Origin: Gordius sp. MW1
Lineage: Eukaryota > Nematomorpha > Gordioida > Gordea > Gordiidae
Length of the DNA: 64,000 nt
Assembly (NCBI GenBank): GCA_964036665.1
Contig: OZ038531.1
Coordinates: 13,454,168 to 13,518,167, forward strand
Reading direction: 5' to 3'
How positions within the stretch are numbered: position 1 is the first letter of the stretch; each line of letters starts with the position of its first letter. A model generated the notes under the pieces. That model did not search any database, was not told the DNA's origin, and saw only the letters and a program-made list of their open reading frames with translations. Below are positions 1 to 64,000 of the stretch, piece after piece. Both the position numbers and the translations under genes were made by a program.

Positions 1-101
1 CAACTTTCATCGGATGCATACGGTTGAAAGAAAAATATGTGAAAAATTTTGAGGTAAAAATATTTATTTTTTTAGATTCTATGTGAAAGAGCATGAAAAA
101 A

Positions 102-111
102 TATATAAAAG
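102..111 (+). promoter_or_regulatory. TATA-box-like motif TATATAAAAG (example of one per monomer)
   Basis: The motif matches the eukaryotic TATA-box consensus and recurs in most monomers. Variants include GATATAAAAG (for example about 4,920 and 7,319), AATATAAAAG (about 29,280) and TATATAATAG (about 41,655). In AT-rich DNA a chance match copied by tandem amplification is fully sufficient. Promoter activity is not shown by the sequence. Confidence 0.35.
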
Positions 112-208
112 TAAGCCAATTTGAGAATCCTATTATCCTCGATTTACTTCCGAAAAGAGGTTTTAAGCTGCCACAACTATTCATTTTGACAAAAGACAAC
201 GTTTTATT

Positions 209-235
209 GTTGCGATTAGTTTGTTGTATCGCAAC
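209..235. repeat. Dyad GTTGCGAT-N11-ATCGCAAC (example of one per monomer)
   Basis: An 8-bp perfect inverted repeat with an 11-base loop (TAGTTTGTTGT) occurs in most monomers at the same place, about 100 bp after the TATATAAAAG motif. Some subfamilies break it: GTACCGAAAC (for example 33,864, 38,683, 45,821), GCGCTTAG and TTGCTATACAAC. Such a dyad could be a protein-binding site or form a hairpin in RNA. The role is unknown. Confidence 0.8.
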
Positions 236-3200
236 GTGAGTGCTTAATTTTTCAAAAATGCACTATGCGATCATGATTTTAAAGTAATAGTTTTCTGATT
301 CTGATAAATTTTACTTTTTATCATCGAAACCACGTCTGAAAACGACAACTTTCATCGGATGCATACGGTTGAAAGAAAAATATGTGAAAAATTTTGAGGT
401 AAAAATATTTATTTTTTTAGATTCTATGTGAAAGAGCATGAAAAAATATATAAAAGTAAGCCAATTTGAGAATCCTATTATCCTCGATTTACTTCCGAAA
501 AGAGGTTTTAAGCTGCCACAACTATTCATTTTGACAAAAGACAACGTTTTATTGTTGCGATTAGTTTGTTGTAACGCAACGTGAGTGCTTAATTTTTGAA
601 AACTGCTCTATGCGATCATGATTTCAAAGTAATAGTTTTCAGATTTTGATAAATTTTTACTTGGGATCATAGAAACCACGTCTGAAAACGACAACTTTCA
701 TCGGATGAATACGGTTCAAAGAAAAATATGTGAAAAATTTTGAGGTAAAAATATTTATTTTTTTCGATTCTATGTGAAAGAGCGTAAAAAAATATATAAA
801 AGTAAGCCAATTTGAGAATCCTATTATCCTCGATTTACTTCCGCAAAGAGGTTTTAAGCTGCGAGAACTATCATTTTGACAAAAGACAACGTTTTATTGT
901 TGCGATTAGTTTGTTGTATCGCAACAGTAGTGCTTAATTTTTGAAAATGGCTCTATGCGATCATGATTTTAAAGTAATAATTTTCTGATTCTGATAAATT
1001 TTTACTTTTTATCATCGAAACCACGTGTGAAAACGACAACTTTCATCTGATGCATACGATTGAAAGAAAAATTTGTCAAAAATTTTGAGGTAAAAATATT
1101 TATTTTTTTCAATTCTATGTGAAAGAGCGTAAAAAATATATAAAAGTAAGCCAATTTGAGAATCCTATTATCCTCGATTTACTTCCGAAAAGAGGTTTTA
1201 AGCTGCGAGAACTATCATTTTGACAAAAGACAACGTTTTATTGTTGCGATTAGTTTGTTGTATCGCAACGTGAGTGCTTAATTTTTCAAAAATGCACTAT
1301 GCGATCATGATTTTAAAGTAATAGTTTTCTGATTCTGATAAATTTTACTTTTTATCATCGAAACCACGTCTGAAAATGACAACTTTCATCGGATGCATAC
1401 GGTTGAAAGAAAAATATGTGAAAAATTTTGAGGTAAAAATATTTATTTTTTTAGATTCTATGTGAAAGAGCATGAAAAAATATATAAAAGTAAGCCAATT
1501 TGAGAATCCTATTATCCTCGATTTACTTCCGAAAAGAGGTTTTAAGCTGCCACAACTATTCATTTTGACAAAAGACAACGTTTTATTGTTGCGATTAGTT
1601 TGTTGTATCGCAACGTAAGTGCTTAATTTTTGAAAACTGCTCTATGCGATCATGATTTCAAAGTAATAGTTTTCAGATTTTGATAAATTTTTACTTGGGA
1701 TCATAGAAACCACGTCTGAAAACGACAACTTTCATCGGATGAATACGGTTCAAAGAAAAATATGTGAAAAATTTTGAGGTAAAAATATTTATTTTTTTCG
1801 ATTCTATGTGAAAGAGCGTAAAAAAATATATAAAAGTAAGCCAATTTGAGAATCCTATTATCCTCGATTGACTTCCGCATAGAGGTTTTAAGCTGCGAGA
1901 ACTATCATTTTGACAAAAGACAACGTTTTATTGTTGCGATTAGTTTGTTGTATCGCAACGTGAGTGCTTAATTTTTCAAAAATGCACTATGCGATCATGA
2001 TTTTAAAGTAATAGTTTTCTGATTCTGATAAATTTTTACTTTTTATCATCGAAACCACGTCTGAAAACGACAATCGGATGCATACGGTTGAAAGAAAAAT
2101 ATGTGAAAAATTTTGAGGTAAAAATATTTATTTTTTTAGATTCTATGTGAAAGATCATGAAAAAATATATAAAAGTAAGCCAATTTGAGAATCCTATTAT
2201 CCTCGATTTACTTCCGAAAAGAGGTTTTAAGCTGCGAGAACTATCATTTTGACAAAAGACAACGTTTTATTGTTGCGATTAGTTTGTTGTATCGCAACGT
2301 GTGTGCTTAATTTTTCAAAAATGCACTATGCGATCATGATTTTAAAGTAATAGTTTTCTGATTCTGATAAATTTTACTTTTTATCATCGAAACCACGTCT
2401 GAAAACGACAACTTTCATCGGATGCATACGGTTGAAAGAAAAATATGTGAAAAATTTTGAGGTAAAAATATTTATTTTTTTAGATTCTATGTGAAAGAGC
2501 ATGAAAAAATATATAAAAGTAAGCCAATTTGAGAATCCTATTATCCTCGATTTACTTCCGAAAAGAGGTTTTAAGCTGCCACAACTATTCATTTTGACAA
2601 AAGACAACGTTTTATTGTTGCGATTAGTTTGTTGTATCGCAACGTGAGTGCTTAATTTTTCAAAAATGCACTATGCGATCATGATTTTAAAGTAATAGTT
2701 TTCTGATTCTGATAAATTTTACTTTTTATCATCGAAACCACGTCTGAAAACGACAACTTTCATCGGATGCATACGGTTGAAAGAAAAATATGTGAAAAAT
2801 TTTGAGGTAAAAATATTTATTTTTTTAGATTCTATGTGAAAGAGCATGAAAAAATATATAAAAGTAAGCCAATTTGAGAATCCTATTATCCTCGATTTAC
2901 TTCCGAAAAGAGGTTTTAAGCTGCCACAACTATTCATTTTGACAAAAGACAACGTTTTATTGTTGCGATTAGTTTGTTGTAACGCAACGTGAGTGCTTAA
3001 TTTTTGAAAACTGCTCTATGCGATCATGATTTCAAAGTAATAGTTTTCAGATTTTGATAAATTTTTACTTGGGATCATAGAAACCACGTCTGAAAACGAC
3101 AACTTTCATCGGATGAATACGGTTCAAAGAAAAATATGTGAAAAATTTTGAGGTAAAAATATTTATTTTTTTCGATTCTATGTGAAAGAGCGTAAAAAAA

Positions 3201-6200
3201 TATATAAAAGTAAGCCAATTTGAGAATCCTATTATCCTCGATTTACTTCCGCAAAGAGGTTTTAAGCTGCGAGAACTATCATTTTGACAAAAGACAACGT
3301 TTTATTGTTGCGATTAGTTTGTTGTATCGCAACAGTAGTGCTTAATTTTTGAAAATGGCTCTATGCGATCATGATTTTAAAGTAATAATTTTCTGATTCT
3401 GATAAATTTTTACTTTTTATCATCGAAACCACGTCTGAAAACGACAACTTTCATCTGATGCATACGATTGAAAGAAAAATTTGTCAAAAATTTTGAGGTA
3501 AAAATATTTATTTTTTTCAATTCTATGTGAAAGAGCGTAAAAAATATATAAAAGTAAGCCAATTTGAGAATCCTATTATCCTCGATTTACTTCCGAAAAG
3601 AGGTTTTAAGCTGCCACAACTATTCATTTTGACAAAAGACAACGTTTTATTGTTGCGATTAGTTTGTTGTATCGCAACGTGAGTGCTTAATTTTTCAAAA
3701 ATGCACTATGCGATCATGATTTTAAAGTAATAGTTTTCTGATTCTGATAAATTTTACTTTTTATCATCGAAACCACGTCTGAAAACGACAACTTTCATCG
3801 GATGCATACGGTTGAAAGAAAAATATGTGAAAAATTTTGAGGTAAAAATATTTATTTTTTTAGATTCTATGTGAAAGAGCATGAAAAAATATATAAAAGT
3901 AAGCCAATTTGAGAATCCTATTATCCTCGATTTACTTCCGAAAAGAGGTTTTAAGCTGCCACAACTATTCATTTTGACAAAAGACAACGTTTTATTGTTG
4001 CGATTAGTTTGTTGTATCGCAACGTAAGTGCTTAATTTTTGAAAACTGCTCTATGCGATCATGATTTCAAAGTAATAGTTTTCAGATTTTGATAAATTTT
4101 TACTTGGGATCATAGAAACCACGTCTGAAAACGACAACTTTCATCGGATGAATACGGTTCAAAGAAAAATATGTGAAAAATTTTGAGGTAAAAATATTTA
4201 TTTTTTTCGATTCTATGTGAAAGAGCGTAAAAAAATATATAAAAGTAAGCCAATTTGAGAATCCTATTATCCTCGATTGACTTCCGCATAGAGGTTTTAA
4301 GCTGCGAGAACTATCATTTTGACAAAAGACAACGTTTTATTGTTGCGATTAGTTTGTTGTATCGCAACGTGAGTGCTTAATTTTTCAAAAATGCACTATG
4401 CGATCATGATTTTAAAGTAATAGTTTTCTGATTCTGATAAATTTTTACTTTTTATCATCGAAACCACGTCTGAAAACGACAATCGGATGCATACGGTTGA
4501 AAGAAAAATATGTGAAAAATTTTGAGGTAAAAATATTTATTTTTTTAGATTCTATGTGAAAGATCATGAAAAAATATATAAAAGTAAGCCAATTTGAGAA
4601 TCCTATTATCCTCGATTTACTTCCGAAAAGAGGTTTTAAGCTGCGAGAACTATCATTTTGACAAAAGACAACGTTTTATTGTTGCGATTAGTTTGTTGTA
4701 TCGCAACAGTAGTGCTTAATTTTTGAAAATGGCTCTATGCAATCATGATTTCAAAGTAATAGTTTTCAGATTCTGATAAATTTTTACTTGGGATCATAGA
4801 AACCACGTCTGAAAACGACAACTTTCATCGGATGAATACGGTTCAAAGAAAAATATGTGAAAAATTTTGAGGTAAAAATATTTATTTTTTTCGATTCTAT
4901 GTGAAAGAGCGTAAAAAAAGATATAAAAGTAAGCCAATTTGAGAATCCTATTATCCTCGATTTACTTCCGCAAAGAGGTTTTAAGCTGGGAGAACTATCA
5001 TTTTGACAAACGTTTTATTGTTGCGATTAGTTTGTTGTATCGCAACGTGAGTGCTTAATTTTTGAAAATGGCTCTATGCGATCATGATTTTAAAGTAATA
5101 ATTTTCTGATTCTGATAAATTTTTACTTTTTATCATCGAAACCAGTCTGAAAACGACAACTTTCATCGGATGCATAAGGTTGAAAGAAAAATATGTCAAA
5201 AATTTTGAGGTAAAAATATTTATTTTTTTTTGATTCTATGTGAAAGAGCGTAAAAAAATATATAAAAGTAAGCCAATTTGAGAATCCTATTATCCTCGAT
5301 TGACTTCCGCAAAGAGGGTTTAAGCTGCTAGAACTATCATTTTGACAAAAGACAACGTTTTATTGTTGCGATTAGTTTGTTGTATCGCAACAGTAGTGCT
5401 TAATTTTTGAAAATGGCTCTATGCGATCATGATTTTAAAGTAATAGTTTTCTGATTCTGATAAATTTTTACTTTTTATCATCGAAACCACGTCTGAAAAC
5501 GACAACTTTCATCTGATGCATACGATTGAAAGAAAAATATGTCAAAAATTTTGAGGTAAAAATATTTATTTTTTTCAATTCTATGTGAAAGAGCGTAAAA
5601 AATATATAAAAGTAAGCCAATTTGAGAATCCTATTATCCTCGATTTACTTCCGCAAAGAGGTTTTAAGCTGCGAGAACTATCATTTTGACAAAAGACAAC
5701 GTTTTATTGTTGCGATTAGTTTGTTGTATCGCAACAGTAGTGCTTAATTTTTGAAAATGGCTCTATGCGATCATGATTTTAAAGTAATAATTTTCTGATT
5801 CTGATAAATTTTTACTTTTTATCATCGAAACCACGTCTGAAAACGACAACTTTCATCTGATGCATACGATTGAAAGAAAAATTTGTCAAAAATTTTGAGG
5901 TAAAAATATTTATTTTTTTCAATTCTATGTGAAAGAGCGTAAAAAATATATAAAAGTAAGCCAATTTGAGAATCCTATTATCCTCGATTTACTTCCGAAA
6001 AGAGGTTTTAAGCTGCGAGAACTATCATTTTGACAAAAGACAACGTTTTATTGTTGCGATTAGTTTGTTGTATCGCAACGTGAGTGCTTAATTTTTCAAA
6101 AATGCACTATGCGATCATGATTTTAAAGTAATAGTTTTCTGATTCTGATAAATTTTACTTTTTATCATCGAAACCACGTCTGAAAATGACAACTTTCATC

Positions 6201-8199
6201 GGATGCATACGGTTGAAAGAAAAATATGTGAAAAATTTTGAGGTAAAAATATTTATTTTTTTAGATTCTATGTGAAAGAGCATGAAAAAATATATAAAAG
6301 TAAGCCAATTTGAGAATCCTATTATCCTCGATTTACTTCCGAAAAGAGGTTTTAAGCTGCCACAACTATTCATTTTGACAAAAGACAACGTTTTATTGTT
6401 GCGATTAGTTTGTTGTATCGCAACGTAAGTGCTTAATTTTTGAAAACTGCTCTATGCGATCATGATTTCAAAGTAATAGTTTTCAGATTTTGATAAATTT
6501 TTACTTGGGATCATAGAAACCACGTCTGAAAACGACAACTTTCATCGGATGAATACGGTTCAAAGAAAAATATGTGAAAAATTTTGAGGTAAAAATATTT
6601 ATTTTTTTCGATTCTATGTGAAAGAGCGTAAAAAAATATATAAAAGTAAGCCAATTTGAGAATCCTATTATCCTCGATTGACTTCCGCATAGAGGTTTTA
6701 AGCTGCGAGAACTATCATTTTGACAAAAGACAACGTTTTATTGTTGCGATTAGTTTGTTGTATCGCAACGTGAGTGCTTAATTTTTCAAAAATGCACTAT
6801 GCGATCATGATTTTAAAGTAATAGTTTTCTGATTCTGATAAATTTTTACTTTTTATCATCGAAACCACGTCTGAAAACGACAATCGGATGCATACGGTTG
6901 AAAGAAAAATATGTGAAAAATTTTGAGGTAAAAATATTTATTTTTTTAGATTCTATGTGAAAGATCATGAAAAAATATATAAAAGTAAGCCAATTTGAGA
7001 ATCCTATTATCCTCGATTTACTTCCGAAAAGAGGTTTTAAGCTGCGAGAACTATCATTTTGACAAAAGACAACGTTTTATTGTTGCGATTAGTTTGTTGT
7101 ATCGCAACAGTAGTGCTTAATTTTTGAAAATGGCTCTATGCAATCATGATTTCAAAGTAATAGTTTTCAGATTCTGATAAATTTTTACTTGGGATCATAG
7201 AAACCACGTCTGAAAACGACAACTTTCATCGGATGAATACGGTTCAAAGAAAAATATGTGAAAAATTTTGAGGTAAAAATATTTATTTTTTTCGATTCTA
7301 TGTGAAAGAGCGTAAAAAAAGATATAAAAGTAAGCCAATTTGAGAATCCTATTATCCTCGATTTACTTCCGCAAAGAGGTTTTAAGCTGGGAGAACTATC
7401 ATTTTGACAAACGTTTTATTGTTGCGATTAGTTTGTTGTATCGCAACGTGAGTGCTTAATTTTTGAAAATGGCTCTATGCGATCATGATTTTAAAGTAAT
7501 AATTTTCTGATTCTGATAAATTTTTACTTTTTATCATCGAAACCAGTCTGAAAACGACAACTTTCATCGGATGCATAAGGTTGAAAGAAAAATATGTCAA
7601 AAATTTTGAGGTAAAAATATTTATTTTTTTTTGATTCTATGTGAAAGAGCGTAAAAAAATATATAAAAGTAAGCCAATTTGAGAATCCTATTATCCTCGA
7701 TTGACTTCCGCAAAGAGGGTTTAAGCTGCTAGAACTATCATTTTGACAAAAGACAACGTTTTATTGTTGCGATTAGTTTGTTGTATCGCAACAGTAGTGC
7801 TTAATTTTTGAAAATGGCTCTATGCGATCATGATTTTAAAGTAATAGTTTTCTGATTCTGATAAATTTTTACTTTTTATCATCGAAACCACGTCTGAAAA
7901 CGACAACTTTCATCTGATGCATACGATTGAAAGAAAAATATGTCAAAAATTTTGAGGTAAAAATATTTATTTTTTTCAATTCTATGTGAAAGAGCGTAAA
8001 AAATATATAAAAGTAAGCCAATTTGAGAATCCTATTATCCTCGATTTACTTCCGAAAAGAGGTTTTAAGCTGCGAGAACTATCATTTTGACAAAAGACAA
8101 CGTTTTATTGTTGCGATTAGTTTGTTGTATCGCAACGTGAGTGCTTAATTTTTCAAAAATGCACTATGCGATCATGATTTTAAAGTAATAGTTTTCTGA

Positions 8200-11100
8200 T
8201 TCTGATAAATTTTACTTTTTATCATCGAAACCACGTCTGAAAACGACAACTTTCATCGGATGCATACGGTTGAAAGAAAAATATGTGAAAAATTTTGAGG
8301 TAAAAATATTTATTTTTTTAGATTCTATGTGAAAGAGCATGAAAAAATATATAAAAGTAAGCCAATTTGAGAATCCTATTATCCTCGATTTACTTCCGAA
8401 AAGAGGTTTTAAGCTGCCACAACTATTCATTTTGACAAAAGACAACGTTTTATTGTTGCGATTAGTTTGTTGTATCGCAACGTGAGTGCTTAATTTTTGA
8501 AAACTGCTCTATGCGATCATGATTTCAAAGTAATAGTTTTCAGATTTTGATAAATTTTTACTTGGGATCATAGAAACCACGTCTGAAAACGACAACTTTC
8601 ATCGGATGAATACGGTTCAAAGAAAAATATGTGAAAAATTTTGAGGTAAAAATATTTATTTTTTTCGATTCTATGTGAAAGAGCGTAAAAAAATATATAA
8701 AAGTAAGCCAATTTGAGAATCCTATTATCCTCGATTGACTTCCGCATAGAGGTTTTAAGCTGCGAGAACTATCATTTTGACGAAAGACAACGTTTTATTG
8801 TTGCGATTAGTTTGTTGTATCGCAACGTGAGTGCTTAATTTTTCAAAAATGCACTATGCGATCATGATTTTAAAGTAATAGTTTTCTGATTCTGATAAAT
8901 TTTTACTTTTTATCATCGAAACCACGTCTGAAAACGACAATCGGATGCATACGGTTGAAAGAAAAATATGTGAAAAATTTTGAGGTAAAAATATTTATTT
9001 TTTTAGATTCTATGTGAAAGATCATGAAAAAATATATAAAAGTAAGCCAATTTGAGAATCCTTATCCTCGATTTACTTCCGAAAAGAGGTTTTAAGCTGC
9101 GAGAACTATCATTTTGACAAAAGACAACGTTTTATTGTTGCGATTAGTTTGTTGTATCGCAACAGTAGTGCTTAATTTTTGAAAATGGCTCTATGCAATC
9201 ATGATTTCAAAGTAATAGTTTTCAGATTCTGATAAATTTTTACTTGGGATCATAGAAACCACGTCTGAAAACGACAACTTTCATCGGATGAATACGGTTC
9301 AAAGAAAAATATGTGAAAAATTTTGAGGTAAAAATATTTATTTTTTTCGATTCTATGTGAAAGAGCGTAAAAAAAGATATAAAAGTAAGCCAATTTGAGA
9401 ATCCTATTATCCTCGATTTACTTCCGCAAAGAGGTTTTAAGCTGCGAGAACTATCATTTTGACAAACGTTTTATTGTTGCGATTAGTTTGTTGTATCGCA
9501 ACGTGAGTGCTTAATTTTTGAAAATGGCTCTATGCGATCATGATTTTAAAGTAATAATTTTCTGATTCTGATAAATTTTTACTTTTTATCATCGAAACCA
9601 GTCTGAAAACGACAACTTTCATCGGATGCATAAGGTTGAAAGAAAAATATGTCAAAAATTTTGAGGTAAAAATATTTATTTTTTTTTGATTCTATGTGAA
9701 AGAGCGTAAAAAAATATATAAAAGTAAGCCAATTTGAGAATCCTATTATCCTCGATTGACTTCCGCAAAGAGGGTTTAAGCTGCTAGAACTATCATTTTG
9801 ACAAAAGACAACGTTTTATTGTTGCGATTAGTTTGTTGTATCGCAACAGTAGTGCTTAATTTTTGAAAATGGCTCTATGCGATCATGATTTTAAAGTAAT
9901 AGTTTTCTGATTCTGATAAATTTTTACTTTTTATCATCGAAACCACGTCTGAAAACGACAACTTTCATCTGATGCATACGATTGAAAGAAAAATATGTCA
10001 AAAATTTTGAGGTAAAAATATTTATTTTTTTCAATTCTATGTGAAAGAGCGTAAAAAATATATAAAAGTAAGCCAATTTGAGAATCCTATTATCCTCGAT
10101 TTACTTCCGAAAAGAGGTTTTAAGCTGCGAGAACTATCATTTTGACAAAAGACAACGTTTTATTGTTGCGATTAGTTTGTTGTATCGCAACGTGAGTGCT
10201 TAATTTTTCAAAAATGCACTATGCGATCATGATTTTAAAGTAATAGTTTTCTGATTCTGATAAATTTTACTTTTTATCATCGAAACCACGTCTGAAAACG
10301 ACAACTTTCATCGGATGCATACGGTTGAAAGAAAAATATGTGAAAAATTTTGAGGTAAAAATATTTATTTTTTTAGATTCTATGTGAAAGAGCATGAAAA
10401 AATATATAAAAGTAAGCCAATTTGAGAATCCTATTATCCTCGATTTACTTCCGAAAAGAGGTTTTAAGCTGCCACAACTATTCATTTTGACAAAAGACAA
10501 CGTTTTATTGTTGCGATTAGTTTGTTGTATCGCAACGTGAGTGCTTAATTTTTGAAAACTGCTCTATGCGATCATGATTTCAAAGTAATAGTTTTCAGAT
10601 TTTGATAAATTTTTACTTGGGATCATAGAAACCACGTCTGAAAACGACAACTTTCATCGGATGAATACGGTTCAAAGAAAAATATGTGAAAAATTTTGAG
10701 GTAAAAATATTTATTTTTTTCGATTCTATGTGAAAGAGCGTAAAAAAATATATAAAAGTAAGCCAATTTGAGAATCCTATTATCCTCGATTGACTTCCGC
10801 ATAGAGGTTTTAAGCTGCGAGAACTATCATTTTGACAAAAGACAACGTTTTATTGTTGCGATTAGTTTGTTGTATCGCAACGTGAGTGCTTAATTTTTCA
10901 AAAATGCACTATGCGATCATGATTTTAAAGTAATAGTTTTCTGATTCTGATAAATTTTTACTTTTTATCATCGAAACCACGTCTGAAAACGACAATCGGA
11001 TGCATACGGTTGAAAGAAAAATATGTGAAAAATTTTGAGGTAAAAATATTTATTTTTTTAGATTCTATGTGAAAGATCATGAAAAAATATATAAAAGTAA

Positions 11101-14100
11101 GCCAATTTGAGAATCCTATTATCCTCGATTTACTTCCGAAAAGAGGTTTTAAGCTGCGAGAACTATCATTTTGACAAAAGACAACGTTTTATTGTTGCGA
11201 TTAGTTTGTTGTATCGCAACGTGTGTGCTTAATTTTTCAAAAATGCACTATGCGATCATGATTTTAAAGTAATAGTTTTCTGATTCTGATAAATTTTACT
11301 TTTTATCATTGAAACCACGTCTGAAAACGACAACTTTCATCGGATGCATACGGTTGAAAGAAAAATATGTGAAAAATTTTGAGGTAAAAATATTTATTTT
11401 TTTAGATTTTATGTGAAAGAGCATGAAAAAATATATAAAAGTAAGCCAATTTGAGAATCCTATTATCCTCGATTTACTTCCGAAAAGAGGTTTTAAGCTG
11501 CCACAACTATTCATTTTGACAAAAGACAACGTTTTATTGTTGCGATTAGTTTGTTGTATCGCAACGTGAGTGCTTAATTTTTGAAAACTGCTCTATGCGA
11601 TCATGATTTCAAAGTAATAGTTTTCAGATTTTGATAAATTTTTACTTGGGATCATAGAAACCACGTCTGAAAACGATAACTTTCATCGGATGAATACGGT
11701 TCAAAGAAAAATATGTGAAAAATTTTGAGGTAAAAATATTTATTTTTTTCGATTATATGTGAAAGAGCGTAAAAAAATATATAAAAGTAAGCCAATTTGA
11801 GAATCCTATTATCCTCGATTTACTTCCGCAAAGAGGTTTTAAGCTGCGAGAACTATCATTTTGACAAAAGACAACGTTTTATTGTTGCGATTAGTTTGTT
11901 GTATCGCAACAGTAGTGCTTAATTTTTGAAAATGGCTCTATGCGATCATGATTTCAATGTAATAGTTTTCAGATTCTGATAAATTTTTACTTGGGATCAT
12001 AGAAAACACGTCTGAAAACGACAACTTTCATCGGATGAATACGGTTCAAAGAAAAATATGTGAAAAATTTTGAGGTAAAAATATTTATTTTTTTCGATTC
12101 TATGTGAAAGAGCGTAAAAAAAGATATAAAAGTAAGCCAATTTGAGAATCCTATTATCCTCGATTTACTTCCGCAAAGAGGTTTTAAGCTGCGAGAACTA
12201 TCATTTTGACAAACGTTTTATTGTTGCGATTAGTTTGTTGTATCGCAACGTGAGTGCTTAATTTTTGAAAATGGCTCTATGCGATCATGATTTTAAAGTA
12301 ATAATTTTCTGATTCTGATAAATTTTTACTTTTTATCATCGAAACCAGTCTGAAAACGACAACTTTCATCGGATGCATACGGTTGAAAGAAAAATATGTC
12401 AAAAATTTTGAGGTAAAAATATTTATTTTTTTCGATTCTATGTGAAAGTGCATGAAAAAATATATAAAAGTAAGCCAATTTGAGAATCCTATTATCCTCG
12501 ATTGACTTCCGCAAAGAGGGTTTAAGCTGCTAGAACTATCATTTTGACAAAAGACAACGTTTTATTGTTGCGATTAGTTTGTTGTATCGCAACGTGAGTG
12601 CTTAATTTTGCAAAAATGCATTATGCGATCATGATTTCAAAGTAATAGTTTTCAGATTCTAATAAATTTTTACTTGGGATCATATAAACCACGTCTGAAA
12701 ACGACAACTTTCATCGGATGAATACGGTTCAAAGAAAAATATGTGAAAAATTTTGAGGTGAAAATATTTATTTTTTTCGAATCTATGTGAAGAGCGTTAA
12801 AAAATATATAAAAGTAAGCCAATTTGAGAATCCTATTATCCTCGATTGACTTCCGCAAAGAGGTTTTAAGCTGCGAGAACTATCATTTTGACAAAAGACA
12901 ACGTTTTATTGTTGCGATTAGTTTGTTGTATCGCAACGTGAGTGCTTAATTTTTGAAAACTGCTCTATGCGATTATGATTTCAAAATAATAGTTTTTAGA
13001 TTCTGATAAATTTTTACTTGGGATCATAGAAACCACGTCTGAAAACGACAACTTTCATTGGATGAATACGGTTCAAAGAAAAATATGTGAAAATTTTTGA
13101 GGTAAAAATATTTATTTTTTTCGATTCTATGTGAAAGAGCGTAAAAAAATATATAAAAGTAAGCCAATTTGAGAATCCTATTATCCTCGATTTACTTCCG
13201 CAAAGAGGGTTTAAGCTGCTAGAACTATCATTTTGACGAAAGACAACGTTTTATTGTTGCGATTAGTTTGTTGTATCGCAACAGTAGTGATTTTTGAAAA
13301 TGGCTCTATGCGATCATGATTTTAAAGTAATAATTTTCTGATTCTGATAAATTTTTACTTTTTATCATCGAAACCACGTCTGAAAACGACAACTTTCATC
13401 TGATGCATACGATTGAAAGAAAAATATGTCAAAAATTTTGAGGTAAAAATATTTATTTTTTTCAATTCTATGTGAAAGAGCGTAAAAAATATATAAAAGT
13501 AAGCCAATTTGAGAATCCTATTATCCTCGATTTACTTCCGAAAAGAGGTTTTAAGCTGCCACAACTATTCATTTTGACAAAAGACAACGTTTTATTGTTG
13601 CGATTAGTTTGTTGTATCGCAACGTGAGTGCTTAATTTTTGAAAACTGCTCTATGCGATCATGATTTCAAAGTAATAGTTTTCAGATTTTGATAAATTTT
13701 TACTTGGGATCATAGAAACCACGTCTGAAAACGACAACTTTCATCGGATGAATACGGTTCAAAGAAAAATATGTGAAAAATTTTGAGGTAAAAATATTTA
13801 TTTTTTTCGATTCTATGTGAAAGAGCGTAAAAAAATATATAAAAGTAAGCCAATTTGAGAATCCTATTATCCTCGATTGACTTCCGCATAGAGGTTTTAA
13901 GCTGCGAGAACTATCATTTTGACAAAAGACAACGTTTTATTGTTGCGATTAGTTTGTTGTATCGCAACGTGAGTGCTTAATTTTTCAAAAATGCACTATG
14001 CGATCATGATTTTAAAGTAATAGTTTTCTGATTCTGATAAATTTTTACTTTTTATCATCGAAACCACGTCTGAAAACGACAATCGGATGCATACGGTTGA

Positions 14101-17100
14101 AAGAAAAATATGTGAAAAATTTTGAGGTAAAAATATTTATTTTTTTAGATTCTATGTGAAAGATCATGAAAAAATATATAAAAGTAAGCCAATTTGAGAA
14201 TAATATTATCCTCGATTTACTTCCGAAAAGAGGTTTTAAGCTGCGAGAACTATCATTTTGACAAAAGACAACGTTTTATTGTTGCGATTAGTTTGTTGTA
14301 TCGCAACAGTAGTGCTTAATTTTTGAAAATGGCTCTATGCAATCATGATTTCAAAGTAATAGTTTTCAGATTCTGATAAATTTTTACTTGGGATCATAGA
14401 AACCACGTCTGAAAACGACAACTTTCATCGGATGAATACGGTTCAAAGAAAAATATGTGAAAAATTTTGAGGTAAAAATATTTATTTTTTTCGATTCTAT
14501 GTGAAAGAGCGTAAAAAAAGATATAAAAGTAAGCCAATTTGAGAATCCTATTATCCTCGATTTACTTCCGCAAAGAGGTTTTAAGCTGCGAGAACTATCA
14601 TTTTGACAAACGTTTTATTGTTGCGATTAGTTTGTTGTATCGCAACGTGAGTGCTTAATTTTTGAAAATGGCTCTATGCGATCATGATTTTAAAGTAATA
14701 ATTTTCTGATTCTGATAAATTTTTACTTTTTATCATCGAAACCAGTCTGAAAACGACAACTTTCATCGGATGCATAAGGTTGAAAGAAAAATATGTCAAA
14801 AATTTTGAGGTAAAAATATTTATTTTTTTTTGATTCTATGTGAAAGAGCGTAAAAAAATATATAAAAGTAAGCCAATTTGAGAATCCTATTATCCTCGAT
14901 TGACTTCCGCAAAGAGGGTTTAAGCTGCTAGAACTATCATTTTGACAAAAGACAACGTTTTATTGTTGCGATTAGTTTGTTGTATCGCAACAGTAGTGCT
15001 TAATTTTTGAAAATGGCTCTATGCGATCATGATTTTAAAGTAATAGTTTTCTGATTCTGATAAATTCTTACTTTTTATCATCGAAACCACGTCTGAAAAC
15101 GACAACTTTCATCTGATGCATACGATTGAAAGAAAAATATGTCAAAAATTTTGAGGTAAAAATATTTTTTTTTTCAATTCTATGTGAAAGAGCGTAAAAA
15201 ATATATAAAAGTAAGGTAATTTGAGAATCCTATTATCCTCGATTTACTTCCGAAAAGAGGTTTTAAGCTGCGAGAACTATCATTTTGACAAAAGACAACG
15301 TTTTATTGTTGCGATTAGTTTGTTGTATCGCAACGTGAGTGCTTAATTTTTCAAAAATGCACTATGCGATCATGATTTTAAAGTAATAGTTTTCTGATTC
15401 TGATAAATTTTACTTTTTATCATCGAAACCACGTCTGAAAACGACAACTTTCATCGGATGCATACGGTTGAAAGAAAAATATGTGAAAAATTTTTAGGTA
15501 AAAATATTTATTTTTTTAGATTCTATGTGAAAGAGCATGAAAAAATATATAAAAGTAAGCCAATTTGAGAATCCTATTATCCTCGATTTACTTCCGAAAA
15601 GAGGTTTTAAGCTGCCACAACTATTCATTTTGACAAAAGACAACGTTTTATTGTTGCGATTAGTTTGTTGTATCGCAACGTGAGTGCTTAATTTTTGAAA
15701 ACTGCTCTATGCGATCATGATTTCAAAGTAATAGTTTTCAGATTTTGATAAATTTTTACTTGGGATCATAGAAACCACGTCTGAAAACGACAACTTTCAT
15801 CGGATGAATACGGTTCAAAGAAAAATATGTGAAAAATTTTGAGGTAAAAATATTTATTTTTTTCGATTCTATGTGAAAGAGCGTAAAAAAATATATAAAA
15901 GTAAGCCAATTTGAGAATCCTATTATCCTCGATTGACTTCCGCATAGAGGTTTTAAGCTGCGAGAACTATCATTTTGACAAAAGACAACGTTTTATTGTT
16001 GCGATTAGTTTGTTGTATCGCAACGTGAGTGCTTAATTTTTCAAAAATGCACTATGCGATCATGATTTTAAAGTAATAGTTTTCTGATTCTGATAAATTT
16101 TTACTTTTTATCATCGAAACCACGTCTGAAAACGACAATCGGATGCATACGGTTGAAAGAAAAATATGTGAAAAATTTTGAGGTAAAAATATTTATTTTT
16201 TTAGAGTCTATGTGAAAGATCATGAAAAAATATATAAAAGTAAGCCAATTTGAGAATCCTATTATCCTCGATTTACTTCCGAAAAGAGGTTTTAAGCTGC
16301 GAGAACTATCATTTTGACAAAAGACAACGTTTTATTGTTGCGATTAGTTTGTTGTATCGCAACGTGTGTGCTTAATTTTTCAAAAATGCACTATGCGATC
16401 ATGATTTTAAAGTAATAGTTTTCTGATTCTGATAAATTTTACTTTTTATCATCGAAACCACGTCTGAAAACGACAACTTTCATCGGATGCATACGGTTGA
16501 AAGAAAAATATGTGAAAAATTTTGAGGTAAAAATATTTATTTTTTTAGATTTTATGTGAAAGAGCATGAAAAAATATATAAAAGTAAGCCAATTTGAGAA
16601 TCCTATTATCCTCGATTTACTTCCGAAAAGAGGTTTTAAGCTGCCACAACTATTCATTTTGACAAAAGACAACGTTTTATTGTTGCGATTAGTTTGTTGT
16701 ATCGCAACGTGAGTGCTTAATTTTTGAAAACTGCTCTATGCGATCATGATTTCAAAGTAATAGTTTTCAGATTTTGATAAATTTTTACTTGGGATCATAG
16801 AAACCACGTCTGAAAACGATAACTTTCATCGGATGAATACGGTTCAAAGAAAAATATGTGAAAAATTTTGAGGTAAAAATATTTATTTTTTTCGATTATA
16901 TGTGAAAGAGCGTAAAAAAATATATAAAAGTAAGCCAATTTGAGAATCCTATTATCCTCGATTTACTTCCGCAAAGAGGTTTTAAGCTGCGAGAACTATC
17001 ATTTTGACAAAAGACAACGTTTTATTGTTGCGATTAGTTTGTTGTATCGCAACAGTAGTGCTTAATTTTTGAAAATGGCTCTATGCGATCATGATTTCAA

Positions 17101-20100
17101 TGTAATAGTTTTCAGATTCTGATAAATTTTTACTTGGGATCATAGAAAACACGTCTGAAAACGACAACTTTCATCGGATGAATACGGTTCAAAGAAAAAT
17201 ATGTGAAAAATTTTGAGGTAAAAATATTTATTTTTTTCGATTCTATGTGAAAGAGCGTAAAAAAAGATATAAAAGTAAGCCAATTTGAGAATCCTATTAT
17301 CCTCGATTTACTTCCGCAAAGAGGTTTTAAGCTGAGAGAACTATCATTTTGACAAACGTTTTATTGTTGCGATTAGTTTGTTGTATCGCAACGTGAGTGC
17401 TTAATTTTTGAAAATGGCTCTATGCGATCATGATTTTAAAGTAATAATTTTCTGATTCTGATAAATTTTTACTTTTTATCATCGAAACCAGTCTGAAAAC
17501 GACAACTTTCATCGGATGCATACGGTTGAAAGAAAAATATGTCAAAAATTTTGAGGTAAAAATATGTATTTTTTTCGATTCTATGTGAAAGTGCATGAAA
17601 AAATATATAAAAGTAAGCCAATTTGAGAATCCTATTATCCTCGATTGACTTCCGCAAAGAGGGTTTAAGCTGCTAGAACTATCATTTTGACAAAAGACAA
17701 CGTTTTATTGTTGCGATTAGTTTGTTGTATCGCAACGTGAGTGCTTAATTTTGCAAAAATGCATTATGCGATCATGATTTCAAAGTAATAGTTTTCAAAT
17801 TCTAATAAATTTTTACTTGGGATCATATAAACCACGTCTGAAAACGACAACTTTCATCGGATGAATACTGTTCAAAGAAAAATATGTGAAAAATTTTGAG
17901 GTGAAAATATTTATTTTTTTCGAATCTATGTGAAGAGCGTTAAAAAATATATAAAAGTAAGCCAATTTGAGAATCCTATTATCCTCGATTGACTTCCGCA
18001 AAGAGGTTTTAAGCTGCGAGAACTATCATTTTGACAAAAGACAACGTTTTATTGTTGCGATTAGTTTGTTGTATCGCAACGTGAGTGCTTAATTTTTGAA
18101 AACTGCTCTATGCGATTATGATTTCAAAATAATAGTTTTTAGATTCTGATAAATTTTTACTTGGGATCATAGAAACCACGTCTGAAAACGACAACTTTCA
18201 TTGGATGAATACGGTTCAAAGAAAAATATGTGAAAATTTTTGAGGTAAAAATATTTATTTTTTTCGATTCTATGTGAAAGAGCGTAAAAAAATATATAAA
18301 AGTAAGCCAATTTGAGAATCCTATTATCCTCGATTTACTTCCGCAAAGAGGGTTTAAGCTGCTAGAACTATCATTTTGACGAAAGACAACGTTTTATTGT
18401 TGCGATTAGTTTGTTGTATCGCAACAGTAGTGATTTTTGAAAATGGCTCTATGCGATCATGATTTTAAAGTAATAATTTTCTGATTCTGATAAATTTTTA
18501 CTTTTTATCATCGAAACCACGTCTGAAAACGACAACTTTCATCTGATGCATACGATTGAAAGAAAAATATGTCAAAAATTTTGAGGTAAAAATATTTATT
18601 TTTTTCAATTCTATGTGAAAGAGCGTAAAAAATATATAAAAGTAAGCCAATTTGAGAATCCTATTATCCTCGATTTACTTCCGAAAAGAGGTTTTAAGCT
18701 GCCACAACTATTCATTTTGACAAAAGACAACGTTTTATTGTTGCGATTAGTTTGTTGTATCGCAACGTGAGTGCTTAATTTTTGAAAACTGCTCTATGCG
18801 ATCATGATTTCAAAGTAATAGTTTTCAGATTTTGATAAATTTTTACTTGGGATCATAGAAACCACGTCTGAAAACGACAACTTTAATCGGATGAATACGG
18901 TTCAAAGAAAAATATGTGAAAAATTTTGAGGTAAAAATATTTATTTTTTTCGATTCTATGTGAAAGAGCGTAAAAAAATATATAAAAGTAAGCCAATTTA
19001 AGAATCCTATTATCCTCGATTTACTTCCGCAAAGGTTTTAAGCTGCGAGAACTATCATTTTGACAAAAGACAACGTTTTATTGTTGCGATTAGTTTGTTG
19101 TATCGCAACGTGAGTGCTTAATTTTTGAAAACTGCTCTATGCGATCATGATTTCAAAGTAATAGTTTTCAGATTTTGATAAATTTTTACTTGGGATCATA
19201 GAAACCACGTCTGAAAACGACGACTTTCATCGGATGAATACGGTTCAAAGAAAAATATGTGAAAAAATTTGAGGTAAAAATATTTATTTTTTTCGATTCT
19301 ATGTGAAAGAGCATGAAAAAATATATAAAAGTAAGCCAATTTGAGAATCCTATTATCCTCGATGGACTTCCGAAAAGAGGTTTTAAGCTGCGAGAACTAT
19401 CATTTTGACAAAAGACAACGTTTTATTGTTGCGATTAGTTTGTTGTATCGCAACGTGAGTGCTTAATTTTTGAAAACTGCTCTATGCGATCATGATTTCA
19501 AAGTAATAGTTTTCAGATTTTGATAAATTTTTACTTGGGATCATAGAAACCACGTCTGAAAACGACAACTTTCATCGGATGAATACGGTTCAAAGAAAAA
19601 TATGTGAAAAATTTTGAGGTAAAAATATTTATTTTTTTTTGATTCTATGTGAAAGAGCGTAAAAAAATATATAAAAGTAAGCCAATTTGAGAATCCTATT
19701 ATCCTCGATTGACTTCCGCAAAGAAAGCTGCTAGAACTATCATTTTGACAAAAGACAACGTTTTATTGTTGCGATTAGTTTGTTGTATCGCAACAGTAGT
19801 GCTTAATTTTTGAAAATGGCTCTATGCGATCATGATTTTAAAGTAATAGTTTTCTGATTCTGATAAATTATTACTTTTTATCATCGAAACCACGTCTGAA
19901 AACGACAACTTTCATCTGATGCATACGATTGAAAGAAAAATATGTCAAAAATTTTGAGGTAAAAATATTTATTTTTTTCAATTCTATGTGAAAGAGCGTA
20001 AAAAATATATAAAAGTAAGCCAATTTGAGAATCCTATTATCCTCGATTTACTTCCGAAAAGAGGTTTTAAGCTGCGAGAACTATCATTTTGACAAAAGAC

Positions 20101-23100
20101 AACGTTTTATTGTTGCGATTAGTTTGTTGTATCGCAACGTGAGTGCTTAATTTTTCAAAAATGCACTATGCGATCATGATTTTAAAGTAATAGTTTTCTG
20201 ATTCTGATAAATTTTACTTTTTATCATCGAAACCACGTCTGAAAACGACAACTTTCATCGGATGCATACGGTTGAAAGAAAAATATGTGAAAAATTTTTA
20301 GGTAAAAATATTTATTTTTTTAGATTCTATGTGAAAGAGCATGAAAAAATATATAAAAGTAAGCCAATTTGAGAATCCTATTATCCTCGATTTACTTCCG
20401 AAAAGAGGTTTTAAGCTGCCACAACTATTCATTTTGACAAAAGACAACGTTTTATTGTTGCGATTAGTTTGTTGTATCGCAACGTGAGTGCTTAATTTTT
20501 GAAAACTGCTCTATGCGATCATGATTTCAAAGTAATAGTTTTCAGATTTTGATAAATTTTTACTTGGGATCATAGAAACCACGTCTGAAAACGACAACTT
20601 TCATCGGATGAATACGGTTCAAAGAAAAATATGTGAAAAATTTTGAGGTAAAAATATTTATTTTTTTCGATTCTATGTGAAAGAGCGTAAAAAAATATAT
20701 AAAAGTAAGCCAATTTGAGAATCCTATTATCCTCGATTGACTTCCGCATAGAGGTTTTAAGCTGCGAGAACTATCATTTTGACAAAAGACAACGTTTTAT
20801 TGTTGCGATTAGTTTGTTGTATCGCAACGTGAGTGCTTAATTTTTCAAAAATGCACTATGCGATCATGATTTTAAAGTAATAGTTTTCTGATTCTGATAA
20901 ATTTTTACTTTTTATCATCGAAACCACGTCTGAAAACGACAATCGGATGCATACGGTTGAAAGAAAAATATGTGAAAAATTTTGAGGTAAAAATATTTAT
21001 TTTTTTTGATTCTATGTGAAAGATCATGAAAAAATATATAAAAGTAAGCCAATTTGAGAATCCTATTATCCTCGATTTACTTCCGAAAAGAGGTTTTAAG
21101 CTGCGAGAACTATCATTTTGACAAAAGACAACGTTTTATTGTTGCGATTAGTTTGTTGTATCGCAACGTGTGTGCTTAATTTTTCAAAAATGCACTATGC
21201 GATCATGATTTTAAAGTAATAGTTTTCTGATTCTGATAAATTTTACTTTTTATCATCGAAACCACGTCTGAAAACGACAACTTTCATCGGATGCATACGG
21301 TTGAAAGAAAAATATGTGAAAAATTTTGAGGTAAAAATATTTATTTTTTTAGATTTTATGTGAAAGAGCATGAAAAAATATATAAAAGTAAGCCAATTTG
21401 AGAATCCTATTATCCTCGATTTACTTCCGAAAAGAGGTTTTAAGCTGCCACAACTATTCATTTTGACAAAAGACAACGTTTTATTGTTGCGATTAGTTTG
21501 TTGTATCGCAACGTGAGTGCTTAATTTTTGAAAACTGCTCTATGCGATCATGATTTCAAAGTAATAGTTTTCAGATTTTGATAAATTTTTACTTGGGATC
21601 ATAGAAACCACGTCTGAAAACGACAACTTTCATCGGATGAATACGGTTCAAAGAAAAATATGTGAAAAATTTTGAGGTAAAAATATTTATTTTTTTCGAT
21701 TCTATGTGAAAGAGCGTAAAAAAAGATATAAAAGTAAGCCAATTTGAGAATCCTATTATCCTCGATTTACTTCCGCAAAGAGGTTTTAAGCTGCGAGAAC
21801 TATCATTTTGACAAACGTTTTATTGTTACGATTAGTTTGTTGTATCGCAACGTGAGTGCTTAATTTTTGAAAATGGCTCTATGCGATCATGATTTTAAAG
21901 TAATAATTTTCTGATTCTGATAAATTTTTACTTTTTATCATCGAAACCAGTCTGAAAACGACAACTTTCATCGGATGCATACGGTTGAAAGAAAAATATG
22001 TCAAAAATTTTGAGGTAAAAATATTTATTTTTTTCGATTCTATGTGAAAGTGCATGAAAAAATATATAAAAGTAAGCCAATTTGAGAATCCTATTATCCT
22101 CGATTGACTTCCGCAAAGAGGGTTTAAGCTGCTAGAACTATCATTTTGACAAAAGACAACGTTTTATTGTTGCGATTAGTTTGTTGTATCGCAACGTGAG
22201 TGCTTAATTTTGCAAAAATGCATTATGCGATCATGATTTCAAAGTAATAGTTTTCAGATTCTAATAAATTTTTACTTGGGATCATATAAACCACGTCTGA
22301 AAACGACAACTTTCATCGGATGAATACTGTTCAAAGAAAAATATGTGAAAAATTTTGAGGTGAAAATATTTATTTTTTTCGAATCTATGTGAAGAGCGTT
22401 AAAAAATATATAAAAGTAAGCCAATTTGAGAATCCTATTATCCTCGATTGACTTCCGTAAAGAGGTTTTAAGCTGCGAGAACTATCATTTTGACAAAAGA
22501 CAACGTTTTATTGTTGCGATTAGTTTGTTGTATCGCAACGTGAGTGCTTAATTTTTGAAAACTGCTCTATGCGATTATGATTTCAAAATAATAGTTTTTA
22601 GATTCTGATAAATTTTTACTTGGGATCATAGAAACCACGTCTGAAAACGACAACTTTCATTGGATGAATACGGTTCAAAGAAAAATATGTGAAAATTTTT
22701 GAGGTAAAAATATTTATTTTTTTCGATTCTATGTGAAAGAGCGTAAAAAAATATATAAGAGTAAGCCAATTTGAGAATCCTATTATCCTCGATTTACTTC
22801 CGCAAAGAGGGTTTAAGCTGCTAGAACTATCATTTTGACGAAAGACAACGTTTTATTGTTGCGATTAGTTTGTTGTATCGCAACAGTAGTGATTTTTGAA
22901 AATGGCTCTATGCGATCATGATTTTAAAGTAATAATTTTCTGATTCTGATAAATTTTTACTTTTTATCATCGAAACCACGTCTGAAAACGACAACTTTCA
23001 TCTGATGCATACGATTGAAAGAAAAATATGTCAAAAATTTTGAGGTAAAAATATTTATTTTTTTCAATTCTATGTGAAAGAGCGTAAAAAATATATAAAA

Positions 23101-23900
23101 GTAAGCCAATTTGAGAATCCTATTATCCTCGATTTACTTCCGAAAAGAGGTTTTAAGCTGCCACAACTATTCATTTTGACAAAAGACAACGTTTTATTGT
23201 TGCGATTAGTTTGTTGTATCGCAACGTGAGTGCTTAATTTTTGAAAACTGCTCTATGCGATCATGATTTCAAAGTAATAGTTTTCAGATTTTGATAAATT
23301 TTTACTTGGGATCATAGAAACCACGTCTGAAAACGACAACTTTAATCGGATGAATACGGTTCAAAGAAAAATATGTGAAAAATTTTGAGGTAAAAATATT
23401 TATTTTTTTCGATTCTATGTGAAAGAGCGTAAAAAAATATATAAAAGTAAGCCAATTTAAGAATCCTATTATCCTCGATTTACTTCCGCAAAGGTTTTAA
23501 GCTGCGAGAACTATCATTTTGACAAAAGACAACGTTTTATTGTTGCGATTAGTTTGTTGTATCGCAACGTGAGTGCTTAATTTTTGAAAACTGCTCTATG
23601 CGATCATGATTTCAAAGTAATAGTTTTCAGATTTTGATAAATTTTTACTTGGGATCATAGAAACCACGTCTGAAAACGACGACTTTCATCGGATGAATAC
23701 GGTTCAAAGAAAAATATGTGAAAAAATTTGAGGTAAAAATATTTATTTTTTTCGATTCTATGTGAAAGAGCATGAAAAAATATATAAAAGTAAGCCAATT
23801 TGAGAATCCTATTATCCTCGATGGACTTCCGAAAAGAGGTTTTAAGCTGCGAGAACTATCATTTTGACAAAAGACAACGTTTTATTGTTGCGTAGTTTGT
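8200..23900 (+). repeat. Large higher-order repeats of 15, 14 and 13 monomers
   Basis: Sequence near 8.2-13.8 kb recurs at offset about 5,143 bp (11,296 and 16,439; 12,326 and 17,469; the short CAGTAGTGATTTTTG junction at about 13,285 and 18,428). A third copy lies at offset about 4,803 (15,491 and 20,294; 16,439 and 21,243), then shifts to about 4,458 (17,469 and 21,928; 18,428 and 22,886). The shift of about 345 bp means the third copy lacks one monomer, corresponding to about 17,040-17,384. Confidence 0.85.
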
Positions 23901-26900
23901 TGTATCGCAACGTTAGTGCTTAATTTTTGAAAATGGCTCTATGCGATCATGATTTCAAAGTAATAGTTTTCAGATTCTGATAAAGTTTTACTTGGGATCA
24001 TAGAAACCACGTCTGAAAACGACAACTTTCATCGGATGAATACGGTTCAAAGAAAAATAGGTGAAAATTTTTGAGGTCAAAATATTTATTTTTTTAGATT
24101 CTATGTGAAAGAGCATGAAAAAATATATAAAAGTAAGCCAATTTGAGAATCCTATTATCCTCGATTTACATCCGAAAAGAGGTTTTAAGCTGCGAGAACT
24201 ATCATTTTGACAAAAGACAACGTTTTATTGTTGCGATTAGTTTGTTGTATCGCAACGTGAGTGCTTAATTCAAGAAAATGGCTCTATGCGATCATGATTT
24301 TAAAGTAATAATTTTCTGATTCTGATAAATTTTTACTTTTTATCATCGAAACCAGTCTGAAAACGACAACTTTCATCGGATGCATACGGTTGAAAGAAAA
24401 ATATGTCAAAAATTTTGAGGTAAAAATATTTATTTTTTTTGATTCTATGTGAAAGAGCGTAAAAAAATATATAAAAGTAAGCCAATTTGAGAATCCTATT
24501 ATCCTCGATTGACTTCCGCAAAGAGGGTTTAAGCTGCGAGAACTATCATTTTGACAAAAGACCACGTTTTATTGTTGCCATTAGTTTGTTGTATCGCAAC
24601 AGTAGTGCTTAATTTTTGAAAATGGCTCTATGCGATCAAGATTTTAAAGTAATAATTTTCTGATTCTGATAAATTTTTTTTTTTATCATCGAAACCACGT
24701 CTGAACACGACAACTTTCATCGGATGCATACGGTTGAAAGAAAAATATGTCAAAAATTTTGAGGTAAAAATATTTATTTTTTTCGATTCTATGTGAAAGA
24801 GCGTAAAAAAATATATAAAAGTAAGCCAATTTGAGAATCCTATTATCCTCGATTGACTTCCGCATAGAGGTTTTAAGCTGCGAGAACTATCATTTTGACA
24901 AAAGACAACGTTTTATTGTTGCGATTAGTTTGTTGTATCGCAACGTGAGTGCTTAATTTTTCAAAAATGCACTATGCGATCATGATTTTAAAGTAATAGT
25001 TTTCTGATTCTGATAAATTTTTACTTTTTATCATCGAAACCACGTCTGAAAACGACAATCGGATGCATACGGTTGAAAGAAAAATATGTGAAAAATTTTG
25101 AGGTAAAAATATTTATTTTTTTAGATTCTATGTGAAAGAGCATGAAAAAATATATAAAAGTAAGCCAATTTGAGAATCCTATTATCCTCGATTTACATCC
25201 GAAAAGAGGTTTTAAGCTGCGAGAACTATCATTTTGACAAAAGACAACGTTTTATTGTTGCGATTAGTTTGTTGTATCGCAACGTGAGTGCTTAATTTTT
25301 GAAAACTGCTCTATGCGATCATGATTTCAAAGTAATAGTTTTCAGATTTTGATAAATTTTTACTTGGGATCATAGAAACCACGTCTGAAAACGACGACTT
25401 TCATCGGATGAATACGGTTCAAAGAAAAATATGTGAAAAAATTTGAGGTAAAAATATTTATTTTTTTCGATTCTATGTGAAAGAGCATGAAAAAATATAT
25501 AAAAGTAAGCCAATTTGAGAATCCTATTATCCTCGATGGACTTCCGAAAAGAGGTTTTAAGCTGCGAGAACTATCATTTTGACAAAAGACAACGTTTTAT
25601 TGTTGCGTAGTTTGTTGTATCGCAACGTTAGTGCTTAATTTTTGAAAATGGCTCTATGCGATCATGATTTCAAAGTAATAGTTTTCAGATTCTGATAAAG
25701 TTTTACTTGGGATCATAGAAACCACGTCTGAAAACGACAACTTTCATCGGATGAATACGGTTCAAAGAAAAATAGGTGAAAATTTTTGAGGTCAAAATAT
25801 TTATTTTTTTAGATTCTATGTGAAAGAGCATGAAAAAATATATAAAAGTAAGCCAATTTGAGAATCCTATTATCCTCGATTGACTTCCGCAAAGAGGTTT
25901 TAAGCTGCGAGAACTATCATTTTGACAAAAGACAACGTTTTATTGTTGCGATTAGTTTGTTGTATCGCAACGTGAGTGCTTAATTTTTGAAAACTGCTCT
26001 ATGCGATCATGATTTCAAAGTAATAGTTTTCAGATTTTGATAAATTTTTACTTGGGATCATAGAAACCACGTCTGAAAACGACGACTTTCATCGGATGAA
26101 TACGGTTCAAAGAAAAATATGTGAAAAAATTTGAGGTAAATATATTTATTTTTTTCGATTCTATGTGAAAGAGCATGAAAAAATATATAAAAGTAAGCCA
26201 ATTTGAGAATCCTATTATCCTCGATTTACTTCCGAAAAGAGGTTTTAAGCTGCCACAACTATACATTTTGACAAAAGACAACGTTTTATTGTTGCGATTA
26301 GTTTGTTGTATCGCAACGTGAGTGCTTAATTTTTGAAAACTGCTCTATGCGATCATGATTTCAAAGTAATAGTTTTCAGATTTTGATAAATTTTTACTTG
26401 GGATCATAGAAACCACGTCTGAAAACGACAACTTTAATCGGATGAATACGGTTCAAAGAAAAATATGTGAAAAATTTTGAGGTAAAAATATTTATTTTTT
26501 TCGATTCTATGTGAAAGAGCGTAAAAAAATATATAAAAGTAAGCCAATTTGAGAATCCTATTATCCTCGATTTACTTCCGCAAAGGTTTTAAGCTGCGAG
26601 AACTATCATTTTGACAAAAGACAACGTTTTATTGTTGCGATTAGTTTGTTGTATCGCAACGTGAGTGCTTAATTTTTGAAAATGGCTCTATGCGATCATG
26701 ATTTCAAAGTAATAGTTTTTAGATTCTGATAAATTTTTACTTGGGATCATAGAAACCACGTCTGAAAATCACAACTTTCATCGGATGAATACGGTTGAAA
26801 TAAAAATATGTCAAAAATTTTGAGGTAAAAATATTTATTTTTTTCGATTCTATGTGAAAGAGCGTAAAAAAATATATAAAAGTAAGCCAATTTGAGAATC

Positions 26901-28030
26901 CTATTATCCTCGATTGACTTCCGCAAAGAGGTTTTAAGCTGCGAGAACTATCATTTTGACAAAAGAACACGTTTTATTGTTGCGATTAGTTTGTTGTATC
27001 GCAACGTGAGTGCTTAATTCAAGAAAATGGCTCTATGCGATCATGATTTTAAAGTAATAATTTTCTGATTCTGATAAATTTTTACTTTTTATCATCGAAA
27101 CCAGTCTGAAAACGACAACTTTCATCGGATGCATACGGTTGAAAGAAAAATATGTCAAAAATTTTGAGGTAAAAATATTTATTTTTTTTGATTCTATGTG
27201 AAAGAGCGTAAAAAAATATATAAAAGTAAGCCAATTTGAGAATCCTATTATCCTCGATTGACTTCCGCAAAGAGGGTTTAAGCTGCGAGAACTATCATTT
27301 TGACAAAAGACCACGTTTTATTGTTGCCATTAGTTTGTTGTATCGCAACAGTAGTGCTTAATTTTTGAAAATGGCTCTATGCGATCAAGATTTTAAAGTA
27401 ATAATTTTCTGATTCTGATAAATTTTTTTTTTTATCATCGAAACCACGTCTGAACACGACAACTTTCATCGGATGCATACGGTTGAAAGAAAAATATGTC
27501 AAAAATTTTGAGGTAAAAATATTTATTTTTTTCGATTCTATGTGAAAGAGCGTAAAAAAATATATAAAAGTAAGCCAATTTGAGAATCCTATTATCCTCG
27601 ATTGACTTCCGCATAGAGGTTTTAAGCTGCGAGAACTATCATTTTGACAAAAGACAACGTTTTATTGTTGCGATTAGTTTGTTGTATCGCAACGTGAGTG
27701 CTTAATTTTTCAAAAATGCACTATGCGATCATGATTTTAAAGTAATAGTTTTCTGATTCTGATAAATTTTTACTTTTTATCATCGAAACCACGTCTGAAA
27801 ACGACAATCGGATGCATACGGTTGAAAGAAAAATATGTGAAAAATTTTGAGGTAAAAATATTTATTTTTTTAGATTCTATGTGAAAGAGCATGAAAAAAT
27901 ATATAAAAGTAAGCCAATTTGAGAATCCTATTATCCTCGATTTACATCCGAAAAGAGGTTTTAAGCTGCGAGAACTATCATTTTGACAAAAGACAACGTT
28001 TTATTGTTGCGATTAGTTTGTTGTATCGCA
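23880..28030 (+). repeat. Interleaved 5- and 8-monomer duplications
   Basis: A marker GTTGCGTAGTTTG at about 23,888 recurs at about 25,603, and GAAAAATAGGTG near 24,052 recurs near 25,767 (offset 1,715, five monomers). CTTAATTCAAGAAAATGG near 24,265 recurs near 27,014, and the poly-T variant near 24,675 recurs near 27,424 (offset 2,749, eight monomers). The two offsets interlock, so at least two exchange events are needed. Confidence 0.82.
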
Positions 28031-31000
28031 ACGTGAGTGCTTAATTTTTCAAAAATGCACTATGCGATCATGATTTTAAAGTAATAGTTTTCTGATTCTG
28101 ATAAATTTTACTTTTTATCATCGAAACCATGTCTGAAAACGACAACTTTCATCGGATGCATACGGTTGAAAGAAAAATATGTGAAAAATTTTGAGGTAAA
28201 AATATTTATTTTTTTAGATTCTATGTGAAAGAGCATGAAAAAATATATAAAAGTAAGCCAATTTGAGAATCCTATTATCCTCGATTTACTTCCGAAAAGA
28301 GGTTTTAAGCTGCCACAACTATTCATTTTGACAAAAGACAACGTTTTATTGTTGCGATTAGTTTGTTGTATCGCAACGTGAGTGCTTAATTTTTGAAAAC
28401 TGCTCTATGCGATTATGATTTCAAAGTAATAGTTTTTAGATTCTGATAAATTTTTACTTGGGATCATAGAAACCACGTCTGAAAACGACAACTTTCATCG
28501 GATGAATACGGTTCAAAGAAAAATATGTGAAAAATTTTGAGGTAAAAATATTTATTTTTTACGATTCTATGTGAAAGAGCGTAAAAAAATATATAAAAGT
28601 AAGCCAATTTGACAATCCTATTATCCTCGATTGACTTCCGCAAAGAGGTTTTAAGCTGCGAGAACTATCATTTTGACAAAAGACAACGTTTTATTGTTGC
28701 GATTAGTTTGTTGTATCGCAACGTGAGTGCTTAATTTTTGAAAACTGCTCTATGCGATTATGATTTCAAAGTAATAGTTTTTAGATTCTGATAAATTTTT
28801 ACTTGGGATCATAGAAACCACGTCTGAAAACGACAACTTTCATCGGATGAATACGGTTCAAAGAAAAATATGTGAAAACTTTTGAGGTAAAAATATTTTT
28901 TTTTTCGATTCTATGTGAAAGAGCGTAAAAAAATATATAAAAGTAAGCCAATTTGAGAATCCTATTATCCTCGATTGACTTCTGAAAAGAGGTTTTAAGC
29001 TGCGAGAACTATCATTTTGACAAAAGACAACGTTTTATTGTTGCGATTAGTTTGTTGTATCGCAACGTGAGTGCTTAATTTTTGAAAATGGCTCTATGCG
29101 ATTATGATTTCAAAGTAATAGTTTTTAGATTCTGATAAATTTTTACTTGGGATCATAGAAACCACGTCTGAAAACGACAACTTTCATCGGATGAATACGG
29201 TTCAAAGAAAAATATGTGAAAAATTTTGAGGTAAAAATATTTATTTTTTACGATTCTATGTGAAAGAGCATGAAAATAAATATAAAAGTAAGCCAATTTG
29301 AGAATCCTATTATCCTCGATTGACTTCTGAAAAGAGGTTTTAAGCTGCGAGAACTATCATTTTTACAAAAGACAACGTTTTATTGTTGCGATTAGTTTGT
29401 TGTATCGCAACGTGAGTGCTTAATTTTTGAAAACTGCTCTATGCGATTATGATTTCAAAGTAATAGTTTTTAGATTCTGATAAATTTTTACTTGGGATCA
29501 TAGAAACCACGTCTGAAAACGACACCTTTCATCGGATGCATACGGTTGAAAGACAAATATGTGAAAAATTTTGAGGTAAAAATATTTATTTTTTTCGATT
29601 CTATGTGATAGAGCATGAAAAAATATATAAAAGTAAGCCAATTTGAGAATCCTATTATCCTCGATTGACTTCTGAAAAGAGGTTTTAAGCTGCGAGAACT
29701 ATCATTTTGACAAAAGACAACGTTTTATTGTTGCGCTTAGTTTGTTGTATCGCAACGTTAGTGCTTAATTTTTGAAAATGGCTCTATGCGATCATGATTT
29801 CAAAGTAATAGTTTTCAGATTCTGATAAATTTTTACTTGGGATCATAGAAACCACGTCTGAAAACGACAACTTTCATCGGATGAATACGGTTCAAAGAAA
29901 AATATGTGAAAAATTTTGAGGTAAAAATATTTATTTTTTTCGATTCTATGTGAAAGAGCATGAAAAAATATATAAAAGTAAGCCAATTTGAGAATCCTAT
30001 TATCCTCGATTGACTTCCGAAAAGAGGTTTTAAGCTGCGAGAACTATCATTTTGACAAAAGACAACGTTTTATTGTTGCGATTAGTTTGTTGTATCGCAA
30101 CGTTAGTGCTTAATTTTTGAAAATGGCTCTATGCGATCATGATTTCAAAGTAATAGTTTTTAGATTCTGATAAATTTTTACTTGGGATCATAGAAACCAC
30201 GTCTGAAAACGACAACTTTCATCGGATGAATACGGTTCAAAGAAAAATATGTGAAAATTTTTGAGGTAAAAATATTTTTTTTTCGATTCTATGTGAAAGA
30301 GCGTAAAAAAATATATAAAAGTAAGCCAATTTGAGAATCCTATTATCCTCGATTGACTTCTGAATAGAGGTTTTAAGCTGCGAGAACTATCATTTTGACA
30401 AAAGACAACGTTTTATTGTTGCGATTAGTTTGTTGTATCGCAACGTGAGTGCTTAATTTTTGAAAATGGCTCTATGCGATCATGATTTCAAAGTAATAGT
30501 TTTTAGATTCTAATAAATTTTTACTTGGGATCATAGAAACCACGTCTGAAAACGACAACTTTCATCGGATGAATACGGTTCAAAGAAAAATATGTGAAAA
30601 ATTTTGAGGTAAAAATATTTATTTTTTTCGATTCTATGTGAAAGAGCATGAAAAAATATATAAAAGTAAGCCAATTTGAGAATCCTATTATCCTCGATTG
30701 ACTTCTGAAAAGAGGTTTTAAGCTGCGAGAACTATCATTTTGACAAAAGACAACGTTTTTTTGTTGCGATTAGTTTGTTGTGTGGCAACGTGAGTGCTTA
30801 ATTTTTGAAAACTGCTCTATGCGATTATGATTTCAAAATAATAGTTTTTAGATTCTGATAAATTTTTACTTAGGATCATAGAAACCACGTCTGAAAACGA
30901 CAACTTTCATCGGATGAATACGGTTCAAAGGAAAATATGTGAAAAATTTTGAATATTTATTTTTTACGATTCTATGTGAAAGAGCATGAAAATAAATATA

Positions 31001-31978
31001 AAAGTAAGCCAATTTGAGAATCCTATTATCCTCGATTGACTTCTGAAAAGAGGTTTTAAGCTGCGAGAACTATCATTTTTACAAAAGACAACGTTTTATT
31101 GTTGCGATTAGTTTGTTGTATCGCAACGTGAGTGCTTAATTTTTGAAAACTGCTCTATGCGATTATGATTTCAAAGTAATAGTTTTGAGATTCTGATAAA
31201 TTTTTACTTGGGATCATAGAAACCACGTCTGAAAACGACACCTTTCATCGGATGCATACGGTTGAAAGACAAATATGTGAAAAATTTTGAGGTAAAAATA
31301 TTTATTTTTTTCGATTCTATGTGATAGAGCATGAAAAAATATATAAAAGTAAGCCAATTTGAGAATCCTATTATCCTCGATTGACTTCTGAAAAGAGGTT
31401 TTAAGCTGCGAGAACTATCATTTTGACAAAAGACAACGTTTTATTGTTGCGCTTAGTTTGTTGTATCGCAACGTTAGTGCTTAATTTTTGAAAATGGCTC
31501 TATGCGATCATGATTTCAAAGTAATAGTTTTCAGATTCTGATAAATTTTTACTTGGGATCATAGAAACCACGTCTGAAAACGACAACTTTCATCGGATGA
31601 ATACGGTTCAAAGAAAAATATGTGAAAGATTTTGAGGTAAAAATATTTATTTTTTTCGATTCTATGTGAAAGAGCATGAAAAAATATATAAAAGTAAGCC
31701 AATTTGAGAATCCTATTATCCTCGATTGACTTCCGAAAAGAGGTTTTAAGCTGCGAGAACTATCATTTTGACAAAAGACAACGTTTTATTGTTGCGATTA
31801 GTTTGTTGTATCGCAACGTTAGTGCTTAATTTTTGAAAATGGCTCTATGCGATCATGATTTCAAAGTAATTGTTTTTAGATTCTGATAAATTTTTACTTG
31901 GGATCATAGAAACCACGTCTGAAAACGACAACTTTCATCGGATGAATACGGTTCAAAGAAAAATATGTGAAAATTTTT

Positions 31979-32337
31979 GAGGTAATTGTTTTTTTCGATT
32001 CTATGTGAAAGAGCGTAAAAAAATATATAAAAATAAGCCAATTTGAGAATCCTATTATCCTCGATTGACTTCTGAAAAGAGGTTTTAAGCCGCGAGAACT
32101 ATCATTTTGACAAAAGACAACGTTTTATTGTTGCGCTTAGTTTGTTGTATCGCAAGGTGAGTGCTTAATTTTTGAAAACTGCTCTATGCGATTATGATTT
32201 CAAAGTAATAGTTTTTAGATTCTGATAAATTTTTACTTGGGATCATAGAAACCACGTCTGAAAACGACAACTTTCATCGGATGAATACGGTTCAAAGAAA
32301 AATATGTGAAAATTTTTGAGGTAATTGTTTTTTTCGA
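31979..32337 (+). repeat. Two monomers sharing a GAGGTAATTGTTTTTTTCG deletion variant
   Basis: The AAAATATTTA portion of the A/T-tract is reduced in two adjacent monomers (at 31,979 and 32,318, period 339 bp). Like the 308-bp pair, this shows a local variant spread to its neighbour. Confidence 0.75.
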
Positions 32338-35300
32338 TTCTATGTGAAAGAGCGTAAAAAAATATATAAAAGTAAGATTTGAGAATCCTATTATACTCGA
32401 TTGACTTCTGAAAAGAGGTTTTAAGCTGCGAGAACTATCATTTTGACAAAAGACAGCGTTTTATTGTTGCGCTTAGTTTGTTGTATCGCAACGTGAGTGC
32501 TTAATTTTTGAAAACTGCTCTATGCGATTATGATTTCAAAGTAATAGTTTTTAGATTCTGATAAATTTTTACTTGGGATCATAGAAACCACGTCTGAAAA
32601 CGACAACTTTCATCGGATGAATACGGTTCAAAGAAAAATATGGGAAAATTTTTGAGGTAAAAATATTTATTTTTATCGATTCTATGTGAAAGAGCGTAAA
32701 AAAATATATAAAAGTAAGCCAATTTGAGAATCCTATTATCCTCGATTGACTTCCGCAAAGAGGTTTTAAGCTGCGAGAACTATCATTTTGACAAAAGACA
32801 ACGTTTTATTGTTGCGATTAGTTTGTTGTATCGCAACGTGAGTGCTTAATTTTTCAAAAATGCACTATGCGATCATGATTTTAAAGTAATAGTTTTCTGA
32901 TTCTGATAAATTTTTACTTTTTATCATCGAAACCACGTCTAAAAACGACAACTTTCATCGGATGCATACGGTTGAAAGAAAAATATGTGAAAAATTTTGA
33001 GGTAAAAATATTTATTTTTTTCGATTCTATGTGAAAGAGGATTAAAAAATATATAAAAGTAAGCCAATTTGAGAATCCTATTATCCTCGATTGACTTCCG
33101 AAAAGAGGTTTTAAGCTGCGAGAACTATCATTTTGACAAAAGAGAACGTTTTATTGTTGCGATTAGTTTGTTGTATCGCAACGTTAGTGCTTAATTTTTG
33201 AAAATGGCTCTATGCGATCATGATTTCAAAGTAATAGTTTTCAGATTCTGATAAATTTTTACTTGGGATCATAGAAACCACGTCTGAAAACGACAACTTT
33301 CATCGGATGAATACGGTTCAAAGAAAAATATGTGAAAAATTTTGAGGTAAAAATATTTATTTTTTTCGATTCTATGTGAAAGAGGATGAAAAAATATATA
33401 AAAGTAAGGTAATTTGAGAATCCTATTATCCTCGATTGACTTCCGAAAAGAGGTTTTAAGCTGCGAGAACTATCATTTTGACAAAAGACAACGTTTTATT
33501 GTTGCGCTTAGTTTGTTGTATCGCAACGTGAGTGCTTAATTTTTGAAAACTGCTCTATGCGATTAGGATTTCAAAGTAATAGTTTTTAGATTCTGATAAA
33601 TTTTTACTTGGGATCATAGAAACCACGTCTGAAAACGACAACTTTCATCGGATGAATACGGTTCAAAGAAAAATATATGAAAATTTTTGAGGTAAAAATA
33701 TTTATTTTTTTCGATTCTATGTGAAAGAGCGTAAAAAAATATATAAAAGTAAGCCAATTTGAGAATCCTATTATCCTCGATTGACTTCCGCAAAGAGGCT
33801 TTAAGCTGCGAAAACTATCATTTTGACAAAAGACAACGTTTCATTGTTGCGATTAGTTTGTTGTACCGAAACGTGAGTGCTTAATTTTTCAAAAATGCAC
33901 TATGCGATCATGATTTTAAAGTAATAGTTTTCTGATTCTGATAAATTTTTACTTTTTATCATCGAAACCACGTCTGAAAACGACAACGCGGATGCATACG
34001 GTTGAAAGAAAAATATGTGAAAAATTTTGAGATAAAAATATTTATTTTTTTCGATTCTATGTGAAAGAGCATGAAAAATATATAAAAGTAAGCCAATTTG
34101 AGAATCCTATTATCCTCGATTGACTTCCGAAAAGATGTTTTAAGCTGCGAGAACTATCATTTTGACAAAAGACAACGTTTTATTGTTGCGATTAGTTTGT
34201 TGTATCGCAACGTTAGTGCTTAATTTTTGAAAATGGCTCTATGCGATCATGATTTCAAAGTAATAGTTTTCAGATTCTGATAAATTTTTACTTGGGATCA
34301 TAGAAACCACGTCTGAAAACGACAACTTTCATCGGATGAATACGGTAAAATAAAAATATGTGAAAATTTTGAGGTAAAAATATTTATTTTTTTCGATTCA
34401 TGGGAAAGAGCATGAAAAAATATATAAAAGTAAGCCAATTTGAGAAACCTATTATCCTCGATTGACTTCTGAAAAGAGGTTTTAAGCTGCGAGAACTATC
34501 ATTTTGACAAAAGACAACGTTTTATTGTTGCGATTAGTTTGTTGTATCGCAACGTTAGTGCTTAATTTTTGAAAATGGCTCTATGCGATCATGATTTCAA
34601 AGTAATAGTTTTTAGATTCTGATAAATTTTTACTTGGGATCATAGAAACCACGTCTGAAAACGACAACTTTCATCGGATGAATACGGTTCAAAGAAAAAT
34701 ATGTGAAAATTTTTGAGGTAAAAATATTTTTTTTTCGATTCTATGTGAAAGAGCGTAAAAAAATATATAAAAGTAAGCCAATTTGAGAATCCTATTATCC
34801 TCGATTGACTTCTGAATAGAGGTTTTAAGCTGCGAGAACTATCATTTTGACAAAAGACAACGTTTTATTGTTGCGATTAGTTTGTTGTATCGCAACGTGA
34901 GTGCTTAATTTTTGAAAACTGCTCTATGCGATTATGATTTCAAAGTAATAGTTTTGAGATTCTGATAAATTTTTACTTGGGATCATAGAAACCACGTCTG
35001 AAAACGACACCTTTCATCGGATGCATACGGTTGAAAGACAAATATGTGAAAAATTTTGAGGTAAAAATATTTATTTTTTTCGATTCTATGTGAAAGAGCA
35101 TGAAAAAATATATAAAAGTAAGCCAATTTGAGAATCCTATTATCCTCGATTGACTTCCGAAAAGAGGTTTTAAGCTGCGAGAACTATCATTTTGACAAAA
35201 GACAACGTTTTTTTGTTGCGATTAGTTTGTTGTGTCGCAACGTGAGTGCTTAATTTTTGAAAACTGCTCTATGCGATTATGATTTCAAAGTAATAGTTTT

Positions 35301-38300
35301 TAGATTCTGATAAATTTTTACTTGGGATCATAGAAACCACGTCTGAAAACGACAACTTTCATCGGATGAATACGGTTCAAAGAAAAATATGTGAAAAATT
35401 TTGAGGTAAAAATATTTATTTTTTACGATTCTATGTGAAAGAGCATGAAAATAAATATAAAAGTAAGCCAATTTGAGAATCCTATTATCCTCGATTGACT
35501 TCTGAAAAGAGGTTTTAAGCTGCGAGAACTATCATTTTTACAAAAGACAACGTTTTATTGTTGCGATTAGTTTGTTGTATCGCAACGTGAGTGCTTAATT
35601 TTTGAAAACTGCTCTATGCGATTATGATTTCAAAGTAATAGTTTTTAGATTCTGATAAATTTTTACTTGGGATCATAGAAACCACGTCTGAAAACGACAC
35701 CTTTCATCGGATGCATACGGTTGAAAGACAAATATGTGAAAAATTTTGAGGTAAAAATATTTATTTTTTTCGATTCTATGTGATAGAGCATGAAAAAATA
35801 TATAAAAGTAAGCCAATTTGAGAATCCTATTATCCTCGATTGACTTCTGAAAAGAGGTTTTAAGCTGCGAGAACTATCATTTTGACAAAAGACAACGTTT
35901 TATTGTTGCGGTTGGTTTGTTGTATCGCAACGTTAGTGCTTAATTTTTGAAAATGGCTCTATGCGATTATGATTTCAAAGTAATAGTTTTGAGATTCTGA
36001 TAAATTTTTACTTGGGATCATAGAAACCACGTCTGAAAACGACACCTTTCATCGGATGCATACGGTTGAAAGACAAATATGTGAAAAATTTTGAGGTAAA
36101 AATATTTATTTTTTTCGATTCTATGTGAAAGAGCATGAAAAAATATATAAAAGTAAGCCAATTTGAGAATCCTATTATCCTCGATTGACTTCCGAAAAGA
36201 GGTTTTAAGCTGCGAGAACTATCATTTTGACAAAAGACAACGTTTTATTGTTGCGATTAGTTTGTTGTATCGCAACGTTAGTGCTTAATTTTTGAAAATG
36301 GCTCTATGCGATCATGATTTCAAAGTAATAGTTTTCAGATTCTGATAAATTTTTACTTGGGATCATAGAAACCACGTTTGAAAACGACAACTTTCATCGG
36401 ATGAATACGGTTCAAAGAAAAATATGTGAAAAATTTTGAGGTAAAAATATTTATTTTTTTCGATTCTATGTGAAAGAGGATGAAAAAATATATAAAAGTA
36501 AGGTAATTTGAGAATCCTATTATCCTCGATTGACTTCTGAATAGAGGTTTTAAGCTGCGAGAACTATCATTTTGACAAAAGACAACGTTTTATTGTTGCG
36601 CTTAGTTTGTTGTGTCGCAACGTGAGTGCTTAATTTTTGAAAACTGCTCTATGCGATTATGATTTCAAAGTAATAGTTTTGAGATTCTGATAAATTTTTA
36701 CTTGGGATCATAGAAACCACGTCTGAAAACGACACCTTTCATCGGATGCATACGGTTGAAAGACAAATATGTGAAAAATTTTGAGGTAAAAATATTTATT
36801 TTTTTCGATTCTATGTGAAAGAGCATGAAAAAATATATAAAAGTAAGCCAATTTGAGAATCCTATTATCCTCGATTGACTTCCGAAAAGAGGTTTTAAGC
36901 TGCGAGAACTATCATTTTGACAAAAGACAACGTTTTTTTGTTGCGATTAGTTTGTTGTGTCGCAACGTGAGTGCTTAATTTTTGAAAACTGCTCTATGCG
37001 ATTATGATTTCAAAGTAATAGTTTTTAGATTCTGATAAATTTTTACTTGGGATCATAGAAACCACGTCTGAAAACGACAACTTTCATCGGATGAATACGG
37101 TTCAAAGAAAAATATGTGAAAAATTTTGAGGTAAAAATATTTATTTTTTACGATTCTATGTGAAAGAGCATGAAAATAAATATAAAAGTAAGCCAATTTG
37201 AGAATCCTATTATCCTCGATTGACTTCTGAAAAGAGGTTTTAAGCTGCGAGAACTATCATTTTTACAAAAGACAACGTTTTATTGTTGCGATTAGTTTGT
37301 TGTATCGCAACGTGAGTGCTTAATTTTTGAAAACTGCTCTATGCGATTATGATTTCAAAGTAATAGTTTTTAGATTCTGATAAATTTTTACTTGGGATCA
37401 TAGAAACCACGTCTGAAAACGACACCTTTCATCGGATGCATACGGTTGAAAGACAAATATGTGAAAAATTTTGAGGTAAAAATATTTATTTTTTTCGATT
37501 CTATGTGATAGAGCATGAAAAAATATATAAAAGTAAGCCAATTTGAGAATCCTATTATCCTCGATTGACTTCTGAAAAGAGGTTTTAAGCTGCGAGAACT
37601 ATCATTTTGACAAAAGACAACGTTTTATTGTTGCGGTTGGTTTGTTGTATCGCAACGTTAGTGCTTAATTTTTGAAAATGGCTCTATGCGATCATGATTT
37701 CAAAGTAATAGTTTTCAGATTCTGATAAATTTTTACTTGGGATCATAGAAACCACGTCTGAAAACGACAACTTTCATCGGATGAAAACGGTTCAAAGAAA
37801 AATATGTGAAAAATTTTGAGGTAAAAATATTTATTTTTTTCGATTCTATGTGAAAGAGCATGAAAAAATATATAAAAGTAAGCCAATTTGAGAATCCTAT
37901 TATCCTCGATTGACTTCCGAAAAGAGGTTTTAAGCTGCGAGAACTATCATTTTGACAAAAGACAACGTTTTATTGTTGCGATTAGTTTGTTGTATCGCAA
38001 CGTTAGTGCTTAATTTTTGAAAATGGCTCTATGCGATCATGATTTCAAAGTAATAGTTTTCAGATTCTGATAAATTTTTACTTGGGATCATAGAAACCAC
38101 GTTTGAAAACGACAACTTTCATCGGATGAATACGGTTCAAAGAAAAATATGTGAAAAATTTTGAGGTAAAAATATTTATTTTTTTCGATTCTATGTGAAA
38201 GAGGATGAAAAAATATATAAAAGTAAGGTAATTTGAGAATCCTATTATCCTCGATTGACTTCCGAAATGAGGTTTTAAGCTGCGAGAACTATCATTTTGA

Positions 38301-41300
38301 CAAAAGACAACGTTTTATTGTTGCGCTTAGTTTGTTGTATCGCAACGTGAGTGCTTAATTTTTGAAAACTGCTCTATTCGATTAGGATTTCAAAGTAATA
38401 GTTTTTAGATTCTGATAAATTTTTACTTGGGATCATAGAAACCACGTCTGAAAACGACAACTTTCATCGGATGAATACGGTTCAAAGAAAAATATATGAA
38501 AATTTTTGAGGTAAAAATATTTATTTTTTTCGATTCTATGTGAAAGAGCGTAAAAAAATATATAAAAGTAAGCCAATTTGAGAATCCTATTATCCTCGAT
38601 TGACTTCCGCAAAGAGGCTTTAAGCTGCGAAAACTATCATTTTGACAAAAGACAACGTTTCATTGTTGCGATTAGTTTGTTGTACCGAAACGTGAGTGCT
38701 TAATATTTCAAAAATGCACTATGCGATCATGATTTTAAAGTAATAGTTTTCTGATTCTGATAAATTTTTACTTTTTATCATCGAAACCACGTCTGAAAAC
38801 GACAACGCGGATGCATACGGTTGAAAGAAAAATATGTGAAAAATTTTGAGATAAAAATATTCATTTTTTTCGATTCTATGTGAAAGAGCATGAAAAATAT
38901 ATAAAAGTAAGCCAATTTGAGAATCCTATTATCCTCGATTGACTTCCGAAAAGAGGTTTTAAGCTGCGAGAACTATCATTTTGACAAAAGACAACGTTTT
39001 ATTGTTGCGATTAGTTTGTTGTATCGCAACGTTAGTGCTTAATTTTTGAAAATGGCTCTATGCGATCATGATTTCAAAGTAATAGTTTTCAGATTCTGAT
39101 AAATTTTTACTTGGGATCATAGAAACCACGTCTGAAAACGACAACTTTCATCGGATGAATACGGTTCAAAGAAAAATATGTGAAAAATTTTGAGGTAAAA
39201 ATATTTATTTTTTTCGATTCTATGTGAAAGAGCATAAAAAAATATATAAAAGTAAGCCAATTTGAGAATCCTATTATCCTCGATTGACTTCTGAAAAGAG
39301 GTTTTAAGCTGCGAGAACTATCATTTTGACAAAAGACAACGTTTTATTGTTGCGATTAGTCTGTTGTATCGCAACGTGAGTGCTTAATTTTTGAAAATGG
39401 CTCTATGTGATCATGATTTCAAAGTAATAGTTTTTAGATTCTGATAAATTTTTACTTGGGATCATAGAAACCACGTCTGAAAACGACAACTTTCATCGGA
39501 TGAATACGGTTCAAAGAAAAATATGTGAAAAATTTTGAGGTAAAAATATTTATTTTTTACAATTCTATGTGAAAGAGCGTAAAAAAATATATAAAAGTAA
39601 GCCAATTTGAGAATCCTATTATCCTCGATTGACTTCCGCAAAGAGGTTTTAAGCTGCGAGAACTATCATTTTGACAAAAGACAACGTTTTATTGTTGCGA
39701 TTAGTTTGTTGTATCGCAACGTGAGTGCTTAATTTTTGAAAACTGCTCTATGCGATTATGATTTCAAAGTAATAGTTTTTAGATTCTGATAAATTTTTAC
39801 TTGGGATCATAGAAACCACGTCTGAAAACAACAACTTTCATCGGATGAATACGGTTCAAAGAAAAATATTTGAAAAATTTTGAGGTAAAAATATTTATTT
39901 TTTACGATTCTATGTGAAAGAGCATGAAAAAAAATATAAAAGTAAGCCAATTTGAGAATCCTATTATCCTCGATTGACTTCTGAAAAGAGGTTTTAAGCT
40001 GCGAGAACTATCATTTTGACAAAAGACAACGTTTTATTGTTGCGATTAGTTTGTTGTATCGCAACGTGAGTGCTTAATTTTTGAAAACTGCTCTATGCGA
40101 TTATGATTTCAAAGTAATAGTTTTTAGATTCTGATAAATTTTTACTTGGGATCATAGAAACCACGTCTGAAAACGACAACTTTCATCGGATGAATACGGT
40201 TCAAAGAAAAATATGTGAAAAATTTTGAGGTAAAAATATTTTTTTTTTCGATTCTATGTAAAAGAGCGTAAAAAAATATATAAAAGTAAGCCAATTTGAG
40301 AATCCTATTATCCTCGATTGACTTCTGAAAAGAGGTTTTAAGCTGCGAGAACTATCATTTTGACAAAAGACAACGTTTTATTGTTGCGATTAGTTTGTTG
40401 TATCGCAACGTGAGTGCTTAATTTTTGAAAATGGCTCTATGCGATCATGATTTCAAAGTAATAGTTTTTAGATTCTAATAAATTTTTACTTGGGATCATA
40501 GAAACCACGTCTGAAAACTACAACTTTCATCGGATGAATACGGTTCAAAGAAAAATATGTGAAAAATTTTGAGGTAAAAATATTTTTTTTTTCGATTCTA
40601 TGTAAAAGAGCGTAAAAAAATATATAAAAGTAAGCCAATTTGAGAATCCTATTATCCTCGATTGACTTCTGAAAAGAGGTTTTAAGCTGCGAGAACTATC
40701 ATTTTGACAAAAGACAACGTTTTATTGTTGCGATTAGTTTGTTGTATCGCAACGTGAGTGCTTAATTTTTGAAAACTGCTCTATGCGATTATGATTTCAA
40801 AGTAATAGTTTTTAGATTCTGATAAATTTTTACTTGGGATCATAGAAACCACGTCTGAAAACGACACCTTTCATCGGATGCATACGGTTGAAAGAAAAAT
40901 ATGTGAAAAATTTTGAGGTAAAAATATTTATTTTTTTCGATTCTATGTGAAAGAGCATGAAAAAATATATAAAAGTAAGCCAATTTGAGAATCCTATTAT
41001 CCTCGATTGACTTCCGAAAAGAGGTTTTAAGCTGCGAGAACTATCATTTTGACAAATGACAATGTTTTATTGTTGCGATTAGTTTGTTGTATCGCAACGT
41101 TAGTGCTTAATTTTTAAAAATGGCTCTATGCGATCATGATTTCAAAGTAATAGTTTTCAGATTCTGATAAATTTTTACTTGGGATCATAGAAACCACGTC
41201 TGAAAACGACAACTTTCATCGGATGAATACGGTTCAAAGAAAAATATGTGAAAAATTTTGAGGTAAAAATATTTTTTTTTTCGATTCTATGTAAAAGAGC

Positions 41301-42272
41301 GTAAAAAAATATATAAAAGTAAGCCAATTTGAGAATCCTATTATCCTCGATTGACTTCTGAAAAGAGGTTTTAAGCTGCGAGAACTATCATTTTGACAAA
41401 AGACAACGTTTTATTGTTGCGATTAGTTTGTTGTATCGCAACGTGAGTGCTTAATTTTTGAAAATGGCTCTATGCGATCATGATTTCAAAGTAATAGTTT
41501 TTAGATTCTAATAAATTTTTACTTGGGATCATAGAAACCACGTCTGAAAACGACAACTTTCATCGGATGAATACGGTTCAAAGAAAAATATGTGAAAAAT
41601 TTTGAGGTAAAAGTATTTATTTTTTTCGATTCTATGTGAAAGAGCATAAAAAAATATATAATAGTAAGCCAATTTGAGAATCCTATTATCCTCGATTAAC
41701 TTCTGAAAAGAGGTTTTAAGCTGCGAGAACTATCATTTTGACAAAAGACAACGTTTTATTGTTGCGATTAGTTTGTTGTGTCGCAACGTGAGTGCTTAAT
41801 TTTTGAAAACTGCTCTATGCGATTATGATTTCAAAGTAATAGTTTTTAGATTCTGATAAATTTTTACTTGGGATCATAGAAACTACGTCTGAAAACGACA
41901 ACTTTCATCGGATGAATACGGTTCAAAGAAAAATATGTGAAAAATTTTGAGGTAAAAATATTTATTTTTTACGATTCTATGTGAAAGAGCATGAAAAAAA
42001 ATATAAAAGTAAGCCAATTTGAGAATCCTATTATCCTCGATTGACTTCTGAAAAGAGGTTTTAAGCTGCGAGAACTATCATTTTGACAAAAGACAACGTT
42101 TTATTGTTGCGATTAGTTTGTTGTATCGCAACGTGAGTGCTTAATTTTTGAAAACTGCTCTATGCGATTATGATTTCAAAGTAATAGTTTTTAGATTCTG
42201 ATAAATTTTTACTTGGGATCATAGAAACCACGTCTGAAAACGACACCTTTCATCGGATGCATACGGTTGAAA

Positions 42273-42900
42273 GAATTTTCGATTCTATGTGAAAGAGCAT
42301 GAAAAAATATATAAAAGTAAGCCAATTTGCGAATCCTATTATCCTCGATTGACTTCTGAAAAGAGGTTTTAAGCTGCGAGAACTATCATTTTGACAAAAG
42401 ACAACGTTTTATTGTTGCGCTTAGTTTGTTGTATCGCAACGTGAGTGCTTAATTTTTGAAAATGGCTCTATGCGATCATGATTTCAAAGTAATAGTTTTT
42501 AGATTCTGATAAATTTTTACTTGGGATCATAGAAACCACGTCTGAAAACGACACCTTTCATCGGATGCATACGGTTGAAAGAATTTTCGATTCTATGTGA
42601 AAGAGCATGAAAAAATATATAAAAGTAAGCCAATTTGCGAATCCTATTATCCTCGATTGACTTCTGAAAAGAGGTTTTAAGCTGCGAGAACTATCATTTT
42701 GACAAAAGACAACGTTTTATTGTTGCGCTTAGTTTGTTGTATCGCAACGTGAGTGCTTAATTTTTGAAAATGGCTCTATGCGATCATGATTTCAAAGTAA
42801 TAGTTTTTAGATTCTGATAAATTTTTACTTTTTATCATCGAAACCACGTCTGAAAACGACAACTTTCATCGGATGCACACGGTTGAAAGAAAAATATGTG
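42273..42900 (+). repeat. Pair of shortened monomers (308-bp period)
   Basis: Two successive monomers read GAAAGAATTTTCGATTC (at 42,273 and 42,581). They lack about 37 bp of the A/T-tract segment between the GAAAGA and TTTTCGATT landmarks. Both also share TTTGCGAATCC and GACACC. The deletion was therefore followed by a one-monomer tandem duplication. Confidence 0.88.
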
Positions 42901-44299
42901 AAAAATTTTGAGGTAAAAATATTTATTTTTTTCGATTCTATATGAAAGAGCATGAAAAAATATATAAAAGTAAGCCAATTTGAGAATCCTATTATCCTTG
43001 ATTGACTTCTGAAAAAAGGTTTTAAGCTGCGAGAACTATCATTTTGACAAAAGACAACGTTTTATTGTTGCGATTAGTTTGTTGTATCGCAACGTGAGTG
43101 CTTAATTTTTGAAAATGGCTCTATGCGATCATGATTTCAAAGTAATAGTTTTTAGATTCTAATAAATTTTTACTTGGGATCATAGAAACCACGTCTGAAA
43201 ACTACAACTTTCATCGGATGAATACGGTTCAAAGAAAAATATGTGAAAAATTTTGAGGTAAAAATATTTTTTTTTTCGATTCTATGTAAAAGAGCGTAAA
43301 AAAATATATAAAAGTAAGCCAATTTGAGAATCCTATTATCCTCGATTGACTTCTGAAAAGAGGTTTTAAGCTGCGAGAACTATCATTTTGACAAAAGACA
43401 ACGTTTTATTGTTGCGATTAGTTTGTTGTATCGCAACGTGAGTGCTTAATTTTTGAAAACTGCTCTATGCGATTATGATTTCAAAGTAATAGTTTTTAGA
43501 TTCTGATAAATTTTTACTTGGGATCATAGAAACCACGTCTGAAAACGACACCTTTCATCGGATGCATACGGTTGAAAGAAAAATATGTGAAAAATTTTGA
43601 GGTAAAAATATTTATTTTTTTCGATTCTATGTGAAAGAGCATGAAAAAATATATAAAAGTAAGCCAATTTGAGAATCCTATTATCCTCGATTGACTTCCG
43701 AAAAGAGGTTTTAAGCTGCGAGAACTATCATTTTGACAAAAGACAACGTTTTATTGTTGCGATTAGTTTGTTGTATCGCAACGTGAGTGCTTAATTTTTG
43801 AAAATGGCTCTATGCGATCATGATTTCAAAGTAATAGTTTTTAGATTCTAATAAATTTTTACTTGGGATCATAGAAACCACGTCTGAAAACGACAACTTT
43901 CATCGGATGAATACGGTTCAAAGAAAAATATGTGAAAAATTTTGAGGTAAAATTTTTATTTTTTTCGATTCTATGTGAAAGAGCATGAAAAAATATATAA
44001 AAGTAAGCCAATTTGAGAATCCTATTATCCTCGATTGACTTCTGAAAAGAGGTTTTAAGCTGCGAGAACTATCATTTTGACAAAAGACAACGTTTTATTG
44101 TTGCGATTAGTTTGTTGTATCGCAACGTGAGTGCTTAATTTTTGAAAATGGCTCTATGCGATCATGATTTCAAAGTAATAGTTTTTAGATTCTGATAAAT
44201 TTTTACTTGGGATCATAGAAACCACGTCTGAAAACGACAACTTTCATCGGATGAATACGGTTCAAAGAAAAATATGTGAAAAATTTTGAGGTAAAAATA

Positions 44300-44335
44300 T
44301 TTATTTTTTTCGATAAATATATAAAAGTAAGCCAA
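44300..44335 (+). repeat. Monomer with internal deletion at TTCGATAAATATATAAAAG
   Basis: The expected segment TCTATGTGAAAGAGCATG plus about 3 A residues is missing between TTTCGAT and AAATATATAAAAG, a loss of about 21 bp. It is a single occurrence. The TATA-like motif is retained. Confidence 0.8.
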
Positions 44336-47300
44336 TTTGAGAATCCTATTATCCTCGATTGACTTCTGAAAAGAGGTTTTAAGCTGCGAGAACTATCATT
44401 TTGACAAAAGACAACGTTTTATTGTTGCGAATAGTTTGTTGTATCGCAACGTGAGTGCTTAATTTTTGAAAACTGCTCTATGCGATTATGATTTCAAAGT
44501 AATAGTTTTTAGATTCTGATAAATTTTTACTTGGGATCATAGAAACCACGTCTGAAAACGACAACTTTCATCGGATGAATACGGTTCAAAGAAAAATATG
44601 TGAAAAATTTTGAGGTAAAAATATTTATTTTTTACGATTCTATGTGAAAGAGCGTAAAAAAATATATAAAAGTAAGCCAATTTGAGAATCCTATTATCCT
44701 CGATTGACTTCCGCAAAGAGGTTTTAAGCTGCGAGAACTATCATTTTGACAAAAGACAACGTTTTATTGTTGCGATTAGTTTGTTGTATCGCAACGTGAG
44801 TGCTTAATTTTTGAAAACTGCACTATGCGATTATGATTTCAAAGTAATAGTTTTTAGATTCTGATAAATTTTTACTTGGGATCATAGAAACCACGTCTGA
44901 AAACGACAACTTTCATCGGATGAATACGGTTCAAAGAAAAATATGTGAAAAATTTTAAGGTAAAAATATTTTTTTTTCGATTCTATGTGAAAGAGCGTAA
45001 AAAAATATATAAAAGTAAGCCAATTTGAGAATCCTATTATCCTCGATTGACTTCTGAAAAGAGGTTTTAAGCTGCGAGAACTATCATTTTGACAAAAGAC
45101 AACGTTTTATTGTTGCGATTAGTTTGTTGTATCGCAACGTGAGTGCTTAATTTTTGAAAATGGCTCTATGCGATCATGATTTCAAAGTAATAGTTTTTAG
45201 ATTCTAATAAATTTTTACTTGGGATCATAGAAACCACGTCTGAAAACGACAACTTTCATCGGATGAATACGGTTCAAAGAAAAATATGTGAAAAATTTTG
45301 AGGTAAAAATATTTATTTTTTTCGATTCTATGTGAAAGAGCATGAAAAAATATATAAAAGTAAGCCAATTTGAGAATCCTATTATCCTCGATTGACTTCT
45401 GAAAAGAGGTTTTAAGCTGCGAGAACTATCATTTTGACAAAAGACAACGTTTTATTGTTGCGATTAGTTTGTTGTGTCGCAACGTGAGTGCTTAATTTTT
45501 GAAAACTGCTCTATGCGATTATGATTTCAAAGTAATAGTTTTTAGATTCTGATAAATTTTTACTTGGGATCATAGAAACCACGTCTGAAAACGACAACTT
45601 TCATCGGATGAATACGGTTCAAAGAAAAATATGTGAAAAATTTTGAGGTAAAAATATTTATTTTTTACGATTCTATGTGAAAGAGCGTAAAAAAATATAT
45701 AAAAGTAAGCCAATTTGAGAATCCTATTATCCTCGATTGACTTCCGCAAAGAGGCTTTAAGCTGCGAGGACTATCATTTTGACAAAAGACAACGTTTTAT
45801 TGTTGCGATTAGTTTGTTGTACCGAAACGTGAGTGCTTAATTTTTATAATGCACTATGCGATCATGATTTTAAAGTAATAGTTTTCTGATTCTGATAAAT
45901 TTTTACTTTTTATCATCGAAACCACGTCTGAAAACGACAACTTTCATCGGATGCATACGGTTGAAAGAAAAATAAGTGAAAAACTTTGAGGTAAAAATAT
46001 TTATTTTTTTCGATTCTATGTGAAAGAGCATGAAAAAATATATAAAAGTAAGCCAATTTGAGAATCTTATTATGCTTGATTGACTTCCGAAAAGAGGTTT
46101 TAAGCTGCGAGAACTATCATTTTGACAAAAGACAACGTTTTATTGTTGCGATTAGTTTGTTGTATCGCAACGTGAGTGCTTAATTTTTGAAAACTGCTCT
46201 ATGCGATTATGATTTCAAAGTAATAGTTTTTTGATTCTGATAAATTTTTACTTGGGATCATAGAAACTACGTCTGAAAACGACAACTTTCATCGGATGAA
46301 TACGGTTCAAAGAAAAATATGTGAAAAATTTTGAGGTAAAAATATTTATTTTTTTCGATTCTATGTGAAAGAGCATGAAAAAATATATAAAAGTAAGCCA
46401 ATTTGAGAATCCTATTATCCTCGATTGACTTCTGAAAAGAGGTTTTAAGCTGCGAGAACTATCATTTTGACAAAAGACAACGTTTTATTGTTGCGATTAG
46501 TTTGTTGTGTCGCAACGTGAGTGCTTAATTTTTGAAAACTGCTCTATGCGATTATGATTTCAAAGTAATAGTTTTTAGAATCTGATAAATTTTTACTTGG
46601 GATCATAGAAACCACGTCTGAAAACGACAACTTTCATCGGATGAATACGGTTCAAAGAAAAATATGTGAAAAATTTTGAGGTAAAAATATTTATTTTTTA
46701 CGATTCTATGTGAAAGAGCGTAAAAAAATATATAAAAGTAAGCCAATTTGAGAATCCTATTATCCTCGATTGACTTCCGCAAAGAGGCTTTAAGATGCGA
46801 GAACTATCATTTTGACAAAAGAGAACGTTTTATGTTACGATTAGTTTGTTGTACCGAAACGTGAGTGCTTAATTTTTCAAAAATGCACTATGCGATCATG
46901 ATTTTAAAGTAATAGTTTTCTGATTCTGATAAATTTTTACTTTTTATCATCGAAACCACGTCTGAAAACGACAACGCGGATGCATACGGTTGAAAGAAAA
47001 ATATGTGAAAAATTTTGAGGTAAAAATATTTATTTTTTTCGATTCTATGTGAAAGAGGATTAAAAAATATATAAAAGTAAGCCAATTTGAGAATCCTATT
47101 ATCCTCGATTGACTTCCGAAAAGAGGTTTTAAGCTGCGAGAACTATCATTTTGACAAAAGACAACGTTTTCTTGTTGCGATTAGTTTGTTGTATCGCAAC
47201 GTTAGTGCTTAATTTTTGAAAATGGCTCTATGCGATCATGATTTCAAAGTAATAGTTTTCAGATTCTGATAAATTTTTACTTGGGATCATAGAAACCACG

Positions 47301-49294
47301 TCTGAAAACGACAACTTTCATCGGATGAATACGGTTCAAAGAAAAATATGTGAAAAATTTTGAGGTAAAAATATTTATTTTTTTCGATTCTATGTGAAAG
47401 AGCATGAAAAAATATATAAAAGTAAGCCAATTTGAGAATCCTATTATCCTCGATTGACTTCTGAAAAGAGGTTTTAAGCTGCGAGAACTATCATTTTGAC
47501 AAAAGACAACGTTTTATTGTTGCGATTAGTTTGTTGTGTCGCAACGTGAGTGCTTAATTTTTGAAAACTGCTCTATGCGATTATGATTTCAAAGTAATAG
47601 TTTTTAGATTCTGATAAATTTTTACTTGGGATCATAGAAACCACGTCTGAAAACGACAACTTTCATCGGATGAATACGGTTCAAAGAAAAATATGTGAAA
47701 AATTTTGAGGTAAAAATATTTATTTTTTACGATTCTATGTGAAAGAGCGTAAAAAAATATATAAAAGTAATCCAATTTGAGAATCCTATTATCCTCGATT
47801 GACTTCCGCAAAGAGGCTTTAAGATGCGAGAACTATCATTTTGACAAAAGAGAACGTTTTATGTTGCGATTAGTTTGTTGTACCGAAACGTGAGTGCTTA
47901 ATTTTTCAAAAATGCACTATGCGATCATGATTTTAAAGTAATAGTTTTCTGATTCTGATAAATTTTTACTTTTTATCATCGAAACCACGTCTGAAAACGA
48001 CAACGCGGATGCATACGGTTGAAAGAAAAATATGTGAAAAATTTTGAGGTAAAAATATTTATTTTTTTCGATTCTATGTGAAAGAGGATTAAAAAATATA
48101 TAAAAGTAAGCCAATTTGAGAATCCTATTATCCTCGATTGACTTCCGAAAAGAGGTTTTAAGCTGCGAGAACTATCATTTTGACAAAAGACAACGTTTTC
48201 TTGTTGCGATTAGTTTGTTGTATCGCAACGTTAGTGCTTAATTTTTGAAAATGGCTCTATGCGATCATGATTTCAAAGTAATAGTTTTCAGATTCTGATA
48301 AATTTTTACTTGGGATCATAGAAACCACGTCTGAAAACGACAACTTTCATCGGATGAATACGGTTCAAAGAAAAATATGTGAAAAATTTTGAGGTAAAAA
48401 TATTTATTTTTTTCGATTCTATGTGAAAGAGCATGAAAAAATATATAAAAGTAAGCCAATTTGAGAATCCTATTATCCTTGATTGACTTCCGAAAAGAGG
48501 TTTTAAGCTGCGAGAACTATCATTTTGACAAAAGACAACGTTTTATTGTTGCGATTAGTTTGTTGTATCGCAACGTTAGTGCTTAATTTTTGAAAATGGC
48601 TCTATGCGATCATGATTTCAAAGTAATAGTTTTCAGATTCTGATATTTTTTACTTGGGATCATAGAAACCACGTCTGAAAACGACAACTTTCATCGGATG
48701 AATACGGTTCAAAGAAAAATATGTGAAAAATTTTGAGGTAAAAATATTTATTTTTTTCGATTCTATGTGAAAGAGGATAAAAAAATATATTAAAGTAAGG
48801 TAATTTGAGAATCCTATTATCCTCGATTGACTTCCGAAAAGAGGTTTTAAGCTGCGAGAACTATCATTTTGACAAAAGACAACGTTTTATTGTTGCGCTT
48901 AGTTTGTTGTATCGCAACGTGAGTGCTTAATTTTTGAAAACTGCTCTATGCGATTAGGATTTCAAAGTAATAGTTTTTAGATTCTGATAAATTTTTACTT
49001 GGGATCATAGAAACCACGTCTGAAAACGACAACTTTCATCGGATGAATACGGTTCAAAGAAAAATATATGAAAATTTTTGAGGTAAAAATATTTATTTTT
49101 TTCGATTCTATGTGAAAGAGCGTAAAAAAATATATAAAAGTAAGCCAATTTGAGAATCCTATCATCCTCGATTGACTTCCGCAAAGAGGCTTTAAGCTGC
49201 GAAAACTATCATTTTGACAAAAGACAACGTTTCATTGTTGCGATTAGTTTGTTGTACCGAAACGTGAGTGCTTAATTTTTCTAAAATGCATTAT

Positions 49295-49383
49295 GCGATC
49301 ATGATTTTAAAGTAATAGTTTTCTGATTCTGATAAATTTTTACTATCAGAATCTAAAAACTATTACTTTAAAATCATGATCGC
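49295..49383. repeat. Inversion junction: 40-bp palindrome with 9-bp spacer
   Basis: The left arm (49,295-49,334) and right arm (49,344-49,383) are reverse complements at 38 of 40 positions, with AATTTTTAC between them. To the left all satellite is in one orientation and to the right all is in the other. The last forward monomer stops after TTTTTACT, where intact relatives continue TTTTATCATCG. Inverted sequence then starts at ATCAGAATC, with about 1 bp of possible microhomology. Confidence 0.92.
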
Positions 49384-52205
49384 ATAGAGCAGTTTTCAAA
49401 AATTAAGCACTAACGTTGCGATACAACAAACTAATCGCTACAATAAAACGTTGTCTTTTGTCAAAATGATAGTTCTCGCAGCTTAAAACCTCTTTTCGGA
49501 AGTCAATCGAGGATAATAGGATTCTCAAAATGGCTTACTTTTATATATTTTTTTATGCTCTTTCACATAGAATCGAAAAAAATAAATATTTTTGCCTCAA
49601 AATTTTTCACATATTTTTCTTTGAACCGTATTCATCCGATGAAAGTTGTCGTTTTCAGACGTGGTTTCTAAGATCACAAGTAAAAATTTATCAGAATCTA
49701 AAAACTATTACTTTGAAATCATGATCGCATAGAGCAGTTTTCAAAAATTAAGCACTCACGTTGCGATACAACAAACTAATCGCAACAATAAAACGTTGCT
49801 TTTGTCAAAATGATAGTTCTCGCAGCTTAAAACCTCTATTCGGAAGTCAATCGAGGATAATAGGATTCTCAAATTGGCTTACTTTTATATATTTTTTTAT
49901 GCTCTTTCACATAAAATCGAAAAAAATAAATATTTTTGGCTCAAAATTTTTCACATATTTTTCTTTGAACCGTATTCATCCGATGAAAGTTGTCGTTTTC
50001 AGACGTGGTTTCTAAGATCACAAGTAAAAATTTATCAGAATCTAAAAACTATTACTTTGAAATCATGATCGCATAGAGCAGTTTTCAAAAATTAAGCACT
50101 CACGTTGCGATACAACAAACTAATCGCAACAATAAAACGTTGCTTTTGTCAAAATGATAGTTCTCGCAGCTTAAAACCTCTATTTGGAAGTCAATCGAGT
50201 ATATTAGGATTCTCAAATTAGCTTACTTTTATATATTTTTTCATGCTCTTTCACATAGAATCGAAAAAAATAAATATTTTTACCTCAAAATTTTCCAACA
50301 TATTTTTCTTTGAACCGTATTCATCCGATGAAAGTTGTCGTTTTCAGACGTGGTTTCTATGATCCCAAGTAAAAATTTATCAGAATCTAAAAACTATTAC
50401 TTTGAAATCATGATCGCATAGAGCAGTTTTCAAAAATTAAGCACTAACGTTGCGATACAACAAACTAATCGCAACAATAAAACGTTGTCTTTTGTCAAAA
50501 TGATAGTTCTCGCAGCTTAAAACCTCTTTTCGGAAGTCAATCGAGGATAATAGGATTCTCAAATTGGCTTACTTTTATATATTTTTTTATGCTCTTTCAC
50601 ATAAAATCGAAAAAAATAAATATTTTTGCCTCAAAATTTTTCACATATTTTTCTTTGAACCGTATTCATCCGATGAAAGTTGTCGTTTTCAGACGTGGTT
50701 TCTATGATCCCAAGTAAAAACTTATCAGAATCTAAAAACTATTACTTTGAAATCATGATCGCATAGAGCAGTTTTCAAAAATTAAGCACTCACGTTGCGA
50801 TACAACAAACTAATCGCAACAATAAAACGTTGTCTTTTGTCAAAATGATAGTTCTCGCAGCTTAAAACCTCTTTTCGGAAGTCAATCGAGGATAATAGGA
50901 TTCTCAAATTGGCTTACTTTTATATATTTTTTCATGCTCTTTCACATAGAATCGAAAAAAATAAATATTTTTGCCTCAAAATTTTTCACATATTTTTCTT
51001 TGAACCGTATTCATCCGATGAAAGTTGTCGTTTTCAGACGTGGTTTCTAAGATAACAAGTAAAAATTTATCAGAATCTAAAAACTATTACTTTGAAATCA
51101 TGATCGCATAGAGCAGTTTTCAAAAATTAAGCACTAACGTTGCGATACAACAAACTAATCGCAACAATAAAACGTTGTCTTTTGTCAAAATGATAGTTCT
51201 CGCAGCTTAAAACCTCTTTTCGGAAGTCAATCGAGGATAATAGGATTCTCAAATTGGCTTACTTTTAAATATTTTTTTATGCTCTTTCACATAAAATCGA
51301 AAAAAATAAATATTTTTGCCTCAAAATTTTTCACATATTTTTCTTTGAACCGTATTCATCCGATGAGAGTTGTCGTTTTCAGACGTGGTTTCTATGATCC
51401 CAAGTAAAAACTTATCAGAATCTAAAACTATTACTTTGAAATCATGATCGCATAAAGCAGTTTTCAAAAATTAAGCACTCACGTTGCGATACAACAAACT
51501 AATCGCAACAATAAAACGTTGTCTTTTGTCAAAATGATAGTTCTGGCAGCTTAAAACCTCTTTTCGGAAGTCAATCGAGGATAATAGGATTCTCAAATTG
51601 GCTTACTTTTATATATTTTTTCATGCTCTTTCACATAGAATCGAAAAAAATAAATATTTTTGCCTCAAAATTTTTCACATATTTTCTTTGAACCGTATTC
51701 ATCCGATGAAAGTTGTCGTTTTCAGACGTGGTTTCTAAGATCCCAAGTAAAAACTTATCAGAATCTAAAACTATTACTTTGAAATCATGATCGCATAGAG
51801 CAGTTTTCAAAAATTAAGCACTCACGTTGCGATACAACAAACTAATCGCAACAATAAAACGTTGTCTTTTGTCAAAATGATAGTTCTGGCAGCTTAAAAC
51901 CTCTTTTCGGAAGTCAATCGAGGATAATAGGATTCTCAAATTGGCTTACTTTTATATATTTTTTCATGCTCTTTCACATAGAATCGAAAAAAATAAATAT
52001 TTTTGCCTAAAAATTTTTCACATATTTTTCTTTGAACCGTATTCATCCGATGAAAGTTGTCGTTTTCAGACGTGGTTTCTAAGATCCCAAGTAAAAATTT
52101 ATCAGAATCTAAAAACTATTACTTTGAAATCATGATCGCATAGAGCAGTTTTCAATAATTAAGCACTGACGTTGCGATACAACAAACTAATCGCAACAAT
52201 AAAAC
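49344..52205 (-). repeat. Tandem satellite array, inverted arm, proximal part
   Basis: The same satellite continues as its reverse complement, about eight monomers, from the inversion point to the transposon insertion. Landmarks appear inverted, for example CGCAACAATAAAACGTTG and CTTTTATATATTTTTT. Monomers are B-like (GATCCCAAGT or GATCACAAGT, and GAACCGTATTCATCC). Two early monomers lack the GT of TTGTCTTTTG and read TTGCTTTTG (49,796 and 50,140). The last monomer before the insertion carries the rare TTCAATAATT variant near 52,152 that is used below to trace the duplication. Confidence 0.97.
52198..52205. repeat. Target site duplication, left copy (AATAAAAC)
   Basis: These eight bases directly precede the TAGTG terminus and are repeated exactly after the CACTA terminus. 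The same eight bases are present once at the equivalent place in uninterrupted inverted monomers, where CAACAATAAAACGTTG is continuous. Confidence 0.93.
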
Positions 52206-52214
52206 TAGTGTTTC

Positions 52215-52353
52215 GATCTCGTCTCGTCTCGGTCTCGAAAACAAAATCTCGTCTCGTCTCGGGAGCGATTGAGAAAATCTCGATCTCGTCTCGTCTCGGT
52301 CTAGAAAAATCTCGGTCTCGTCTCGTCTCGACGAGAATTCTCGTCTCGTCTCG
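52215..52353. repeat. Left subterminal TCTCG repeat block of the MITE
   Basis: By my count about 18 direct TCTCG pentamers occur in clusters of three or four, separated by short A-rich spacers. A perfect 16-bp palindrome, GACGAGAATTCTCGTC, lies at 52,330-52,345. Clustered subterminal motifs are where hAT transposases such as Ac bind, so this is a plausible binding region. That role is inferred. Confidence 0.85.
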
Positions 52354-52359
52354 ACTTTA

Positions 52360-53190
52360 AAAAAAAAATATATTCGGAATAAAAATTTCTCCTGTTTGAT
52401 TAAAAATATAAATAAGTGTTCAAAAATCCAAATGGCAAATTTTATATTTTTCGAAAAACTTTAATACACAAACTTTTTAAAGATTTAGCGGGACACGACA
52501 TCTCAGTGACAATATAAAGATATGAATTAACTCATAAAGATAACATTTTCTATAATAAGTGCAGACTAAAAAAACTATAAATAAATTTGAAATATAAAAA
52601 ATTAAATTTTATTGTTCTAGCAAATTATAATATTTGTATTAAATTCACTGTGTCTGTCAACTATAAATGGACTTCAAAAATTATAAGTTCGCTTACAGTT
52701 GATTTAGTTGCATAATTGAGAAAAATGAGACCCTTTATTAACCTTTGCTAATGCTTCAAAGTAGACCTTAACATATTTAAGGCAAATGTTTAAGTCCATT
52801 AATATAACCATCATTAATTTAACCCATAGTGTTTATTGCATGTTTACTATAGCGCTATAAACCTCAAAGTGCGAGTGACATTTAATGATGTTATTATTAT
52901 TTATGATAACTAGTTGCACAAATTAAAACGTTGTAAAAACAACAATAAAAGCAGCATTATTATAGAAATAAGAACATAAGGTTTAAACTTTAAATTAATG
53001 AATACGTATTTAAATGTATGACAAAAATCAACCATACTTAGGTAAATGATTGCCAAATTTTAATTTTTTTTGCAAAAATATATAATATTAACTACACTTG
53101 GGATTTTTTTTATTCCATACATATTGATTTACACTTAATACCTTAAATGTAAATTAAAGTACACAATAATTTACTAAAATCTAACGATCA
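52360..53190. other. MITE interior, no coding capacity seen
   Basis: This is about 830 bp of AT-rich sequence unlike the satellite. I found no open frame with transposase-like features. A 12-bp perfect palindrome, TATAGCGCTATA, lies at 52,848-52,859. The interior may derive from an autonomous parent by deletion or may be unrelated filler. The sequence alone does not decide. Confidence 0.7.
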
Positions 53191-53199
53191 ATAAAAATT

Positions 53200-53343
53200 C
53201 GAGATCTCGCCGAGAAAATCTCGTATCGTCTCGTCTCGACCTCAAAATTCTCGTCTCGATCTCGACTCCATTTTTCAAATTCTCGTCTCGTCTCGTCTCG
53301 GTTTTTCGAGACGAGACGAGACGAGACCGAGATTTTTCTCGGT
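53200..53343. repeat. Right subterminal TCTCG/CGAGA repeat block of the MITE
   Basis: About 12 TCTCG and about 7 CGAGA pentamers lie just inside the right terminus. Unlike the left block, both orientations are well represented because the block contains a long hairpin (53,281-53,326). The ends are therefore asymmetric, as is usual for subterminal regions of hAT elements. Confidence 0.85.
53281..53326. repeat. Perfect 20-bp-arm hairpin near the right end of the MITE
   Basis: Four TCTCG units (53,281-53,300) are followed by the six-base loop GTTTTT and then the exact reverse complement of the four units (53,307-53,326). The arms match at all 20 positions. Confidence 0.92.
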
Positions 53344-53358
53344 TTTTCCGCATCACTA

Positions 53359-53366
53359 AATAAAAC
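53359..53366. repeat. Target site duplication, right copy (AATAAAAC)
   Basis: These eight bases directly follow CACTA and match the left copy perfectly. They are followed by CGTTGTCTTTTGTC, the normal continuation of the satellite monomer. Confidence 0.93.
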
Positions 53367-55428
53367 GTTGTCTTTTGTCAAAATGATAGTTCTCGCAGCT
53401 TAATACCTCTTTTCGGAAGTCAATCGAGGATAATAGGATTCTCAAATTGGCTTACTTTTATATATTTTTTCATGCTCTTTCACATAGAATTGAAAAAAAT
53501 AAATATTTTTACCTCAAAATTTTTCACATATTTTTCTTTGAGCCGTATTCATCCGATGAAAGTTGTCGTTTTCAGACGTGGTTTCTATGATCCCAAGTAA
53601 AAATTTATCAGAATTTAAAACTATTACTTTGAAATCATGATCGCATAGATCAGTTTTCAAAAATTAAGCACTCACGTTGCGATACAACAAACTAATCGCA
53701 ACAATAAAACGTTGCCTTTTGTCAAAATGATAGTTCTCGCAGCTTAAAACCTCTTTTCGGAAGTCAATCGAGGATAATAGGATTCTCAAATTGGCTTACT
53801 TTTATATATTTTTTCATGCTCTTTCACATAGAATCGAAAAAAATAAATATTTTTGCCTAAAAATTTTTCACATATTTTTCTTTGAACCGTATTCATCCGA
53901 TGAAAGTTGTCGTTTTCAGACGTGGTTTCTAAGATCCCAAGTAAAAATTTATCAGAATCTAAAAACTATTACTTTGAAATCATGATCGCATAGAGCAGTT
54001 TTCAAAAATTAAGCACTGACGTTGCGATACAACAAACTAATCGCAACAATAAAACGTTGTCTTTTGTCAAAATGATAGTTCTCGCAGCTTAAAACCTCTT
54101 TTCGGAAGTCAATCGAGGATAATAGGATTCTCAAATTGGCTTACTTTTATATATTTTTTCATGCTCTTTCACATAGAATTGAAAAAAATAAATATTTTTA
54201 CCTCAAAATTTTTCACATATTTTTCTTTGAACCGTATTCATCCGATGAAAGTTGTCGTTTTCAGACGTGGTTTCTATGATCCCAAGTAAAAATTTATCAG
54301 AATTTAAAAACTATTACTTTGAAATCATGATCGCATAGATCAGTTTTCAAAAACTAAGCACTCACGTTGCGATACAACAAACTAATCGCAACAATAAAAC
54401 GTTGTCTTTTGTCAAAATGATAGTTGTCGCAGCTTAAAACCTCTTTTCGGAAGTCAATCGAGGATAATAGGATTCTCAAATTGGCTTACTTTTATATATT
54501 TTTTTATGCTCTTTCACATAAAATCGAAAAAAATAAATATTTTTGCCTCAAAATTTTTCAAATATTTTTCTTTGAACCGTGTTCATCCGATGAAAGTTGT
54601 CGTTTTCAGACGTGGTTTCAATGATCCCAAGTAAAAACTTATCAGAATCTAAAAACTATTACTTTGAAATTATGATCGCATAGAGCAGTTTTCAAAAATT
54701 AAGCACTCACGTTGCGATACAACAAACTAATCGCAACAATAAAACGTTGTCTTTTGTCAAAATGATAGTTCTCGCAGCTTAATACCTCTTTTCGGAAGTC
54801 AATCGAGGGTAATAGGATTCTCAAATTGGCTTACTTTTATACTTTTTTTTAATGCTCTTTCACATAGAATCGAAAAAAATAAATATTTTTGCCTCAAAAT
54901 TTTTCACATATTTTTCTTTGAACCGTATTCATCCGATGAAAGTTGTCGTTTTCAGACGTGGTTTCTAAGACCCCAAGTAAAAATTTATCAGAATCTAAAA
55001 ACTATTACTTTGAAATCATGATCGCATAGAGCAGTTTTCAAAAATTAAGCACTCACGTTGCGATACAACAAACTAATCGCAACAATAAAACATTGTCTTT
55101 TGTCAAAATGATAGTTCTCGCAGCTTAAAACCTCTTTTCGGAAGTCATTCGAGGATAATAGGATTCTCAAATTGGCTTACTTTTATATATTTTTTCATGC
55201 TCTTTCACATAGAATCGAAAAAAATAAATATTTTTACCTCAAAATTTTTCACATATTTTTCTTTGAACCGTATTCATCCGATGAAAGTTGTCGTTTTCAG
55301 ACGTGGTTTCTATGATCCCAAGTAAAAATTTATCAGAATCTAAAAACTATTACTTTGAAATCATGATCGCATAGAGCAGTTTTCAATAATTAAGCACTGA
55401 CGTTGCGATACAACAAACTAATCGCAAC

Positions 55429-55441
55429 AATAAAATAAAAC
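55429..55441. other. Probable hAT excision footprint (AATAAAATAAAAC)
   Basis: Here the monomer has AATAAAATAAAAC where other inverted monomers have AATAAAAC, a gain of 5 bp at the exact MITE target site. It equals two target duplications (16 bp) minus three junction bases, as expected after hAT excision. The left flank shares the rare TTCAATAATT and CACTGACG variants with the occupied site at about 52,152-52,172. The right flank shares GCTTAATACC, AGAATTGAA and TTGAGCCG with the sequence after the MITE. A simple TAAAA slippage duplication is the alternative. Confidence 0.65.
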
Positions 55442-58400
55442 GTTGTCTTTTGTCAAAATGATAGTTCTCGCAGCTTAATACCTCTTTTCGGAAGTCAATC
55501 GAGGATAATAGGATTCTCAAATTGGCTTACTTTTATATATTTTTTCATGCTCTTTCACATAGAATTGAAAAAAATAAATATTTTTACCTCAAAATTTTTC
55601 ACATATTTTTCTTTGAGCCGTATTCATCCGATGAAAGTTGTCGTTTTCAGACGTGGTTTCTATGATCCCAAGTAAAAATTTATCAGAATTTAAAACTATT
55701 ACTTTGAAATCATGATCGCATAGATCAGTTTTCAAAAATTAAGCACTCACGTTGCGATACAACAAACTAATCGCAACAATAAAACGTTGCCTTTTGTCAA
55801 AATGATAGTTCTCGCAGCTTAAAACCTCTTTTCGGAAGTCAATCGAGGATAATAGGATTCTCAAATTGGCTTACTTTTATATATTTTTTCATGCTCTTTC
55901 ACATAGAATCGAAAAAAATAAATATTTTTGCCTAAAAATTTTTCACATATTTTTCTTTGAACCGTATTCATCCGATGAAAGTTGTCGTTTTCAGACGTGG
56001 TTTCTAAGATCCCAAGTAAAAATTTATCAGAATCTAAAAACTATTACTTTGAAATCATGATCGCATAGAGCAGTTTTCAAAAATTAAGCACTGACGTTGC
56101 GATACAACAAACTAATCGCAACAATAAAACGTTGTCTTTTGTCAAAATGATAGTTCTCGCAGCTTAAAACCTCTTTTCGGAAGTCAATCGAGGATAATAG
56201 GATTCTCAAATTGGCTTACTTTTATATATTTTTTCATGCTCTTTCACATAGAATTGAAAAAAATAAATATTTTTACCTCAAAATTTTTCACATATTTTTC
56301 TTTGAACCGTATTCATCCGATGAAAGTTGTCGTTTTCAGACGTGGTTTCTATGATCCCAAGTAAAAATTTATCAGAATTTAAAAACTATTACTTTGAAAT
56401 CATGATCGCATAGAGCAGTTTTCAAAAATTAAGCACTCACGTTGCGATACAACAAACTAATCGCAACAATAAAACGTTGTCTTTTGTCAAAATGATAGTT
56501 CTCGCAGCTTAATACCTCTTTTCGGAAGTCAATCGAGGGTAATAGGATTCTCAAATTGGCTTACTTTTATATATTTTTTTATGCTCTTTCACATAAAATC
56601 GAAAAAAATAAATATTTTTGCCTCAAAATTTTTCAAATATTTTTCTTTGAACCGTGTTCATCCGATGAAAGTTGTCGTTTTCAGACGTGGTTTCAATGAT
56701 CCCAAGTAAAAACTTATCAGAATCTAAAAACTATTACTTTGAAATTATGATCGCATAGAGCAGTTTTCAAAAATTAAGCACTCACGTTGCGATACAACAA
56801 ACTAATCGCAACAATAAAACGTTGTCTTTTGTCAAAATGATAGTTCTCGCAGCTTAATACCTCTTTTCGGAAGTCAATCGAGGGTAATAGGATTCTCAAA
56901 TTGGCTTACTTTTATACTTTTTTTTAATGCTCTTTCACATAGAATCGAAAAAAATAAATATTTTTGCCTCAAAATTTTTCACATATTTTTCTTTGAACCG
57001 TATTCATCCGATGAAAGTTGTCGTTTTCAGACGTGGTTTCTAAGACCCCAAGTAAAAATTTATCAGAATCTAAAAACTATTACTTTGAAATCATGATCGC
57101 ATAGAGCAGTTTTCAAAAATTAAGCACTCACGTTGCGATACAACAAACTAATCGCAACAATAAAACATTGTCTTTTGTCAAAATGATAGTTCTCGCAGCT
57201 TAAAACCTCTTTTCGGAAGTCATTCGAGGATAATAGGATTCTCAAATTGGCTTACTTTTATATATTTTTTCATGCTCTTTCACATAGAATCGAAAAAAAT
57301 AAATATTTTTACCTCAAAATTTTTCACATATTTTTCTTTGAACCGTATTCATCCGATGAAAGTTGTCGTTTTCAGACGTGGTTTCTATGATCCCAAGTAA
57401 AAATTTATCAGAATCTAAAAACTATTACTTTGAAATCATGATCGCATAGAGCAGTTTTCATAAATTAAGCACTCACGTTGCGATACAACAAACTAATCGC
57501 AACAATAAAACGTTTTCTTTTGTCAAAATGATAGTTCTCGCAGCTTAAAACCTCTTTTCGGAAGTCAATCGAGGATAATAGGATTCTCAAATTGGCTTAC
57601 TTTTATATATTTTTTCATGCTCTTTCACATAAAATCGAAAAAAATAAATATTTTTGCCTCAAAATTTTTCACATATTTTTCTTTGAACCGTGTTCATCCG
57701 ATGAAAGTTGTCGTTTTCAGACGTGGTTTCAATGATCCCAAGTAAAAATTTATCAGAATCTAAAAACTATTACTTTGAAATCATGATCGCATAGAGCAGT
57801 TTTCAAAAATTAAGCACTCACGTTGCGATACAACAAACTAATCGCAACAATAAAACGTTCTCTTTTGTCAAAATGATAGTTCTCGCAGCTTAAAACCTCT
57901 TTTCGGAAGTCGATCGAGGATAATAGGATTCTCAAATTGGCTTACTTTTATATATTTTTTCATGCTCTTTCACATAGAATCGAAAAAAATAAATATTTTT
58001 GCCTCAAAATTTTTCACATATTTTTCTTTGAACCGTATTCATCCGATGAAAGTTGTCGTTTTCAGACGTGGTTTCTATGATCCCAAGTAAAAACTTATCA
58101 GAATCTAAAAACTATTACTTTGAAATCATGATCGCATAGAGCAGTTTTCAAAAATTAAGCACTAACGTTGCGATACAACAAACTAATCGCAACAATAAAA
58201 CGTTGTCTTTTGTCAAAATGATAGTTCTCGCAGCTTAAAACCTCTTTTCGGAAGTCAATCGAGGATAATATGATTCTCAAATTGGCTTACTTTTATATAT
58301 TTTTTTATGCTCTTTTACATAGAATCGAAAAAAATAAATATTTTTGCCTCAAAATATTTCACATATTTTTCATTGAACCGTATTCATCCGATGAAAGTTG

Positions 58401-59139
58401 TCGTTTTCAGACGTGGTTTCTATGATCCCAAGTAAAAACTTATCAGAATCTAAAAACTATTACTTTGAAATCATGATCGCATGGAGCAGTTTTCAAAAAT
58501 TAAGCACTCACGTTGCTATACAACAAACTAATCGCAACAATAAAACGTTGTCTTTTGTCAAAATGATAGTTCTCGCAGCTTAAAACCTCTTTTCGGAAGT
58601 CGATCGAGGATAATAGGATTCTCAAATTGGCTTACTTTTATATATTTTTTCATGCTCTTTCACATAGAATCGAAAAAAATAAATATTTTTGCCTCAAAAT
58701 TTTTCACATATTTTTCTTTGAACCGTATTCATCCGATGAAAGTTGTCGTTTTCAGACGTGGTTTCTATGATCCCAAGTAAAAACTTATCAGAATCTAAAA
58801 ACTATTACTTTGAAATCATGATCGCATAGAGCAGTTTTCAAAAATTAAGCACTAACGTTGCGATACAACAAACTAATCGCAACAATAAAACGTTGTCTTT
58901 TGTCAAAATGATAGTTCTCGCAGCTTAAAACCTCTTTTCGGAAGTCAATCGAGGATAATAGGATTCTCAAATTGGCTTACTTTTATATATTTTTTCATGC
59001 TCTTTCACATAGAATCGAAAAAAATAAATATTTTTGCCTAAAAATTTTTCACATATTTTTCTTTGAACCGTATTCATCCGATGAAAGTTGTCGTTTTCAG
59101 ACGTGGTTTCTAAGATCCCAAGTAAAAACTTATCAGAAT

Positions 59140-60900
59140 CTAAAACTATTACTTTGAAATCATGATCGCATAGAGCAGTTTTCAAAAATTAAGCACTCAC
59201 GTTGCGATACAACAAACTAATCGCAACAATAAAACGTTGTCTTTTGTCAAAATGATAGTTCTGGCAGCTTAAAACCTCTTTTCGGAAGTCAATCGAGGAT
59301 AATAGGATTCTCAAATTGGCTTACTTTTATATATTTTTTCATGCTCTTTCACATAGAATCGAAAAAAATAAATATTTTTGCCTAAAAATTTTTCACATAT
59401 TTTTCTTTGAACCGTATTCATCCGATGAAAGTTGTCGTTTTCAGACGTGGTTTCTAAGATCCCAAGTAAAAATTTATCAGAATCTAAAAACTATTACTTT
59501 GAAATCATGATCGCATAGAGCAGTTTTCAAAAATTAAGCACTGACGTTGCGATACAACAAACTAATCGCAACAATAAAACGTTGTCTTTTGTCAAAATGA
59601 TAGTTCTCGCAGCTTAATACCTCTTTTCGGAAGTCAATCGAGGATAATAGGATTCTCAAATTGGCTTACTTTTATATATTTTTTCATGCTCTTTCACATA
59701 GAATTGAAAAAAATAAATATTTTTACCTCAAAATTTTTCACATATTTTTCTTTGAGCCGTATTCATCCGATGAAAGTTGTCGTTTTCAGACGTGGTTTCT
59801 ATGATCCCAAGTAAAAATTTATCAGAATTTAAAACTATTACTTTGAAATCATGATCGCATAGATCAGTTTTCAAAAATTAAGCACTCACGTTGCGATACA
59901 ACAAACTAATCGCAACAATAAAACGTTGCCTTTTGTCAAAATGATAGTTCTCGCAGCTTAAAACCTCTTTTCGGAAGTCAATCGAGGATAATAGGATTCT
60001 CAAATTGGCTTACTTTTATATATTTTTTCATGCTCTTTCACATAGAATCGAAAAAAATAAATATTTTTGCCTAAAAATTTTTCACATATTTTTCTTTGAA
60101 CCGTATTCATCCGATGAAAGTTGTCGTTTTCAGACGTGGTTTCTAAGATCCCAAGTAAAAATTTATCAGAATCTAAAAACTATTACTTTGAAATCATGAT
60201 CGCATAGAGCAGTTTTCAAAAATTAAGCACTGACGTTGCGATACAACAAACTAATCGCAACAATAAAACGTTGTCTTTTGTCAAAATGATAGTTCTCGCA
60301 GCTTAAAACCTCTTTTCGGAAGTCAATCGAGGATAATAGGATTCTCAAATTGGCTTACTTTTATATATTTTTTCATGCTCTTTCACATAGAATTGAAAAA
60401 AATAAATATTTTTACCTCAAAATTTTTCACATATTTTTCTTTGAACCGTATTCATCCGATGAAAGTTGTCGTTTTCAGACGTGGTTTCTATGATCCCAAG
60501 TAAAAATTTATCAGAATTTAAAAACTATTACTTTGAAATCATGATCGCATAGATCAGTTTTCAAAAACTAAGCACTCACGTTGCGATACAACAAACTAAT
60601 CGCAACAATAAAACGTTGTCTTTTGTCAAAATGATAGTTGTCGCAGCTTAAAACCTCTTTTCGGAAGTCAATCGAGGATAATAGGATTCTCAAATTGGCT
60701 TACTTTTATATATTTTTTTATGCTCTTTCACATAAAATCGAAAAAAATAAATATTTTTGCCTCAAAATTTTTCACATATTTTTCTTTGAACCGTGTTCAT
60801 CCGATGAAAGTTGTCGTTTTCAGACGTGGTTTCAATGATCCCAAGTAAAAACTTATCAGAATCTAAAAACTATTACTTTGAAATTATGATCGCATAGAGC
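59140..60900 (-). repeat. Uninterrupted paralogue of the MITE insertion locus
   Basis: This segment matches the sequence on both sides of the MITE, with CAATAAAACGTTG continuous at about 59,570-59,584. Upstream equivalents lie at offset 7,375 (for example 51,941 and 59,316) and downstream equivalents at 6,214 (53,791 and 60,005). The difference is 1,161 bp, exactly 1,153 plus one 8-bp target duplication. This independently supports the element boundaries. It differs from the occupied site by CAAAAATT in place of CAATAATT just upstream. Confidence 0.85.
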
Positions 60901-63900
60901 AGTTTTCAAAAATTAAGCACTCACGTTGCGATACAACAAACTAATCGCAACAATAAAACGTTGTCTTTTGTCAAAATGATAGTTCTCGCAGCTTAATACC
61001 TCTTTTCGGAAGTCAATCGAGGGTAATAGGATTCTCAAATTGGCTTACTTTTATACTTTTTTTTAATGCTCTTTCACATAGAATCGAAAAAAATAAATAT
61101 TTTTGCCTCAAAATTTTTCACATATTTTTCTTTGAACCGTATTCATCCGATGAAAGTTGTCGTTTTCAGACGTGGTTTCTAAGACCCCAAGTAAAAATTT
61201 ATCAGAATCTAAAAACTATTACTTTGAAATCATGATCGCATAGAGCAGTTTTCAAAAATTAAGCACTCACGTTGCGATACAACAAACTAATCGCAACAAT
61301 AAAACATTGTCTTTTGTCAAAATGATAGTTCTCGCAGCTTAAAACCTCTTTTCGGAAGTCATTCGAGGATAATAGGATTCTCAAATTGGCTTACTTTTAT
61401 ATATTTTTTCATGCTCTTTCACATAGAATCGAAAAAAATAAATATTTTTACCTCAAAATTTTTCACATATTTTTCTTTGAACCGTATTCATCCGATGAAA
61501 GTTGTCGTTTTCAGACGTGGTTTCTATGATCCCAAGAAAAAATTTATCAGAATCTAAAAACTATTACTTTGAAATCATGATCGCATAGAGCAGTTTTCAT
61601 AAATTAAGCACTCACGTTGCGATACAACAAACTAATCGCAACAATAAAACGTTTTCTTTTGTCAAAATGATAGTTCTCGCAGCTTAAAACCTCTTTTCGG
61701 AAGTCAATCGAGGATAATAGGATTCTCAAATTGGCTTACTTTTATATATTTTTTCATGCTCTTTCACATAAAATCGAAAAAAATAAATATTTTTGCCTCA
61801 AAATTTTTCACATATTTTTCTTTGAACCGTGTTCATCCGATGAAAGTTGTCGTTTTCAGACGTGGTTTCAATGATCCCAAGTAAAAATTTATCAGAATCT
61901 AAAAACTATTACTTTGAAATCATGATCGCATAGAGCAGTTTTACAAAAATTAAGCACTCACGTTGCGATACAACAAACTAATCGCAACAATAAAACGTTC
62001 TCTTTTGTCAAAATGATAGTTCTCGCAGCTTAAAACCTCTTTTCGGAAGTCGATCGAGGATAATAGGATTCTCAAATTGGCTTACTTTTATATATTTTTT
62101 CATGCTCTTTCACATAGAATCGAAAAAAATAAATATTTTTGCCTCAAAATTTTTCACATATTTTTCTTTGAACCGTATTCATCCGATGAAAGTTGTCGTT
62201 TTCAGACGTGGTTTCTATGATCCCAAGTAAAAACTTATCAGAATCTAAAAACTATTACTTTGAAATCATGATCGCATAGAGCAGTTTTCAAAAATTAAGC
62301 ACTAACGTTGCGATACAACAAACTAATCGCAACAATAAAACGTTGTCTTTTGTCAAAATGATAGTTCTCGCAGCTTAAAACCTCTTTTCGGAAGTCAATC
62401 GAGGATAATATGATTCTCAAATTGGCTTACTTTTATATATTTTTTTATGCTCTTTTACATAGAATCGAAAAAAATAAATATTTTTGCCTCAAAATATTTC
62501 ACATATTTTTCATTGAACCGTATTCATCCGATGAAAGTTGTCGTTTTCAGACGTGGTTTCTATGATCCCAAGTAAAAACTTATCAGAATCTAAAAACTAT
62601 TACTTTGAAATCATGATCGCATGGAGCAGTTTTCAAAAATTAAGCACTCACGTTGCTATACAACAAACTAATCGCAACAATAAAACGTTGTCTTTTGTCA
62701 AAATGATAGTTCTCGCAGCTTAAAACCTCTTTTCGGAAGTCGATCGAGGATAATAGGATTCTCAAATTGGCTTACTTTTATATATTTTTTCATGCTCTTT
62801 CACATAGAATCGAAAAAAATAAATATTTTTGCCTCAAAATTTTTCACATATTTTTCTTTGAACCGTATTCATCCGATGAAAGTTGTAGTTTTCAGACGTG
62901 GTTTCTATGATCCCAAGTAAAAACTTATCAGAATCTAAAAACTATTACTTTGAAATCATGATCGCATGGAGCAGTTTTTAAAAATTAAGCACTCACGTTG
63001 CTATACAACAAACTAATCGCAACAATAAAACGTTGTCGTTTGTCAAAATGATAGTTCTCGCAGCTTAAAACCTCTTTTCGGAAGTCGATCGAGGATAATA
63101 GGATTCTCAAATTGGCTTACTTTTATATATTTTTTCATGCTCTTTCACATAGAATCGAAAAAAATAAATATTTTTGCCTCAAAATTTTTCACATATTTTT
63201 CTTTGAACCGTATTCATCCGATGAAAGTTGTCGTTTTCAGACGTGGTTTCTATGATCCCAAGTAAAAACTTATCAGAATCTAAAAACTATTACTTTGAAA
63301 TCATGATCGCATAGAGCAGTTTTCAAAAATTAAGCACTAACGTTGCGATACAACAAACTAATCGCAACAATAAAACGTTGTCTTTTGTCAAAATGATAGT
63401 TCTCGCAGCTTAAAACCTCTTTTCGGAAGTCAATCGAGGATAATAGGATTCTCAAATTGGCTTACTTTTATATATTTTTTTATGCTCTTTTACATAGAAT
63501 CGAAAAAATAAATATTTTTGCCTCAAAATATTTCACATATTTTTCATTGAACCGTATTCATCCGATGAAAGTTGTTGTTTTCAGACGTGGTTTCTATGAT
63601 CCCAAGTAAAAACTTATCAGAATCTAAAAACTATTACTTTGAAATCATGATCGCATGGAGCAGTTTTCAAAAATTAAGCACTCACGTTGCTATACAACAA
63701 ACTAATCGCAACAATAAAACGTTGTCTTTTGTCAAAATGATAGTTCTCGCAGCTTAAAACCTCTTTTCGGAAGTCGATCGAGGATAATAGGATCCTCAAA
63801 TTGGCTTACTTTTATATATTTTTTCATGCTCTTTCACATAGAATCGAAAAAAATAAATATTTTTGCCTCAAAATTTTTCACATATTTTTCTTTGAACCGT

Positions 63901-64000
63901 ATTCATCCGATGAAAGTTGTCGTTTTCAGGCGTGGTTTCTATGATCCCAAGTAAAAACTTATCAGAATCTAAAAACTATTACTTTGAAATCATGATCGCA

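Follow-up and report, generated by a model that had tools for sequence, protein, structure and literature searches.

A candidate hAT excision scar in a tandemly duplicated satellite monomer of Gordius sp. MW1

Introduction

The locus described here raises the question of whether a satellite monomer was once occupied by a DNA transposon that has since left it. Excision scars of this kind are difficult to demonstrate from a genome assembly, as the occupied state no longer exists there. The window, a 64,000-nucleotide stretch of the Gordius sp. MW1 assembly, is an array of 345-bp satellite monomers whose orientation flips once, near position 49344. Within it, the sequence AATAAAATAAAAC (55429–55441, + strand) stands at exactly the monomer position that serves as 8-bp target, AATAAAAC, for a 1,153-bp hAT-type element found at 52206–53358. 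A preliminary description had read the 13 bases as two target site duplications (TSDs) less three bases, left behind in a duplicated copy of the occupied locus.

The element and its family

The occupied locus is referred to as A. Its element (52206–53358, + strand) is non-autonomous, has the ends TAGTGTTTCG...CGCATCACTA and TCTCG-rich subterminal inverted repeats, and is flanked by perfect 8-bp TSDs of AATAAAAC on the left (52198–52205, + strand) and on the right (53359–53366, + strand). Short terminal inverted repeats of hAT elements follow a TAGNG/CAGNG-type consensus. In keeping with this, TAGTG is present at both ends of the element, and the first 10 bases agree at eight positions. No listed open reading frame within the element exceeds 66 aa, and its 3′ end has 1,444 matches with up to two mismatches. 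The element is therefore short, non-coding and present in many copies, as is usual for non-autonomous elements and MITEs; for a MITE, its length of 1,153 bp is on the high side.

Forty of 2,213 candidate family copies were scored, and the 30 copies most like the one at A were fetched. With the end pair giving the best TSD chosen for each copy, 25 of the 30 have perfect 8-bp TSDs, as expected of hAT elements, one has a 7/8 match, one has none, and three (L014, L017 and L019) look by eye to have 6-bp TSDs. Six of the 30 copies (A included), located on C1, C4, C5 and C6, are identical over 1,153 bp; two of the three copies with apparent 6-bp TSDs belong to this group. The identical copies support recent activity of the family separately from the scar, and the family is evidently hAT-like and young.

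A candidate transposase for the family is found at C8:21828565–21829959, where a 465-aa frame without a stop carries a Dimer_Tnp_hAT domain and a hAT-like RNase-H domain just over the cut-off. The frame lies 743 bp from an end that resembles the first ~165 bp of the element, and it matches the Hermes transposase (PDB 8edg, 2bw3; best E 4.3e-12) over a span of at most residues 323–456. On C1–C4, a listed family 5′ end occurs within 2 kb of six of 53 transposase matches in the expected orientation and of none of the 53 in the opposite orientation, while random placing gives a mean of 0.06 of 53. At C1:24757061, a degenerate C-terminal remnant of the transposase is situated between both family ends, 1,633 bp apart (C1:24756257–24757889), and at C1:14904861 the 3′ end flanks a further remnant on the side where it would be expected. 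Two transposase copies on C6 are 98% identical and have 573-aa open frames; they lie in opposite orientation, ~2.2 kb apart (C6:5654284–5659296). None of the transposase loci read is an intact element with both ends. Among three longer transposase loci read downstream, one has a family end and two have no convincing one. No family ends were seen at the 30 hAT-domain loci scanned (of 150 listed, ~1.5 kb each way). Both results count against the link between transposase and family ends, yet they would be expected in a genome containing many hAT families.

Repeated insertion at one satellite position

Occupied copies of the same satellite target exist elsewhere in the genome. The sequence AATCGCAACAATAAAACTAGTG has 20 matches with up to two mismatches, and the five exact ones, on C1, C2, C3, C5 (A) and C8, are all family elements with AATAAAAC on both sides (L072, L073, L074, L075, which is window 52198–53366, and L076). 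One of the five, L073, is reversed at the same satellite position and differs from the element at A at 283 of 1,126 positions. The nearest relatives of A, L074 and L076 are copies outside this satellite target. L072 is nearest to L076, from which it differs at 49 of 1,132 positions, so these two could share an origin. On these comparisons, at least four of the five insertions at AATAAAAC look independent.

Three satellite insertions were met without selection for this target (L040, C1:12121200 and C1:11295559, the last placed in the satellite only by its neighbours), and one of the three is at this position, with a value of 0.009 by chance. An insertion hot spot at one position of the satellite monomer is likely, this being the one position counted. 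With respect to target choice, Hermes is described as preferring nTnnnnAn (PMC6900584); AATAAAAC agrees with this preference at position 7 but not at position 2.

The scar in the window and in the genome

The sequence AATAAAATAAAAC is found once in the window, where 0.05 occurrences are expected by chance. Compared with the TSD AATAAAAC, it equals two 8-bp copies less 3 bp (8 + 8 − 3 = 13), a net gain of 5 bp, and the perfect TSDs at A bear out the arithmetic first proposed for it. A scan of the window for the anchor gave 156 monomer sites. At 143 of these, AACAATAAAAC precedes GTTG, ATTG or GTTT. Small variants occur at 11 more, one of them a 1-base loss and none with bases added at the target, and the remaining two are the element site and the site of the 5-bp gain. 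Listing insertions in the target region across monomers, the check suggested in the preliminary description, thus leaves the scar as the sole gain among the 156 apart from the element site.

In hAT footprints, both TSD copies are left with a small change at the join, and this is the structure of AATAAAATAAAAC. Palindromic filler derived from hairpins on the flanks is frequent in such footprints without being obligatory, and is their most telling mark; none is present within these 13 bases, which counts against the reading as a scar.

The satellite also provides a control at the scale of the genome (211.8 Mb, 12 contigs searched). The plain site, AATCGCAACAATAAAACGTTG, has 51,224 exact occurrences (29,951 + 21,273), whereas the scar version has a single one, even with up to two mismatches allowed. 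The possibility that the TAAAA gain is a common satellite variant is rejected by this single match. The same 5-bp gain in monomers unrelated to A, which had been named as the observation that would favor replication slippage, is therefore absent from the genome at this threshold, while other short gains do occur.

A search for any gain of 1–25 bp between exact flanks returned 41 sites. Thirty of these represent one common 12-bp duplication on C8, and the other 11 comprise +C (3), +A (2), +CGTT (2), and +AAC, +AAA, +AACGT and the scar (one each). The 30 monomers with the 12-bp duplication form two clusters ~120 kb apart (C8:15750187–15923627). By our own estimate, the 40 non-scar sites collapse to 8–10 events, of which 5–6 are of at least 3 bp. 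All 41 gains can be read as short tandem duplications. Since the scar, as a 5-bp tandem duplication, is no exception, it is not diagnostic in itself; its linkage is.

Two gain loci besides the scar were read, C1:12187225 (+AAC) and C8:12958246 (+AACGT). Both were rejected as footprints of known occupied sites, as neither is a close twin of one: at best, 13 of 345 and 8 of 346 positions differ, respectively. At L040, the second satellite site checked, none of nine gain sites fits a footprint.

Linkage of the scar to the occupied locus

Pairwise alignment was used to compare four near-identical target monomers: A (anchor 52176), which holds the element; B (anchor 55407), which holds the scar; and C (59551) and D (65072, slightly past the end of the window), in both of which the target is unoccupied. 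Copy C (59551–59894, + strand) equals A minus the element and one TSD, and C and D evidently represent the pre-insertion state. The idea that the gain was already present at A before insertion was rejected, as removing one TSD from the flanks of A restores the plain target. A distance of 5,521 bp separates C from D, and of the seven monomers compared, starting at the target, six do not differ between them (59551–64000 and L010), marking a young larger repeat unit.

Locus B lies downstream of A and is a six-monomer tandem duplicate of it (2,070 bp, element-free length). Besides the scar, five changes separate the two loci over these 2,070 bp, all of them confined to 125 bp (56415–56539, + strand). 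To the right of the target, the first 973 bp are identical between A (53367–54339, + strand) and B (55442–56414, + strand). The version of the five-change tract carried by B (131 bp) recurs without change in four other monomers, at 54682, 56757, 60896 and 66417, the last of which is beyond the window. The junction of the duplication can be placed at 55313–55386 (+ strand; anchor −94 to −21) by sequence comparison. Left of anchor −21, 921 bp of B match the sequence upstream of the 57482 monomer exactly, and right of anchor −94 B equals A as far as the target, from which the six-monomer duplicate and the junction interval both follow.

The two loci also share an upstream haplotype, TTCAATAATTAAGCACTGACG..., at 52151–52197 in A and 55382–55428 in B (both + strand), the combination being found at A and B only. 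As first described, the rare variant TTCAATAATT alone marked the pair. This holds within the window (52151 and 55382) but fails genome-wide, where it is the combination TTTTCAATAATTAAGCACTGACGTTGCGATAC that is exact at A and B only. One-mismatch matches to TTTTCAATAATTAAGCACTGACGTTGCGATAC occur at 82 more places, and many of these are TTCAATAATT joined to ACTCACG, so the variant is not unique alone and the combination is. Two downstream markers offered as specific to A and B had to be dropped, as AGAATTGAA occurs at six places on the + strand and 11 on the − strand, and TTGAGCCG is also present at 59752, in copy C. Markers that are common to A and B and absent in C and D are T at anchor −20, A at +1224 and T at +1986.

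Origin of the scar and alternative explanations

Taken together, AATAAAATAAAAC is most probably the repair scar of a non-autonomous hAT-family element that left one copy of its tandem-duplicated insertion site. The unique gain, the identity of A and B, and the shared haplotype give good support to the reading of the site as a scar and of B as a duplicate of the occupied locus; that B itself was formerly occupied is inferred from this duplication. The sequence itself shows the element at A within AATAAAAC, bordered by its 8-bp duplication and set in a monomer carrying the private upstream variant; it also shows B, six monomers downstream, to be a duplicate of the A locus with a homologous junction, lacking the element and retaining both TSD copies less three bases. 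A hAT transposase would have cut the element out, and the flanks, presumably capped by hairpins, would have been opened and joined end to end, with three bases lost and the exact point of joining ambiguous by 2 bp (AA). A pair of TSDs shortened by three bases, with this ambiguity, fits hAT excision. In published accounts, hAT transposases are described as leaving hairpins on the flanking DNA (PMC6900584, PMC4763223), and TcBuster scars as showing small gains and losses (PMC3499496).

The preliminary description had the locus duplicated first and the element excised later by a transposase still active after the duplication. As to the transposase, only activity after the insertion is upheld. The order is not forced, as an unequal exchange between an element-bearing and a scarred chromatid gives the same array. 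Two partners are required for a tandem junction of this kind: excision was later than the duplication if both held the element, and earlier if one of them already bore the scar. Excision before duplication, with the right-hand partner of the exchange already scarred, is a plausible if tentative version of the scar reading. Either chromatid could carry the scar, the non-scar differences between A and B fall in one 125-bp tract that gives no order of events, and nothing was found against it. Several orders fit, with excision before, during or after the exchange.

A and B would instead be alleles if the assembly had fused two haplotypes, an element-bearing and a scarred one, into an apparent tandem. 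Such joins are to be expected in near-identical satellite arrays. This explanation is unlikely. Speaking mildly against it are the in-register junction, to the left of which 921 bp are identical, and the presence nearby of other multi-monomer repeats (C and D).

Slightly less credible is replication slippage, under which B never held an element and acquired TAAAA through tandem duplication of 5 bp, with an independent insertion at A. In formal terms the gain does qualify as a tandem duplication, and gains of 1, 3, 4, 5 and 12 bp elsewhere at this site can each be read in the same way. However, the scar gain is unique genome-wide, is placed exactly at the TSD, and sits in the sole other locus with the upstream haplotype of the element, a coincidence that we roughly estimate at 7e-4 to 2e-3 (7 events, 5 or 15 twin sites, own estimates); moreover, the two other gain loci that were read are not close twins of occupied sites. 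Finally, a separate insertion into B that was then lost is highly improbable, for although elements sit in this satellite target at five places, these five exact sites stand against 51,224 exact unoccupied ones, and the twin of A is much more likely to have inherited the element through the duplication than to have received an independent insertion.

Discussion

The scar is likely a new instance of a known process, and an unusually well controlled one. Comparable excision footprints are those of the hAT elements Ac/Ds, hobo and Hermes. The likeness to TcBuster footprints lies in a small alteration where the 8-bp target used to be, with the loss or gain of few bases, which the TcBuster study attributes to flank hairpins and end joining (PMC3499496). 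In contrast to TcBuster, the candidate scar lies in a satellite duplicate beside an occupied copy, is recognized from sequence alone, and is without palindromic filler from flank hairpins, a feature described as frequent in hAT scars (PMC3499496). In the maize P1-wr tandem gene array, breaks from transposon excision have been proposed as triggers of array change (PMC2686159); the element there is a Mule and the repeats are genes, whereas here a hAT-type element, a 345-bp satellite and a readable scar are involved. Among open PMC papers, titles and the opening lines of abstracts held nothing on point regarding excision footprints in satellites or hAT hot spots, and what was retrieved on a 345-bp satellite was unrelated.

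An occupied copy, a scarred copy and two unoccupied relatives are present here within 13 kb, and more than 51,000 monomers allow slippage to be controlled for. Excision at the satellite target might itself have triggered the six-monomer exchange, which we consider doubtful: the duplication junction lies ~45–125 bp from the cut site, a distance that fits such a trigger and is not significant in a 345-bp monomer. If it were true, a hAT family recurring at one satellite position would help to drive turnover of the array. Repeated insertion at one satellite position, together with identical recent copies, may thus offer a system for testing whether transposon breaks reshape satellite arrays.
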